A DNA stretch of 64,000 bases from positions 1 through 64,000 of the forward strand of contig JAGFNK010000226.1 in the NCBI GenBank assembly GCA_025769875.1. Reading direction: 5' to 3'. The position numbers and the translations under genes were made by a program. This document shows positions 1 through 64,000 of the stretch, piece after piece. The notes beneath the pieces are model-generated. The model was not told the DNA's origin, ran no database searches, and saw only the letters and a list, made by a program, of their open reading frames with translations. The stretch comes from Russula earlei. Taxonomy: Eukaryota > Basidiomycota > Agaricomycetes > Russulales > Russulaceae. Numbering within the stretch: the stretch's first letter is position 1; each line of letters opens with the position of its first letter.

Positions 1-1851
1 TGGCGTACCGATTTCAGCAGCCATTGGCTTTATACGATCAGCCCTCACCAGCCCCTCCGCATCAATTCCGGATCAGGATGGGCTGGGCTATACATCCTCG
101 TATGATGATAAAGATGCAAAGGTGACGCTGATGCATCAAGCGAGCTCGTGAAAGTAGTCAGACTCAGTTGCGTACTTTAGGATAGCGTCATATATAATCG
201 ACTCTCGCGCTCGACACAATTCGACTTCCAACACCACTGGCAAAAAGGGGATGACTCGTGACAGAAGACTCTTTATCAGTTAAATTTCCAACCTGTGCTT
301 TGCTTTGCTGCTCGGATTTGCTGGGAAGCAACTGAAGAAGAATTGCTCCACTCTCCACTCTAACTGATTCCCATGGCAAATCCATTTGATCTGCACTAGA
401 AGGCATCTACAGCTATTGCTTGTTCAGGTCTTCCATTTAAGCTTGACTATAGATGTGAGATGCATCAGCCAAATGGAAAATGAGTACAAATACTATTGTC
501 CATGTACTATACAAATAACTTCACGATGAGGAAGTGATCAGTAAAGGTTTCAGGTGGGCAATTTCACTCTGTTTGTACTCATCGCCACACGCCACTCTCC
601 ACATTGCCCCCGACAATTAGTTCGTGTGGTTTGTCAAATAACTAACGTTCCATCCGTGATGTTGTACGAGTCATAATGACCGACGTGTGATGCCGGATAC
701 TGCTCGCTGTCTGTGCGCACGGCTACCTCCGTCTGAAAGGGATGGGAGAAACCCAAATCCGATTGGTCTCTGACGAAGCGAGACTACTCCATTTGGGGAG
801 CGTGACAGAACTATGAACACAGTTAGCTGGAGAAAAGAGGATGACGGGAAGGTTGTACATGGCTCGAGAGCCGAAGTCTGTAAGGGAGCGATGCATCCTC
901 GTTGCGGCAATCGACAGGGTGACGAGACCGGGTGTCTGGAACATCTGGATTGCAGAAAGGCATTAAAATTTGAACACCACACATTTGAGGGGGTTTTCTG
1001 CACCAATTTGGATGGAATTCAAGCTCTGCCAAGTGCACTGAAAATGGCAATAAATTTAAAGGCTCAAAGTACATTGTGGAAGGCTGTAGAAATTCGAAAA
1101 GTGAAATATTTGCAGTTCCTGGCCACCCATAGTATGGCTGTATGAGCCTAGGCCAAGCCAAGCCAAGGCCAATCAGGGTTGACGGCTTTGGCCCGGCACC
1201 CAAAGCTGGGGCTTTCAGGCCAACACGGGCTGGAACATCCCTATAAATGCATTCACCCTCACAACCAGTCATCACACGAAATTACCTCTGCTATCTAACA
1301 CTTGTTCATAATGACAAACACAGCTACCGAGAATTATGAGTTTTCCAAAACAAAAAAAGGGGAGGTTGGCTGGGCTGAGCAACAAGGTATTTCCTGACTA
1401 ATCTTAGGCCGACTTGCTCCGCGTCTTACGACACTCTCAGCCAAAGTTACTCATCGGACGACGGGACTTTGCGAGAACGCATACATTGCACGATACATAG
1501 AGGGTGAGGGTGGATGTATAATTATGGTCGTATGATATCACAGTAACAGCGGGTACAAAGAAATAAAGAAGGGAAGGAAACAGAGCCTGTGCGAAATGTG
1601 CGTATTGGGGCGAGCGAGAAGGCGAGGGGCCGTTGCGAGGGTCGGTGCGAGGCGCTTGAGAGAGGAGAGCAAACGCTCCAGGCATGTCGGCCGGCGCCGG
1701 CGATGTGCTATGGCATGGGGAGGGTGGCGCTTCGGTATGCCGTCGCAGGTGATACAATTCGTACGGCCTGTATCACAACGCGACCGCTCGCGTTACACGG
1801 GGCTGGGACAGTAGAGATGGTCGATGATCCCCCGGGTTCAAGACAAGAAGA
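1..1851. other. Stretch without a supportable gene
   Basis: No reading frame in this stretch shows a recognisable domain or a convincing exon chain. A TATA-like CTATAAAT lies at about 1240. The only clear signal is a short segment at 984-1051 that is shared, inverted, with 62694-62757 and is listed separately. Confidence 0.6.
984..1051 (-). repeat. Dispersed repeat, copy 1
   Basis: Read on the minus strand, this ~65-bp stretch matches 62694-62757 on the plus strand with scattered transitions. It includes the shared strings TTTTCAG, GCACTTGG and GAATTCCA, then CAGAAAACCC. It has no coding meaning that I can see. The two copies differ mostly by C/T and G/A changes, several at CpG, as in the transposon copies of this window. 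Confidence 0.7.
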
Positions 1852-4800
1852 TTACGAAAATGGAGGCGCAGGTACGGCTGTCCGTGACCGTGAGACCACG
1901 TCCAATACTCGCTTCCAAAAGGCGTCTGGATAATAGCTGTCTATAGGATCATGCCATGGAATGTTATTGTTAAGCTCTTCAACCGCGGCGTCGATGTGGG
2001 TGCCTTTCTGTTCGTGGAGCACATTTCCCAGTAAGTCCAAGAACTCTTCCGTAATGTAGAGCGGGTAACGGAACTCGCGAAGGATCCCTCGTCTGGACGT
2101 GATTGCGTCAAGAAGGATCTTCTGGGTCCCAATCGAGTGTTTGTATTTCGCCCAGTCGGATGTGATGGTTCGAAAAGTACCAATGTAAATCGTGGATTGG
2201 GACTCTTGTGACGATGACGAGGATAAAAGTGGCTTGAGTGCAAGGAAGAAAAGTTCAACGGTAAAGCCGAGCCCACCACCATCGTACAGGTCCTGCAGAC
2301 GCCATAAATATCGTTGCAACAGATTTGTGAATCGACTTTTTTCTATGAGCTCCCCGACGTCGTTCAAGGCCTCGAGTACGAAGTTGGTCGTTTCACGGCT
2401 ATGTTTTTCTTCGAGAATGGCACGGAATGAGGAGACAAAGCAGCACACGCGCTTGAACACCTGTTGGACTGGTATTAACAGTGATTTATGAGGGTCCCTG
2501 AATAGGTCGAGAAATTGGCTGAAAGGAATGAGCACTGTAGGTTCTGAAGGGATTCTGCTATGGAGACCAGGTAGTTGACGGGTTATTCCGTGAGTCACTG
2601 TGTCTATCATATCCAGGAAGCCGTCAGTCCAGACTTTATATTGCAACTGGTCTGGGTCGATGATATTGTAAATTTTCACCAGCTCAATGATCTTGGGTTT
2701 ATCATTGCGGAGGATTTCCCTGATCTTTTCTCCTGTCAGGTTTTGTACATCCATCAACGTTCGTTCCTCAAAAAATGTCGCGTGTATCTCCGATAGCCAA
2801 TTCAACGCCTCGTCGAGAAAGTCGTCGACCCACTTAGCTTTCTTCAAAGCTAGCTCAAATTTGATTCCGGTGCCCTGTTTCCATTGAAGGCGCCGAATCT
2901 CGCCCCGAGCGTAATCTCGCGTGGATTCGTTATTCAACTTTGACCGAGTAACCATGATCGAAAGGCACGTCCAGTGTATGACGAACGAGCTGTCCACGTC
3001 CGTCGACAACAACTCGCCCATTTTTTCAACATTGCCTATATCTCCCAGCACTCTCCCGGCATCTTCGAACCAGCTAGGTTCAGCATTGGCACAGCAAGCG
3101 AGCACTGCCGTACTCTCGATGCATGTACGGGCCCGCTTACGCCACTGTTCAGGGCTTGCAAAAAGACCACGCGTTTTGCATGTCTCCAACAAGTGGGCGA
3201 TACGCCTGCTGAGCTCGCGTATGACCGTATCTCCTTGAGAGTGAGAAGGAACCACGGTTGTGTGATGATGGCCATTTGAGGGTCGCAGTCCTAGGAGGCT
3301 TCGAACAGCAATGGGACGTAGCGACGAGGAAACCCCAAGTGACGTAGGGTTGGCGATATTCGTTTTAGGCGAGTGGCACCACCGCATGTCTATTCCCGTT
3401 CGTGACTTTGTCCTCGCCTTGTGTCTCTTCAGAGATCCTTTTCCACACATCTCTACCCCATTTCGCGTTAAAAGAACCAGGGATTGCCGCGACGAGGGAT
3501 TCCATTTCGGTCTCCTCCGTCAAGTTGTCCACCAGCCATCGGATCGCCTCTTGATCTCGTTTCATCCGTTCATTCGTTTCTTCCATCGCAAGTTGCATTT
3601 GTCCTTGAGACATGTTCGCGCTAACTGACTTCGATGACCCATCCCGATCCTTGTATTTCCGCCCGTGTAACCTCTGCACCAGATACCAGACAAGACCCGA
3701 GAACGAATTTTGGTATGGGGACTGTGGATACATCACTGGTGCGAATATGGCGAAGACGTAGAGCGACCCGCAAAGCCCAATTGGAACAATCGTACTTTGA
3801 CCAACAGTGATGTTGATGTTCAGAACGAAGTCGCCGAGCCCGACAAAGAACAGAAAGAGGGACACATGGAGAAGTCCGGGTAAAGCCTCAGCTACCACGG
3901 GCATGTACCACTTTTCGGAGCCTTCGTGCAAGTACTGACGAAGCCGGGCACTCTTCAAGGGATCACTGTACCGTTGGAAGACATGCATGTAATTCCGGAC
4001 CCATTGTTGGACAAGGATCGCAAGGAGTGCCGCGGAAAGACTGAATATGAGGGACATGAACCAGAAGGCATTCACACGGATGTCGGATGATGATGCGTTG
4101 AAAGCCGGATAAGGCGGTGGTAGAGAAGAAGGGATAATAATCTGCGGAGCGATGGAGGAGATTTGAGTAGATATCTGAGCGAGCATCGCCACGTTTTGTT
4201 GTAAATAGTACACCATTTGGTCCGCAGGATTCACTTTCAAGTTCCCCTTGCTGTCGATTATGAACGAGGTGAGGGCAGCAGAAAATAGACCAGCCTACGG
4301 GAATGTGCATCAAACAGGTCGAATCGGACGTACACATAGAGAGAACAATAACGAACAAATATGAGGACTCCATCCATATCATCCTTCAATCTTTGAATAC
4401 GGGCCTCGTCGTGGCTCTGGGTTTCGTTTTTGAAAAGGGTCCAGAGTGTGTTGGCGCCGCTATCAAAGTCTTGTGATTCTGGTTTCGAGATGTCTTTTCC
4501 GGGGCTAGACTCGGCCGATTGGTTGTTACTGGCTGTTCATTGATATCTACGTGAGACAATAACACCATCTTCACAGGAAGTAAACCCACCCGAAGAAGGA
4601 TCCAACCCGGATTCAGTATCAGGTGGTTCTGCTTGATCCTTCACTTGTCCGGCTTGTCCTGGTGCATGCACTGCAGTGTCCGCAGGGTGGATTTCTGATT
4701 CAAAAGTCCGTATTTATCAAATAATTAGGAAATGAGGGGAAATAAAGGGATCACCTGTAGCCAGTGGAAAGGTTGGCTGTGCGGTGTCAACTTCTAGACG

Positions 4801-4959
4801 AGGGATATCTCTAAAAGCAAATTTAAAGATGCCCTCGGTCTCAGGAGGGTTCCATCCAGTGGGGGGAGGACACATGCCGGGCCCTCGCACAAGGCGAAGC
4901 GGAGATGAGATATATTGAGACTCCAAGTCGAGGTCATGGTCCGTAGATGCAAAAGCCAT
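1852..4959 (-). CDS. DUF6535 multi-pass membrane protein
   Basis: This is a spliced minus-strand gene. The start at 4959 opens MAFASTDHDLDL, and short exons lead to the DUF6535 core. A 62-bp intron (4356-4295) joins DMDGVLIF to AGLFSAALTSF, the usual opening of the domain. Next come FWFMSLIFSLSAALLA and VQQWVRNY, the family signature, then hydrophobic segments around 3890-3840 and 3790-3740, so about four membrane spans are expected. A long C-terminal region (3270-1852, some 470 residues) is helical and polar and has no motif I recognise; its join across about 3300-3380 is not resolved. DUF6535 proteins are abundant in Agaricomycetes and their function is unknown. The stop is at 1852-1854. 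Confidence 0.8.
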
Positions 4960-5171
4960 CTTTACAAATACGAGCGAGAACGTTCAGTGGGGAGTGTGTG
5001 CAATGATGGAATATCGGGAACGAGAGGAAATAGTGAGATATTAGAACCTTCCATTGTTCAGGTGGCGGTGCAAGAGACGGATGAACGCGCGCGACGGGTT
5101 CACTTCTACTGGCCTGATTTGTAACAAATGCTCTTGCTAGCGCGATGACAAGACGTCAGTAACAAGGAGTG

Positions 5172-5700
5172 TCAACAGGACATGTTACAAGTGTTAGGAA
5201 TTGCCGCCATTTCCAATAAAGCTTGTCTGACATGTCCCAGGTTGTTCCCAGCGAAAGTTACCCTTGACCGCTCGAAGCTTCTCTGACAATCATCCTCGTC
5301 AGCTTCTCTCAATATCTGGCTCTGAATCCGGTTGATGGCTCTGCAAAAGAACTTTCGGCTTTCAAGGAGCAGCTCCAATGCACTGGTAGGATGTGGAGGA
5401 TGCAAGTCAGGAGAATGAGGTTTGTTCCAATTATGGACTTGACGGCGCTACTGTTAGAATGTCAGTAAACAAAGTGTCGGTGCTGATGCCATGTATCGAA
5501 AGGAATTGTATCTTGTTGCGCACAAAGCGCACGCTTTGGGGAATAGCTACAGGTGATAAAGTGTGAGATAGAGCCGCCGGGTGCGTGCAACAGACGACGC
5601 GGGAACGGTTTGGAGGATTTCGACGACGACTACTTTCGCCTTGAGCAAATCTATGATCGCAGCAGCACTGGGCGTAGTACATGAGTCCCATTTCCAGCAA
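5172..5700 (-). CDS. Possible small minus-strand gene, unrecognised
   Basis: Two minus-strand frames lie here (5700-5431 and 5405-5172), in the gap between the DUF6535 gene and the LCL3-like gene. The second encodes a charged, helical stretch with LLLESRKFF and DEDDCQRSFERSR. A splice joining the two is possible, with an acceptor-like CTACCAG just before the second frame. The spacing of charged and leucine residues faintly recalls small LYR-type mitochondrial proteins, but no LYR motif is visible. The stretch may be a real gene divergent from LCL3 or only chance frames. Confidence 0.25.
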
Positions 5701-5758
5701 GCCAGATCCGAGCGGTCGTCAGTTCACACCATGATTTGCGACGGCTTGTAAGCTGCTC

Positions 5759-6945
5759 ATGCATCCGACCCACCCAGACGACAAGCACACTGCCAACGAC
5801 AGCAACGCCAACGAGCCGCCTCTCCCACTCGACTCCACCGGCCTCATCGCGTTCGCATTTCTACTCGGCTCCGCGACGGCCCTCGGGGCATCCTCAGTCT
5901 ATCGCCGTTTCTTTAAGCGAATCAACAATGCAGAGTGGGTCACGCCTGACCTATTGAAACACAGGCGATGGATCACGGGCGTCGTCACTAGGTGCGCAAG
6001 GCGTCCCGCCCTATATCCTTATTATCGATCAACACCGGTGTCCGCTTATGCACATAGCGTGGGCGATGCGGACAACTTCCGCCTCTACCACACACCGGGA
6101 TTTGGCTGGCGCTTGCCATTCAAGCTTAGGCATGTGCCTACCACCCATCGAGGTGCGCACCCATCACCACCGCCGCAAACCGTCTCTTTTTGACGTTCTC
6201 CGATCAAACACTCAATCGCACGCTCTCGACGACCACGCTCGACAACACGGTCGCAGAACTGAAAGGGAAGACGATCCACATCCGCATGGCGGGCATGGAC
6301 GCCCCAGAGGTGAGTGCATGCGCCGAGTTCGGGTGCTGTATCCGGCACGTTCCATCCCGCTCGCTTCCTTCGCCTCTCACACGTCGCGACCGCACGCGCT
6401 GCACAGGGGGCGCATTTTGGCCGCCCGGCGCAGCCCCACGCAGCCGATGCGCTCTCGTGGCTCAAGGAAAACATCGAGGGCCGCCGGATCAAATGCCAGC
6501 TCTTCAGCCGTGACCAGTACAAGCGCGTGGTCGCCATTCCGCTCCTCCCGCCTCGTCGCTGGCGCTGGTGGACGCGCATCGGTGCCGCCCGCAATCTCCC
6601 TCTCGAAATGGTGCGTGCGGGGTGGGGGCTCGTGTACGAGGAGGCCGGGGCGGAATACGGCAGCTGGGGAAAGGAGGCCTACTTGGCTGCGGAGGCCGAG
6701 GCGCGGTATGTTTCCCCTCTCGATTTTCTTTCTTGGGCTCCACTTGACGCGCCCGGATCAGGGCTGCACGGAGGGGCGTATGGCAGAGTGGCAAGGATAT
6801 TGAGTCTCCCGCAGAGTATAAGAGGCGATTTCGCACGGCGAAGGCGAGGATAGAAGAAGTCGAGGAGGTGGTGGACCGCGAGCCCGCATCCGAACGAGTA
6901 GGCCTCCTGGCCAGGATTTTACGGCGAGGCAAGCGTGGGCGGTGA
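5759..6945 (+). CDS. LCL3: Probable endonuclease LCL3 (TNase/SNase-like)
   Basis: This is a membrane-anchored nuclease of the staphylococcal-nuclease fold, a family assigned to mitochondrial or internal membranes in fungi. The start at 5759 is followed by a hydrophobic anchor (GLIAFAFLLGSATALGA). Five exons join in frame. A first intron precedes VGDADNFRLYH (about 6059), the second precedes ELKGKTIHIRMAGMDAPE, a third (6310-6410) precedes GAHFGRPAQPHAADALSWL, and a last intron at about 6716-6760 precedes the basic tail, which ends RRGKRGR at the TGA, 6943-6945. The catalytic-type motifs IRMAGMDAPE and YKRVVA are present. Exon joins were read by eye from GT..AG and phase. The protein is the usual size for the family, and no damage is seen. 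Confidence 0.88.
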
Positions 6946-7743
6946 GAATGCGTGAATTTCCCTCATGAGCATTTGACCTTCACTATTGGCCTTTCAGGTC
7001 GTTCGGTCTGCCCAGAGTGGGGTATGTCATTAGGTTCAGCTCTGTCTGTTGACGATCATGTTGTCATGTTCTTTTTGTTTTTAAATCCGAATTTGTATTC
7101 CGATTTTTTTTTAAAAGTCGTCCTCATCTCATCTTGTCGCAGTCGCAAAGTAGCAATTGTTTCGCTACCAATTATGTGCCAATTTAACCTCGGTGCTTCG
7201 ACAAATACGCTGGATCTCAGCACATCCACCATGTCCGGATCACTCCTGCTTCTTGATCCGACCGACCCCTTCAATGTGTTGTATTCTCCTTTTCCTTCAC
7301 GCGTGTCCCTTGCTTCTGCCTCACCTACAAGGCTACTGGGCTTAATAAGAGTGGCGACGCGCAATCTCCTGCTCAAGGTGGGCAGCGCAGGGCAGCGGCA
7401 TGGAGCACTGTGACTGCCACTGGACAAAGGGAGCAAACGGGAGGTAGGGAACGGGCACGGGAACGGGAACGGAAAGGCTTCCGCGACAAGAGGGCCACAG
7501 ATCATTTTGTACACCATTAACATGTTATCCACGTAGCAAATACGATATTCAGAAAAGCTGGTATACTTAGCAAAACATACAAATAGATGGTTGGCCACGA
7601 GGGTTGCGCACAACAGTCGGAGCAAATCAAGTCTCGCCATCCGTCTTTGGCTGCGGAGAGAAAGATGACGCAGATTGTTGAGAAGGTAGCATGCCGAAGA
7701 GCTAAAACAACCACGCGCGTCTGTTCAGAGCATGACATGGGCG
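6946..7743. other. Intergenic stretch between convergent genes
   Basis: The ~800 bp between the LCL3 stop and the helicase stop is AT-richer than its surroundings and holds T-runs at about 7105-7113. No exon with a recognisable motif was found on either strand. It probably carries both 3' untranslated regions. Confidence 0.6.
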
Positions 7744-10700
7744 CTAGTATAAAATGACCCGCACCGCCTGGATCTCCTTGACGCTCAGCTTGTGCAGTTT
7801 GACTCCTGTTCCTTCGCCCAAAGCGGCATCGGCCAATCCTGGAGGACAGACAAAAGAACCCCGTTGAGCTCTCCAACTCATGATCGACAAGGCAGGATTA
7901 AATTTGATGCTCACCCGTCTTAACGTCCTGCAACCGTAACATGCGCTCCTCGATCGTATTCTCCACGACGAGACGCTTTACGAACACGTCCTTTTCTTGG
8001 CCGAGACGATGGACGCGATCATACGCTTGCGATTCTGCGGCGAAGTTCCACGAGAGATCCATGCTGGAGGTGGGGTTTTTTTTTTCAAGTTCAGAGCGCG
8101 TTAACACAGCGATCAAAAACGGAGACAAAAAATAAAAAGCACCCCACGCAGCAGGACTGCAGGGAGCAGGAAGCGGCGCGCAGGCTTACTTGATGACTCG
8201 GTTAGCGACGGTGAGATTTAAGCCGACGCCGCCACACTTGGTGCTGATCAGGATCACCCTGGGACTGCCCGTCCTGCGGAACGCCATGAGCGCAGCGTCG
8301 CGCGCCTCGCTCCGCATCTTCCCGTCGTATCGTAGGTTCCGAATACCATAACGCGCCAACAGCGTCTCCAACAAGTCCAGCATCGACGTCCCTGTTTCAT
8401 GTACGGTCATCAGTGCATTGCTTCAATGATCGCCATTATAGTCAAACAAGGGGAAGACCGACATTGAGAGTACACGATCGTCTTGTCGCCAGCATCTTCG
8501 CCGATTTGGAGATGCTCAATCAACGCGAGCATTTTTGCGCTCGGTTCCATGTCGTCGTCGTCTCGACGCCACGTGGCGACTGTGCCCTCGCTGAGTTTCT
8601 TGATATCTTTGGTGGCAGGTTGTTTGCCCTTCTGGCGTGATAGGGGAACTACGCGATCCTCGGCCATAACTTCATCGCTTTCATCATCTGAGGTATCGAG
8701 GAATTCTGAAGTCCGAGGTTTCTTCTGCAAGAAGACAGTGTCAAGGACAATTATAAGTGCTCTACATTGGAGCTCACGTCTTCAGAGACTTTTGCCTTTC
8801 CTTTCCCTATAAGCCTGTTTCAACCCTCACGATTTCACGCGAGCAGAATCTGACACACCTTCCTTTAAACCAGACAGGATCTGAGAAAAGTCTGGCATCT
8901 CCTCGTCCGAACTCAGTTCACTTAGGTCCACAGGCATGGGTATGCGGGGAGCAAGGTTAGATTTCGGTAGCTCTAACAGACGCTCTTTCTCCTGTACGGG
9001 ACGCGATCGGTCCTTCTCCGAGCGAGCAAAGGCACGCAACTCGTCAGGTGATGGTTCAAAGGCACTGGAGAGGAAGACTGCATTCGGGCTGATGTCGTTC
9101 ATCTCCTTGCATACCGGACCTGATTTCCAAGTAAGCAGCTCGCCACTATCTAGCAAGGGGACGGATGATTTACATGGACGGAAACCTTTGGCAGCTGCGT
9201 TTTCGAATACTTCCTCTGCGTGCATGTTTTGCTGTTCGTTCCCGAAGCCAAAGATCCCATCATGGACAATGGCCGACTGGCTCATATCTTCCAAGCAGTC
9301 TGTCGCACGCCAGATCAACGATGCAAGCTCAGGAGATCAGTCCAGTGATCTAGCTCACCCGCACACACATCGTGTCCGCATTTCAGAATCCTGCCATTAC
9401 CTTCATAAACTAGGAGACCAGCACGGATCAGCACGAGAGCATGAGCCTGAAAAGAGGGAGTGACATACTCTCGTGGCATACAGGGCACATGGTGTCCTCC
9501 TCGTCTTCGCCATTCGTGAAGTCAAGCTCGATTGCCCGTGCGCGGGTTAGCGCCCTATTAGGTGGATGAAAACGTAAATAGGGCTGAATACAATCATGCC
9601 AAGGCGGACACTCCCACCTGTTCTTCAACTTCACGACCCACGGTACTCCCATCACTCTCCTCGCGCGTGCAAGCTCCTTTTCACTTTCACCGCCTATCAG
9701 CATTGTCGGGTCGTCGTACTGTTCCGCTAGACACTTTAATCATGGCGACGCGAAAGTATTAATCACTAAAGAAAGATCAGAGAAGACTGTATACTCACGA
9801 GAATGAGATTCGGATGACAGCACAACTGGCGGAGCCGCAAGATCATCACCAGCACCACGGAGTGACTGTAGGTGGAACCGTGAAGATACGCGAAGAGGGA
9901 GAGGGACCAGGGAAAATGCGCACTTCTGAATGATCGTCCTTTCGCGAATGAACTTATTAATGCGGATCCTCGCTTTCTTCTCAAAATCATCGTATATCTA
10001 CGAGGTGAATCAGACCAGGATATTGTAGGACTTGAATGGCCAAATCACCTCGCGTTCCTCGGAAGAGAATTGCAGCGATACTATTTCGATCGATTTCGGC
10101 GGCAGCGAAAGCAGTGGCTTGCCCTCGAGCTTTGAATCCTTAGTCCGTCTTAGCAAGATAGGTTTTAGGATCCCCTGAGCACGTGCGCCCGCCAGAGGTG
10201 CGTCATGAGCCTGAATTTTGGTCTGTGAGGGGATACAGTCAGCATTAGATCGCCAGGTATTCGAACGATCACGTAGGGGCAATCGTACGATGTGTTCGTT
10301 GAACGACTGCCAATCGTTCCATGGACGGAAGTGTCCGAACCGAATTAGCCCATAGAGATCTGTTCTATCACCCAGTTACATTCTGCTCATTCTTTGAACG
10401 CACGAAATGTAGTACATACAGAGCGTTTGTGACGGGTGTGCCAGTCAACATCCACCGGAATTTTGTACGAAGCTGGGCAACGACTATGCTGGCACGGGTA
10501 GCCCTGAAAGTATGAGATGAGTTTTATAGCTGCGAATAAAAGCCGTATGACACACCGATTCCGAATAAATTGCGCTTCATCAAGTACGACGCGATACCAT
10601 TTCATACGTGCCAAAACGCCGCTGCAAGGTGATTAGTAAGGGCTGGCTGCGAGAGGGATAAGTATTGAAGGTTTATTAACCCATGTTGAGTCAGCCATTG

Positions 10701-12068
10701 AGCTTCGTCGTCTGGTTCAACGTGAGGATCCTTGATGACAAAGTCAAGACAGAGCGTTTGGTACGTTGTGATGATGATCTACTCATTTACAAGGTGAGAT
10801 GAGGGCAATCAAAAGAACGAAAAGGTGCTACATCTTTTTCTCGGAGTGAGGACAAGCTTTTCAGCTTTGTCTTGCCATGATGTATATGCGCGCTGAACAT
10901 GTTGTTTGTCTTAGATTCCAATTCATCTTTCCACTGCACAAACCGGATAAGTCGACGCGCGTTGTCGGGCGATGTGGGGCGTACCTGGTGAAGCAGCGCA
11001 GTAGGAACGATAACGAGAGTTGTACGATTGTTTTCGTCGGGGCCGGGTATGTTCATGGCCATCGTGGCAATCATCTGAACGGTTTTACCTAGACGGCCGC
11101 CATCAGGAGATGCGCACTTCCTATGCAAGGCGCCGAAACAGACCTAGCCCCATTTCGTCCCTTAAGACCAATGTTAGGGAGGAAACCGACCGGCAGCAAG
11201 AGTGAAAATACGAACGCCATAATCCCGCCTCGATACTTCGTCTCTTTCTCTTGCATTAACATCCTAGAAGGTGATCTAGTTCGTTCCTCCCGATCCAGTG
11301 AGGAAGGAGCCTTACCAGCTGACGCCGATTATCTGATGCGGGATAAGGCGGACTTCCATACCAGGGAGGATATCCTTTGCGCTAACCAAGCTATGGCATC
11401 AAAGGCCGAAAGGTGAGATGTCATAGTGACTTGTACCAACTCTTTTAGGCCCAAGTACTTCATGCCATCCTTGACGTGCATGTCTTGTGCTAGGTTATCA
11501 ATAGACTTGGAGACAAACTCCGCCAACCTTGAGTGAGCATCAGTTTCCAGGATGACAATCAACGATGAAGCACACATGCCGTTGTTCTTGGTCATCACCC
11601 CCGTAATCTAGCCTGGTCAGAGGGTTTTCTACATCATTATGTACTCGAAACTCGGTGTTTAATGGATGGACCGAAGAGGGGAGTCTATACGCAGCTGTGA
11701 TGACAGACTGTGCTTCGCGAGCAATGCGTTCTTCTGGTGAGAGTACCGGATCCGTCACAACAACATCTGACAGTACGCCGCGTTGTCGGTCACAAGCAAA
11801 GATCGAGGATAAAACCCGTACGTGAGGACTCGATGCTCGCGAGGAGGCCCGTAGGCAGTCTGTTGGTCACCGGGCGGGACGCTCCATGTGCTTGGCGCTT
11901 GTTCAGAGGGGCAGCCATGGCCGTGGCGTATTGCGAACCTCGCTTGCGTTTCTCGCCGCGTTCGCTGGATACCAGATGCCGCGGGAGTGACATGGATGAA
12001 GAGTCATCATCCTGGGTGAGATCAAGAGCGGCAAGGATCCGCGACCTTGATGAACCGGGGTCGGACAT
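7744..12068 (-). CDS. SNF2-family helicase with RING finger (Rad5/Rad16 class)
   Basis: This is a DNA-dependent ATPase and possible ubiquitin ligase. The start at 12068 (MSDPGSSRSRIL) is chosen over 12131 because the acidic, serine-rich N-terminus fits better. Order: basic NLS-like stretch; VRLIPHQIIGVSW; YRGGIMA, then a 17-nt exon (11160-11144) giving ADEMGLGKTVQ (Walker A); LVIVPTALLHQ; HIHHGKTKLK; LDEAQFIRNR (DEAQ box, about 10560); LRRTKDSKLEGK; LRQLCCHPNL; RING finger CPVCHE / CGHDVCADC / CPVC (about 9490-9100), interrupted by introns; then helicase half 2 with STKCGGVGLNL and AYDRVHRLGQEKDVFVKRL. It ends with a tail at TAG 7746-7744. The RING inserted between the helicase halves is diagnostic of the class. 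All motifs look intact. The orthologue is uncertain. Confidence 0.87.
11144..11160 (-). other. 17-nt microexon encoding part of Walker A
   Basis: Read on the minus strand, the exon ending ATTATGGC joins this 17-nt block through a CTTAAG acceptor, and a GTCTGT donor then leads to the acceptor GTCTAG before GTAAAACC. The phases fit exactly and yield A-DEMGLGKTVQ. Without it the sequence would read a wrong GGRLGKT. Confidence 0.82.
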
Positions 12069-12253
12069 TGTTATTGGAACGAGGAAGGAGAGGCCACGCG
12101 GCCAAGTTGCATTGTACGGCGGGGAGGTCAATCAACGAGCGCGTTTTCCTATTAACGCCTCAGTGGCATGGCTCTCCCACGCTCTCCCACCCCGTAAAAG
12201 GAAAGCTATCCGGTGTACGGTAATAACACAGATGGACTACAAATACAACAAGT

Positions 12254-13445
12254 TTAATCTGCCACTGCTGCCAAGTATCCCTGAGATGGTTCAGCACCAT
12301 AGTCACATTGACTTAAATAAAACTCACCTCTCTGTCTCCCAGAAACTCACCATACGCCAGCGCAATGGCGACCCAGAATCCAATATCAACTCCAAGCTTC
12401 TCGATATCATCAAGATATACCTCGAAGATTCCCGTCGATGAGCCCACAGAAAAAACCGGTGTGGTGTCCTCGAAGGTAAGTAGAGGGGGTGGGCCAGTCG
12501 TGGCATGCGAGTGGCGCAAATGGGCATGCCCCTCAGGGGGCCGCGGAGGGTCTTCCTGGAGGGGGCTCAGCGAAAACGAGATCGGATGCGTCGGGGCGTT
12601 GTTCCTGAGAACCCGAAGCGCTCTATAAAACAGCCCATCGGAGACAGGAGTGGCGGTAGCGTGAGTGCGCGGTGACAGGATGAAGTGCGAGATCGCAAGA
12701 CGAGGTTGAACAAGCTGGTCGAGCTTCGCGTGCACCGTGCTCGGAGACGGCGGCGGTATGACGGCACTGGGCGGAGTAGGCACGGGTGGGTAGGTGTGCG
12801 TCGGGGAAAACTGCCCGCTTGACGCGTCTGTGAGCGTCGCGTCCGAATCCGTAGCGGAATGGGAGGCCAGACGAGATGACGGAGAGGGTAGACTTGCCGA
12901 TGTGCGTGCCCGGGACACAGTTACGGCGTTAGTACGGCAGGAAAACTTGAGCGAGCCAGGACAATGGTTCGGCGAGCTCGCAGGTACGGGAACGAGTGAG
13001 ACAAAAACGTTTGGTGGAAAGCGAGGGGATCGCAGGCGGATGTACCACCCGCGCAAGGGCCGGTGTATCTCCCACAACACAGTCGAGTTTGCATTGTCCT
13101 GTAGTTATGACGGTTAGCCACAACATGACAGTCTTGCCATTGCCGGGACGCACGATAACATTCACTATGATCTCTTCGTCCGATAGAAATCGCTCCTGCC
13201 AAGGCCCAGCTGAGCATCAATCAAACAACTGGGACGAGGGATCACACCGTGACGCACCTTGTACCATATCACACGTCCGCTCTTCTCCTCAGCAACGTCG
13301 ACTCTATTCTGGGATAAGACGTCGGAGCTGATACCGATCCGGTGTGTTATGTTATAGAGTCCAAGAGCGGTGACTGTTCAACTCACCTTCGTACGGTGTA
13401 CTTGACCGTCCGTGGAACCTGGGGGGTTAGCATTGGTGGTTGCAT
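12254..13445 (-). CDS. Conserved-looking protein, function unknown
   Basis: This minus-strand spliced gene is divergent from MCD4. The likely start at 13445 (MQPPMLTP) begins a short first exon ending at 13387. Later exons give EEKSGRVIWYK, a segment with NVIVRPGNGK, and a long exon with WEIHRPLRGWYIRLRSPRFP and FVSLVPVP. A proline/serine-rich middle follows. The C-terminus reads FEVYLDDIEKLGVDIGFWVAIALAYGEFLGDRE and, after a 47-bp intron (12327-12281), GYLAAVAD with TAA at 12256-12254. I recognise no named domain. The compact C-terminal helix after a disordered middle suggests a conserved fungal family. The exact 5' exon joins are tentative. Confidence 0.6.
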
Positions 13446-13629
13446 GTCCGCGGAATCACAGGGGAATTATTGCCTCTCTCATCGCCTGACTGACCGACGC
13501 AGTTGCGGTGTGACCGTACGTGACCGTGCGCGTCGAGTGCCGGCGTCTGCTGCTCCTGAAACTGCCAAAATCCACCAACGCAAAAACACGTATGCTCCTA
13601 TCAGTCCACACCCAACTTCATCCTCAATC
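13446..13629. promoter_or_regulatory. Divergent promoter region between 12254-13445 and MCD4
   Basis: Only ~180 bp separates the two divergent start codons. The stretch is rich in CpG and contains GTGACCGTACGTGACCGTGCG (13511-13531), an imperfect direct repeat. No TATA box is obvious. A shared bidirectional promoter is inferred from the spacing alone. Confidence 0.4.
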
Positions 13630-16600
13630 ATGACGACAAGCTCGGGCCCAATAGCCCGCTTCCTTGTCCTTGGAATCCTCTTTCACTTGGTCTACATAGG
13701 GACTGTTTTTGACTGCTATTTTACAACTCCCATCGTCCATGGAATGCGCCAGTACAAGTTACCACAAGCACAGGCCAAGCGTCTCGTGCTCATAGTTGGT
13801 GCGTACTCTGTCTCCCTGCTTGCTTTTCACGGGAGATAACGTCGCGCCCGGTTTTTGTTAGGTGATGGGCTGCGTGCCGACTTTGCCTTCAGCTCAAATG
13901 CTTCCCGAATCGTGCCGGGTGTGCCGGAGCGCGTCGCGCCATATCTGAGGGAAATCATAGAAAATAGAGGCGCGTATGGTGTCTCGCATACCCGTGTTCC
14001 CACAGAAAGTAGGCCCGGACACGTAGCCATCATCGGTGCGTTTTTATCTCTTTTGGACGAAGCACGATGTGCTAACAAGTCCCCCATAGGCGGTATGTAC
14101 GAAGACGTTTCTGCCGTGACAAAGGTGGGCTTCGACGCGAATACCACATACCTCTGCTTATTTGTCGTGAAAAACAGGGATGGAAGGCGAATCCTGTGCG
14201 TCATTTCTCCACCGCGCAATTGTGAAGCCGCGTGCGTTGCTCAGATGATGTCTAGGTCGACTTTGATTCCGTCTTCAACCAGTCTAGTCACACATTCTCT
14301 TTTGGGTCGCCGGACATAGTTCCCATGTTTGTCCAGGGTGCCACGCCAGGAAAGGTTGAGGGTTGGTCATATCATGAAGACGACGAAGATTTTACCAAAG
14401 GTGCGTTGATCCTACAGCACACATATGGGGTCCCCGAATGCTATCCTTTTATTAGATGCCACGACACTGGACCTGTGGGTTCTTGACCAGCTAAAATATC
14501 TCCTTCGCAACGCTACGACGAACAAGACACTGGACGCTCACCTTCGCGCACCTCAGGTCGTTTTCTTTCTCCACCTTCTCGGTCTGGACACAACGGGACA
14601 TTCGTACCGGCCTCACTCAAAGGTAGTGTATGTCCACACCTTCTGTAGAATATAACGAGACGCTCAATCTTGACAGGAATACATGAACAACATCCATATT
14701 GTCGACGATATCGTCCGCGAAACGGAGCAGCTCATCTCTGAGTTCTATGATGACCAGGAGACAAGCTATATCTTTACGGCCGACCACGGCATGTCTAAGA
14801 TTGGGAATCATGGCGATGGGGGTATGGGCTCTTCATCTGCTACATCTCTATAGGGCTCACCTTGGGCTCTTCAGATCCCGATAATACTCGTACCCCACTT
14901 GTAGCTTGGGGCGCTGGCATTCGTGGCCCCATCAAGAACCTTGCCTCTCATCCGATGCCGGATGACTTTTCGGCGCCGTGGGAACTCTCACACATCGTAC
15001 GGCGTGATGTCGAGCAAGCAGATGTAGCCGCGCTCATGTCAGCCTTGCTCGGCACGCATTGGCCAGTCAACTCTGTAGGCGTCCTTCCTGACGTAGACCC
15101 GCATAAGGACGGGTACCTCAGTATGCGTGGTGGCGACAGGGAAATTGCTGAGGCTGCTGTTGTGAATGCCAAGGTGACACTTCATTAACGCTGTCTTGGT
15201 AAATGGCCTAACACCGAACCAGGTTGTGCTAGAGCATTATCGTATGAAACATGGTAAGGGCGTTTCCTGCACAACTCTCTGTTATGACACTCACAATGGC
15301 ACAGAACTAAGGAAGGCACATGCGATCCTGTACAGGCCTTATGAATTTCTCGATCACTCGTCTACCTTGGAATATCCAGGGTCGCAGCGTATATCCTTCA
15401 TCGAGGGTCTCATCGCCTCTGGATACTTCAAAGAGGCCCGTCACCACTCTTACAAACTCATCAAGGCAACGCTCGGTGGACTCCGCTACCTCGAGACGTA
15501 CGATCGCACTCTCATTCGCACGATCGTCACCTTCGCCTACACGGGTTGGATCGCTTTCAGTGCTGCGTTTATTCTTGCACCTCAGCCACCTCCAGGTGGC
15601 TCGGCACCGCTGTGGATCCCGTCAATTTTCGGTCTCGCGGCTGCCGGATCGTGTGCGCTATTCGCTATCCAAAGGCTGCCGTGGACGCTTCACATCTACA
15701 TTCTATTCCCTTTTTTCTTCTGGCAGGACGTGACAAGAAAAATATATACGAACTGGTCCACCTTGCGTGGCTATAAATTGGATGCGAAGTGGGTTGCCAG
15801 TACCCTCTTCAAACTCCTTATGACTGTTTTGACATTGCAAGGCATGGTCGTGCGTCATTTCACTCAATGTCTCTACGACGCGAGGTTCTAATCAAAGACT
15901 CAAAGTCTGGATACACGAACCGAGGGCTTTGGAGCGTTGGTTTCATCGTCATTGGAGTCGTCTGGCCTCTGACATCCTGGCCGAAGGGCACCGGGAAGCT
16001 CCTTGTCCCTTGGTCTGTCTGTTGTATCGTCACAGCAATGTTTCCACTACTTGCCGTGGATCCTTCAGAGAGTTTGCGTACCATGTGAGAGATGCGACTA
16101 AATAGATACTCATTCCCCTTCCTGATGACAATCTATAGACTTGCGGGGGGCATGTGTATGCTGTTCGTTGGCGAACTAGCCGTCCGTAAGGTCTCGCAAA
16201 TCGAGACTACGGCCTCTGCGCATGCTGCCAAACTCAACTTCGAACTTGGCTCCCGGATACAGGTGAGCAGAAGTCACTGGTACTTTCTCCGCGTCGGCAT
16301 ATTTACCAGTCTACGCTTGTCAGTTACTATTTACTGCCCTCAGCATGTTGAACACGGCGGCTTCTGTGCAGAGCCTCCAAGCCAGGCTTGGCCTTCCTCT
16401 ATTAAATCAAGTGGCTGGGTGGATGGTCTTCGGTGTGTTCAGAGTCGTCGTTCCCACTCATGCTCATGCGAATGTGACTGTCTACTACCCCAGCACTTGC
16501 CTCGATTTTTCCCTTCTTTCTCACGGCTCCGAGGACAGCCGAGGCACGCCTGCTCGCGTATTTTCTCTCCTTCTGCCCGTGCTTCGTTGTCCTCTCCATC

Positions 16601-17650
16601 CGCGCCGAAGGGCTTTTCTACCTATCATATTGTGTGACTTTGTATCTTTGGACCCTGGTTGAAAAAGACGCCCGTCGAGAGAAGGCAAGATACAGAACGA
16701 TACCGAACGGCACCACATCCGGATCGACGTGGAATCACTGGCACCTTAGCCTCGACGATGTTAGGATCGCATTGTTCTTCTTGTTCTTCGTTCAGGTGGG
16801 CTTTTTCGGTACCGGAAAGTGAGTGGCGCATGCTTCCTGTCTTGGATTCGAGGACATTAATCGTGCATGTAGTGTGGCCTCTATCTCGTGCGCTCGAATC
16901 CCTCTGCCTATCTTGAGTGCATTCACCAATCTGTTACTCTAACTCAGGTCATTCTATTTGGAGCCAGTGTATCGGTTGGTCCCGATATTTAGCCCGTTCT
17001 TGATGGCAACCCTCCTTGTGAGCTTCGCTCGTCTTCCAGGAAAGTTACTTGTTCGTTGGCTGAATGCTGTTCCTTAGATCTTCAAAATCATCGCTCCCCT
17101 TCGTGTTCCTTTCAGCGGCGTTTGCCACGCTGAACTCGCTCTTGGGGATGCCGCCCTTCGCGCTGTTCCTAGTCGCGCTTAGCCTCACCGATGGTGCGAC
17201 ATCTTGCTTGCATCTCTATGCTCGATGAACGCCGACAGAGCGCGTCACTCACCGATCTTTCCCTCAGTGATGACCATGACATTTTTCTTCAACGTCACAG
17301 ATACAGGTAAGGGGTGGAACCTCGCGCGACTACACGGCGCGGTCACATAGTAATAACCCTCCACCCGCACAGGTTCGTGGCTGCAGATCGGCCAGTCAAT
17401 ATCGCACTTTTGCATCACTTCCTTGCTCCTCGTCTTTTCCGCTGGCATAGCGTCTCTGGGGGAGACCTTGATGCGAGGCTCGGTGCTGCGACACAGACGA
17501 TTAGAAGCGAAACGAGAAGAGCACGTTCCGGTGGACGACGACGCGACGTTCCCACGACTTATTTCATTCCCATTCGGACATGTATCCGCCCCGGATGGCG
17601 ATGTCACAAAGCGATATACCAAATTACAAGGCGCCCTGAGTGCCACTTGA
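13630..17650 (+). CDS. MCD4: GPI ethanolamine phosphate transferase 1 (Mcd4/PIG-N)
   Basis: This ER multi-pass enzyme adds phosphoethanolamine to the first mannose of GPI precursors. Nineteen exons were read: 13630-13798, 13862-14035, 14090-14124, 14178-14195, 14256-14400, 14456-14622, 14677-14821, 14875-15173, 15223-15253, 15305-15849, 15906-16084, 16139-16262, 16324-16432, 16494-16818, 16873-16887, 16948-17017, 17078-17193, 17268-17306 and 17373-17650. They total 2983 nt, about 993 aa plus one extra base. Motifs: GDGLRAD and PTESRPGHVAIIG (metal and catalytic core), GMYEDVSAVTK, FDSVFNQSSHTF, GLDTTGHSYRPHSK, TADHGMSKIGNHGDG; then the membrane domain with GLPLLNQVAGW, VQVGFFGTG and DTGSWLQIGQSISHF. 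One oddity: a one-base excess in the CCCC run 17096-17099 shifts frame inside exon 17. Confidence 0.92.
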
Positions 17651-18544
17651 TTGAGCTTGAGCCAAGTTACGAGTCGTGCCATGCATGGCCCATGACGTGC
17701 GCTCAAACGCAGCACGTGCCAAAGTTACTGTGAACTTGAACGCTTTGAGTGGTTCGGAGAGAGGTAAAGTAAAAAGTGAGAATGGGTCGCCCAGACTCGG
17801 AGTTGAGCTGCTGTGCCTGAGGTGGTGCACCAAAGCAATGTCAACTTGAAACTGCCTTCTTGCCTTACACGCGCTTTCCTGGTGCAAAGCGAGGACAAAG
17901 CCTTGTGCCCAACAGTACTGTATCAACATGTCGCTGGAGCTTACCTGTTCACGACCACACCGCCAAGCGCTTGGATCACTGACCCATTATGTGGTCTACT
18001 CTGTGTCGGTTGTTACAAGGCTATGGCGCTCCGCACTGTGTGCTCCGGGGCTGCGTCAGCTCAATGATTTTTTGAGCCCAATCATGACGCGCTCCGAGCG
18101 TCCCTTTTTGTTCCTCGTATGCGAACAACGGAAAAAATGTTCCAATGACAGTTCGTGGAAATGCCGTTTTTTTCCCCCCTTTGATAGATCTGGCCGACGC
18201 AGCAGCACAATGATGGGATGGGTGCCAGACACGCAGGTGGCGTCTTATTGCGTTCAGTCGCTAATACTTACACGGTCGTTGAGATCCTGTAGGTAGGCTG
18301 TTCCCAGCACTTTAACGAGTACACGGGGCGATCCATAGCCTGCTGGGCGGAAAACAACAACTTGGTCAAAGCTCGCTGGGTCCACCTGGACCGAAAAGGT
18401 ACTGAACCGTGGACGCCACCCCGCAAGCGAGCCTCCAGGCTGGGGGGAGGAATTGCCCATCCCCACGATAAGAAGCACATCCGCGTCGCCCTCCACACCT
18501 CCGTTTTCTTCCGCGTTTCACTCGCCCCAACAGATCAACGCATC
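17651..18544. other. Intergenic region downstream of MCD4
   Basis: About 900 bp separate MCD4 from the next plus-strand start. Both strands were read and no exon with a recognised motif was found. A T/C-rich run at 18163-18182 is the only compositional feature. The stretch probably contains the MCD4 3' end and the upstream region of the 18545 gene. Confidence 0.5.
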
Positions 18545-19604
18545 ATGGATTTGGGCATCCCCAGCAACAGCGCGCCGTGGTCACATCTCGTACCACAAGA
18601 GGACCAAACGAGCGTGTGGTCCGAGACCGCGGACAATGCGCGACCTGGACCCGTTAACTTCGACTCGCTTCCGGGCGGTTCTGCAGTAGGCCATCATTTC
18701 GTTTGCGGGCGTGTAAAGGGTCACTCACGTCTCACTGTTACAGGACATCGGTTGGAACACTCTGTTAGATGTTTTCAGAAATGGTAGCGGCACTTTTACC
18801 GCCATGGATGATACCTTTCCCGCGACATCCACCCCTTCCCCCAACTCCTTTGAGCGTTCTGGTAGTTTCGACTACCTGGACACCGTGCGTGCACAGTGCC
18901 TGGTCATCAACTGACAACAATTGACCTGCCTTGTCACGTTACAGGAGTTCCATCCTCATTGGCAGATGCCAACGCTGCGTAGGTCACATTCTTCCTTTCC
19001 GTTAGGAGCTTGTCTTCACGCAACCCAAAGCATTTTCAGAAGTAGATTCTGTGCCATCATCGGCGAGCGACGATTCCTGGGCTGAACTCACCACTGAGCC
19101 CTTCCAGCCGCCGCCGGTGCTGGACAGCGTGAGTGCAAATCATATGAGCATAAGGTTTCCGCCTATATTGACATGCTGGGAGGTCCTAGTCCAAAGCGGA
19201 TTCGTGACAACAACCACCACTTCTCATTCTCAGGTCGACTCGACCTGGCCATTCGGCCTTGGACAATTCCCATGTCAGCTGGAACACCCTTATATATACA
19301 AGAGCATATCAGGGCTGATCCCATTGAGCTACAATGCAGGGTCACTTGTTCTCGCTGGGGTTGAATCGTCGTGCGTATTCCTCGTCCTGCTTATGAGGGC
19401 AGCATGATAGCCATGACTGATGCTGAGGCTTCCAGGTTTCAAGCAGGGTACAGGCAGGCCAGGCTTTATTTACCTGCCTCTGGCCCACCGGCGTCCGACC
19501 AGGACGCGTTCGTGGTGCCGCAGACCCTCCGTGGCAAACGACGTCAAGATGAGGACCATGCCCTTGAAGATGCAAACTCAGAGGCAAATAACAGCCAAGG
19601 ATGA
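18545..19604 (+). CDS. Six-exon gene of unknown function, probable 5' part of the C2H2 gene
   Basis: Exons 18545-18685, 18744-18884, 18945-18978, 19040-19128, 19234-19340 and 19436-19604 join with matching phases into ~226 codons. The predicted product starts MDLGIPSNSAPWSHL and is acidic, rich in Ser/Pro/Asp, with FRNGSGTFTAMDD and PSSASDDSWAELTTEPFQ, and ends with a basic-acidic LRGKRRQDEDHALEDANSE. The low-complexity acidic character resembles an activation region. It lies directly upstream of, and on the same strand as, the C2H2 zinc-finger sequence at 19895-20139, so it may be the N-terminus of that protein. The join between them (19604-19895) could not be made in one clean frame, and the TGA at 19602 is either real or decay. 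Confidence 0.5.
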
Positions 19605-19759
19605 CACGTGCACCAGAAGGTCAAGTCCAAGATGGCCACTACAATCAGGGTCTTGGATGCAGGACGGTCCATAAATAGGATTCGTCACAAACCTGCCGCT
19701 AGGACCCTGAGAAACAAAAATGGCAAATCCGAGGTTGTGTGACATGGAGCGGAGAGGCT

Positions 19760-20139
19760 CGTGAACCCGAACGCGCAAGGACTTTACCATCAGTTCTTGC
19801 AGGGGCCAAATGTCCATCAGGAATCGATGAGTACAATTGCGCAGGAAGAGCCACCTTGGGTTGACTCGGTTGAGGGGAGAGAGCAGGGAGCAGCGTGGCA
19901 CACACAGGCGGCGTGGTGCGGCAACAAGAGGCTAGTAGCACGAACGACAGGGAGCTAGAGGCGGAGAGATACCTGTTCCGAATATCAAAACGTCTCAACG
20001 AAGGGCATCGGTCGATGCTCGAGGCTACGTCAGCCGACTGGGCATGCGGGGCTGTCCGTGCACTGAAATGCCGGCTCTGCCCCGACGCCAATTTGTCAAA
20101 TTGGAGAGACTACAAGAGGCACTCCGACACAGCAGAGGC
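19760..20139 (+). pseudogene. C2H2 zinc-finger gene, piece 1 (interrupted by LINE)
   Basis: The frame from about 19895 reads RELEAERYLFRISKRL, then a first finger CRLCPDANLSNWRDYKRH and SDTAEA up to the LINE insertion at 20140. The NWRDYKRHSDTAEA stretch followed by a second finger is a pattern I know from Agaricomycete C2H2 proteins of unknown role, probably DNA-binding. Upstream, 19760-19920 has a coding-like frame (GLYHQFLQGPNVHQES, EEPPWVDSVEGREQ) offset by one base, so an intron or frameshift lies between. The gene is broken here by a transposon and continues at 21389 and 35310. Confidence 0.75.
20126..20139 (+). repeat. 14-bp target-site duplication of LINE, left copy
   Basis: GACACAGCAGAGGC here is repeated exactly at 21375-21388, directly after the poly-A tail of the inserted LINE. 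A duplication of this length after a poly-A tail is typical of target-primed reverse transcription. Confidence 0.93.
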
Positions 20140-21374
20140 AATATACTGCAGTGGAGTCAAAACCAACAAAAACCTGAACCGACAACAAGCAAATCGGTGC
20201 AACAGCGGCCGTACTTTATAAGAACGAGAAGACACAGGGACACAAAGAACAAGTAATCGGAACGACAGTGACGGACAAAGGCACACACCTCCGCTCACTA
20301 GCGATCGGACTAGAAGTCCTAGCTGACTACCTTGACACGCAGACGTTGGACACTCCCACGTTTGCCCACATCTACCTACCAACACAAGCGGCCTCAGAAC
20401 TGGCCACCAACTACAAGCCCCATGATGAACAAGCAACAGCCCTACATCATCTGAATTGAATAGGTGAGATCATCAACACCCATCCCGAAACAAACATAAT
20501 ACTGCTCTGGATACCTAGGAACAGCAAACCGACAGGGTACAGAAAGGCTAAACAACTAGCCATGGAAGCCGCGCGCACAGCCCGCACCGAAGACATCACT
20601 GAACCTTTAGCCCTAGACGAACAAAAAAGAAGATACGAAAGGGAAGCAATAGCAGAATGGGGAAGGATCTGGCACGAGTCGCCCCGAACCTCCCTCGCAT
20701 ACTGCACAGCCCTCTCCAAACCGCCGAACGGGAAGCCCCACCCCACAGCAGTCGCCCAGAAAAAACCAAGGCAGACTGACATAGGAAACTGCAACAACGA
20801 ACACAACAGAAACAACAATACAGAACAAAAAGATAAGCTCTTGAGATTATACACGTCCACCTTCTACCGAATCATCACAGGTCACGCATTCATCGGGGAA
20901 TACACTCAACGCTTCCACCCAAGGCACACACCCGCACAAATTGTGTGCCTATGCGGCGAGCCCCTCCAAACAGTTGAGCATGTGCTCCTGACATGCCCAC
21001 TCCTCCACGACGTGTGCTGCAGACATCTGTCCACAAATGGCCACCCACGAAACCTACCCCAGCTGTTTGACCACCCAGAACGGGCACAGAGCATGCTCCT
21101 CTTTCTCAAAGAAACGAAGGCGTGCCTAAAACCGAGGGAAAACTGGGACCCAGGAGGGAGAAGGGAGAACCAGGGAACACAGAGACACCCCACATAATCA
21201 TCACAACCGACCACCAAACACTATACTCTATTGCTGTCATACTGCCTCAGTGTACAACCCAAGACCCATAAATGCCTAATCACATTATGTCACATACCAT
21301 GCCCATGACTGCCTCTGTATCATGTTTTACGTGCAGCGGAATACAAATTTGTATTTAAAAAAAAAAAAAAAAAG
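20140..21374 (+). mobile_element. 5'-truncated non-LTR retrotransposon (LINE)
   Basis: This 1235-bp insertion ends in a run of A (21358-21374) and is bounded by a perfect 14-bp duplication. The frame 20268-21197 encodes the C-terminal half of a LINE ORF2. It shows an RNase H-like end (IILLWIPRNSKPTGYRKAKQLA), then TSTFYRIITGHAFIGEYTQRF and the terminal zinc knuckle CLCGEPLQTVEHVLLTCPLL. The endonuclease and reverse transcriptase are missing by 5' truncation. One in-frame TGA (20457-20459) suggests decay. The layout fits Tad1-like fungal LINEs, although the clade cannot be fixed without the RT. Confidence 0.88.
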
Positions 21375-21511
21375 ACACAGCAGAGGCGTACCCTCATATC
21401 ATCTCCTTCTGTGACTTGTGCAGGGATTACTTTGTGCATGGTGACTCACTGGTCTGGCACCGCAAGAACCTGCTGCCCGAGTGCCTCAATGTCAGCCCGG
21501 ATATGGCCGAG
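21375..21511 (+). pseudogene. C2H2 zinc-finger gene, piece 2
   Basis: Starting with the second 14-bp duplication (21375-21388), the frame continues exactly from piece 1 once the LINE is removed: YPHIISFCDLCRDYF, then VHGDSLVWHRKN and LLPECLNVSPDMAE. This is the second finger (C-x2-C ... H ... C). It is cut at 21512 by the LTR of element A. The last five bases, CCGAG, are the left target duplication of A. Confidence 0.87.
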
Positions 21512-22131
21512 TGTTAAGGCTCCAAAGTGCCTTAAATAAGATCAATGGTCATGTCTATGAATGCGTCCTACCAATGCAGATATGCTTGAGTCAAGCAAGC
21601 AATACTCGTGGAGGGGAAGGAGTGTTAGATCCTTCTAGAGTATGGCAATAAGATGAGAGGGGCTCTGCAGATGGGGTAGGAGTCAACTGTTTGGGATTGG
21701 CAAACTAAGTCGAGCTTAGGGCTCAACTGTTACAACTGGGGGCCTTATATAGCCCTACAGGGATAATGTTTGTGCTACTGTAGTACTGGTCGGTGCTATA
21801 GAAGCAAAATGTGGCTCATAGAAGCAAGGTTGCTTCTATGTAAATGATCTTGGTGCTGGAAGCATTAAGTGCTTCCCTAGTAGCAATCTCGGTGTCATAA
21901 GTACTTTCCTAATCAAGGAAGCAATGTATGTGGCGGTACAAGAACATCTGGGACAGAAGCAATGCTACTCATTGCTTCTTCAATACATCTTCAGAAAGAT
22001 ATGATCAACGCGTTCCAATCGCGATATCAACGAACATAAGCAATCAAGATCTGATGCACGCATGATGCAAACGGTGCAGCCCATAGCTCAGGTGTTCCGG
22101 CATCTTCCGGACCCCAAACCACTCGGTAACA
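21512..22131 (-). repeat. LTR-1 (620 bp), 3' LTR of element A
   Basis: It begins TGTTAAGG and ends GGTAACA in window orientation (sense on minus). The same 620-bp sequence lies at 34685-35304 and, inverted, at 48184-48803. The inner flank on the sense strand is a purine tract, GAAGGAGGGGTAA. A TATA-like motif occurs in the middle (TTATATAGCCC, about 21748). Differences from the 34685 copy are almost all transitions. Confidence 0.95.
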
Positions 22132-22172
22132 TTACCCCTCCTTCAGATTGGTGGTCCCACACACCAATGATT

Positions 22173-23850
22173 CTAAAATCGAGTGATGGGGTCAACACCA
22201 TCATTGTCAAGAGGGGGAGGTGACGCGGTGAAGGTGTATTGGCCTTCTTCTGCTGCCTCATAGGCAGCCAGTGCTGAGGCCACTATCACCTCTGACTCCT
22301 CAGCGATGACTGAAGGAGACATGGTCTGTGGGAGTCTGTCAGAGTCCCTAGGTAACCTCCTGACTGGAGGTGTGTCGGAGTGTAGAGGGGTCGTAGCGAA
22401 AAGCTCTTGGAGGGTCCTGGACCCTTCTCCTTTTGCTACCTGCAGGTTGTGTGGGTTAGTAATGTCTTCCCTTTCCTGGTCGGACCTCCTCTTCTTATTC
22501 GGGTGCGCCAGCTCCCATCCTCGGTGGAAAGGGCATGATCTGATGGGCGCATAGGAGCGATGATAGGGAGGTACCAGGCAATGTGAGGCAGCATCTGCTG
22601 CCAACTGGTCGTGGCAATACTGATGGGGCAGTGGACAATACTTGTTAAAGTGCCCTACCTTGCCACAGTACTTGCATCAGTTCCTCTTCCTCCTTCCTTC
22701 TATCATGTTCAGTTGCTGAGGTTCTGGAATGAACTCAGCTGTTGTGGTGGACGCTTCCCCACTGCTGCTATGGGAGTGGTAGTAAATGGAGCTCGGAAGG
22801 GTTTGGTGATGCTTCCAATCCTGCCCCTCCTCGGAGGCGCATACTGGATATGGTTTGGAGGACGTCAATCTCCTCCTCTGAATACCCTTGCACCATTGTA
22901 GGTGCAGGGCTGGCTGGTACTGGTTCTGGGGTAGGGGTAGCATACCCCTGAACAATGTCTGCCAAAGGGAGCTGAGGGACGAAGACGGGCAAAGGGGCAA
23001 TGGGCTGCCCAGCCCGATAGTTGGTGAGGAGTTCTTCAGCCCAGACACCTGGAGGGGTTTCTCCTTGGCTACAGCCTGCTTCAATGAACTCCCAGCAACG
23101 TGAGCATACTTTGGCGGCCGCCATTCTCTCCTTGGCTTCAGCCCTGCCTCTCTCTACTCCTCGCTTCTTGGCTAGGTATTTGCTGAGCTTGTAGCGCAGC
23201 TGCTTCTCCTCTTCTTAGAGCACCTTATAGTTAGCTTCCAACATTTCTTGTTGGGTGTAGAGGTGGTCTAAGCGGTAGAGCTCTGTGTGCAGCCCATAGT
23301 CGCCTAGCAGGTAGAGAGTCTGTCTCCAGTGCCCTTCAAACTGCCTCTCTGTGTTGAAGCAGTCTAAGTCGTGTTCATCTTGGCCATAGTTATAGAGGTT
23401 GTAACAAGGGGTGGCCTGGAGAATCTTGCCATAATCTCCATGGCCTTCTCCGTTCTTCCCCCTTACTCTTGGCTCTCCCAAGGCAACATCATAGGCCACA
23501 TACCTGGCTGGTTTGTTGCCCCAAGTCATACCATCAGGGATGTCAATCCCTATGTGGTGTCTATCAGCATCCCATCGTACCCAGGGCTCTCCAGGGTGGG
23601 CAACCTGGTCAAGAGTGCTGGTAGGGGACGTCACATCCCAGTCCCCAGGCTGAGTGTCAACTTGGTCAGCAGGGGGTCCAAATTCGAGAGGATGCATGTC
23701 CGCTTCTCCTTCTCCAGTGTTATGTTCGTCATTCCTTGGAAGAAGGTGAGGAGGGAAGCATCAGAAGTGGTGATTTCAAGTGGCCCCCCTGCCCCAGAGA
23801 GGTTGGATTGGGGAATGATTTCATTAGTGGGAGTTTGGGACATTTGTGAG
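22173..23850 (-). CDS. Element A ORF3, zinc-knuckle protein downstream of integrase
   Basis: This is a third frame (about 550 codons, broken by frameshifts and stops) between the chromodomain and the 3' LTR, on the same strand as pol. From its start (MSQTPTNEIIPQ) it reads WVRWDADRHHIGIDIP, a dispensable-looking middle with LYRLDHLYTQQEML, an Ala/Pro-rich region (PLPVFVPQLPLADIVQGY), then a CCHC knuckle CKYCGKVGHFNKYC at about 22683-22642 and a polar C-terminus ending 42 bp from the LTR. A zinc knuckle outside gag is unusual for Ty3/Gypsy. A nucleic-acid-binding role is inferred only. Families E/F carry a counterpart in the same place. Confidence 0.7.
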
Positions 23851-23859
23851 CGATGATAT

Positions 23860-25261
23860 GGGGATGAGGAAGTAGAGGGCATCTTTCGCTGGACTTTTAT
23901 AACCCGTATGGCAGCGGGGTTCTTTCTGTGATATTCCTCTATTAGTCTAGACACTTTGATGTTCTCTACTGGCTCCCAAGAGTCATGGGCTTCGGAGTAT
24001 CCTTCCCACCGGACTTGATACTCCAGTTGTTTCCTCCTTCCAGTTTGTCTCGAACCTAAAATCGTTGCTACTTCATATTCCTCTTCTCCTTCCACCAATT
24101 CTGCTTCTGGATTGGTGTAGTTGGCCCCATGCTCCTCTGTCTCCTTGTAAGGTGTCAATAAGGATGCATGAAGCGCATTATGGATCCTCCAGCGGCTAGG
24201 GAGATCCAATCTGTATGTCACCGGGCTGATCACCTCCGTGATTTCAAAGGGCCCATATCGTTTTGGGCATAGTTTCACTGTAGGATGTGTCATTTTTAGG
24301 TTGGTGCTGTCAAGCCATACCCTTTCTCCTTTCTGATAAGGTTGGAAACTGCTTCTTCACTTCCACATTAGGGAAGTGATCTTCATTGCTTCTTGTGCCT
24401 GTGATCTTGCTTCCTGGATTCGGACTTTCCAATTGTCTATTCTTGGTATCTTGCTTCCCTGATTTGGCTGGTGTGCCTTGGGCGTAAAGCCCATCCATAA
24501 GAAGAAAGGGGACTGCTTGGTTGTCTCTGAAACGTTAGAATTCATTGTGTATTGCACCAAAGGCAGCCAGTCCACCCAATCATGTTGTTGGTGGTTGCAA
24601 AAGATCCTGAGTGATGTTTCCATCGTCTGATTTGTTCTTTCTGATTGTCCATCTGTCTGGGGATGGTGGGCAGTGCTGATATTCTGTTTGATATGCAGCT
24701 GGTTGCAAAGTTCCCTAATAAACTTGAAACTTATTAGTTTGTCTTGATCGGATATGATCTTGCTTGGTACTCCCACAAAGGGGAATATTCTGTCCTTGTA
24801 GAGCTGTGCTAGCTCTTCTGCATCCATCTCTTCCTTGCAAGGAAGCAAGATGATGCCTTTAGTACAATCGTGGTCAGTGACAGTCAATATACTGTCATAT
24901 CCTTTTGACTTCGGCAATTTGACCACAAAGTCCATGCTGACAGTCCAGAGGGGAGTAGCCCCTTCTTCTGGTGGTATGGGATACAGGGGAGGTCGACTTG
25001 GATGAGTGTTTGACTTGTTACTTTGGCAAATTGCGCATCCTTCCACATATTGGTTGACAAAGCGTCTCATGGTGGGCCACCAGTAGTATCACATAATTCC
25101 CAGTAATGTTTTAGCTTTCCCTGGGTGTCCTGCTGTGGGACTGTCATGATACTGTTCCAGTAACGTCCTGTGGGTCCCTTCATTGCCAGTAACCACCAAG
25201 GCTTCATTCTTCCACCACAAGCTATGTCGCTTCTCCAGTCAGTGTCTCTGTACCAAATCAA
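23860..25261 (-). CDS. Element A integrase with chromodomain
   Basis: Minus-strand frames give the zinc-binding N-terminus (YVEGCAICQSNK), the catalytic core with VSMDFVVKLPKS, ISDQDK and HHPQTDGQSERTNQ (DD-E triad region), then VTYRLDLPSRWRIHNALHAS and the chromodomain EYEVATILGSR ... YQVRWEGYSEAHDSWEPVEN. The chromodomain places the element among chromoviruses, whose integrases can target modified histones. A frameshift at about 25067 and one near 24330 separate the frames, so the protein is not made intact. Confidence 0.88.
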
Positions 25262-25334
25262 GTAACTTTAATCAGTGTCTTTCTTCCCCTTGTTGGTTCT
25301 TTATCCATTCTTCCAATGCAGTAGTATGCATTAC

Positions 25335-26900
25335 TCAAATAAAAAGGTGGTCAGGTAGTGTGACCACTTCTTCTTTATCTCCTTGTCCATTGTCAAGGTC
25401 AGGTCTCCTAGACAGGGCATCTGCTTTATTCCTTGCCCCTGCCTGGTGTTTCAGTTCTAAGTTGAAGTCCGCCAAGAAGGTAATGTATCTTGCTACTCGA
25501 CCATTTATTAACTGAGGGTGTCGGTAATGCAACAGGTTTGCATGGTCTGTATAGACCACCACCTTATGCTTTGCTCCCATGAGCAGGTGTCTCCAGTGCT
25601 TCAAGGCTCGCACCATGGCTAAGAACTCTTTGTCCCATATGTCATAGTTCTTTTCTGCTTGTTTCAAGGCTGCAGAGATGCAACCTATTGGCCTCCTCTT
25701 TCCTTGTTCGTCCTTCTGGAATAGTACTGCTCCAATAGCATAATTGGATGCGTCTACTTCCAGTTCAAAGAGTCGCTCCTCATCAGGATGGAGCAGGACG
25801 GGGTTGGAAGATACTATCTGGATAAGTCATTCTAGAGCATCTTTGCATTCTTGGGTCCATTTAAATGGCACCCCTTTCTTTGTCAAGGCAATAATGGGTT
25901 GAGCAATCTGACTGAGACCTCGAATGAAAGCCCTATTGTAACTGAGGACTCCCATGACTTTGCGTACTTCATGTAAATCCTTGATTTCCCTAGGCCAGTC
26001 CGTGATTCCTCGGACCTTGGAGGCCTCAATCTTCATCTTCCCTTCGTCTATGTCCCATCCCAGCATGGTTAGTTTTCGCACCATGAACTGGCACTTCTTT
26101 GGTTTCAGGAAGTATGACTTCTTCTGCATCAGCATGAGTAGTTCGCTAATACATTGCTCATGGATTTCTAGTTGTTCAGGACTGTCCCCCATGGCAATTC
26201 CAAAGTCATCCAGATAGTTGACCATGTATTCTGCCCATCGGTCCAGCCAGTCACTGAAGTCTCTTCTCATCAGCCTAGTAAAGAAGGCTGGCGTGTTCTT
26301 GAGCCAGAAATACATGACGTTGGGCAGGTAGGTTCCATATGGCGTCTTGAAGGCTGCCCTCCAGCGATCCCCTTGTGCCAGTCGTACATTATTGTATCCC
26401 CATCGTATATTGAACTTCGAGAACACCTTTTTTCCTCAAAGTCTTTCCACCTCTTGTTCCAGATGTGGTAAAGGTTCATTGTCTCGTCTGGCCCTCTGAT
26501 TTAGTTGTCAATAGTCTACAATGATCCTCTTCTCCTTGCTGTCCTTCTTGCCAATGAAGAACACTGGAGATGTGTAGCTGAATGGACCTGGAGTGATGTA
26601 TCGCTTTTCTACTTCATCAGCTAGGAATTTCTTGAGGTATTCTCGTTCATCTCGTGTTAGGGGGTACACTTTGCAGTTTAGCTCCTTTGGTGCATCAGGC
26701 AACAGCTCTATCTGCATATCTGGTTCCCTTGGTGGTGGAAACCTCTGGGACTTCTCTTCTGAGAAGACATCTGCAAAGCGGTGGAATCGCTTTGGAACAT
26801 TGACAAGGGGGTCCTCTCCTTCCTGTGGTTCAATTGACTGTTGGGCCCACTTCTGAGCAATAGTCATTTTTTGTAGGTAAATGGCTCTCCCTTTCTTCAA
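25335..26900 (-). CDS. Element A reverse transcriptase and RNase H
   Basis: Minus-strand frames (26900-26508, 26426-25827, 25826-25335) cover RT and RNase H: CKVYPLTRDEREYLKKFL, FFIGKKDSKEKRIIVDY, FSKFNIRWGYNNVRL, then VNYLDDFGIAM with the YLDD catalytic box, MGVLSYNRAFIRGL, and RNase H motifs (ELEVDASNYAIGAVL, VYTDHANLLHY, NKADALSRRPD). Stops at about 26507 and 25827 interrupt the chain. It closely matches element B in the same domains. Confidence 0.88.
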
Positions 26901-26963
26901 TTGTTGGTTTTCATCTCTTGCTTGCTTTTGGATATTTGCGACATAGAGATCCAGGTACTTGTA

Positions 26964-27300
26964 TCAAGCAGTCTCAATCTGTACCGCTCCTTCCATCAGC
27001 TGTCCTTTTTTCCAGTTGATGGTGGGGTCGAATTCATATAGAAAGGGATATCCCAGGATGACCCAATCCATTCCTAAATCTGTGAGATAGAACTTTTGCA
27101 AGCTCTCCTTCTCCTTATATCGGATGCGAAGCCAGCAGTAATGGGTGAGTTCCCCTTGCTTATTCTGGGTTCTGTCGATGTTTCGTACTACCATGGGTTC
27201 ATGTAGTTCTTGTTTCCCAATCTTCAGTCTTTTCCAAGCTGAGTGATAGATGAAGTTCTCTGTTGCTCTGCTGTCCAGTAGAGCAGATTCCTCAGGCCTG
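26964..27300 (-). CDS. Element A aspartic protease
   Basis: The sense strand shows ALLDSRATENFIYHS at about 27285-27240, followed by VRNIDRTQNKQGELTHY and WVILGYPFLYEFDPTINW, the usual retropepsin layout. The catalytic D-S/T-G box reads DSR because GGA has become AGA at what would be a CpG. A TGA follows the end at 26964. Confidence 0.8.
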
Positions 27301-27399
27301 TCATGTGTGCAGTGATGAAAGTGAATGGAATATTCATAGCATTCAATCTTCTAATGTACACTTGCAACACACTATTCTTCCTAAGCCAGGCCGTCGACT

Positions 27400-28389
27400 T
27401 AGGGGTTCCTAAAAACCCTGTTCCATCAGTTCTTCCAAATAAGTCCTCCTTCTGTTTGGTGGATATCTTCTTTCTGGATGCAGAGGAGGAGCTCTTGTTA
27501 TATGTAGGAGGAGGAAATGTGGATTGCCCAGGGACAGTGCTTTCATTTCCACTGTCCCCTGAATTGTCCTCCTTTTCTGTTTCCAGAGCTCAAGCTTTTC
27601 CTTTGTCCCTTGGGTTACTTGATTTCTTTTTGACTCTGTCCTTGTCAGGACAGTTCTGGCTGATATGTCCTGCTTTCTTGCTGATGAAGCATTTCCCTTC
27701 TGCTAGCAGTTTCTTCTTTTCCTCTGTCAGAGGAGGACGTCAGCTTGGTCCTTGCTGCATCAGTGGATACTGAGTCCACTTCCATAGCATTTGGGTCTCT
27801 TTGGTTTTGCCTTTTCCCAGCCTGTAGGGATTTCATGTGATTTTCCCTGGTGGTCAACGATCCACCTCCAGATTTAATATTGGCTTTCATGAGCTGGTCT
27901 CTGGCCTGTTCTTCCCTAGCAGCATTGATCCATGCTCACAGATCATTGATGGCAGGTATGTCTCTGACTGGTCGACTGTAGATTTGTCGCACCAGCCAGG
28001 TGATTAGTCCAGCCTTATAGGCTTCGACTGCTCCTGGTGAATTCTGGTCCCATCCTGCTTTACTGAGCAGAACAAGGAATTTGCTGGTATAGTCATCCAG
28101 CGATGCTGCTTTAGACATGGACAATTGTTGTAGCTCCATGAAAGCGTCTTCAGGCTCTGTGGTGTCTTTGAATTCTCTGAAGAAGTCATCCACAAATTCG
28201 GTCCAAAAGAACATGTCAGTTGGATGTAGCTGCACTGGTGCATAGGGAGACGGCGGGTCTCCATTTCTTTTTGCTTCTACCAGGTTTGTTTGGTTGACCA
28301 CCCATTCATGCACCTTCTCTCCTTTGATGTAGGTGAGAGCTAGGGCTACTCACTTCATTGGAATAGTCATAGTTGGGTTGTCACTGTTA
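27400..28389 (-). CDS. Element A gag, C-terminal part
   Basis: Minus-strand frames encode HEWVVNQTNLVEAKRNGDPP, FFWTEFVDDFFREFKD, DDYTSKFLVLLSKAGWDQ (capsid-like) and, after TGA at about 27933, MKANIKSGGGSL. A knuckle whose second Cys is Ser (CFISKKAGHISQNC) is intact in element B; in A a frameshift cuts it near 27735. The N-terminal part lies beyond the nested element, at 33486-34680. Confidence 0.85.
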
Positions 28390-29080
28390 CTGTCGTTTTC
28401 ACGTGACCTTGCACTTGCCATTTTTGGATGTCATTTCGAGTGCAAAATCAAAACTGCTATATCTCAACAGTTTCTCAACAGATTGCCTTGAAACTTTGAC
28501 AGTACAACCTTACATACTGTATCTAGGTGCAGCTAAAATATGGGAGCCTAATATTCAGTTCCTGAAATGTTGATTTTAGGGTGCTGACATGGGTGCAAAA
28601 CTTTGAACTGCCATATCTCAACTGTTTCTCAATCAATTGACTTGAAACTTCGACAGTGGTATCTCATGTACTGTATCTAGGTGCAGCCCAAGAGTTGGGG
28701 TCCAATTCTTAGTTCTTGAAGTCTCGATTTTTGGGTGTGATCTGAGTGCGAAATTTCGAACTGCCATATCTCAACCATTTCTCCATAGATTGCCTTGAAA
28801 CTTGGACAGTGGGATCTCATGTACTGTGTCTAGGTGCATGCCAAGAGTTGGTGTCTAATTATTAGTTCTTGAAGTTTTGATTTTTGGGTGCAGATCTGTG
28901 TGCGAAATTTTGAACTGCAATATCTCAACCATTTATCCATGGATTTCCTTGAAACTTGGACAGTAGAACCTCATGTACTGTATCCAGATGCAGCCAAATC
29001 ATGGGTTTCACTGCCTGAATTTTTACGTTTTGGGATGCTGACCCCAAGCATGATAAGATTACATTATCCCTATAGCTAAC
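28390..29080 (+). repeat. Left terminal inverted repeat with four ~154-bp subrepeats
   Basis: The arm contains four tandem diverged units with period 153-154 bp. A landmark ATCTCAAC recurs at 28461, 28615, 28768 and 28922, each followed by GATTGCCTTGAAACTT or close variants. The inverse of the whole arm is at 32808-33483. Confidence 0.9.
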
Positions 29081-30340
29081 TGTAGCAAGCTGGGTCAGGG
29101 CACGCTGAGTTTGTGCGACTGGACAGTGATTGTCTTTGAACTGAGAGTAATCAGAGAGTGGGAGGAAGGGATGCAAGTGAGAAGAGGAAAGAGGGAGACA
29201 AGGGGGAACAGAAGTGTGTCGAACGCGAAGGACGCAGGCGCGCAAAGCAGAGAGGAAGTCGGAAGGCAGGCATGGGCGAGGGCGACAGACAGAGAGAGGA
29301 GGCGAGCAGGTAGGCGGAGCCGAGCGAAGAGGATTGAAAAGGGGAAAGTGGGAGATGACGATGAGAGACTTGGCATGGCTGCGATGATGGTGATTTGACT
29401 TTGCTTTCAGCTGAGTCGGACTCCAACTGATTCAGAGGGGGACAGAGAGGATAGATTTGCATCTAGTCATGAACGACAATCTATGCTATTTTAAACCAAA
29501 TCTGAATTGAGGGAAAGGGAATACTTTGAGGGAGGTGAGGAGGGGAGCATGAGACGAGAGCACGAGAGGGGAGTGAGAGACACTGAAGGGAAACATGTAT
29601 GGAATTGGGTTGTAACAAGGCCAGTTGTAGTATGAAGGGATGAGAGGTGGTATAGTAATGGTATGAAAGGAAAATAGAGTCATGAGTACCATACCTGATG
29701 CTCTGAACCAAGCTAAAAACTCCTATGTGAGGTGCAGATGGGGCAACGAGGCTGCAGAATGAGGGACAACCATGTCTGGTGCGTTGACAAGCGAGCCTGA
29801 TGAAAGGTGTTTGAGACCGGGTAAGACGGTCAAGGCAGTGTGGTGGGATGTGATGCTGTCAGGCGGGCTGAGGTGTGTATGCATGATGAAAGGGATTCAA
29901 GACTGGTCAAGATGGTGGCGAGATGTCGATGAAAGAAGTAAAGAGAACAGAGGGGAAAGGCGAGGCAGCGAAGGTGGAGGTGATGAAAGAAAAGACAAGA
30001 GGGATGACATGGGTGTAGTGGGGATGAAAGGTGGCTGGAGAGTGATGGCAAAGGCGACGACAGAGAGCCAACGCAAGCGAAATGGAGGGTGGAAGGCAGG
30101 GCATAGTGCGAGCGTTGATAGGCGAGAGGAGAACGATGGTAATATCATCCGGGATATAGACATTGACGCTCCAGCCTTCATGTGGTATGAGGTGAGAGTT
30201 GGTGAATGAAAGGAATGTGTGGAAAAGCAGAGACGGCGTAAGTGCACTCATGTGACTCCGAGACCAGCAGGACTGGTCACCCTTGGATGGTTGCATACAG
30301 CAGGTTCAGTCTTCGTGCTCTCTGAACTGTGAGCTGACCA
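29080..30340. other. Purine-rich interior of the TIR element
   Basis: The plus strand here is strikingly rich in G and A (runs such as GAGGGAGACAAGGGGGAAC), so the minus strand reads as Ser/Pro/Leu-rich nonsense. No domain or exon chain was recognised. Its origin could be another captured fragment. Confidence 0.5.
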
Positions 30341-32380
30341 TTGCGTAGGCTATTTTCCACGACTCACCCTCTTACTCCCCAACATCACAATAATCATTGT
30401 CACACTTCCTCCATCCAAGAGCTCAGAAAGCGAATTGTCCCTTACCAAACAGATTCAGCCCCTGCCTCGTGCTCATGCCCACAAAGGCAGCGCTGAATGG
30501 CTGGCAAATATCCGAGGAATCCAAAACCTCATGGGCCTGATGTACTGTGGCTATGTCTCGAATCTATCCTGGTCGATTGTATTGACAGAAACCCATCCAG
30601 CGCTGACATCCATGATGCAGTCGTCCCTTACGTTCACCATCTCACCTTTGCTACTCCCTACACTGCCGTTCAGTTTCACCATCATACAACTGAGCACGCT
30701 TCTTGCCCTTCCCCTCCTGTAGGTGGTTCCTCTTTGCTCATTGTTCCTTGTAGGCGGCCTCACCCTGTTCGCCTTCTCCCACCCTCTCATACGAGATGCA
30801 CTCGCATGATCCCTTGAGGCCCTGCTGCTCCACCGCTGGTGCGCATGCCTCATGCACCTAATTGATGACGACACGCTCAAGGACCATCACTTCCAGAGCG
30901 AGCTCTGCAAAGTCAAACTATTCGAGAACGAATGCTTGGCCCCAGGCGGCAAAGGGGTGGGGTGGAACAAGGCTAACCTCAAAATGGGTGAGCGCATCGC
31001 GTGGACGCGTGGACAGGATGGCTGCAGTGCCGTCACAGTGGATGGCGGCGGTGGCAGCGGCAATGGTGCTGTGAGGTCTGTGGTCACCTTTCTTTGTGCC
31101 CATCGTGTGGTCTGCTCACATGGTAACAGCAGCAATCTCACATTCCTGCTCAAACCTGGTTGGGCGTTTGTTGATGTCATGAACCATTCCCCGGAGAGGG
31201 CCCTTGAAGGACCCTTCCTTATAGGAGGAAACCCAGCCTCTATGGTGTCACCCTGTTCACATGAGCAAAAGGGGTGAGTAGAGGTGTCCACAATATCGCG
31301 CACGCATTGTTGCGCGAGCGATTCTCGGCACAATCGACATACAGCAAGCCCCACTTAAAGGCAACCCTTCTAGCAACAATAGACAGTATTAGGGCCTTCC
31401 TAAGGACCCTTTGGAACGACCCTAGGAACTCTACAATGGGTACTAACCTAGTATCAAAGGCCCTACAACGCGTTATTAGATCAACTCTAATAACTATAGA
31501 ACGAACTACAAGGCAACACTAAGGACCTTAATAGAAGTATTAGGGTCGACTCTAAGGACCCTAATAGAACTATATAAGGGCCTTATAAGATAACACTATT
31601 CCCTAACCAAACTACAAGTCCTCAAATGACCGACCCTAAACTAACTAACAGGAAATGAATCAGGTGCTTGCACGTGCACTAAAGCAGTGAACACGTGGAC
31701 AATAGAAGCTCTTACTCATCAAGAGAAGCTTCTTACTCAGCAGCTTACTGAGCATGACTGAGCATGCTTCATAAGCGTCCTCTGACTTCTTACTCATCAC
31801 TCTATTGTGCTTGATAACAAGGTTATGACTTGTTCCCTATTTAGCAGTTCTCTTGTAGTATATAAGCGCTCAATAAAGTAGCGGACAGTCCTCAGACTGT
31901 CCATTTGTTTACGGCACTCTCCATCCCTGGGATACTCCTTTAAGGACCATCCCCTTGTGACTATCCTGGCCTCTTCCCTGCGTGACTGCTCTACTCTCAC
32001 AGTAACAATACCTCTCTGGTATTTGTTACTACTCTGGACTCTACTCCTTGCCCACACGGTCTTGGACGTCTATCGACTTGTCTTCGAGCTTATCCCTCAC
32101 TCTTGAACTGGATAGTTCAACAGTGAGTCTTGACAGTTGAGACCAAAGACTGGTGGGCTGACATTAAAGCCAAGTGGTGCGAAGTTGGTGCAGATAATTG
32201 TGAGCTTTCTTTTTTTTTCTGTCATCGATAAACCAGTTTGTTCATGCTTTTGTGGCTCCCAGTGGGATGGGTGTATACAAATGACGCATGGCTTGAGCTG
32301 CACACTTTGCCAGTGGGCGAGGGGAAAGCTCAAATGATGCGGAGATGGCAGTGGGTCAGGCAAATCGCACCACATATAAC
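30340..32380 (+). pseudogene. Captured DysF-domain peroxin-like gene (PEX24/PEX28-32 type)
   Basis: On the plus strand, FPRLTLLLPNITIIIVTL is followed by HKGSAEWLANIRGIQNLMGL, ADIHDAVVPYVHHLTFATPY, FAFSHPLIRDAL, VKLFENECLAPGGKG (DysF-N), KANLKMGERIAWTRGQDG, SSNLTFLLKPGWAFVET, KDWWADIKAKW and GWVYTNDAWLELHTLP (DysF-C), ending MRRWQWVRQI. This is the layout of fungal integral peroxisomal membrane peroxins. Introns are retained (for example 30542-30600 and one before GWVYTNDAW, about 32202-32261), so capture was at DNA level. Stops, frameshifts and a 961-bp LTR inserted between FV and ETKDW show it is dead. The identification is from memory of the family. Confidence 0.75.
31175..32135 (+). mobile_element. 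Solo LTR (961 bp) inside the captured DysF gene
   Basis: It starts TGTCATGAACC and ends AGTCTTGACA. GTTGA occurs immediately before (31170-31174) and after (32136-32140), a perfect 5-bp duplication. Removing the insert restores GWAFVETKDW in the captured gene. TATATAAGCGCTCAATAAA at about 31860 looks like a promoter plus polyadenylation signal on plus. There is no internal coding region, so this is a solo LTR. Confidence 0.88.
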
Positions 32381-32807
32381 AGACCTGTCCTGATGGCTCG
32401 CATAATAAACACTTGCATCCTTTCAGCAGGTGTGCGAGGGGTAGACAAGCAGCAGGAAATGTGAATGTCGTGTGTGAATGCCGTGTCACACACAACAAAC
32501 GCTGAAAGGTGCCCGCCTAACAGCAGCACACTGTCGCTCTGACCTACTGGGCCACCCCTCCATCGTTTGCCATCATTCGCTGCCACCGTATGCGAGGGCT
32601 CGCAGCCCACCATCGCCTTGCCTTGCCTTGCTTGCTTGCTTCGCCCATTCACGTGCGATCACAATCGCTGCCTTGACGCATGCCTTGCGTCATCATTTCG
32701 ATTTCATCTCTCTTGGTCTTCCCTCAGTCCTTGGCTGGCCCCATGAACTCAAGCATGCCCTTCTCGTGCGCTACAGTTGTAAATAGTCATACCATATCAT
32801 GTGTTCA

Positions 32808-33483
32808 GCTGTAGGGACAATGTAATCATATCATGCTTGGGGTCAGCATCCCAAAACAAGCAGTGAAACCCATGATTTGGCTGCATCTGGATACAGTACA
32901 TGAGGTTCTACTGTCCAAGGTTCAAGGCAATCCATGGATAAATGGTTGAGATATTGCAGTTCAAAATTTCGCACACAGATCTGCACCCAAAAATCAAAAC
33001 TTCAAGAACTAATAATTAGACACCAACTCTTGGCATGCACCTAGACACAGTACATGAGATCCCACTGTCCAAGTTTCAAGGCAATCTATGGAGAAATGGT
33101 TGAGATATGGCAGTTCGAAATTTCGCACTCAGATCACACCCAAAAATCGAGACTTCAAGAACTAAGAATTGGACCCCAACTCTTGGGCTGCACCTAGATA
33201 CAGTACATGAGATACCACTGTCAAAGTTTCAAGTCAATTGATTGAGAAACAGTTGAGATATGGCAGTTCAAAGTTTTGCACCCATGTCAGCACCCAAAAA
33301 TCGACATTTCAGGAACTGAATATTAGGCTCCCATATTTAGCTGCACCTAGATACAGTATGTAAGGTTGTACTGTCAAAGTTTCAAGGCAATCTGTTGAGA
33401 AACTATTGAGATATAGCAGTTTTGATTTTGCACTCGAAATGACATCCAAAAATGGCAAGTGCAAGGTCACGTGAGAACGACAG
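32808..33483 (-). repeat. Right terminal inverted repeat of the TIR element
   Basis: This is the inverse of 28390-29080, with few differences over ~680 bp (for example AACAG/AATAG and TGTTGATTTTAGGG/TGTCGATTTTTGGG). It includes the same four ~154-bp units. The near-identity of the arms implies recent insertion or arm homogenisation. Confidence 0.9.
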
Positions 33484-33485
33484 TA

Positions 33486-34680
33486 AGCAGATTCCATAGA
33501 TTGAAATCCTGGACGAAGTACTTCGTCTTCTTCCTGTCTCCTTTGAAGACTTCAGGAGGGTCTCCTTTCAGAGATCCATTGCCTCCATGGGGACCTGGTG
33601 CTGGCTGAGGTGCCAGGTTCGCCCCTGGTCCTACAGGAGGTGCTGCGGGTGGTCCCCCTCCTGGAGGGCCTCCTCCAGGTGGGCCTCCTCCTGGTACTGG
33701 TGGACCTGCAGGTCCAAAGGGGACTCCTCCACCTCCAGGTGGTCCTCCTCCACCAGGTGGACCGCCTCCAGGGTTTATTACAATGGTGGGCCCTGTTCTT
33801 CCACCTGCTGTCTGGGTGGCAATGGTCACTGTCTGCATCGCTGCAATGGTAGCCATTTCAACCAATTCTTCTGGTTCTTCAACAATTGTTGGTTCAATGG
33901 GCGAGACGTGTACTGTCTGCTCTAGTCTTTCAGCTAGCTCCAATACTTCTGGTGCTTCTGCTTTCTGATCTGTAGTTGGAAGGTCCAACTTCTCTGTTTC
34001 TCCACTTGATGACTTTTGTATCAATGGAGCTGGGTCATCTACTACTGGGCTTCTGGGTTCCCAATGAGTAGTATAAGGATCTGTCTTGATTCCTAGACCT
34101 AGGACCTTATATTCGTCAATGTCTTCATCCTCTCCTGCGTAGGGACGTCCTTTGTGGTAATCAACAAAGTACCACTGATTGTTGATGTATTCGCAAGGAA
34201 GGTAGCTTCCTTTGTATTGGACCTCATATCTGTTAGGTCCTTCCTGGTCTGCCCAATTCCAGATGGCAGTCCCTTTTATTCCTGAGGGTAGATCGTCCCT
34301 CTCTCTAGCTTTGAACCAACCAAATTTGGTTCCTTGCTTCGATTTCTGGTTGAACTTTATGCGTATGCTGTGTTCACCTTCGATCTCCAGTTTGTCCGCT
34401 TGCCACTGCCTTTCCTAGGGAGTCAGGACTTGTGTGCCCGCTTACCACTGTCTATGCCAATGACAGTAGGGGTCTTTACAGAAGTATGCGTGTGTCCAAC
34501 CGTGCTGCTCGTCGAGAGTCACGTAGTACACCTTCTTCTTGTCATGGAGAGGTCTGTATAGAGTCTCTCCCTTGACTACTTCAGTGTAGGTTGCTGACGG
34601 TATGATGACTAGATCCTAGTCCTTAGGCTTCCTGCCTATTCTGGTTCACTTTCACTGCGATGTCTGTGATAGAAGCTTGA
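33486..34680 (-). CDS. Element A gag, N-terminal part
   Basis: The minus strand reads from just inside the 5' LTR: HDKKKVYYVTLDEQHGWTHA, GWFKARERDDLPSGIKGTAI, YLPCEYINNQWYFVDYHKGR, an acidic linker, then MIQKSSSGETEKLDLPTT, a Gly/Pro-rich stretch (PPGGGGPPGGGG) and GNGSLKGDPPEVFKGDRKK, where the nested element cuts in. A TAA at about 34440, also present in B, interrupts the first part. Confidence 0.82.
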
Positions 34681-34684
34681 CTTA

Positions 34685-35304
34685 TGTTAAGGCTCCAAAG
34701 TGCCTTAAATAAGATCAATGGTCATGTCTATGAACGCATCCTACCAATGCAGATATGCTTGAGTCAAGCAAGCAATACCCGTGGAGGGGAAGGAGTGTTA
34801 GATCCTTCTGGAGTATGGCAACAAGATGAGAGGGGCTCTGCAGATGGGGTAGGAGTCAACTGTTTGGGATTGGCAAACTAAGTCGAGCTTAGGGCTCAAC
34901 TGTTACAACTGGGGGCCTTATATAGCCCTACAGGGATAATGTTTGTGCTACTGTAGTACTGGTTGGTGCTATAGAAGCAAAACGCGGCTCATAGAAGCGA
35001 GGTTGCTTCTATGTAAACAATCTTGGTGCTGGAAGCATTAAGTGCTTCCCTAGTGGCAATCTTGGTGTCATAAGTACTTTCCTAATCAAGGAAGCAACGT
35101 ACGTGGCAGTACAAGAACATCTGGGACAGAAGCAATGCTACTCATTGCTTCTTCAATACATCTTCAGAAAGATATGATCAACGCGTTCGGATCGCAATAT
35201 CAACGAACATAAATGATCAAGATCTGACACACGCATGATGCAAACAGTGCAGCCCATAGTTCAGGTGTTCTGGCATCTTCCGGACCCCAAACCACTTGGT
35301 AACA
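34685..35304 (-). repeat. LTR-1 (620 bp), 5' LTR of element A
   Basis: It is the partner of 21512-22131, with the same TGTTAAGG ... GGTAACA ends. Differences are mainly CpG-type transitions, for example AACGCGGC here against AATGTGGC at 21808. CCAAG follows at 35305-35309. Confidence 0.95.
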
Positions 35305-35471
35305 CCAAGAACAAGCGTGCGGCGACGCAGAAGGCCCACCAGGGCTTTGCAGAAGGGTTGGCTGGTTTGTTGAAATCGGATGAGATAAAGGGGTTCAGGC
35401 ACTTTTTAAAGGGAATGTACCCCAAGTCATTGAGAGGGGGGGAGCTGTTGTGCAGCATAGAGCACAGCTAA
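35305..35471 (+). pseudogene. C2H2 zinc-finger gene, piece 3 (C-terminus)
   Basis: After the right target duplication the frame resumes where piece 2 stopped: NKRAATQKAHQGFAEGLAGL, LKSDEIKGFRHFLKGMYPKS, ending IEHS at TAA 35469-35471. A polar helical tail after two fingers is the arrangement I recall for the Agaricomycete family. The three pieces line up in a single frame when the LINE and element A are taken out, so the gene was intact at the time of insertion. Confidence 0.85.
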
Positions 35472-35700
35472 CAGGCTAAGCAACCCACCTTAGAGGTTGT
35501 GCTAAGTGCTCAAGTGATATTGGGGTGTAGAGCGATGTGTATACTTCTCTACATGTATGGTATTTATACCTCTATGACCCAGGGCTGTTCCTAAGACCAA
35601 AAGAGGTGACTACAGGTGTCCACTATATTGTGCACTCAGTGACACGTGATGTAGAAATGTTCTAGACACAGCATAAGGCTGCATCTTGTGATAGATAGTG
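35472..35700. other. Host 3' flank with an LTR-like remnant
   Basis: The stretch 35569-35635 resembles 31238-31304 inside the 961-bp solo LTR. Shared strings include CCTCTATG, CAAAAG, AGGTGTCCAC and ATAT. It is probably a diverged LTR fragment. No coding signal was seen. Confidence 0.5.
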
Positions 35701-36584
35701 TACTGTACTAATATGACCAACTCTTCATAGCTTGTGACATGTGACAGATTTTGATGACCAACTGACTCTTCAAAGTTGGGAAAACCATGTGACAAATCTC
35801 ACATCTCTTCAAAGCCCTGATTGAGCTGAGAGGCAACATGTGACATAACATCAGGATGGCAGTCTGACACACAACTTGAGTGCAAGTCAGGATTTGAACA
35901 TTAAATCCTTGTTGAAAAATGTTTTGTGTGCTTTGAGGACCATGCAGCTACAACCATGACTGCACTGAACAGCTTTATCCCAATAGATGTCCATCAAGCC
36001 CTCCTCCCAGATCCCAGATGTGAGGTATCAAAAACACTTCATGAGCTTGTTACAGTTGTAAGGTGTGTGAGCCCACTGGCCAGGAAACTCACATAACTTG
36101 TACCATCTCCATCCCACACCATGCATTCACCCTCCCTTCACCCTTCATTTCCTCTTCCTTTCCTACTCTCTCATGCACTCACGTCTTGATGACATCCCTG
36201 CTGCGGTCCTCACCCCATGTCAGCAGACTATGACAATGGCTCAAGTCAATCGCCTCAATGTCACTCGCCTCAGCTCCAGCCCACTTGTCCCTCAAGCATC
36301 GTCCTTGCCTGCCACATGTCCATGCATGGACATGAATGACACACAGACGTTATCATCAATGTGCTATGTGAGGGCTTGCTGCCCATAGCGTCTCACCCCC
36401 AACATCATTGCCTCATGCTTGCAGATTCACAGTAGGAAGATCAGGATTCTGGAGTAGCACTTTTGTAGCTACCATCCTGTACAGTAGCTTAGGGAATCAA
36501 ATCAAGAGCTTCTGCATCTGCATTAACCCTCTCATGTGCCAAAGAACACCTTGACTCCCTCAAAATCTCCCACTTCTCTTTCAA

Positions 36585-36620
36585 GAACACACACACACAC
36601 ACACACTCTCTCTCTCTCAC
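36585..36620 (+). repeat. (CA)n(CT)n microsatellite
   Basis: A run of alternating AC passes directly into alternating TC. Confidence 0.95.
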
Positions 36621-36785
36621 TTGTGCATCACACTCCAGGCACAATCCCTGTGTGCTCTCAGCTCCTCCCTGTCTGTACCCGCCCTCAGATCAAGCCCCAC
36701 AAACTCCCTGTGCCCTGACCTGGCACACTATACAGTGGACCCAACATTTTGGGTGGAGATCACATAGCCACGTTCCCAAGGTGGT

Positions 36786-37190
36786 GTGCCCCACCATGCA
36801 CCTCCTACACTTACTTCCCTCAAACAAATGGAGGACCTTGAAGAGAGTGCTATTGATATTCATGGTGATGACAGTGAAGTTCCCATGACAGACATTGTTT
36901 CCATGCATACACAACTTGAATGCTCTGACTCTATGGATTGTGATGATGATGATGAGCTGTACATACCAGGAGAGGAAGGTGGCCTTGTTTTAACTGCAGA
37001 TGCAGAGTGTGCTTCAGTGGAGTCTGTTCAAGGTGAGGTAGTTGATACAACTCAGGCTAGTCAAGCTGTAGAAGGACATGGTAAGCATAAGAAGTGTGCA
37101 AACATCCTCTATTCCTCCAAATTTTGGGTCACAAATGATGGGAGCAACACAGACAACAAAATTAGGCACTTTTTTATAATAAATAAATGA
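36786..37190 (+). CDS. Acidic 134-codon ORF, unrecognised
   Basis: The frame encodes a strongly acidic chain (CDDDDELYIPGEEGG, EDLEESAIDIHGDD) ending KFWVTNDGSNTDNKIRHFFI. It sits inside the 1.6-kb inverted-repeat element. It may be the N-terminal remnant of a transposase-associated or captured protein. No family is recognised and chance cannot be excluded. Confidence 0.35.
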   Translation: MPHHAPPTLTSLKQMEDLEESAIDIHGDDSEVPMTDIVSMHTQLECSDSMDCDDDDELYIPGEEGGLVLTADAECASVESVQGEVVDTTQASQAVEGHGKHKKCANILYSSKFWVTNDGSNTDNKIRHFFIINK

Positions 37191-37400
37191 ATATTCCCAT
37201 TTAGGAAAATTTTTAATGATTTTTGTCACAGTCTTCATAACTGGTTGTGGCCTGTGACCTGAGCCATATCTCTTCTCTTCAGAGGGGGCTTGTGACACAT
37301 GACTGAAGAGTTGGTCATATTAGTACAGTAGTATGCATAACCCTAGTCCCATATGCATATATACTAAAGTTCTATCTAACATGTAATATCTATGAGCGGA

Positions 37401-38716
37401 TGTCTCCAACTGGGGGCAGTGTCACTGACAAATCCATTCACATGCAAGATGAGCGCAGCAAGTTGAGTGAGATGCAAGGTTCTTGTGAGTTTCAGAGGTC
37501 TTGGAGACAACGATGCCAAAGCACTTATGTTCTGTGGAGAAGGGAAGCAGATGATAAGTCTTCATGTTTGAAGACTTGGAAGTTTAGGACACTTTCAGAG
37601 ACGATTGCTTGAGTACTTGCAAGCCTACAAGATCTGAAGCAAGAATCCAGTGTATTTCACAGGAGAACAAGCTTAAGGGTTGTTCTCCTTGATGGACAGG
37701 TTTATATACATGTCAGATGTCATATCAAATGGCATCCTCAAGGTAGAAGCAAGGCGATCAATTGGAAACATGCTGGAAAGTACTGGTATACATGAGTTAC
37801 AGATAAGAGTCATCAAACATGATGTCAAGACATGTACTGCTGATCACTAAGGACTCAGGAGCAGGTGGGCAAGGGTTGGAACAATTGGTATGCGACGTAG
37901 ATGGTGTTGAACAGGAGGATGAGCCAAATGACAAAGAGGTACCAAAGGGGTACTGGTAGATGTTGCAAGAGACAGAGGCAAAGGGTAGAGGCCAGTGTAG
38001 TGAGGGGCTTTAGACAAGGCGGTTGTTGAAGAGTACCTTGAAGATGGGGGAAGACGTTAAACTGAGGGGTCGCAGGGGAGTACCAAGGAGGATGAGAGTA
38101 TCACAAATGGACAGTCTGACGACTGCCATGCTACATTGGGGCTTATATACTGTGTACAGGATCAATTACAAAGAACAGGAACTATTCTAGGCTCCCTGGT
38201 ACCATCCAATAGGACTACAGAGGCATAAACTTGCTTGTGTCAGGTTTCAGGCTTACTGAGCATATTGCTGATCATTGTGGAGCAATGACATCCTTATGAT
38301 GTCACTGTGGAGTGCTTAGTGAGCTGATGAGGTTATTGTGGAGTCGCTCAGTCAGCCATGATGTCATTGGAGCCTAGATGATGTCATATGAGTTGTGCAA
38401 CAGTTTGTAGGAGTTCATGCTGCTATTTCAGGTTCTTGGTGGCTGAGTGGCCATGTGGCTGCCACACGATGATTACCCAATTAGGAAATGGGTGCCTGGT
38501 CTTGTTATAGTACCTTTGCAATAGCAATATCTTGCACTGTGGGAGGAGTAGCCCAGAAAACAGAAGTGAGTTGGCAATGCAAAGTGAGAGAGGTCTCTCT
38601 TGAGTGAAATAGGACAATATATGGCCAGGACCCGGCCTTAGTTTGTAAGACATGAGGTAAACATGACTTTGTCTGGGTAGGCTGATCTGGTTGCCAGTCT
38701 GGTCTGAGGCACTGGT
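37401..38716 (-). repeat. LTR-2 copy split by a nested solo LTR
   Basis: It begins TGTCTCCAACTGGGGG and matches the LTRs at 38717, 54988 and 56173. The match runs 37401-37822, is broken by an 828-bp solo LTR, and resumes 38656-38716 (GGTAAACATGACTTTGTC). Its last bases (CTGTGACA) are missing, because the next LTR-2 copy starts at 38717. Confidence 0.85.
37823..38650 (-). mobile_element. Solo LTR-3 (828 bp) nested in LTR-2
   Basis: The insert begins TGTCAAGACATG and ends GTTTGTAAGA. CATGA flanks both sides (37818-37822 and 38651-38655), a perfect 5-bp duplication. It is about 90% similar by eye to 53610-54438, the LTR of element C. The terminal AACA has decayed to AAGA. Confidence 0.92.
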
Positions 38717-40094
38717 TGTCACCGACTGGGGGCAGTGTTGCTGACAAATCAGTTCACGTGCGAGACACTAAGTCTTTGCAGATTTCGGGGATCTCTGAGA
38801 TGATATTGCCAAGGCAAATATGTTCCATGGAGAGGGGAATTCATGAATAAGTCTTCATGTTGAAAAAACTTATGAGTAGAAGGAGTTTCAGATGATTTAC
38901 TTGATGTCTTGCAAGCTTACAAGTCCTGAAGTTCGAAATCCAGTGATATTTCACAGGAGAACAAGCTTAGAGCTTATTCTCATCAAGAGGGGGTTTATAT
39001 ACATCAGGACTGTCTATATCAAATAGTGTCCTTAAGGAAGCAGCGAGGCAGTTGATCGAGAACATGCTGGAAAGTAGTGGTAACCATGAGTCAAAGTAGG
39101 AGTCATATAACATGAGTCAAACATGAGTCTTGTCTGGGTAGGTGTTATACCATTTTCCTTTTATGTTTATATCTTACCTTTTGCTATGGACTGCTTGCCT
39201 TCATACGTCCCCTTACTTACTGGTCTCGTGATCTCTTACATCTTGTGATCCCTTCTGTGTTATCATGTGATCCATACACATCCAGGTAACACTGGATTGC
39301 TGTTACTTTCCCTTTGTTTGGCTCTCTTCCCATTTATATTCACTTCTTAGTTTCAACTGTGCAATGCTGCGCATTTACTGTGCAGCACAGCTACTTGGTT
39401 CTGACTCATTCGTGGCCTCATTCCTATGACTCCTACTTATTATGACTCCTACTATACTAGTAGCACAGTCAAAGCGCAGCTATTGCTGCGCTTCTCCTGT
39501 ATATATATGCTCAGTACTTTGTGATAAAAGCCCTAAGCTTGGTCTCTTGTAGAATCCAACCTACTCTTGTCCAACATATTTGCCTGCAACCCACTTCGCT
39601 CCTAATCCTCAAACCACATCCACCTCTCCATTTCATCAACTCTTCACACACACACACCATCCACCATCTACTCTTTGCCTTTCCCTTCCTTCCCTAAGAG
39701 TCTCTCTTCACTCCCCTGAGAAGAGCTCTCCTCCTTTAAGACCTACCTTCCTCTACTCTCTCTGTGTTGTTCAAGGCCCCCAACAGACTTGAACGCATAT
39801 AGCTAGTGGAACCAGCCCTAGTCTATCCCATTACAAACTTACCCTAGCTTCTCAACAGACTGAGTCGTACTAGGAAGGGTCTATTGGCCATAACCTGTTT
39901 AGCATAAAACACTTCGACCGCTGCAGGGATCCTTACTCTTTATACACAGGAACCAGCCCATTTCTTGAACACATCTCTACTATCGACTTGTCTTTACGCT
40001 TGTGAACTGACATGGCTAGTTACCATGACAGTAGGTTAGCCTGGTTACCGGTCCAGTCCATAGTACCGGATTCTGTGACACTGGTTCTGTGACA
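38717..40094 (-). repeat. LTR-2, 3' LTR of element E, split by a nested solo LTR
   Basis: Segments 38717-39142 and 40036-40094 together make one LTR, TGTCACCGACTGGGGG ... TTCTGTGACA. The end contains a small local duplication (TTCTGTGACA twice). The inner flank TCACCCCCTTGTTAG is, on the sense strand, a purine tract next to the LTR as in element F. Confidence 0.85.
39143..40030 (+). mobile_element. Solo LTR-4 (888 bp) nested in LTR-2
   Basis: It starts TGTTATACCATTTTCC and ends TAGTTACCATGACA. GTAGG flanks both sides (39138-39142 and 40031-40035). A TATA-like TATATATATGCTC lies at about 39503 on plus. It shares CTATCGACTTGTCTT with the 961-bp solo LTR at 32069, so the two are probably related families. 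Confidence 0.92.
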
Positions 40095-40099
40095 TCACC

Positions 40100-41435
40100 C
40101 CCTTGTTAGGGTCTAGCCCATATAGGGGTGAATGTTAAAGACGCAATGATGGGTGTGATAGTGGAGTTGATCTCGAGGAACTCGGCATATTTTGTGTGGT
40201 TTGCAGCATCAATGGGGGACTCTACAGAGGTCGGCTTTGTGTCCATGTCAATTACATAGGACACAAGTGATGATCTTCGGGCAATTGACTGTGTCGTGTC
40301 CTCCATTGAGACACCTAGCACATTTGTCAGTTGTATGAGGGGTAAATTGATACCAAGGGTCAAGGATGGCCTCCTTGGCATCTTTGTGTTCTTGTTTGGT
40401 TAGCTGTGGCATGGACTGGAACAAGATCCTAGGTTTGAGTTGGGATCTAGCATTAGCTCTTGCTAGTGTTACTTCTGAGTCTCAAACTTCCCAGAGCATG
40501 TTGTGGTAATGCCCTCTAGCCGTAACAAGCATGTTGGCCATTTGCCATGCCTTTTTTATGGAAAAGCAATAACAAAGGACTTCTGCTTCCAGGGACAGGT
40601 CCTGTTCAAATGTGAGTGCTTTGTTCACTGCCTTGGTATGCCTAAGCCCTTCTTGGAATAGAAAGGCATCTTTAGTAGTGAGGAGAGGATGATGGTAGGG
40701 GTCAGCATGGGCTCGAATAGAGATTCAATGAGTGGGGCAGCCTGGGCCATATGTGGTGGTGATGGAAGGAAAGCCATTGGTGAGGTCAGGAAGGACAAAT
40801 CGTGGAGGAATGGTGTTGTCTTCATTTCCTGGGTCTGGGATTAGGATGTCTAATCCTAAGTTTCCTTCCATCCATCCTTCTCCCAGTTCTTGTAGTTTGG
40901 CTGGAGTGTTGGACCCTGGAGTGAGAGGTGGTGTGTAGGCAGGAGGGAGATTATTTTGTTCAGGTGGTGTCACTGGGCTAAAATGTTTGTTGAGAAGGAC
41001 AAGGTTTGTTGATGGTTGGGGGATGGGAGTTTCAAGTCAATGAGGAATAGGAATAGGGTTGGGAGAGGGGGTTTGAACATGGTACAATGGGCTGCATCTG
41101 ATTGAGGGGCTGGTCCTGCAGGTTGGGGATTGGGTTCCAAAGGCACAGAGTATGGTAGGCAAGGTTTCTTCATGCCACAGCTCTTGGGCTTGTGCTATCA
41201 TTGCTGCATGTTGTGCAGCACATTGGACTAGGAGTTGGGTGGTGATGGTAGCAGCAGTAGAGGGGGATGGTTCGCTGGAAATTGGTAGAGGAACAAGGGT
41301 AGGAGAGTATGGGGGAGTAGGGATGAGTGTAGCAGAGGAAGTGGCAGGGGAGTTAGGCGTTGAGGACATGTCTGAAGTGTTGTGGGGAAAGGAGGTAAGG
41401 AATTGTTGGTTGTGACTGGTGGTCTTTTTATCCAT
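40100..41435 (-). CDS. Element E ORF3, zinc-knuckle protein
   Basis: Minus-strand frames, broken by stops and shifts, begin in a Ser/Thr/Pro-rich part (SSTPNSPATSSATLIPTPPY) and continue with EELGEGWMEGNLGLDILIPD, PILTTKDAFLFQEG-like text and PRILFQSMPQLTKQEHKDAK. They end in two knuckles (DKCARC ... GGHDTVNCPK; CVLC ... HGHKADLC). It is the counterpart of 56660-57912 in element F and lies, like ORF3 of element A, between chromodomain and LTR. Confidence 0.65.
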
Positions 41436-41468
41436 TGGATCATCCAGCTGTGGTGGAGTAGAATTCCT

Positions 41469-43429
41469 TTAGAAGTTCTGGAGCATTAAGATCATGGTGA
41501 TTGACCCATGAGTCATCTGATGAAGGGTATCCTTCCAATGTACCAGGTATTGAAGTTTATGCGTTTGTCCAAACCTTCTAGCATTGAGGATTGCTTCAAT
41601 TTTGTATTCTTCCTCGTTTTTGATGATCAGAGGGGGGTGAGTAAATGGCATGCCATATTCCTACATTTCTATATAAGGAAGAAGTAAGTTAACATGGAAG
41701 ATGTCATGTATTTTCATCGATGGCAGAAGTTGAAGTTGATAAGTGACCTTGGAAACTTTCTTTGTGATGGGAAAGGGTCCATATTGTTTGGGTATCAACT
41801 TGTGTGTTCCTCGTGTTTTGAGGTTCTTAGCTTCTAACCATATGAGGGTTCCTTCTTTCATTTCTGGGATGTCAGGTTTTAGGGGTTGTTGTTTACGTTC
41901 TAGAAGTTGTTGTGCATCCTTTCTTGATTCTTCTAGTTCTTTAAGGTAATGTGTGTGATCAGTAGAGGCAGGTACATTGCTATCTTCTAGATTGATATTG
42001 ATTTGGGGTTTGAATCCCATGAGGAGTTCATGTGGTGATTGCCATGATACTTCATGCTTCCATGAGTTGTGTGCATATTTGGCGATTGGGAGCATTTTTG
42101 CCCAGGAAGGAGGATGGGTTGTGGTCCAGGGTCTTAGGTATTGTTCTAGCCAGGCATTCATTCTTTTGGTTTGTCCATTGGTTTGTGGATGAAACGTGGT
42201 AGACATGTTTTGTTTGATGCCTAGACTTTTACATAGGGCTTTAGAGAAGTTCGAGGCAAATTGAGGGTCTCTGTCAGATATGATTCTTTTAGGAATGCCA
42301 AACCAGGGTACGAGGTGTTTCAGGTACTTGTGTGCTACACCTGTTCCATTGATTGTTTTATTACATGGGATAAACTTTGTTGCTTTAGAACATCCTTGAT
42401 TGACAATAGTCAGAATACTATCAAATTGTTAAGATCTGACTGATCATGTTACCGACTCTTAGTGAAAGAGTTGCTTGATTTAGTTCAAGCACTAGACTTC
42501 GAATCCTTTGATATTATCTCAGGAAGAATAGATGTAAGAGAAGAGAGGGGCCTCTTTAACTTAGAGCTATCACTATAGTTTGTTTAGAGTGTTGACAAGA
42601 TGATTGTTTCTTGTAAGAGAGTAAGTCGAGCATAAGGCTTGACTTCTTGGTACCACAGACTATTTATACAATATCTCTATAACTACTGATCTGATTTGTA
42701 CGAAACTTGGGGCGCACATAGCTAAACACCAGTTGTATCTAAAACGTAGGGCGCAATTTGAAAGTATCAGAAATGACTCACATGTGAGTCATTCTTTCCT
42801 AGTATCTGTCATCTATCAGTAAGCTGTGAGTAAGCAATTACTGATCAATGAGTTAGTGAATCACTAAGCAATCACTAAGCAGAGATGAATAAGCAGAGAT
42901 GAGTCACCAAAGCATAGGTAAGCATATGAGAACACGAGAATCCTAACACAAATCCATCTGATCTGGGTAGATCCATAATGAGGTCCATTGATACGTATTG
43001 AAAGGGGCCTTGTTCAACGTGTGTGTTGAGTGGAAAGGTCAAGGCTTTCTTTCTGGGTATATTGGTTTTGGACTCTTGGCATTTAGTGCAACCTTTGATG
43101 TATTGTTCTACAAATTATTGTAACTTGGGTCCTTTGTAATGTTGTTTGATCAAGTTCCAGGTGTTGGCTATGCCTGGGTGTCCTGCAAATGGAGTATCAT
43201 GGAATTGTTGGAGGATTTCTTGTTGTTCATCTGGTTTGTTAGGTAAGTAGATTTTTTGTGTGAAGATTTTGTGTGGGAGAAGAGTGGTTTTTTGTTCTTT
43301 GACCCCCTTGTTAAGGTCTTTACAATGAGAGAGGGTATCTGTGATAGTATGAGTGTGCCCAGGGATGTGTTCCATGGTTACATTGAAGTCTTGCATATAT
43401 TGCATCCATCTTGCTTGTTGCCCTGTCAA
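41469..43429 (-). CDS. Element E integrase with chromodomain (interrupted)
   Basis: The sense strand gives FHDTPFAGHPGIANTWNLIK (zinc-binding N-terminus, 43250-43150), the integrase core with MSTTFHPQTNGQTKRMN, and YGPFPITKKVSKVTYQLQL. The chromodomain follows (EYKIEAILNARRFG, LQYLVHWKD). A 522-bp solo LTR at 42427-42948 lies inside the catalytic core, and stops occur elsewhere. Confidence 0.82.
42427..42948. mobile_element. Solo LTR-7 (522 bp) in element E integrase
   Basis: It begins TGTTAAGATCTG and ends ATCCTAACA. CAAAT occurs at 42422-42426 and 42949-42953. Element F, which lacks the insert, confirms the empty site (GTCAAATCC). No other copy is in the window. Confidence 0.92.
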
Positions 43430-44780
43430 TTTTTGTGGTTCTTTGATATACGTGAGATTTTTGTGGTCTGTTCTTATTCTTACTGGTTCTTGAGCACCTA
43501 GGAAGAATGGTCGGCCACTTTTAATCCAAAGATAACAGCTGCTAGTTCTTTGTCATGTGCATTGTAGTTTCTTTCTGCATCCAGTAATGTTCTAGAGTAG
43601 AATGCTATAGGGTGGAGGCCATCTTGGTATTCTTGGGAGATGAATGCTCCTATGGTGAATCCAGACATGTCAGTGTCGAGGACAAATTGTTTTGTCCAGT
43701 TTGGTGTTCGTAGGACTGGATAAGATATGCATGTCCTTTTTAATGATTGAAATGCCTGTTCTTCCTTAGGTGTCCATTCCCATTGCCTATTTTTTTTTGT
43801 CAAGTCATTAAGAGGTCTGGCTTTTAGTGAAAAGTTGGGGATAAAGTTGCAATAAAAGTTACAGAATCCTAGGAAGCTTCAGACTTCTTTTAGTGTCATT
43901 GGTGTAGGCCAGTCTTGTTGGATATACAATCTGTCATATAGATTAATCCACTTCACTGTACCCAAGGCTAGGTAGCTCAGTGGTTAGAGCACCTGGTATA
44001 TATCTGGGAGGTCCTGGGTTCAATCCCCAGTCTGGCCATTTTCTTAATTGCACCAGGATATAGGGAATCATGTGAGCGCATGTCAACCCCCTCCTCTGAG
44101 GTCCCCAGGTTGGGTCACATAGTGTTGAACCCACAAGTCGGACCCAAAAGGGTGGCAATGACTAAGCACCTCCTCTGAGGTCCCTCTATCTGTGGTTGCA
44201 TTTCACAACAAGTCTTTGATCCCTTTAACTTTGACTGGGTCCATAGTTGTCTTTCCTTTGCCAATAATCACTCCTAGATATTCAACTGTTTTCTTGTGGA
44301 ATTGTCATTTTTCTGGTTTTAGATATGTATCATGCTGTTTTAGTTTCAATAGGATATGGTTGACTTTGGCTTTGTGTTCTTTCTCATCATTCTCTGTAGT
44401 GATGATGATATCATCCATATAGATTTTCAACCATCCTTGGGCATGTTCTTCTTGAAAAATGTCATCCATCATCATTTGAAAGGTTGCTGGGGAGTTGGAT
44501 AAACTGAAGAACATTACCATTGGTTCGAATAGTCCATCACTGGTCTTGAAAGCGGCTTTCCATTTGTCTCCTTTGATTCTGATGTTGTTATAGCCCTGTC
44601 TGACATCAAACTTGGTGAAGAGTTCTTTCCCAGCTAAAGCATGTATTAATTCGGGGATCAAGGGAAGGGGATAGACATTTGGTATTGTCCACTTGTTCAA
44701 ATTCCTGTAGTCTTGTACCGGTTGAAACTTGCCATCTTTCTTTTTGATCAGAAAGAAGCCACTTGCAGATGGGGAATTGG
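43430..44780 (-). CDS. Element E reverse transcriptase and RNase H (interrupted)
   Basis: Sense-strand frames include VYPLPLIPELIHALAGKELF, TKFDVRQGYNNIRIK and LKIYMDDIIITTENDEKEHK with the YMDD box (44420-44400). After the nested 295-bp insertion come SFNHYAMTLKE-like text and RNase H (FVLDTDMSGFTIGAFISQEY, RNYNAHDKELAAVIFGLK). Frameshifts are present. Confidence 0.83.
43916..44210 (+). mobile_element. 295-bp solo LTR containing a tRNA-like gene
   Basis: It begins TGTTGGATATAC and ends TTTCACAACA. AGTCT flanks it on both sides (43911-43915 and 44211-44215), and element F shows the uninterrupted site. TG..CA ends with TGTTG/CAACA symmetry plus a 5-bp duplication are LTR hallmarks. Inside are a complete tRNA-like cloverleaf (43966-44038), TTTT directly after it, and two copies of CCTCCTCTGAGGTCCC (about 44090 and 44169). 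It resembles terminal-repeat-in-miniature elements whose LTR carries a Pol III gene. Confidence 0.85.
43966..44038 (+). tRNA. tRNA-like sequence within a solo LTR
   Basis: It folds as a cloverleaf. The acceptor GGCTAGG pairs with TCTGGCC (two wobbles), then discriminator A. D stem GCTC/GAGC with AGTGGTTA loop. Anticodon stem CCTGG/CTGGG (two wobbles) with loop TATATAT. Variable AGGTC. T stem CTGGG/CCCAG with loop TTCAATC. Box A (TAGCTCAGTGG) and box B (GGTTCAATCCC) are intact, and TTTT follows at 44039-44042. Position 33 is A rather than the universal U, so a working tRNA is doubtful. It is probably a tRNA-derived Pol III promoter. Confidence 0.8.
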
Positions 44781-44845
44781 ACCATCTAATTCATTTCAGC
44801 CTTAAGTTTTGTTCAAGGAATTTCCCTTGTTCTTCCTTCTCTTCG

Positions 44846-45457
44846 TGTCATGAATTACCTCCTTGTTGGTTTGTCTCTAATCTCTTCCATTATTGTTTAC
44901 CTCTACTATTGTTCTCTTCTGTCACCCTCGTTCCCTCAGTTACCATTTCATCCCTTGATGCTGATGGTCCCTTATTGCTTTACCTGTTGTGTTTCACCTA
45001 TTGTTTGAGTTCCTTTTGCTATTGGTTTACCTTTTATGTATTGTTCTACATATGGTACTGTACAGCCTCGCTTCATACAGTATTTAAGCGCCTGTAAAAG
45101 CTGGCGATTGTCCCAAGCTTAGCTTTGTCCCATTTCCTGTCACATCCCTTTTGCCCTGTACTGTCTCTCAAATCACAACTTGTGTTGTGCTGGCTTATAC
45201 TCTGCTTGACTTGAGCTTGTCACAAGGAGCCTTTGTGTTCCTCTTCCTCCTCTGCTTCTCCCTCATTGTCCTCCTCTTCTGTAAAACCAGGAGATCAATT
45301 CTGTCTGCAGATTAGGTCATCCTTGACTTAGTCTTGAGACGCTAAAACTCTGAACCGGTCTCCTTGAGCCGGCCTTACTGAACCCTTGAACCAAGTCACA
45401 GGGACTTGGCCCTACCGAATCCTGAACTAATGCTCTTATGGCCGCGACGCTGTAACA
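44846..45457 (+). repeat. LTR-5 (612 bp), 5' LTR of element D
   Basis: It begins TGTCATGAATTACC and ends GACGCTGTAACA, with TATTTAAGCGCC at about 45080 as core promoter. Element E sequence stops at its left edge. Gag of element D follows ~70 bp downstream on plus. The matching 3' LTR is not in the window. Confidence 0.8.
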
Positions 45458-45489
45458 TAAGCTAAACTTTCTCACTCCATTCTGGAGAT

Positions 45490-46981
45490 CAACCTTGAAC
45501 TACCACCAAATTGTTGGATCCATATCCAACCCAGACCCTCCCCAGACCTTCCGGAACACATTGTAGGAACTGCCACTTGGGACAGCTTTCACACCTTCCT
45601 CTGTTATGTCACCACTGAAAACAACAAAGAACTACCTGTTGAATTTATCAACAATTGTTGGTTCAAGCTACAACTCAGAAGAGGACAGCTCTACACTCAC
45701 CAAGACCTAGAACTCATCAGAAACAGCCTTGGACTAGGCTACTGGAGGGAAAACGATCCTCTCTACAAACCACCTTCAGAATCAGAAGCCTCTTCTACAG
45801 AAGGCAACCCCCCTGAAACAGAAAATGCTGTTGAAACTCAGACACCCTTTGAATCCCCTGCATTAGAACCAGAGGACCTCCCTGAAAACCAGGAACTCAT
45901 TGAAACCCCAGAACTTGAACCGCAGAACCCCCCTGAACCTATTATGGCAGCCCAACCCCAAGTCGCTGTACAACCACCCCAGGTCGCCGCTCAGGCCCCT
46001 CAGATGGCCGCTCAGGCCCCCCCAGTCATCGCTCCACCCCCTCAAGCAGCTGCTCCAGTGCCACAAGGTGCTAATGGGTCCCTTAGTGGTAAAGAACCCC
46101 TGGCCTTCACAGGGGAAAGGAACAAAACGAAATGTTTCATCATGGAATTTAACTTGTACTGGGGCCTCAATGATGACAAAGCAGTAATGGTTTCCCCTTT
46201 CAATGAACAATGCTGGCCCTCTCCAACATCCAGGGAGAAAAGGTCAAAGGATGGGTCAACTCGCAAGCAACTGCACTCAGGGAAAAGGTGAATAGGACCC
46301 AAAACCCTGTCAATAGAATGGACAAAGCATTATGGAATGACTTTGTCATAGACTTCACGTTCAAGTTCACCAACACAGCAGAAAAGGAAGACACCCAAGC
46401 GGCTCTTGCCAAACACGAAATGAAAGAATCCCTAGATGACTACATTTCCACCTTTGAACAACTCTTGGCCAAATCTGGATGGCCTGAAATGAATGTAATC
46501 GCCATCGAAAGTTTCAAGAATGGGCTCAAAAAGGGCCTTTATGCCGCAATCCTAAACAGAGATGTCTGGCCTACCACCCTCCAGGAATGGAAGGAGGAAG
46601 CTAGGAGACAACACCGCCGCTTCATCACCATTAGGGAAAAACTCAAGGGAAGAAAGAACCCCTTCACCACAGCACACAAATCCATCACCCCAACCAAATG
46701 CAAGTGGACACCATCAAGTCCAACTTTAAAAAACTCACAGAAGAAGAAAGGAAACAACTAGCCAAAGAAGGATGTTGCTTCCGTTGCAGGGAAAAGGGCC
46801 ACCTTAGCAAGGAATGTCCCAAGAATATGGCCCCCACTACCTCCAAGGCCTGCACTACTGAACCAACCACAGAACCACCCAAGGAGGAAGAAGCCTCCAC
46901 TATGGTGGCCTGCATGAAAGCATTACCAGTGGAGGATAGAGCTAAACTTTGGGACCTCATCCTCAAAGAGGATTTTCTCTA
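45490..46981 (+). CDS. Element D gag
   Basis: A frame open from about 45490 reads ELPVEFINNCWFKLQLRRGQ, an acidic Glu/Pro-rich linker, an Ala/Pro/Gln repeat region (VAAQAPQMAAQAPP) and the capsid start KEPLAFTGERNKTKCFIMEF. The chain shifts frame near 46200 (ALSNIQGEKVKGWVNSQATA) and again near 46690, where it ends with an intact CCHC knuckle, CFRCREKGHLSKEC. The two shifts mean the protein is not made whole. Confidence 0.82.
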
Positions 46982-47521
46982 GGCCAAGGTACAACAGTTG
47001 GTTCTAAGGCCCAAATAGATACCATTGTCCAACATAAAGAAGACTCAATGAAAGTTCCCTTTATGATCACAACAAATGGAAAGACTGGCCAAGCACTCCT
47101 AGACAGCAGAGCAACTAAAAACTTCATTAGCCAAGGAATTGTGGGAAAATTACAAATCCCACTTCGAACCCTCAGAACCCCCAGACCCATTATCAATGTG
47201 GATGGCACTAACAACCAAGGAGGAGCACTAACCCATTACGCCCACATGGCTGTACGTCATGGACCCACCACCCAACTTCTCACCTTCTATGTCACCAATT
47301 TGGGAGAAGATAGAATGATCCTTGGTTATCCCTTCTTGAAGGCAATAAATCCCCTCATCAATTGGAGTACCGGTTGTCTTAGAAACCACTTAGGGGTCCT
47401 TCTCACCCCTGTATCCCTAACGAACCTGCCAAAGATCTGGGTTGCACAAATAAGATCAACCACCATTCCCCCTGAATACTCACAGCATCAGAAGGTCTTC
47501 TCAGAAGAAGTGGCCAAATGA
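46949..47521 (+). CDS. Element D aspartic protease
   Basis: The frame gives QALLDSRATKNFISQGIVGK, then VDGTNNQGGALTHY and MILGYPFLKAINPLINW. As in elements A and B, the catalytic box is DSR (AGA at 47108-47110) where DSG is expected. TGA ends the frame at 47521. Confidence 0.8.
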   Translation: MGPHPQRGFSLGQGTTVGSKAQIDTIVQHKEDSMKVPFMITTNGKTGQALLDSRATKNFISQGIVGKLQIPLRTLRTPRPIINVDGTNNQGGALTHYAHMAVRHGPTTQLLTFYVTNLGEDRMILGYPFLKAINPLINWSTGCLRNHLGVLLTPVSLTNLPKIWVAQIRSTTIPPEYSQHQKVFSEEVAK

Positions 47522-48183
47522 CTCCCACCCAGTAGAGGAGAACTTGACCTCAGAATCACCCTGAAACTAGATGCCCCCAAATTCCTTGATTGTTGAACCT
47601 ACTCTCTCCCCCAGAATGAAAAACAAGAACTGTCAAGACAGATACAGGAAGATCTGGCCAAAGGTTTCATCAAGGATGGCATCTCAGACTTTGTATCTCC
47701 TGTCTTCTTTGTCCAAAAGAAAGATGGCACCACCCCAAGAATGGTAGTAGACTACCGAAAGCTCAACAATGCCACCGTCCCAGATTATCATGCCCTACCA
47801 AACATGGAAGAACAATTACACCATCTAAGGGGCAAAACCACCTTTAGCAAATTTGATGTCAGAGCTGGCTACAATAACATCCTGATCCATCCAGAGGATC
47901 GACACAAGGGGGCCTTCAAAACTCAATTTGGCACATTCATCCCCATGATAATGGGCTTCGGCTTTACCAATGCACCGGCAGCCTTTCAACAGGCAATGAA
48001 CCACACTCTCAGACCTTGGCTCCTCAAGTATCCAGAAAACACCTGCAACTACCTAGATGACATGGCAATAGCCACAGGAGCTGGAGAAGAACATCTACAA
48101 GGACAAATCACACATGAATTCCTTGATCTTCTGGAAAGGGACTCTTATTTGCTGAAAGCATCCAAGTGCACCTTTGAACAAGG
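47522..48183 (+). CDS. Element D reverse transcriptase, N-terminal part
   Basis: The sequence reads FFVQKKDGTTPRMVVDYRKL, FSKFDVRAGYNNILIHPEDR, NAPAAFQQAMNHTL and NYLDDMAIATG with the YLDD box. It ends at KASKCTFEQG, where the LTR of element B begins. A TGA at about 47594 precedes this part. Confidence 0.85.
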
Positions 48184-48803
48184 TGTTACCGAGCAGTTTG
48201 GGGTCCGGAAGATGCTGGAACACCTGAACTATGGACTGCACCGTTTGCATCATGCGTGCGTCAGATCTTGATCGTTTATGTTCGTTAATATCGCGATCCG
48301 AACGCGTTGATCATATCTTTCTGAAGATGTATTGAAGAAGCAATGAGTAGCATTGCTTCTGTCCCAGATGTTCTTGTACCGCCATGTACGTTGCTTCCTT
48401 GATTAGGAAAGTACTTATGACACCAAGATTGCTACTAGGGAAGCACTCAATGCTTCCAGCACCAAGATTGTTTACATAGAAGCAACCTCGCTTCTATGAG
48501 CCACCTTTTGCTTCTATAGCACCAACCAGTACTACAGTAGCACAAACATTATCCCTGTAGGGCTATATAAGGCCCCCAGTTGTAACAGTTGAGCCCTAAG
48601 CTCGACTTAGTTTGCCAATCCCAAACAGTTGACTCCTACCCCATCTGCAGAGCCCCTCTCATCTTGTTGCCATACTCCAGAAGGATCTAACACTCCTTCC
48701 CCTCCACGAGTATTGCTTGCTTGACTCAAGCATATCTGCATTGGTAGGATGCGTTCATAGACATGACCATTGATCTTATTTAAGGCACTTTGGAGCCTTA
48801 ACA
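48184..48803 (+). repeat. LTR-1 (620 bp), 5' LTR of element B
   Basis: It begins TGTTACCGAG and ends GAGCCTTAACA, the inverse of the LTRs of element A. It is inserted in the RT of element D. Confidence 0.95.
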
Positions 48804-48849
48804 TAAGTCGAGCTTCTATCACAGACATCGCTGTGAAAGTGAACCAGAA

Positions 48850-50849
48850 TAGGCAGGAAGCCTAAGGACTAGGATCTAGTCATCATACCATCAGCAACCT
48901 ACACTGAAGTAGTCAAGGGAGAGAATCTATACAGACCTCTCCACGACAAGAAGAAGGTGTACTACGTGACTCTCGACGAGCAGCATGGTTGGACACACGC
49001 ATACTTCTGTAAAGACCCCTACTGTCATTGGCATAAACAGTGGTAAGCAGGCACACAAGTCCCGACTCCCTAGGAAAGGCAGTGGCAAGCAGACAAACTA
49101 GAGATCGAAGGTGAACACAGCATACGCGTAAAGTTCAACCAGAAATCGAAGCAAGGAACCAAATTTGGTTGGTTCAAAGCTAGAGAGAGGGACGATCTAC
49201 CCTCAGGAATAAAAGGGACTGCCATCTGGAATTGGGCAGACCAGGAAGGACCTAACAGATACGAGGTCTGATACAAAGGAAGCTACCTTCCTTGCAAATA
49301 CATCAATGATCAGTGGTACTTTGTAGATTACCACAAAGGACGTCCCTACATAGGAGAGGACGAAGACATTGACGAATATAAGCTCCTAGGTCTAGGAATC
49401 AAAACAGATCCTTATACTACTCATTGGGAACCCAGAAGCCCAGTAGTAGACGACCCAGCTCCATTGATACAAAAGTCATCAAGTGGAGAAACAGAGAAGT
49501 TGGACCTTCCAACTACAGATCAGAAAGCAGAAGCACCAGAAGTATTGGAATTAGCTGAAAGACTAGAGCAGACAGTACACATCTCGCCCATTGAACCAAC
49601 AATTGTTGAAGAACCAGAAGAATTGGTTGAAATGGCTACAATTGCAGCGATGCAGACAGCGACCATTGCCACCCAGACAGCAGGTGGAAGAACAGGGCCC
49701 ACCATTGTAATAAACCCTGGAGGCGGTCCACCTGGTGGAGGAGGACCACCTGGAGGTGGAGGAGTCCCCTTTGGACCCGCAGGTCCACCAGTACCAAGAG
49801 GAGGCCCACCTGGAGGAGGCCCTCCAGGAGGGGGACCACCCGCAGCACCTCCTGTAGGACCAGGGGCGAACCTGGCACCTCAGCCAGCACCAGGTCCCCA
49901 TGGAGGCAATGGATCTCTGAAAGGAGACCCTCCTGAAGTCTTCAAAGGAGACAGGAAGAAGATGAAGTACTTTGTCCAGGATTTCAATCTATGGAATCTG
50001 CTTAACAGTGACAACCCAACTATGACTATTCCAATGAAGTGAGTAGCCCTAGCTCTCACCTACATCAAAGGAGAGAAGGTGCATGAATGGGTGGTCAACC
50101 AAACAAACCTGGTAGAAGCAAAAAGAAATGGAGACCCGCCGTCTCCCTATGCACCAGTGCAGCTACATCCAACTGACATGTTCTTTTGGACCGAATTTGT
50201 GGATGACTTCTTCAGAGAATTCAAAGACACCACAGAGCCTGAAGACGCTTTCATGGAGCTACAACAATTGTCCATGTCTAAAGCAGCATCGCTGGATGAC
50301 TATACCAGCAAATTCCTTGTTCTGCTCAGTAAAGCAGGATGGGACCAGAATTCACCAGGAGCAGTCGAAGCCTATAAGGCTGGACTAATCACCTGGCTGG
50401 TGCGACAAATCTACAGTCGACCAGTCAGAGACATACCTGCCATCAATGATCTGTGAGCATGGATCAATGCTGCTAGGGAAGAACAGGCCAGAGACCAGCT
50501 CATGAAAGCCAATATTAAATCTGGAGGTGGATCGTTGACCACCAGGGAAAATCACATGAAATCCCTACAGGCTGGGAAAAGGCAAAACCAAAGAGACCCA
50601 AATGCTATGGAAGTGGACTCAGTATCCACTGATGCAGCAAGGACCAAGCGACGTCCTCCTCTGACAGAGGAAAAGAAGAAACTGCTAGCAGAAGGGAAAT
50701 GCTTCATCAGCAAGAAAGCAGGACATATCAGCCAGAACTGTCCTGTCAAGGACAGAGTCAAGAAGAAATCAAGTAACTCAAGGGACAAAGGGAAAAGCTT
50801 GAGCTCTGGAAACAGAAAAGGAGGACAATTCAGGGGACAGTGGAAATGA
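48850..50849 (+). CDS. Element B gag
   Basis: It reads HDKKKVYYVTLDEQHGWTHA near the start, then SSSGETEKLDLPTTDQKAE, a Gly/Pro-rich stretch, GDPPEVFKGDRKKMKYFVQD, FFWTEFVDDFFREFKD, and the knuckle region CFISKKAGHISQNC, whose second Cys is Ser. Stops at 49046, about 50041 and 50455 interrupt it; the first and third are also present at the same sites in A. Confidence 0.85.
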
Positions 50850-51021
50850 AAGCACTGTCCCTGGGCAATCCACATTTCCTCCTCCTACATATAACAAGAG
50901 CTCCTCTTCTGCATCCAGAAAGAAGATATCCACCAAACAGAAGGAGGACTTATTTGGAAGAACTGATGGAACAGGGTTTTTAGGAACCCCTAAGTCGACG
51001 GCCTGGCTTAGGAAGAATAGT

Positions 51022-51426
51022 GTGTTGCAAGTGTACATTAGAAGATTGAATGCTATGAATATTCCATTCACTTTCATCACTGCACACATGACGGCCGAGG
51101 AATCTGCTCTACTGGACAGCAGAGCAACAGAGAACTTCATCTATCACTCAGCTTGGAAAAGACTGAAGATTGGGAAACAAGAACTACATGAACCCATGGT
51201 AGTACGAAACATCGACAGAACCCAGAATAAGCAAGGGGAACTCACCCATTACTGCTGGCTTCGCATCCGATATAAGGAGAAGGAGAGCTTGCAAAAGTTC
51301 TATCTCACAGATTTAGGAATGGATTGGGTCATCCTGGGATATCCCTTTCTATATGAATTCGACCCCACCATCAACTGGAAAAAAGGACAGCTGATGGAAG
51401 GAGTGGTACAGATTGAGACTGCTTGA
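51022..51426 (+). CDS. Element B aspartic protease
   Basis: It gives ALLDSRATENFIYHS (DSR in place of DSG, AGA at 51121-51123), VRNIDRTQNKQGELTHY and WVILGYPFLYEFDPTINW, ending at a TGA shared with element A. Confidence 0.82.
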   Translation: MLQVYIRRLNAMNIPFTFITAHMTAEESALLDSRATENFIYHSAWKRLKIGKQELHEPMVVRNIDRTQNKQGELTHYCWLRIRYKEKESLQKFYLTDLGMDWVILGYPFLYEFDPTINWKKGQLMEGVVQIETA

Positions 51427-51489
51427 TACAAGTACCTGGATCTCTATGTCGCAAATATCCAAAAGCAAGCAAGAGATGAAAACCAACAA

Positions 51490-52785
51490 TTGAATAAAGG
51501 GGAAGCCATTTACCTACAAAAAATGACTATTGCTCAGAAGTGGGCCCAACAGTCAATTGAACCACAGGAAGGAGAGGACCTCCTTGTCAATGTTCCAAAG
51601 CAATTCCACCGCTTTGCAGATGTCTTCTCAGAAGAGAAGTCCCAGAGGTTTCCACCACCAAGGGAACCAGATATGCAGATAGAGCTGTTGCCTGACGCAC
51701 CAAAGGAGCTAAACTGCAAAGTGTACCCCCTAACATGAGATGGACGAGAATACCTCAAGAAATTCCTAGCTGATGAAGTAGAAAAGCGATACATCACTCC
51801 AGGTCCATCCAGCTACACATCTCCAGTGTTCTTCATTGGCAAGAAGGACAGCAAGGGGAAGAGGATCATTGTAGACTATCGACGACTAAATCAGTGGACC
51901 AGACGAGACAATGAACCTTTACCACATCTGGAACAAGAGGTGGAAAGACTTTGAGGAAAAAAGGTGTTCTCCAAGTTCAATATACGATGGGGATACGATA
52001 ATGTACGACTGGCAGAAGGGGATCGCTGGAAGGCAGCCTCCTTCAAGACGCCATATGGAACCTACCTGCCCAATGTCATGTATTTCGGGCTCAAGAACAC
52101 ACCAGCCTTCTTTACTAGGCTGATGAGAAGAGACTTCGGTGACTGGCTGGACCGATGGGCAGAATACACTGTCAACTATCTGGATGACTTTGGAATTGCC
52201 ATGGGGGACAGTCCTGAACAACTAGAAATCCACGAGCAATGTATTAGCGAACTACTCATGCTGATGCAGAAGAAGTCATACTTCCTGAAACCCAAGAAGT
52301 GCCAGTTCATGGTGTGAAAACTAACCATGCTGGGATGTGACATAGACGAAGGGAAGATGAAGATTGAGGCCTCCAAGGTCCGAGGAATCACGGACTGGCC
52401 TAGGGAAATCAAGGATGTACATGAAGTACGCAAAGTCATGGGAGTCCTCAGTTACAATAGGGCTTTCATTCGAGGTTTCAGTCAGATTTCTTGACCCATT
52501 ATCACCTTGACAAAGAAAGGGGTGCCATTTGAATGGACCCAAGAATGCAAAGATGCTCTGGAACAACTTATCCAGATAGTATCTTCCGACCCCATTCTGC
52601 TCCATCCTGATGAGGAGCAACCCTTTGAACTGGAAGTAGATGCGTCCAATTATGCAATTGGAGCAGTACTATTCCAGAAGGATGAACAAGGAAAGAGGAG
52701 GCCAATAAGTTACTTCTCTGCAGCCTTGAAACAAGCAGAAAAGAACTACGACATATGGGACAAAGAGTTCTTAGCCATGGTGCGG
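51490..52785 (+). CDS. Element B reverse transcriptase and RNase H start
   Basis: It contains FADVFSEEKSQRFPPPREPD, FFIGKKDSKGKRIIVDYRRL, VNYLDDFGIAMGDS (YLDD) and ELEVDASNYAIGAVLFQKDE. In-frame stops occur near 51736, 51952, 52315 and 52492. It breaks off at 52785. Confidence 0.85.
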
Positions 52786-53600
52786 TGCTGGCGCTAGTGT
52801 CCATAGTGTTTGGATTGTGAGGTGGGAGGTGTGCGCGTGGTACAGTGGCATTGCTGGTGGTGTTGCAACGTGTGCCCCAGGTGGAGAGACAGGCCCATGG
52901 GTGGTTTGGTTTCGTGTTGCAGTTGTGAGTGTTGGTGTGGTCTGTAAGGACTGCGCATTTGCGCATCCAGATGCGATGTTGCTTCTGTGCACCAGAGATC
53001 CATTCTTGAAAAGTGGTGGGGACTTCCTGGGTGATAATTGCTTCGACCAGGGGTTTGGGAAGGCCACACACAAAGAGTCTCATAACCATTGGGTTGTCTG
53101 TGTGCAGGGACCCATAGCATGCAAGTAGCTTGAAATTAGCTATATATTCATCCAGGTTATTTTCTTTCATTCTAAGTTCGCACAGTTGATCTTGCATGCA
53201 TTTGAGTTTGGCATAGTTGGTGAACACCCCCTTGAATTGTTGTTCCATAGCCTGCCAGGCTGTCAGTCCAAAGGCGATTTCCTCAGGGTCGAGCATGACG
53301 TTCTCAAGCCACTTGTCCATTGCCTTGACCCATCTGTCGATGTGCAGTCCTTCTATAAGTGATAGGAAGTAAGTGCATTTCTTGATGGGGTTCTGGGCAA
53401 TCTTGCTGTTAAAGTTCATTCTCATGAACCGACAGAAGGTGGTGAGAAACACGTGGTTATGCACGTGGTCACTGTTGAATGCCTTTGGAGGAACACCTTC
53501 TAATTTTCCATTGTCCAAGGGGCATGCATTGTGGTTGTGGCAGGCATAGACATCATAATCATCTGGGTCCGGGCTGGGGGGCCTCCTTCCATGTCCTCCA
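52786..53600 (-). CDS. Element C gag (partial)
   Basis: The sense strand is minus: PPARTQMIMM-like leader near the LTR, then LEGVPPKAFNSDHVHNHVFL, KKCTYFLSLIEGLHIDRWVK, FTNYAKLKCMQDQLCELRMK, NLDEYIANFKLLACYGSL and QKQHRIWMRKCAVL. It is homologous to gag of element F (TQTHTFLVTFNRFMF, KKCAYFLSLMKGPKVEGW). The zinc knuckle and pol are lost at the junction with element B. Confidence 0.85.
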
Positions 53601-53609
53601 AAGCCTTGG

Positions 53610-54438
53610 TGTCAAGACACGTACTGCTGATCCGTGTGGACTCAGGAGCAGGTGGGCAAGGGTCGGAACAGATGGTATGCGGCGTAGGCGGCGTTGAACA
53701 AGAGGACGAGCCAAATGACTAAGATGTACCAGATGGGGACTGGTACGTGTAACTGGAGGCAGAGGCGAAGGTTAGAAGCCAGTGCAACGTGGGGGCTTTA
53801 AACAAGGCGGTCGTAGAAGAGTACCTTGGAAGCGAGAGGAGTCTTTAAACTGAGCGGTCGCGGGGGAGTACCCAGGAAGATGAGAGTATCACAAATGGAC
53901 AGTCTGACGACCGCCATGCTTCATTGGGGCTTATATACAGTATACAGGGTCGATTACAAAGCACTGGGACTATTCTAGACTCTTTGGTACCATCCAATAG
54001 GACTACAGAGGCATAAACTTGCTTGTGTCAACTTCCAGGCTTACTGAGCGCATTACTGATCATTGTGGAGCGATGACATCATTATGATGTCACTGTGGAG
54101 CGCTTAGTGAGCCTATGAGGTCACTGTGGAGTCGCTCAGTCAGCCATGATGTCATTGGAGCCTTGATGACGTCAGATGATTTATGCAACAGTTTCTAAGA
54201 GTTTGTGCTGCTGTTTCGGGTCCGTGGTGGCTGAGTGGCCATGTGGCTGCCACGCGATGATTACCCGATTAGGAAACTGGTGCCTGGTCGTGTTATAGTG
54301 CCTTTGCAATAGCAATATCTTGTACCGCAGGGGGGATAGCCCAGAAAATGGAAGGGAGTCGGCAATGCAAAGTGTGAGAGGTTCTTCTTGAGTAAAATAG
54401 GACAATCTTCGGCCAGGACTTGGCCTTGGTTCGTAACA
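53610..54438 (-). repeat. LTR-3 (829 bp), 5' LTR of element C
   Basis: In window orientation it reads TGTCAAGACACG ... GGTTCGTAACA. On the sense strand it is TGTTACG ... TCTTGACA with TATATAAGCCCC as core promoter. The same sequence occurs as a solo LTR at 37823-38650. Confidence 0.9.
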
Positions 54439-54987
54439 CTTGGAACAGGGACAGGTGTGGGTACACTTGTGCTGTCCTAGACAACGCAAGTTGTTGCAGT
54501 ACTTGTGCCGGTGATTCTTTGGGTTAGTTGGTCTTGGCAAAGACTTGTGTGGTTGTTTCAGGTTCTTGTTCCATGGGTTCAGCAGGTCTGGGTCCAGGAG
54601 TTGGGGTGCATGATGGGTTCTTTGAGTTAGGAATGGGCTCACCTGATTTGATGAGCTGTTCCATGTCTAAGCCTTTGAGGGGGTCGTTAATTAGTCCGAA
54701 GGCTGGGTGTGTGACACAATAGGCTTCAAAATAGTCTTAGCAGCATTGGATCTTGAACCAGACACCGTAAAGAGTTCCAAGGCTGAATTTGGCCTTTCTG
54801 TAGATAGTGTAATACCCAGTCCAGGGCACACTGTTCACTCCTACTCTGTCCTTCTTCTGTAGGTTTTCCTTGTCCTTTGAATCTCCAGTCTCTAGCCGTA
54901 GAAGTCATTCTGAGGAAAACAGTGTATTCCAGGGTGGATGTGTGTGCACACGTTTGGGGTCAAGGGTTCAAAGTAAGCTTGTTCTAA
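54439..54987 (-). other. Transposon-derived fragment, unassigned
   Basis: Minus-strand frames include ARDWRFKGQGKPTEEGQSRS, LIKSGEPIPNSKNPSC, and next to element C a Cys/His-rich run (YCNNLRCLGQHKCTHTCPCSKC in part). It may be part of another ORF3 or gag. C is inserted at its left end. No domain is certain. Confidence 0.45.
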
Positions 54988-55479
54988 TGTCACCGACTGG
55001 GGGTGGTGTCACTGACAAATCCATTCACGTGTGAGATGAGTGCAGTGATGTGAGCGAGACGCAAGGTTCTTGTGAGTTTTGGGGGTCTCGGAGACAATGA
55101 TGCTGAAGCACTTATGTTCCACAGAGAAGGGAAGCAGATGATAAGTCTTCGTGTTTGAAGACTTGGAGGTTTAGGACACTTTCAGAGATGATTGCTTGAG
55201 TACTTGCAAGCCCACAAGATCCAAAGTGAGAATCCAGTGTATTTCACAGGAGAACAAGCTTAAGGGTTGTTCTCCTTGATGGACAGGTTTATATACATGT
55301 CAGATGTCATATCAAATGGCATCCTCAAGGTAGAAGTGAGGCGATCAATTGGAAACATGCTAGAAAGTACTGGTATACATGAGTTACAGATAAGAGTCAT
55401 CAAACATGAGGTAAACATGACTTTGTCCAGGTAGGCTGATCCGGTTGCTGGTCCAGTCCGAGGCAATGGTTCTGTGACA
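54988..55479 (-). repeat. LTR-2 copy (492 bp)
   Basis: TGTCACCGACTGGGGG ... GGTTCTGTGACA, similar to the LTRs of E and F. The flanks TCTAA and GCAGA do not match, so it is either an LTR left at a rearranged junction or an old insertion. Confidence 0.85.
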
Positions 55480-56172
55480 GCAGATCTAGAACCTTGTATG
55501 AAGGTCTTCACCTTCTTTGATCTGTTCAGGTTCCAGTTCAGCACTCCCCCTTGCTAAGTGCATTGGTAGATGCTGTGAGCATTTTCCCACATTCAGGGGT
55601 AGAACATTAGTCCTAGTTGCTCCCTGAATTTGAGGAACTTGATGCAACCAAGGTTCTTGGTGAATATTAAGCCTTGATTATCACCAAACAATGGGATCAG
55701 AGCAAGATTGATGCCAAGTTCTGTTAGTAAGGATTTGATCCAAACTAACTGTCTGCTTATGTCAGAGAGCAACATGTACTTGGCTTCAGTGGAGGAGAGT
55801 GCAACTGTTTTCTGCACTCAAGAGTTCCATGAAAATATTGCTCCAGCCAGGTTCACCATATAGCCTGTAGTAGACTTCTGATTAGTCAGATCAGAAGCCC
55901 AGTCAGAGTCAGCATATGCCATTAGGCCACCATTAGATGGTCCATCATAGACCAAGGCATAATTGGCGGTTCCCAAGAGGTATTGGCAAATATAAAATGC
56001 ATGATTCAAATGATCCTCTGAGGGATTGGCAGCATGTTGCGACAACTTAGTGATGGCAAAGGCTATGTCTGGATACATTCCAAGCATTATGTATAGGAGT
56101 GATCCTATAACTTGCTGGAATTTAGACTGCAAGGCTGGGTCAGCAGCAGAAGTGTTGGGAGAGGGGTGATAG
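55480..56172 (-). mobile_element. Ty1/Copia RNase H fragment
   Basis: Minus-strand frames 56132-55818 and 55817-55593 read IGSLLYIMLGMYPDIAFAIT, YADSDWASDLTNQKSTTGYM, then LSSTEAKYMLLSDISRQLVW, hallmarks of Copia RNase H. It is the only Copia sequence in the window and is enclosed by two Gypsy LTRs; the LTR of F cuts it at 56173. Confidence 0.87.
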
Positions 56173-56649
56173 TGTCACCAACTGGGGGCGGTGTCGCTGA
56201 CAAATCATTTCATGTGCGAGACATGCACACTGAGTCAAGCGAGACGACGAGTTCTTGCAAGATTTGGGGATCTCAGTGACAACACAGCGAAGGCTAGTGT
56301 GTACCATGGAGTGGAAAGACAATGAATAAGTCTTCATGTTCGAAGACTTAGAGAGATGAGAGATTTCTGAGATAAATGCTTGATTCCCTGCAAGCCTACA
56401 GTTCCGAAGCTGAATCCAGTGATATTTTACAAGAGAACAAGCTTAAGGCTTGTTCTCCTTTACTGACAGGTTTATATAGATAGATACTATCTATATCAAA
56501 TGGTATGCATGCAGTAAAGATGAGGTGATTGTACTGGAACATGCTGGAAGGTGGTGGTACACTTGAGGTAAGGTGAGTCATGAGAACATGCAGGAAATGT
56601 GAGGCTTGTCCGGTTGCTAGTTTGGTCCAAGGTACTGGTACTTGTGACA
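56173..56649 (-). repeat. LTR-2 (477 bp), 3' LTR of element F
   Basis: TGTCACCAACTGGGGG ... TACTTGTGACA. The inner flank TTACCCCCTTGTTAACG is, on the sense strand, a purine tract ending GGGGGTAA next to the LTR. Confidence 0.92.
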
Positions 56650-56659
56650 TTACCCCCTT

Positions 56660-57912
56660 GTTAACGTCTAAGCAACATAGGGGACAACAGTGGAGTGACA
56701 ACAATGGGCATGGAAGTGTAGCTTATCACGAGGGACTCGACACATCTTGTTGACCTTGCATTGTCGATGTGGGTTTCTACAGTGGTCAGATATGTGTCCA
56801 TGATGATTGCAGAGGACGCAGATGGCAGTTTTGGGACATTCAAAGGTGTTGTGTCCTCCATCATGACACTAGGCACATTTGTCAGAGATTCAGGGGGAGA
56901 ATTGATACCATGGGTCCATGAGAGCTTCCTTGGCCTCTTTGTATTCTTGGTCAGTGAGTTGAGGCATGGACTCGAACAGGATTCGTGGTTCAAGACAAGC
57001 CGTAGTGTTAGCCCTGGCCAATCTAATTTCTGAGTCTCTTACTTCCCAGACCATGTCATGGTATCTTTCTTGAGCAGTGACAAGACCATTTGCCATCTGT
57101 CATACCTTTCTGATGGTGAATCGGTAGCAATGTACTTTGGCTTCCAAGGATAAGTCTTGTTTGAACCTGAGTGCCTCGTTTACTGCTGTGGTGTGTTTAA
57201 GACCTTCTTTGAACAGGAAGGCATCTTTTTGTGTAAAGAGGGGGCACGGGTAAGGGTCAGCTTGTGCTCAAATGGGAATGTGGTGAGTGGGGCATCCAGG
57301 ACTGTAGGTGGCTAGTAGGGAAGGGAAACCATGTGTGAGGTTGGGGAGGACAAAGTGAGGGGGGAGTGTGTGATCTTCATTTCCTGGGTCTGGGATGAGC
57401 AAGTCCAGTCCCAAGTCTCCTTCTCCCCATCCTTCTCCAAGTTCTTCCAGCTCTGTGAGTTGTTTGTTAGTGGGTGGTTCATAGACGGGAGGTGGTGTCC
57501 TTTTGAGGTTCATTGAGGCAAAGTTTTCATTGAGAAGAATGACATTTTCTATTTGCCTGATGGTAGGAGTAGTAATGCATGGAGGGATGGGAATGGGATC
57601 AGGCGATGGAGAATGAACATGATAGGAGGGGCTGTGAGTTCTGATGGGGGAGTTGGTCCCTTGTGCAGGGGAGTGATTGCTGAAGGCACGTAGTATGGTG
57701 GTGAGAGAGTTGTCTTCCCACAATTTGCATGCTTGTACGATCATTGCTGGGTGTTGTGTGGCACGTCGAATAAGCAACCTGGTGTTAATGGTTGCTGCCA
57801 TTGAAGGGGATGGTTCTCTGGATAGTGGTAGATGGATGAGTGTAGGAGAATAGGGAGGAGTGGGTACAAGGGTGGCAGTGGAGGCAGCAGGAGAGTTTTG
57901 TGTGGAGGACAT
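56660..57912 (-). CDS. Element F ORF3, zinc-knuckle protein
   Basis: The start at 57912 (MSSTQNSPAASTATL) opens a 214-codon frame: Pro/Ser/Thr-rich N-terminus, RRATQHPAMIVQACKLWED, EELGEGWGEGDLGLDLLIPD. It continues after TAG with KDAFLFKEGLKHTTAVNEAL, LVTAQERYHDMVWEVRDSEI and ESMPQLTDQEYKEAKEALMD, and ends with two knuckles (DGGHNTFECPK; CVLCNHHGHISDHC). It lies between chromodomain and LTR on the pol strand. No function is known to me. The conserved position in two families argues that it was once a real element gene. Confidence 0.7.
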
Positions 57913-57968
57913 GTTGTAGTGTTCTGAGGGTAGAGTGGTGGGGAATAATTGTTCATGGACGGGGGTTT

Positions 57969-59270
57969 TTATATCTTGGGTTGTCCAGCCGGAGTGGAAT
58001 AATATTCTTTTAGAAGTTTTGGGGTGTTGAGGTCATGGTGGTCAACCCAAGAGTCATCTGATGCTGGGTAGCCCTTCCAATACATGAGGTATTGAAGTTT
58101 ATGTGTTCGTCTGAATCTTCTGGTGTCTAGAATCACTTCAATTTCATATTCTTCTTCATTTTCGATGATCAGAGGGGGGTGAGTGAACGGCATGCCATAT
58201 TCCTCCATTTCCATATAAGGGAGGAGTAGATTGACTGGAAGATGTTGTGTATTTTCATTGATGGCAGAAGTTGTAATTGATAGGTGACTTTGGAGATCTT
58301 TTTTACGATAGGAAAGGGGCCGTATCTTTTGGGCATCAACTTGTGTGTTCCTCATGTTTTGAGATTTTTTGCCTCTAACCATATGAGGGTTCCTTCTTTC
58401 ATTTCCATGATGTCAGGTCTTAGGGGTTGCTGTTTGCATTCTAGAAGTTGTTGTGCATCTTGTCTTGCATTTTCTAATTGTTTCAGGTGATTGATGGATG
58501 AGGGTACATTGTTGTCTTCTAGACTGATGTTAATTTGGGGTTTGAATCCCATGAGGAGTTCATGTGGTGATTTTTGTGATGTTTCATGTTTCCATGAATT
58601 GTGTGCATATTCTGCTAAGGGAAGCATTTTTGCCCAGGAATGAGGATGAGTCATGGTCCAGGGTCTTAGGTATTGTTCCAGCCATGCGTTCATCCTTTCT
58701 GTTTGTCCATCAGTTTGGGGGTGGAACATGGTGGACATGTTTTGTTTGATGCCTAGATTCTTACATATGGCTCTAGAGAAGTTTGATGCAAATTGAGGGT
58801 CTCTGTCAGAGATGATTCTTTTAGGGATGCTGAACCAGGGCATGAGGTGTTTCAGATATTTGTGTGCAACACCTGTTCCATCGATCATTTTGTTGCATGG
58901 AATGAATTTTGTTGCTTTGGAACATCCTTGATCAACAATGGTAAGAATGCTGTCAAATCCTTCTGATTTAGGTAGGTCGGTGATGAGGTCCATTGATATG
59001 TATTGAAAGGGGCCTTGTTCAATGTGTGTATCAAGTGGGAAGATCGTGGCTTTCTTTCTGGGTATATTGGTTTTAGATTCTTGACATTTGGCAGCAACCT
59101 TTGATGTATTGCTCTACAAACTATCGTAGTCTGGGTCCTTCATAATGTTGTTTGATTAAATCCCAGGTGCTAGCTATTCCTGGGTGTCCTGCAAAGGGGG
59201 GTGTCGTGAAATTGTCTCAAGATTTCTCATTGTTCATCAAGTTTATCTGGTAGGTAGGTTTTTCATGCGA
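57969..59270 (-). CDS. Element F integrase with chromodomain
   Basis: Minus strand: MDLITDLPKSEGFDSILTIV, SIPKRIISDRDPQFASNFSR and MFHPQTDGQTERMNAWLEQY (DD-E core), a frameshift near 58360, then the chromodomain EYEIEVILDTRRFRRTHKLQ, LMYWKGYPASDDSWVDHHDL. The zinc-binding N-terminus (59200-59000) is broken by shifts. Confidence 0.88.
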
Positions 59271-59901
59271 AGATTTTGGGTGGGAGTAGTGTTGTTTTTT
59301 GTTCTTCTACCCCCTTGTTAAGGTCTTTGTGACGAGAAAGTGTGTCGGTGATAGTGTGCATGTGTCCAGGGACGTGTTCCATAGTGATGTTAAAATCCTG
59401 CATGTATTGCATCCATCTGGCTTGTCGTCCCATTAATTTCTGTGGTTCTTTAAAATAGGTGAGGTTTTTATGGTCTGTTCTTATTCTAACTGGTTTGTCA
59501 GCCCCTAGAAGGAACAGTTGTCCACCTTTTAGTCCAAAAATTACTGCTGCTAATTCTTTATCATGCGCATCATAATTTCTTTCCACATCCAGTAATGTTC
59601 TGGAGTAGTATGCTATTGGATGTAGACCGTCTTCATATTCTTGGGATATGACTGCTCCAATGGCAAATCCTGATGCATCAGTGTCTAGAATGAATTGTCT
59701 CATCCAATCTGGGGTTCGAAGCACAGGGTAGGATACACAGGTTTCTTTTAGGATTTGAAAGGCCTGTTCTTCTTTTGTTGTCCACTCCCTTTGCTTGTTT
59801 TTCTTTGTCAAGTCATTTAATGGCCTGGCTTTTATAGAGAAGTTGGGTATAAAGTTTCGGTAGAAATTGCAAAATCCTAAGAAACTTCTAACTTCTTTCA
59901 A
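59263..59901 (-). CDS. Element F RNase H
   Basis: One clean 212-codon frame: MKEVRSFLGFCNFYRNFIPN, FILDTDASGFAIGAVISQEY, RNYDAHDKELAAVIFGLKGG, and DTLSRHKDLNKGVEEQ. It is the best preserved part of the element. Confidence 0.9.
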   Translation of the reverse strand: MKEVRSFLGFCNFYRNFIPNFSIKARPLNDLTKKNKQREWTTKEEQAFQILKETCVSYPVLRTPDWMRQFILDTDASGFAIGAVISQEYEDGLHPIAYYSRTLLDVERNYDAHDKELAAVIFGLKGGQLFLLGADKPVRIRTDHKNLTYFKEPQKLMGRQARWMQYMQDFNITMEHVPGHMHTITDTLSRHKDLNKGVEEQKTTLLPPKIFA

Positions 59902-59906
59902 TGTTG

Positions 59907-60640
59907 TCAGGGTTGGCCAGTCTTTAAAGTCAAAATTTCTTTGACTTTGATGGGGTCCATAGTTATTTTTCCTTCCCCTATAATTACTCCAAGGTATTCA
60001 ACCTTTCTTTTGTGGAATTGGCATTTTTCTGGTTTAAGGTAGAGGTTGTGTTGCTTTAATTTGGATAGTATGTGGTTGACTTTTAGCATGTGTTCTGCTT
60101 CATCATTTTGGTGGCAATGATAATGTCATCCATGTAGATTTTCAACCATCCTTGTGCAAGTTCCTCTTGGAAAATGTTGTGCATCATGGTTTGAAAGGTG
60201 GCTGGAGAGTTTGTTAGTCCAAAGAACATTACCATTGGTTCAAATAATCTGTCACTAGTTTTGAAGGCCGCTTTCCATTCGTCTCCTTCTTTGATCTGGA
60301 TGTTATTGTAGCCCCATCTGACATCAAATTTGGTGAAAAGCTCCTTTCCTGCCAAGGCATGGATAAGCTCTGGGATTAGAGGTAGTGGGTATACGTTAGG
60401 TATTGTCCACTTGTTTAGATTTCTATAGTCCTGTACTGGTTGGAATTTACTGTCCTTCTTTTTCATAAGGAAGAATCCACTGGCATATGGTGAATTGGAC
60501 CTTCTTATTCATTTGAGTCATAAATTCTGTTCGAGGAATTTTCCCTGTTCTTCTTTTTCTTTTGGTGAAAGGGGATATACTCTGCAGTTGATTGTCATTG
60601 GGGCATCTGATTTCAGGTCGATGGCATGGTCCCATTTTCT
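59907..60640 (-). CDS. Element F reverse transcriptase
   Basis: PLPLIPELIHALAGKELFTK, FDVRWGYNNIQIKEGDEWKA, VMFFGLTNSPATFQTMM and LKIYMDDIIIATK with YMDD. Frameshifts near 60450 and 60085 break the frame into three. Confidence 0.88.
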
Positions 60641-60688
60641 TGGTCTGGGGAATCTTTCTGACTCATGTTCCATGAATACTTGTCCGTA

Positions 60689-61279
60689 TCAGTGGTATTG
60701 ATGAGGAACTATCTCTTGCCAGGTTTTGGGTTTGTCTTCCATCTGTGATTCTGCCAATTGTTGAGCCATGGTAGTCTTGCGTATTTGAGTTTGTAGCCAT
60801 AGTTTGTCCCCTTCTTCCCAGTTTGTTAACACCTTTATCAATGCTGGTGTTTCTTGACTTCCTGAGAGGATGATCCTTCCCATCATAGTCCCTCTAGACC
60901 AATTTATTTTTGGGTTAGTCAATTCTAGGAATGGGTATCCCAAGATCATATTGTCTTGTCCTATGTCCACAACTGAGAATTGATGTGTGTGTCTTTGTCC
61001 TAGCAGTTTCAATTCTAAGTCGACCATTTGAGTAATTTTTCCCAAGCGATTGAGTGTTCCATCGACATTTTTGATGTTCCTGGCAAGGGATAATTTTCTA
61101 GTTTGCAGGTGTAGTTCTTTTGTCAATATGAAGCATTCTGTGGCCCCACTATCTATCAGAGCTTTTCTTTTGGCTTTGTTCGATCCAATGTAAATAGTAC
61201 TCATCACTGATATTGACTTTCTTTGAGACTTGTACATGGAGTCAATACCTAAAGCTCGAGCAATTGCCATAATGCTCAA
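60689..61279 (-). CDS. Element F aspartic protease
   Basis: One open frame: KRKALIDSGATECFILTKEL with an intact DSG box, IKNVDGTLNRLGKITQMVDL and QDNMILGYPFLELTNPKINW. The intact box contrasts with the DSR boxes in A, B and D. Confidence 0.88.
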   Translation of the reverse strand: MSIMAIARALGIDSMYKSQRKSISVMSTIYIGSNKAKRKALIDSGATECFILTKELHLQTRKLSLARNIKNVDGTLNRLGKITQMVDLELKLLGQRHTHQFSVVDIGQDNMILGYPFLELTNPKINWSRGTMMGRIILSGSQETPALIKVLTNWEEGDKLWLQTQIRKTTMAQQLAESQMEDKPKTWQEIVPHQYH

Positions 61280-62507
61280 GTGTCCAAAAAATCCTCCTCT
61301 TTGTCCTCTTCATCTCCCATGAATGCCTTGATAAAGGTTTCCCTGTCTTGTACAGAGAGCGCCTTCGCCGTCTTTGCCAATTTAACAACTGCATCATCCT
61401 CAATGATTTCCACTGTTGAAGATTCAGGTGTAGTGGTGGTTTCAGCCGCACATGCTCGAATTGCCTTGTGCTTTGGTTTCATGGGACAGTCACAAGCTAG
61501 ATGTCCCCTCAAAGAGCAGTGAAAGCACCTTTCTTCTTCTCGGTGTTTTTCCTTTTTGGCATTGGTGACTGCTTTGTGTGCTGTGCCTGCGCTTGTGTCC
61601 ATTGCATTGGGGTTGCATGGGGGGAGGCATGGGCATGCGGGTGTGGCGTTGGTTTGGTTGTTCCCATGGTTGACCCAGGCTGAGTTGGCGAGTTGACCCC
61701 AAGGTCTGTTATTTGGGGCTTGATTGAAGTTGCGCATGTGTGTGCTTGAGTGGTCTGATAGGATTGTGCATTTGCGCATCCAAACCCTGTGATGTTTTTG
61801 TGCTGCCATGACCTGGTCTGCAAAGGAGGTGGGATCTTTGAGGTCAAGGCATGATTTGACTAAGGATCATGGGAGTCCCCACGTGAAGAGTTGCATGACC
61901 ATAGGTTCATTGAGGTCGAGTCCTGATCTTCTGGCCAGCAACTGGAATTCTGACACATAATCGTTGAGAAGCCCATCTTTCATTTTGAGTTCCTTTAGTT
62001 TGTCTTGGGCTTTCTTGCATTCCGCGTAGTTGGTGAATGCATGACGGAACTGTTGTCATAGTGCTTCCCACATGGTAAGTCCAAGTGGAATATTGGTGGG
62101 ATTGTCTTGCATGTCTTCAAGCCACTGGTCCATGGCTTCGAGCCATCCTTCGACTTTCGGCCCTTTCATTAGTGAGAGGAAGTAAGCACACTTCTTAATT
62201 GGATCCCTTGCAATTTTACTATCATGGTTCATGAACATGAACCTGTTGAACGTGACTAGAAATGTGTGCGTTTGTGTGCGATCACTGTTGAAAAACTCAG
62301 GGGGGATTCTCTCAAGTTTTCTGTTATCGGATCCACATGTATCACGGTCACGGTTGGTGCGCATGTAGGGATTGTTGGGTTTGGGATCAGGGCTCGGAGG
62401 TCATATTCCACAACCTCCAAACCTGGCAAACGAGGTGCGAGTGGGTGGTTGTGCCATCCCAGATGATGTGGGTTGAGGTCAAGAGGGGTTGGGGTCAGTG
62501 GCAGCAA
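61276..62507 (-). CDS. Element F gag
   Basis: PEFFNSDRTQTHTFLVTFNR, KKCAYFLSLMKGPKVEGWLE, then after stops near 62055 and 61870 the frame 61809-61276 with a Pro/Asn-rich linker, an intact knuckle CFHCSLRGHLACDCP and an acidic tail (GDEEDKEEDFLDT). The first residues lie near 62507, where the sequence runs into LTR-1. Confidence 0.87.
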
Positions 62508-62525
62508 TGAAAATGTTCATCATTG

Positions 62526-62693
62526 TGTTACCGAGTGGTTTGGGGTCCGGAAGATGCCGGAACACCTGAACTATGGACTGCACTGTTTGCATTGTGCAAG
62601 ATGTACTGAAGAAGCAATGAGTAGCATTGCTTCCGTCCCAGATGTTCCTGTACCGCCACGTACGTCGATTCCTTGATTGGGGAAGCACTTATT
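62526..62693 (+). repeat. LTR-1 fragment with internal deletion
   Basis: It begins TGTTACCGAGTGG like the LTR of B, but lacks ~80 bp after TTTGCAT and breaks off at GCACTTA, joining a different dispersed repeat. Confidence 0.85.
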
Positions 62694-62757
62694 GCCGTTT
62701 TCAGCGCACTTGGCGGAGTTTGAATTCCACCCAAATCGGCGCAGAAAACCCTCTCAA
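62694..62757 (+). repeat. Dispersed repeat, copy 2
   Basis: It matches 984-1051 inverted. It starts TTGCCGTTTTCAGCGC and contains GAATTCCACCC. It lies exactly at the broken end of the LTR-1 fragment. Confidence 0.7.
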
Positions 62758-64000
62758 ACATGCAGGGCAAATATCTCCCTCAAAACAGCTTCAATTCACA
62801 TAAAACCTATTGTCCCTAAATCGCCTGAATGAGGGCTAGGCAGCCCCATTGTTTTCATGAGATTTGAGTGAGAATTGGTGGAGCTGGACTCAAGCCACCT
62901 CCACATGTGTATTACATGAAATACAACTCAAAATCAGGGTCTATATCTGTTATTTTTCCCTCGTGTTGTACCCATGGGCTGTCTTGAGGCAGCCCCATAG
63001 TGTTTTTGACTCAAGCATTGTGGTGTGCAATGTCGTTTCCCTCATATCGTGTGACAGTAGCACAGTCGTGTGCCAGGAAGGAGCCCCCCCAGGAAGTGCA
63101 CACATGAGCCCATGGGGCAGGTGAAGTGTGTCCAAGAATGCAGAATGACTTCATAAGACTGAAGCTCCAAAGAGGAGGAGCACCTAACGGGAACGCGAGA
63201 ACGTGTTTGTTCATTCGACTGCACTCAGGTTCACACAGATGATAAGGGAACAACAGGGCAACTTTATTCAACATGGTAGCAGATACAGGTTAGAACTAAG
63301 GCTAAGGGACAGGAAAAGCACAAAAGACAGGCATATGAAAGGAAATCTAGACGTGAGAAGGGGACCAAAGCTGGATGACGTGAGGTATCGAGTCGTGGTC
63401 TCCAGCGGCTGTGGTAGTGGCATGTGGCGATTTGTGAAGGATGGCCGAGGCCAGGTGTGGTGACTGAGGGGTGTGGTTGAGTCGTGACACGAGGAGGGGG
63501 AGATGATGCAAAGGAGAGGCTGGAGGGGGGATAGGGAGAGTGCTGGTGGGTGGTCGCTTGGGCGCTGATGGCGCTGCCGAACGCGATTGCGGGTGGGACG
63601 ATTGGAGAACTTGGATGGCAGATGCGAGGTAGAGGAGCGAGGGGGTGTGGAAGTAGAAAGGGAGAGGGAAGACGGCAGCAGGCTGGGAAATGGACGCATA
63701 GGCGGCATGCAGATCTCTGACTAACAAAATGAGAGTCTAGTAAAAAAGGGGAGAAAAGCATACCGAAATGTACAGTAGCAACACCGTCCGATGGCAACGA
63801 AGACAGCGGCATGGTATGGGGCTCTTCGGCTGTGCGTTGGGACACGTCGGTGCATGGTGAAGGCGGGGGTGTTGAGGGCGAGGGCATGTGGCGGCTGATG
63901 GGGGCGAGGGTGGCGTGCTGGCGGTGACTGATGATGATGATGTGAGGATGAAGAGGAGATGGCACAAAAGGAATACGCACATATGTACTCTTGTAAGCGA
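62758..64000. other. Right end of window, no supportable gene
   Basis: A minus-strand frame at 63980-63264 is long, but its Ser/Pro/His-rich translation has no recognisable motif and reflects a G/A-rich plus strand. Nothing else is supported. Confidence 0.55.

Follow-up and report, generated by a model that had tools for sequence, protein, structure and literature searches.

What kind of mobile element interrupts a Gypsy element of Russula earlei with an LTR that carries a tRNA-like unit, and how would such an element make a full-length genome? The locus lies in a 64,000-nt stretch of DNA, analysed as a whole and referred to here as the window. The original prediction placed a 295-bp solo LTR with TGTTG...CAACA ends at 43916-44210 (+), between perfect 5-bp copies of AGTCT (43911-43915 and 44211-44215), and all of these details hold. 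A related element in the window had been proposed to preserve the empty site. This, too, is borne out, as joining the flanks with one AGTCT gives 92 identities over 120 positions aligned with a paralogous Gypsy sequence. The insert is a solo LTR, derived from a TRIM-like element, and contains a tRNA-derived unit. Its site and main landmarks are as follows.

43911-43915, no strand assigned: target-site duplication AGTCT, 5' copy
43916-44210, + strand: solo LTR, TGTTG...CAACA, 295 bp
44085-44105, + strand: 21-bp direct repeat, first copy, with CCTCCTCTGAGGTCCC
44164-44184, + strand: 21-bp direct repeat, second copy, 90% identical
44211-44215, no strand assigned: target-site duplication AGTCT, 3' copy
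59861-59995, no strand assigned: empty site, paralogous Gypsy stretch lacking the insert

No definable pair of Gypsy LTRs was found within the window. The window holds several long inverted repeats, including one of 1,837 nt and 97% complementarity (33484-35320 and 48168-50004), and a tandem array of ~153-bp units that occurs in both orientations (28452-29017 and 32830-33421). It also encodes a DUF6535 protein with 100% identity to an R. earlei protein.

The LTR is repeated throughout the R. earlei assembly (66.6 Mb, 1,374 contigs). Its 26-base 5' end occurs 103 times with three or fewer mismatches (56 and 47 on the two strands), whereas the reversed control pattern of the same 26 bases occurs nowhere in the genome, so the LTR is not a chance sequence. 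A DNA search of the host genome with the LTR, in which 40 of 120 candidates were scored, gave at least 41 matches with identities of 97-100%. The copy set was drawn from 100 of the 103 places, some of which gave short pieces only; among 98 unique matched pieces, 87 complete LTRs were counted and 11 partial ones left out. Further copies had been expected, with uniform rather than variable 3' ends, and this is what was found: 86 of the 87 complete copies start with TGTTG and 86 end with CAACA. A perfect 5-bp duplication flanks 75 complete copies, and five more have one mismatch. Nearly all copies are solo, and the pieces read, other than the full element on contig C438 described below, are solo or broken. 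One copy (L066) is split at LTR positions 173-177 by an insert of ~830 bp that starts with TGTCAAGACA and ends with TTCGTAACA; the halves overlap by 5 bp, and the insert is apparently another solo LTR.

Within the LTR, ARAGORN identifies a tRNA-like unit at 43966-44038 (Ile, anticodon UAU), and Infernal matches the same positions to the Rfam tRNA family RF00005 at 53 bits (E value of 1.5e-8), well above the gathering score of 29; no other Rfam family reaches its gathering score in the window. The prediction of a complete unit with A and B boxes and TTTT directly behind it is upheld.

43966-44038, + strand: tRNA-like unit, anticodon UAU, A at position 33 (ARAGORN, Infernal)
43973-43984, + strand: A box region TAGCTCAGTGGT, identical in 78 of 87 complete copies
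43997-44003, + strand: anticodon loop TATATAT, present in 86 of 87 complete copies
44017-44027, + strand: B box GGTTCAATCCC, identical in 67 of 87 complete copies
44039-44042, + strand: run of four T (T4), a presumed weak Pol III terminator, of this length in 84 of 87 copies

The full cloverleaf that had been drawn for this segment stands in part. The covariance alignment of the window copy spans the complete model (positions 1-71) with no non-standard pair flagged, but minimum-energy folding of this copy gives a different structure, with an unremarkable energy (z score of -1.30, with 21 of 200 shuffled sequences folding as well). Across the 87 complete copies, cloverleaf pairing is broken in 17 of 1,827 pair cells. 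Position 33 is U in tRNAs. The tRNA part is 76% identical to the host tRNA-Ile(AAT) gene, the best of 12 + 11 tRNA genes compared, and this gene is a lead only for the possible source of the unit. By place or sequence, LTR copies account for 40 of the 63 tRNA matches scored in the assembly, from 2,100 candidates.

Three CpG sites occur in the LTR, one of them in the anticodon stem.

44005-44006, + strand: anticodon-stem CpG site, TG in the window copy
44077-44078, + strand: CpG hot spot, CG in 40, TG in 26 and CA in 21 of 87 copies
44139-44140, + strand: CpG hot spot, CG in 44, TG in 24, CA in 18 and AG in 1 of 87 copies

Transitions at these sites amount to 0.28 per site and copy, versus 0.008 at other C or G positions, a difference of ~35-fold. 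Methylation of CpG cytosine leads to such transitions, and the fast change at these sites is what methylation would give. The state of the anticodon-stem site is linked to folding. Of the CG-type and CA-type copies, 23 of 28 and 24 of 26, respectively, have 17 or more of the 21 cloverleaf pairs in the minimum-energy fold; this holds for none of the 32 TG-type copies (the window copy included) and not for the single AA-type copy. TG at this site therefore goes with loss of the cloverleaf as the minimum fold. An interpretation of the TG, CG and CA types as subfamilies, or as steps in a gradual loss of pairing, was rejected; they are three states of one nearly independent CpG. Recurrent deamination is the better reading of these types, as the anticodon-stem site has no significant association with either of the two other CpG sites (P values of 0.10 and 0.28). 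Those two sites together gave a P value of 0.049, with an excess of copies retaining CG at both, as differences in copy age would give.

The original prediction took the A at position 33 as a sign of selection for promoter or fold rather than for decoding. Selection of this kind is not seen among the inserted copies. In the 87 complete copies, 45 of 182 non-shared changes lie in the tRNA part, which covers 73 of the 295 sites, as expected without constraint; with CpG sites excluded, there were 61 changes over 71 tRNA-part sites versus 154 over 218 sites elsewhere. In a smaller set of 51 copies, the tRNA part had 11 of 62 non-shared changes, below the 15 expected, and this lean was gone with 87. 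Because the changes are spread as they would be without constraint, nothing suggests that inserted copies are maintained as tRNAs, and any selection could act on source elements only.

Paired copies separated by a primer-binding site and a purine tract had been expected of an LTR element, and one such element was found. At C438:29365-30003, a full element of 639 bp consists of two LTRs of 296 bp on either side of a 47-bp middle, with an outer duplication of CCCCA. It is the one intact pair among the 100 5'-end places read, with 8 differences between its LTRs over 296 positions. The middle opens with TGGTAGCAGCACC directly behind the first LTR. Typical primer sites complement a tRNA 3' end, with TGG pairing to CCA, and TGGTAGCAGCACC is of this form. 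A second copy of the 47-bp middle, with one change, lies beside an inverted LTR piece on contig C314. In both middles, GATTGGGGGGGTG, a G-rich tract interrupted by T, stands directly before TGTTG. By position, TGGTAGCAGCACC and GATTGGGGGGGTG would thus occupy the places of the primer site and the polypurine tract.

Among the matched pieces, the putative primer site follows the LTR at C438 only. The exact 13-base primer site has four matches genome-wide, two in these TRIMs and two in bacterial-looking DNA, and the search for the polypurine region returned the two TRIMs and one match with three mismatches, equal to one control match. Apart from the bacterial-looking places and this 3-mismatch match, no other carrier of the 47-bp middle was found genome-wide by either of its ends. 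Neither the window nor 231,699 bases taken from the assembly contain an N, which suggests a long-read assembly in which such LTR pairs would not be collapsed. From two cases only, we infer that LTRs 47 bp apart recombine very readily and that the two surviving middles are hindered cases, the C438 pair because of its eight LTR differences and the C314 middle because of the inversion. As a separate observation, the R. earlei assembly includes bacterial-looking DNA on contigs C197 and C649 (L075 and L076) and at tRNA loci L069, L071 and L142, with repetitive surface-protein-like sequence and tRNA genes of bacterial type.

Neither the primer tRNA nor an autonomous partner was found by the searches made. 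No host tRNA gene matching TGGTAGCAGCACC was found by pattern search of the assembly, five iMet-type patterns found no host iMet gene (the one match to one of them being a Copia primer site), and a whole-genome search found no autonomous carrier of the exact 13-base primer site. Copia elements are abundant, with 150 reverse transcriptase matches scored of 1,130 candidates, many of them in long open frames. Four were sampled. In L077, L081 and L083, clear TGTTGA...CAACA LTRs are accompanied by 5-bp duplications, and GGTTATGGGCCCTG is the primer site; no clean LTR border was seen in the fourth. We take GGTTATGGGCCCTG to be the complement of an initiator-tRNA-type anticodon arm. It was taken for the half-tRNA (anticodon) type of primer site described in PMC10886601. 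The TRIM primer site is not shared with the sampled Copia elements and differs from that of these three, so the partner is not among them. At another place, on contig C22, an LTR piece (L147, C22:264287-264359) adjoins sequence that is also found beside a Copia primer site (L085); as an LTR start lies 3.5 kb away (C22:267829-267854), an LTR copy there may have received a Copia insertion.

The T4 run behind the tRNA-like unit is short by the standard of the host. Behind all 19 fungal nuclear-like tRNA genes sampled, the first T-run (counting runs from four T upwards) has a length of 5 to 10, and the LTR TTTT is shorter than each of them. These 19 genes are high-scoring matches rather than a random sample and include three duplicated-looking pairs, leaving ~16 independent genes. 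They were kept from 24 places viewed, with five set aside by judgement: three bacterial-looking (L069, L071 and L142), one AT-rich and organelle-looking (L139) and one LTR copy (L147). A further LTR copy, L148, lies outside the 24 places. Among the tRNA genes set aside, T4 is the first run behind L069, L139 and L142, while L071 lacks it. For budding yeast in vitro, PMC9278858 reports five T as the minimal functional terminator and T4 as weak and rarely primary, although T4 can still terminate with the aid of adjacent RNA structure or Sen1. T4 against a host norm of five or more suggests Pol III read-through. A full-length genomic RNA needs passage through the first LTR, and the predicted Pol III transcript could read through it because T4 is weak.

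Russula shares its order with Amylostereum, and the element described here is a member of Helenus, a kind already known in fungi. The name Helenus was introduced in 2024 for TRIMs whose LTRs contain a tRNA-like sequence; 113 families were reported from rust fungi, along with examples from Agaricus, Coprinopsis and Amylostereum (Kojima 2024, PMC10886601); the arrangement is therefore less novel than the "little-described" of the original prediction. According to the same paper, Pol III transcription of Helenus has not been validated in general, and fungal Helenus elements share a primer site with autonomous Copia elements, although this is not defining. As described there, Helenus resembles the Russula element in its two short LTRs, the tRNA-derived unit with A and B boxes, the lack of coding sequence, the positions of primer site and polypurine tract, the frequency of solo LTRs and, in fungi, the 5-bp duplications (perfect here in 75 of 87 copies); the 639 bp of the Russula element also lie inside the reported range of 311-1263 bp. 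Unlike the families described, the Russula element has a middle of only 47 bp and ~100 LTRs to 2 middles, compared with 529 LTRs to 144 middles for LTR-1_PTrit, and its primer site has the tRNA 3' end complement form, which is reported for only several fungal Helenus families. Russula is absent from Table 1 of PMC10886601, and no published report for Russula was found in the literature searched; a family tabulated in the supplement of that paper or in Repbase is possible. A weak T4 relative to the host norm and CpG-driven loss of the fold are both absent from the results and discussion of PMC10886601.

Two related systems use 5S rRNA instead. Cassandra, a plant TRIM with 5S rRNA in the LTR, similarly places the Pol III promoter and terminator of a small-RNA gene in a TRIM LTR, and read-through of LTRs in its tandem arrays was presumed by the authors (PMC7215508). 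The Russula element differs from Cassandra in having a tRNA rather than 5S, a fungal host and solo LTRs rather than tandem arrays. Ajax, a nemertean TRIM with a partial 5S, likewise has a small-RNA promoter in the LTR and 5-bp duplications but is 5S derived and found in an animal (PMC10886601).

The locus is most probably the remnant of a tRNA-bearing TRIM that was transcribed by Pol III, moved by an autonomous element and then reduced to a solo LTR with CpG decay. Pol III would bind the A and B boxes of the 5' LTR and start just upstream of the tRNA, sometimes passing the weak T4, copying the 47-bp middle and stopping at the T4 in the 3' LTR. The tRNA-like segment would form the repeated R region of the genomic RNA, with reverse transcriptase and integrase supplied by an autonomous element. 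After insertion, LTRs only 47 bp apart would recombine to leave a solo LTR, and CpG methylation would then decay the inserted copy. A more elaborate version, in which T4 is a tuned switch, is possible but doubtful: most passages of Pol III would stop there and yield a tRNA-like RNA, a minority would continue and give genomic RNA, the cloverleaf would serve as the R region for strand transfer, and methylation of the anticodon-stem CpG would both mark the element and mutate its fold away.

The alternative that survives best, although unlikely, is that Pol II transcribes the LTR, as in ordinary LTR retrotransposons, and that the tRNA part, left by an old tRNA or SINE insertion, is a passenger, in which case the TATATAT of the anticodon loop might act as a TATA box. 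The presence of this loop in 86 of 87 copies fits this reading, as do the A at position 33, where tRNAs have U, and the absence of constraint on the tRNA part of inserted copies. On the other hand, most copies have an intact A box region, B box, T-run and stems, with the 17 of 1,827 pair cells as the only broken ones, and a mere passenger need not have kept boxes, stems and T-run in the source element. That the unit is a functioning host tRNA-Ile(UAU) gene, located inside a repeat by chance, is very improbable, and this reading was rejected: ARAGORN and Rfam do call a tRNA, but the A at position 33, the lack of a cloverleaf at minimum energy in the window copy and the absence of constraint (the tRNA part, 73 of 295 sites, has 45 of the 182 non-shared changes) all stand against it. 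The least probable reading, a tRNA-derived SINE moved by a LINE, accounts for the short length, the A and B boxes and the 76% identity to tRNA-Ile(AAT) but is refuted by the fixed TGTTG/CAACA ends of an LTR and the paired copy with a middle, along with the fixed 5-bp duplications and the lack of a tail.

The element extends the known tRNA-bearing TRIMs to Russula. Its LTR copies inflate automatic counts of tRNA genes in the host genome. The comparison with host tRNA genes makes the idea of read-through testable, and the element offers a compact system for studying how full-length genomes can arise from a Pol III element whose own LTR contains a terminator.
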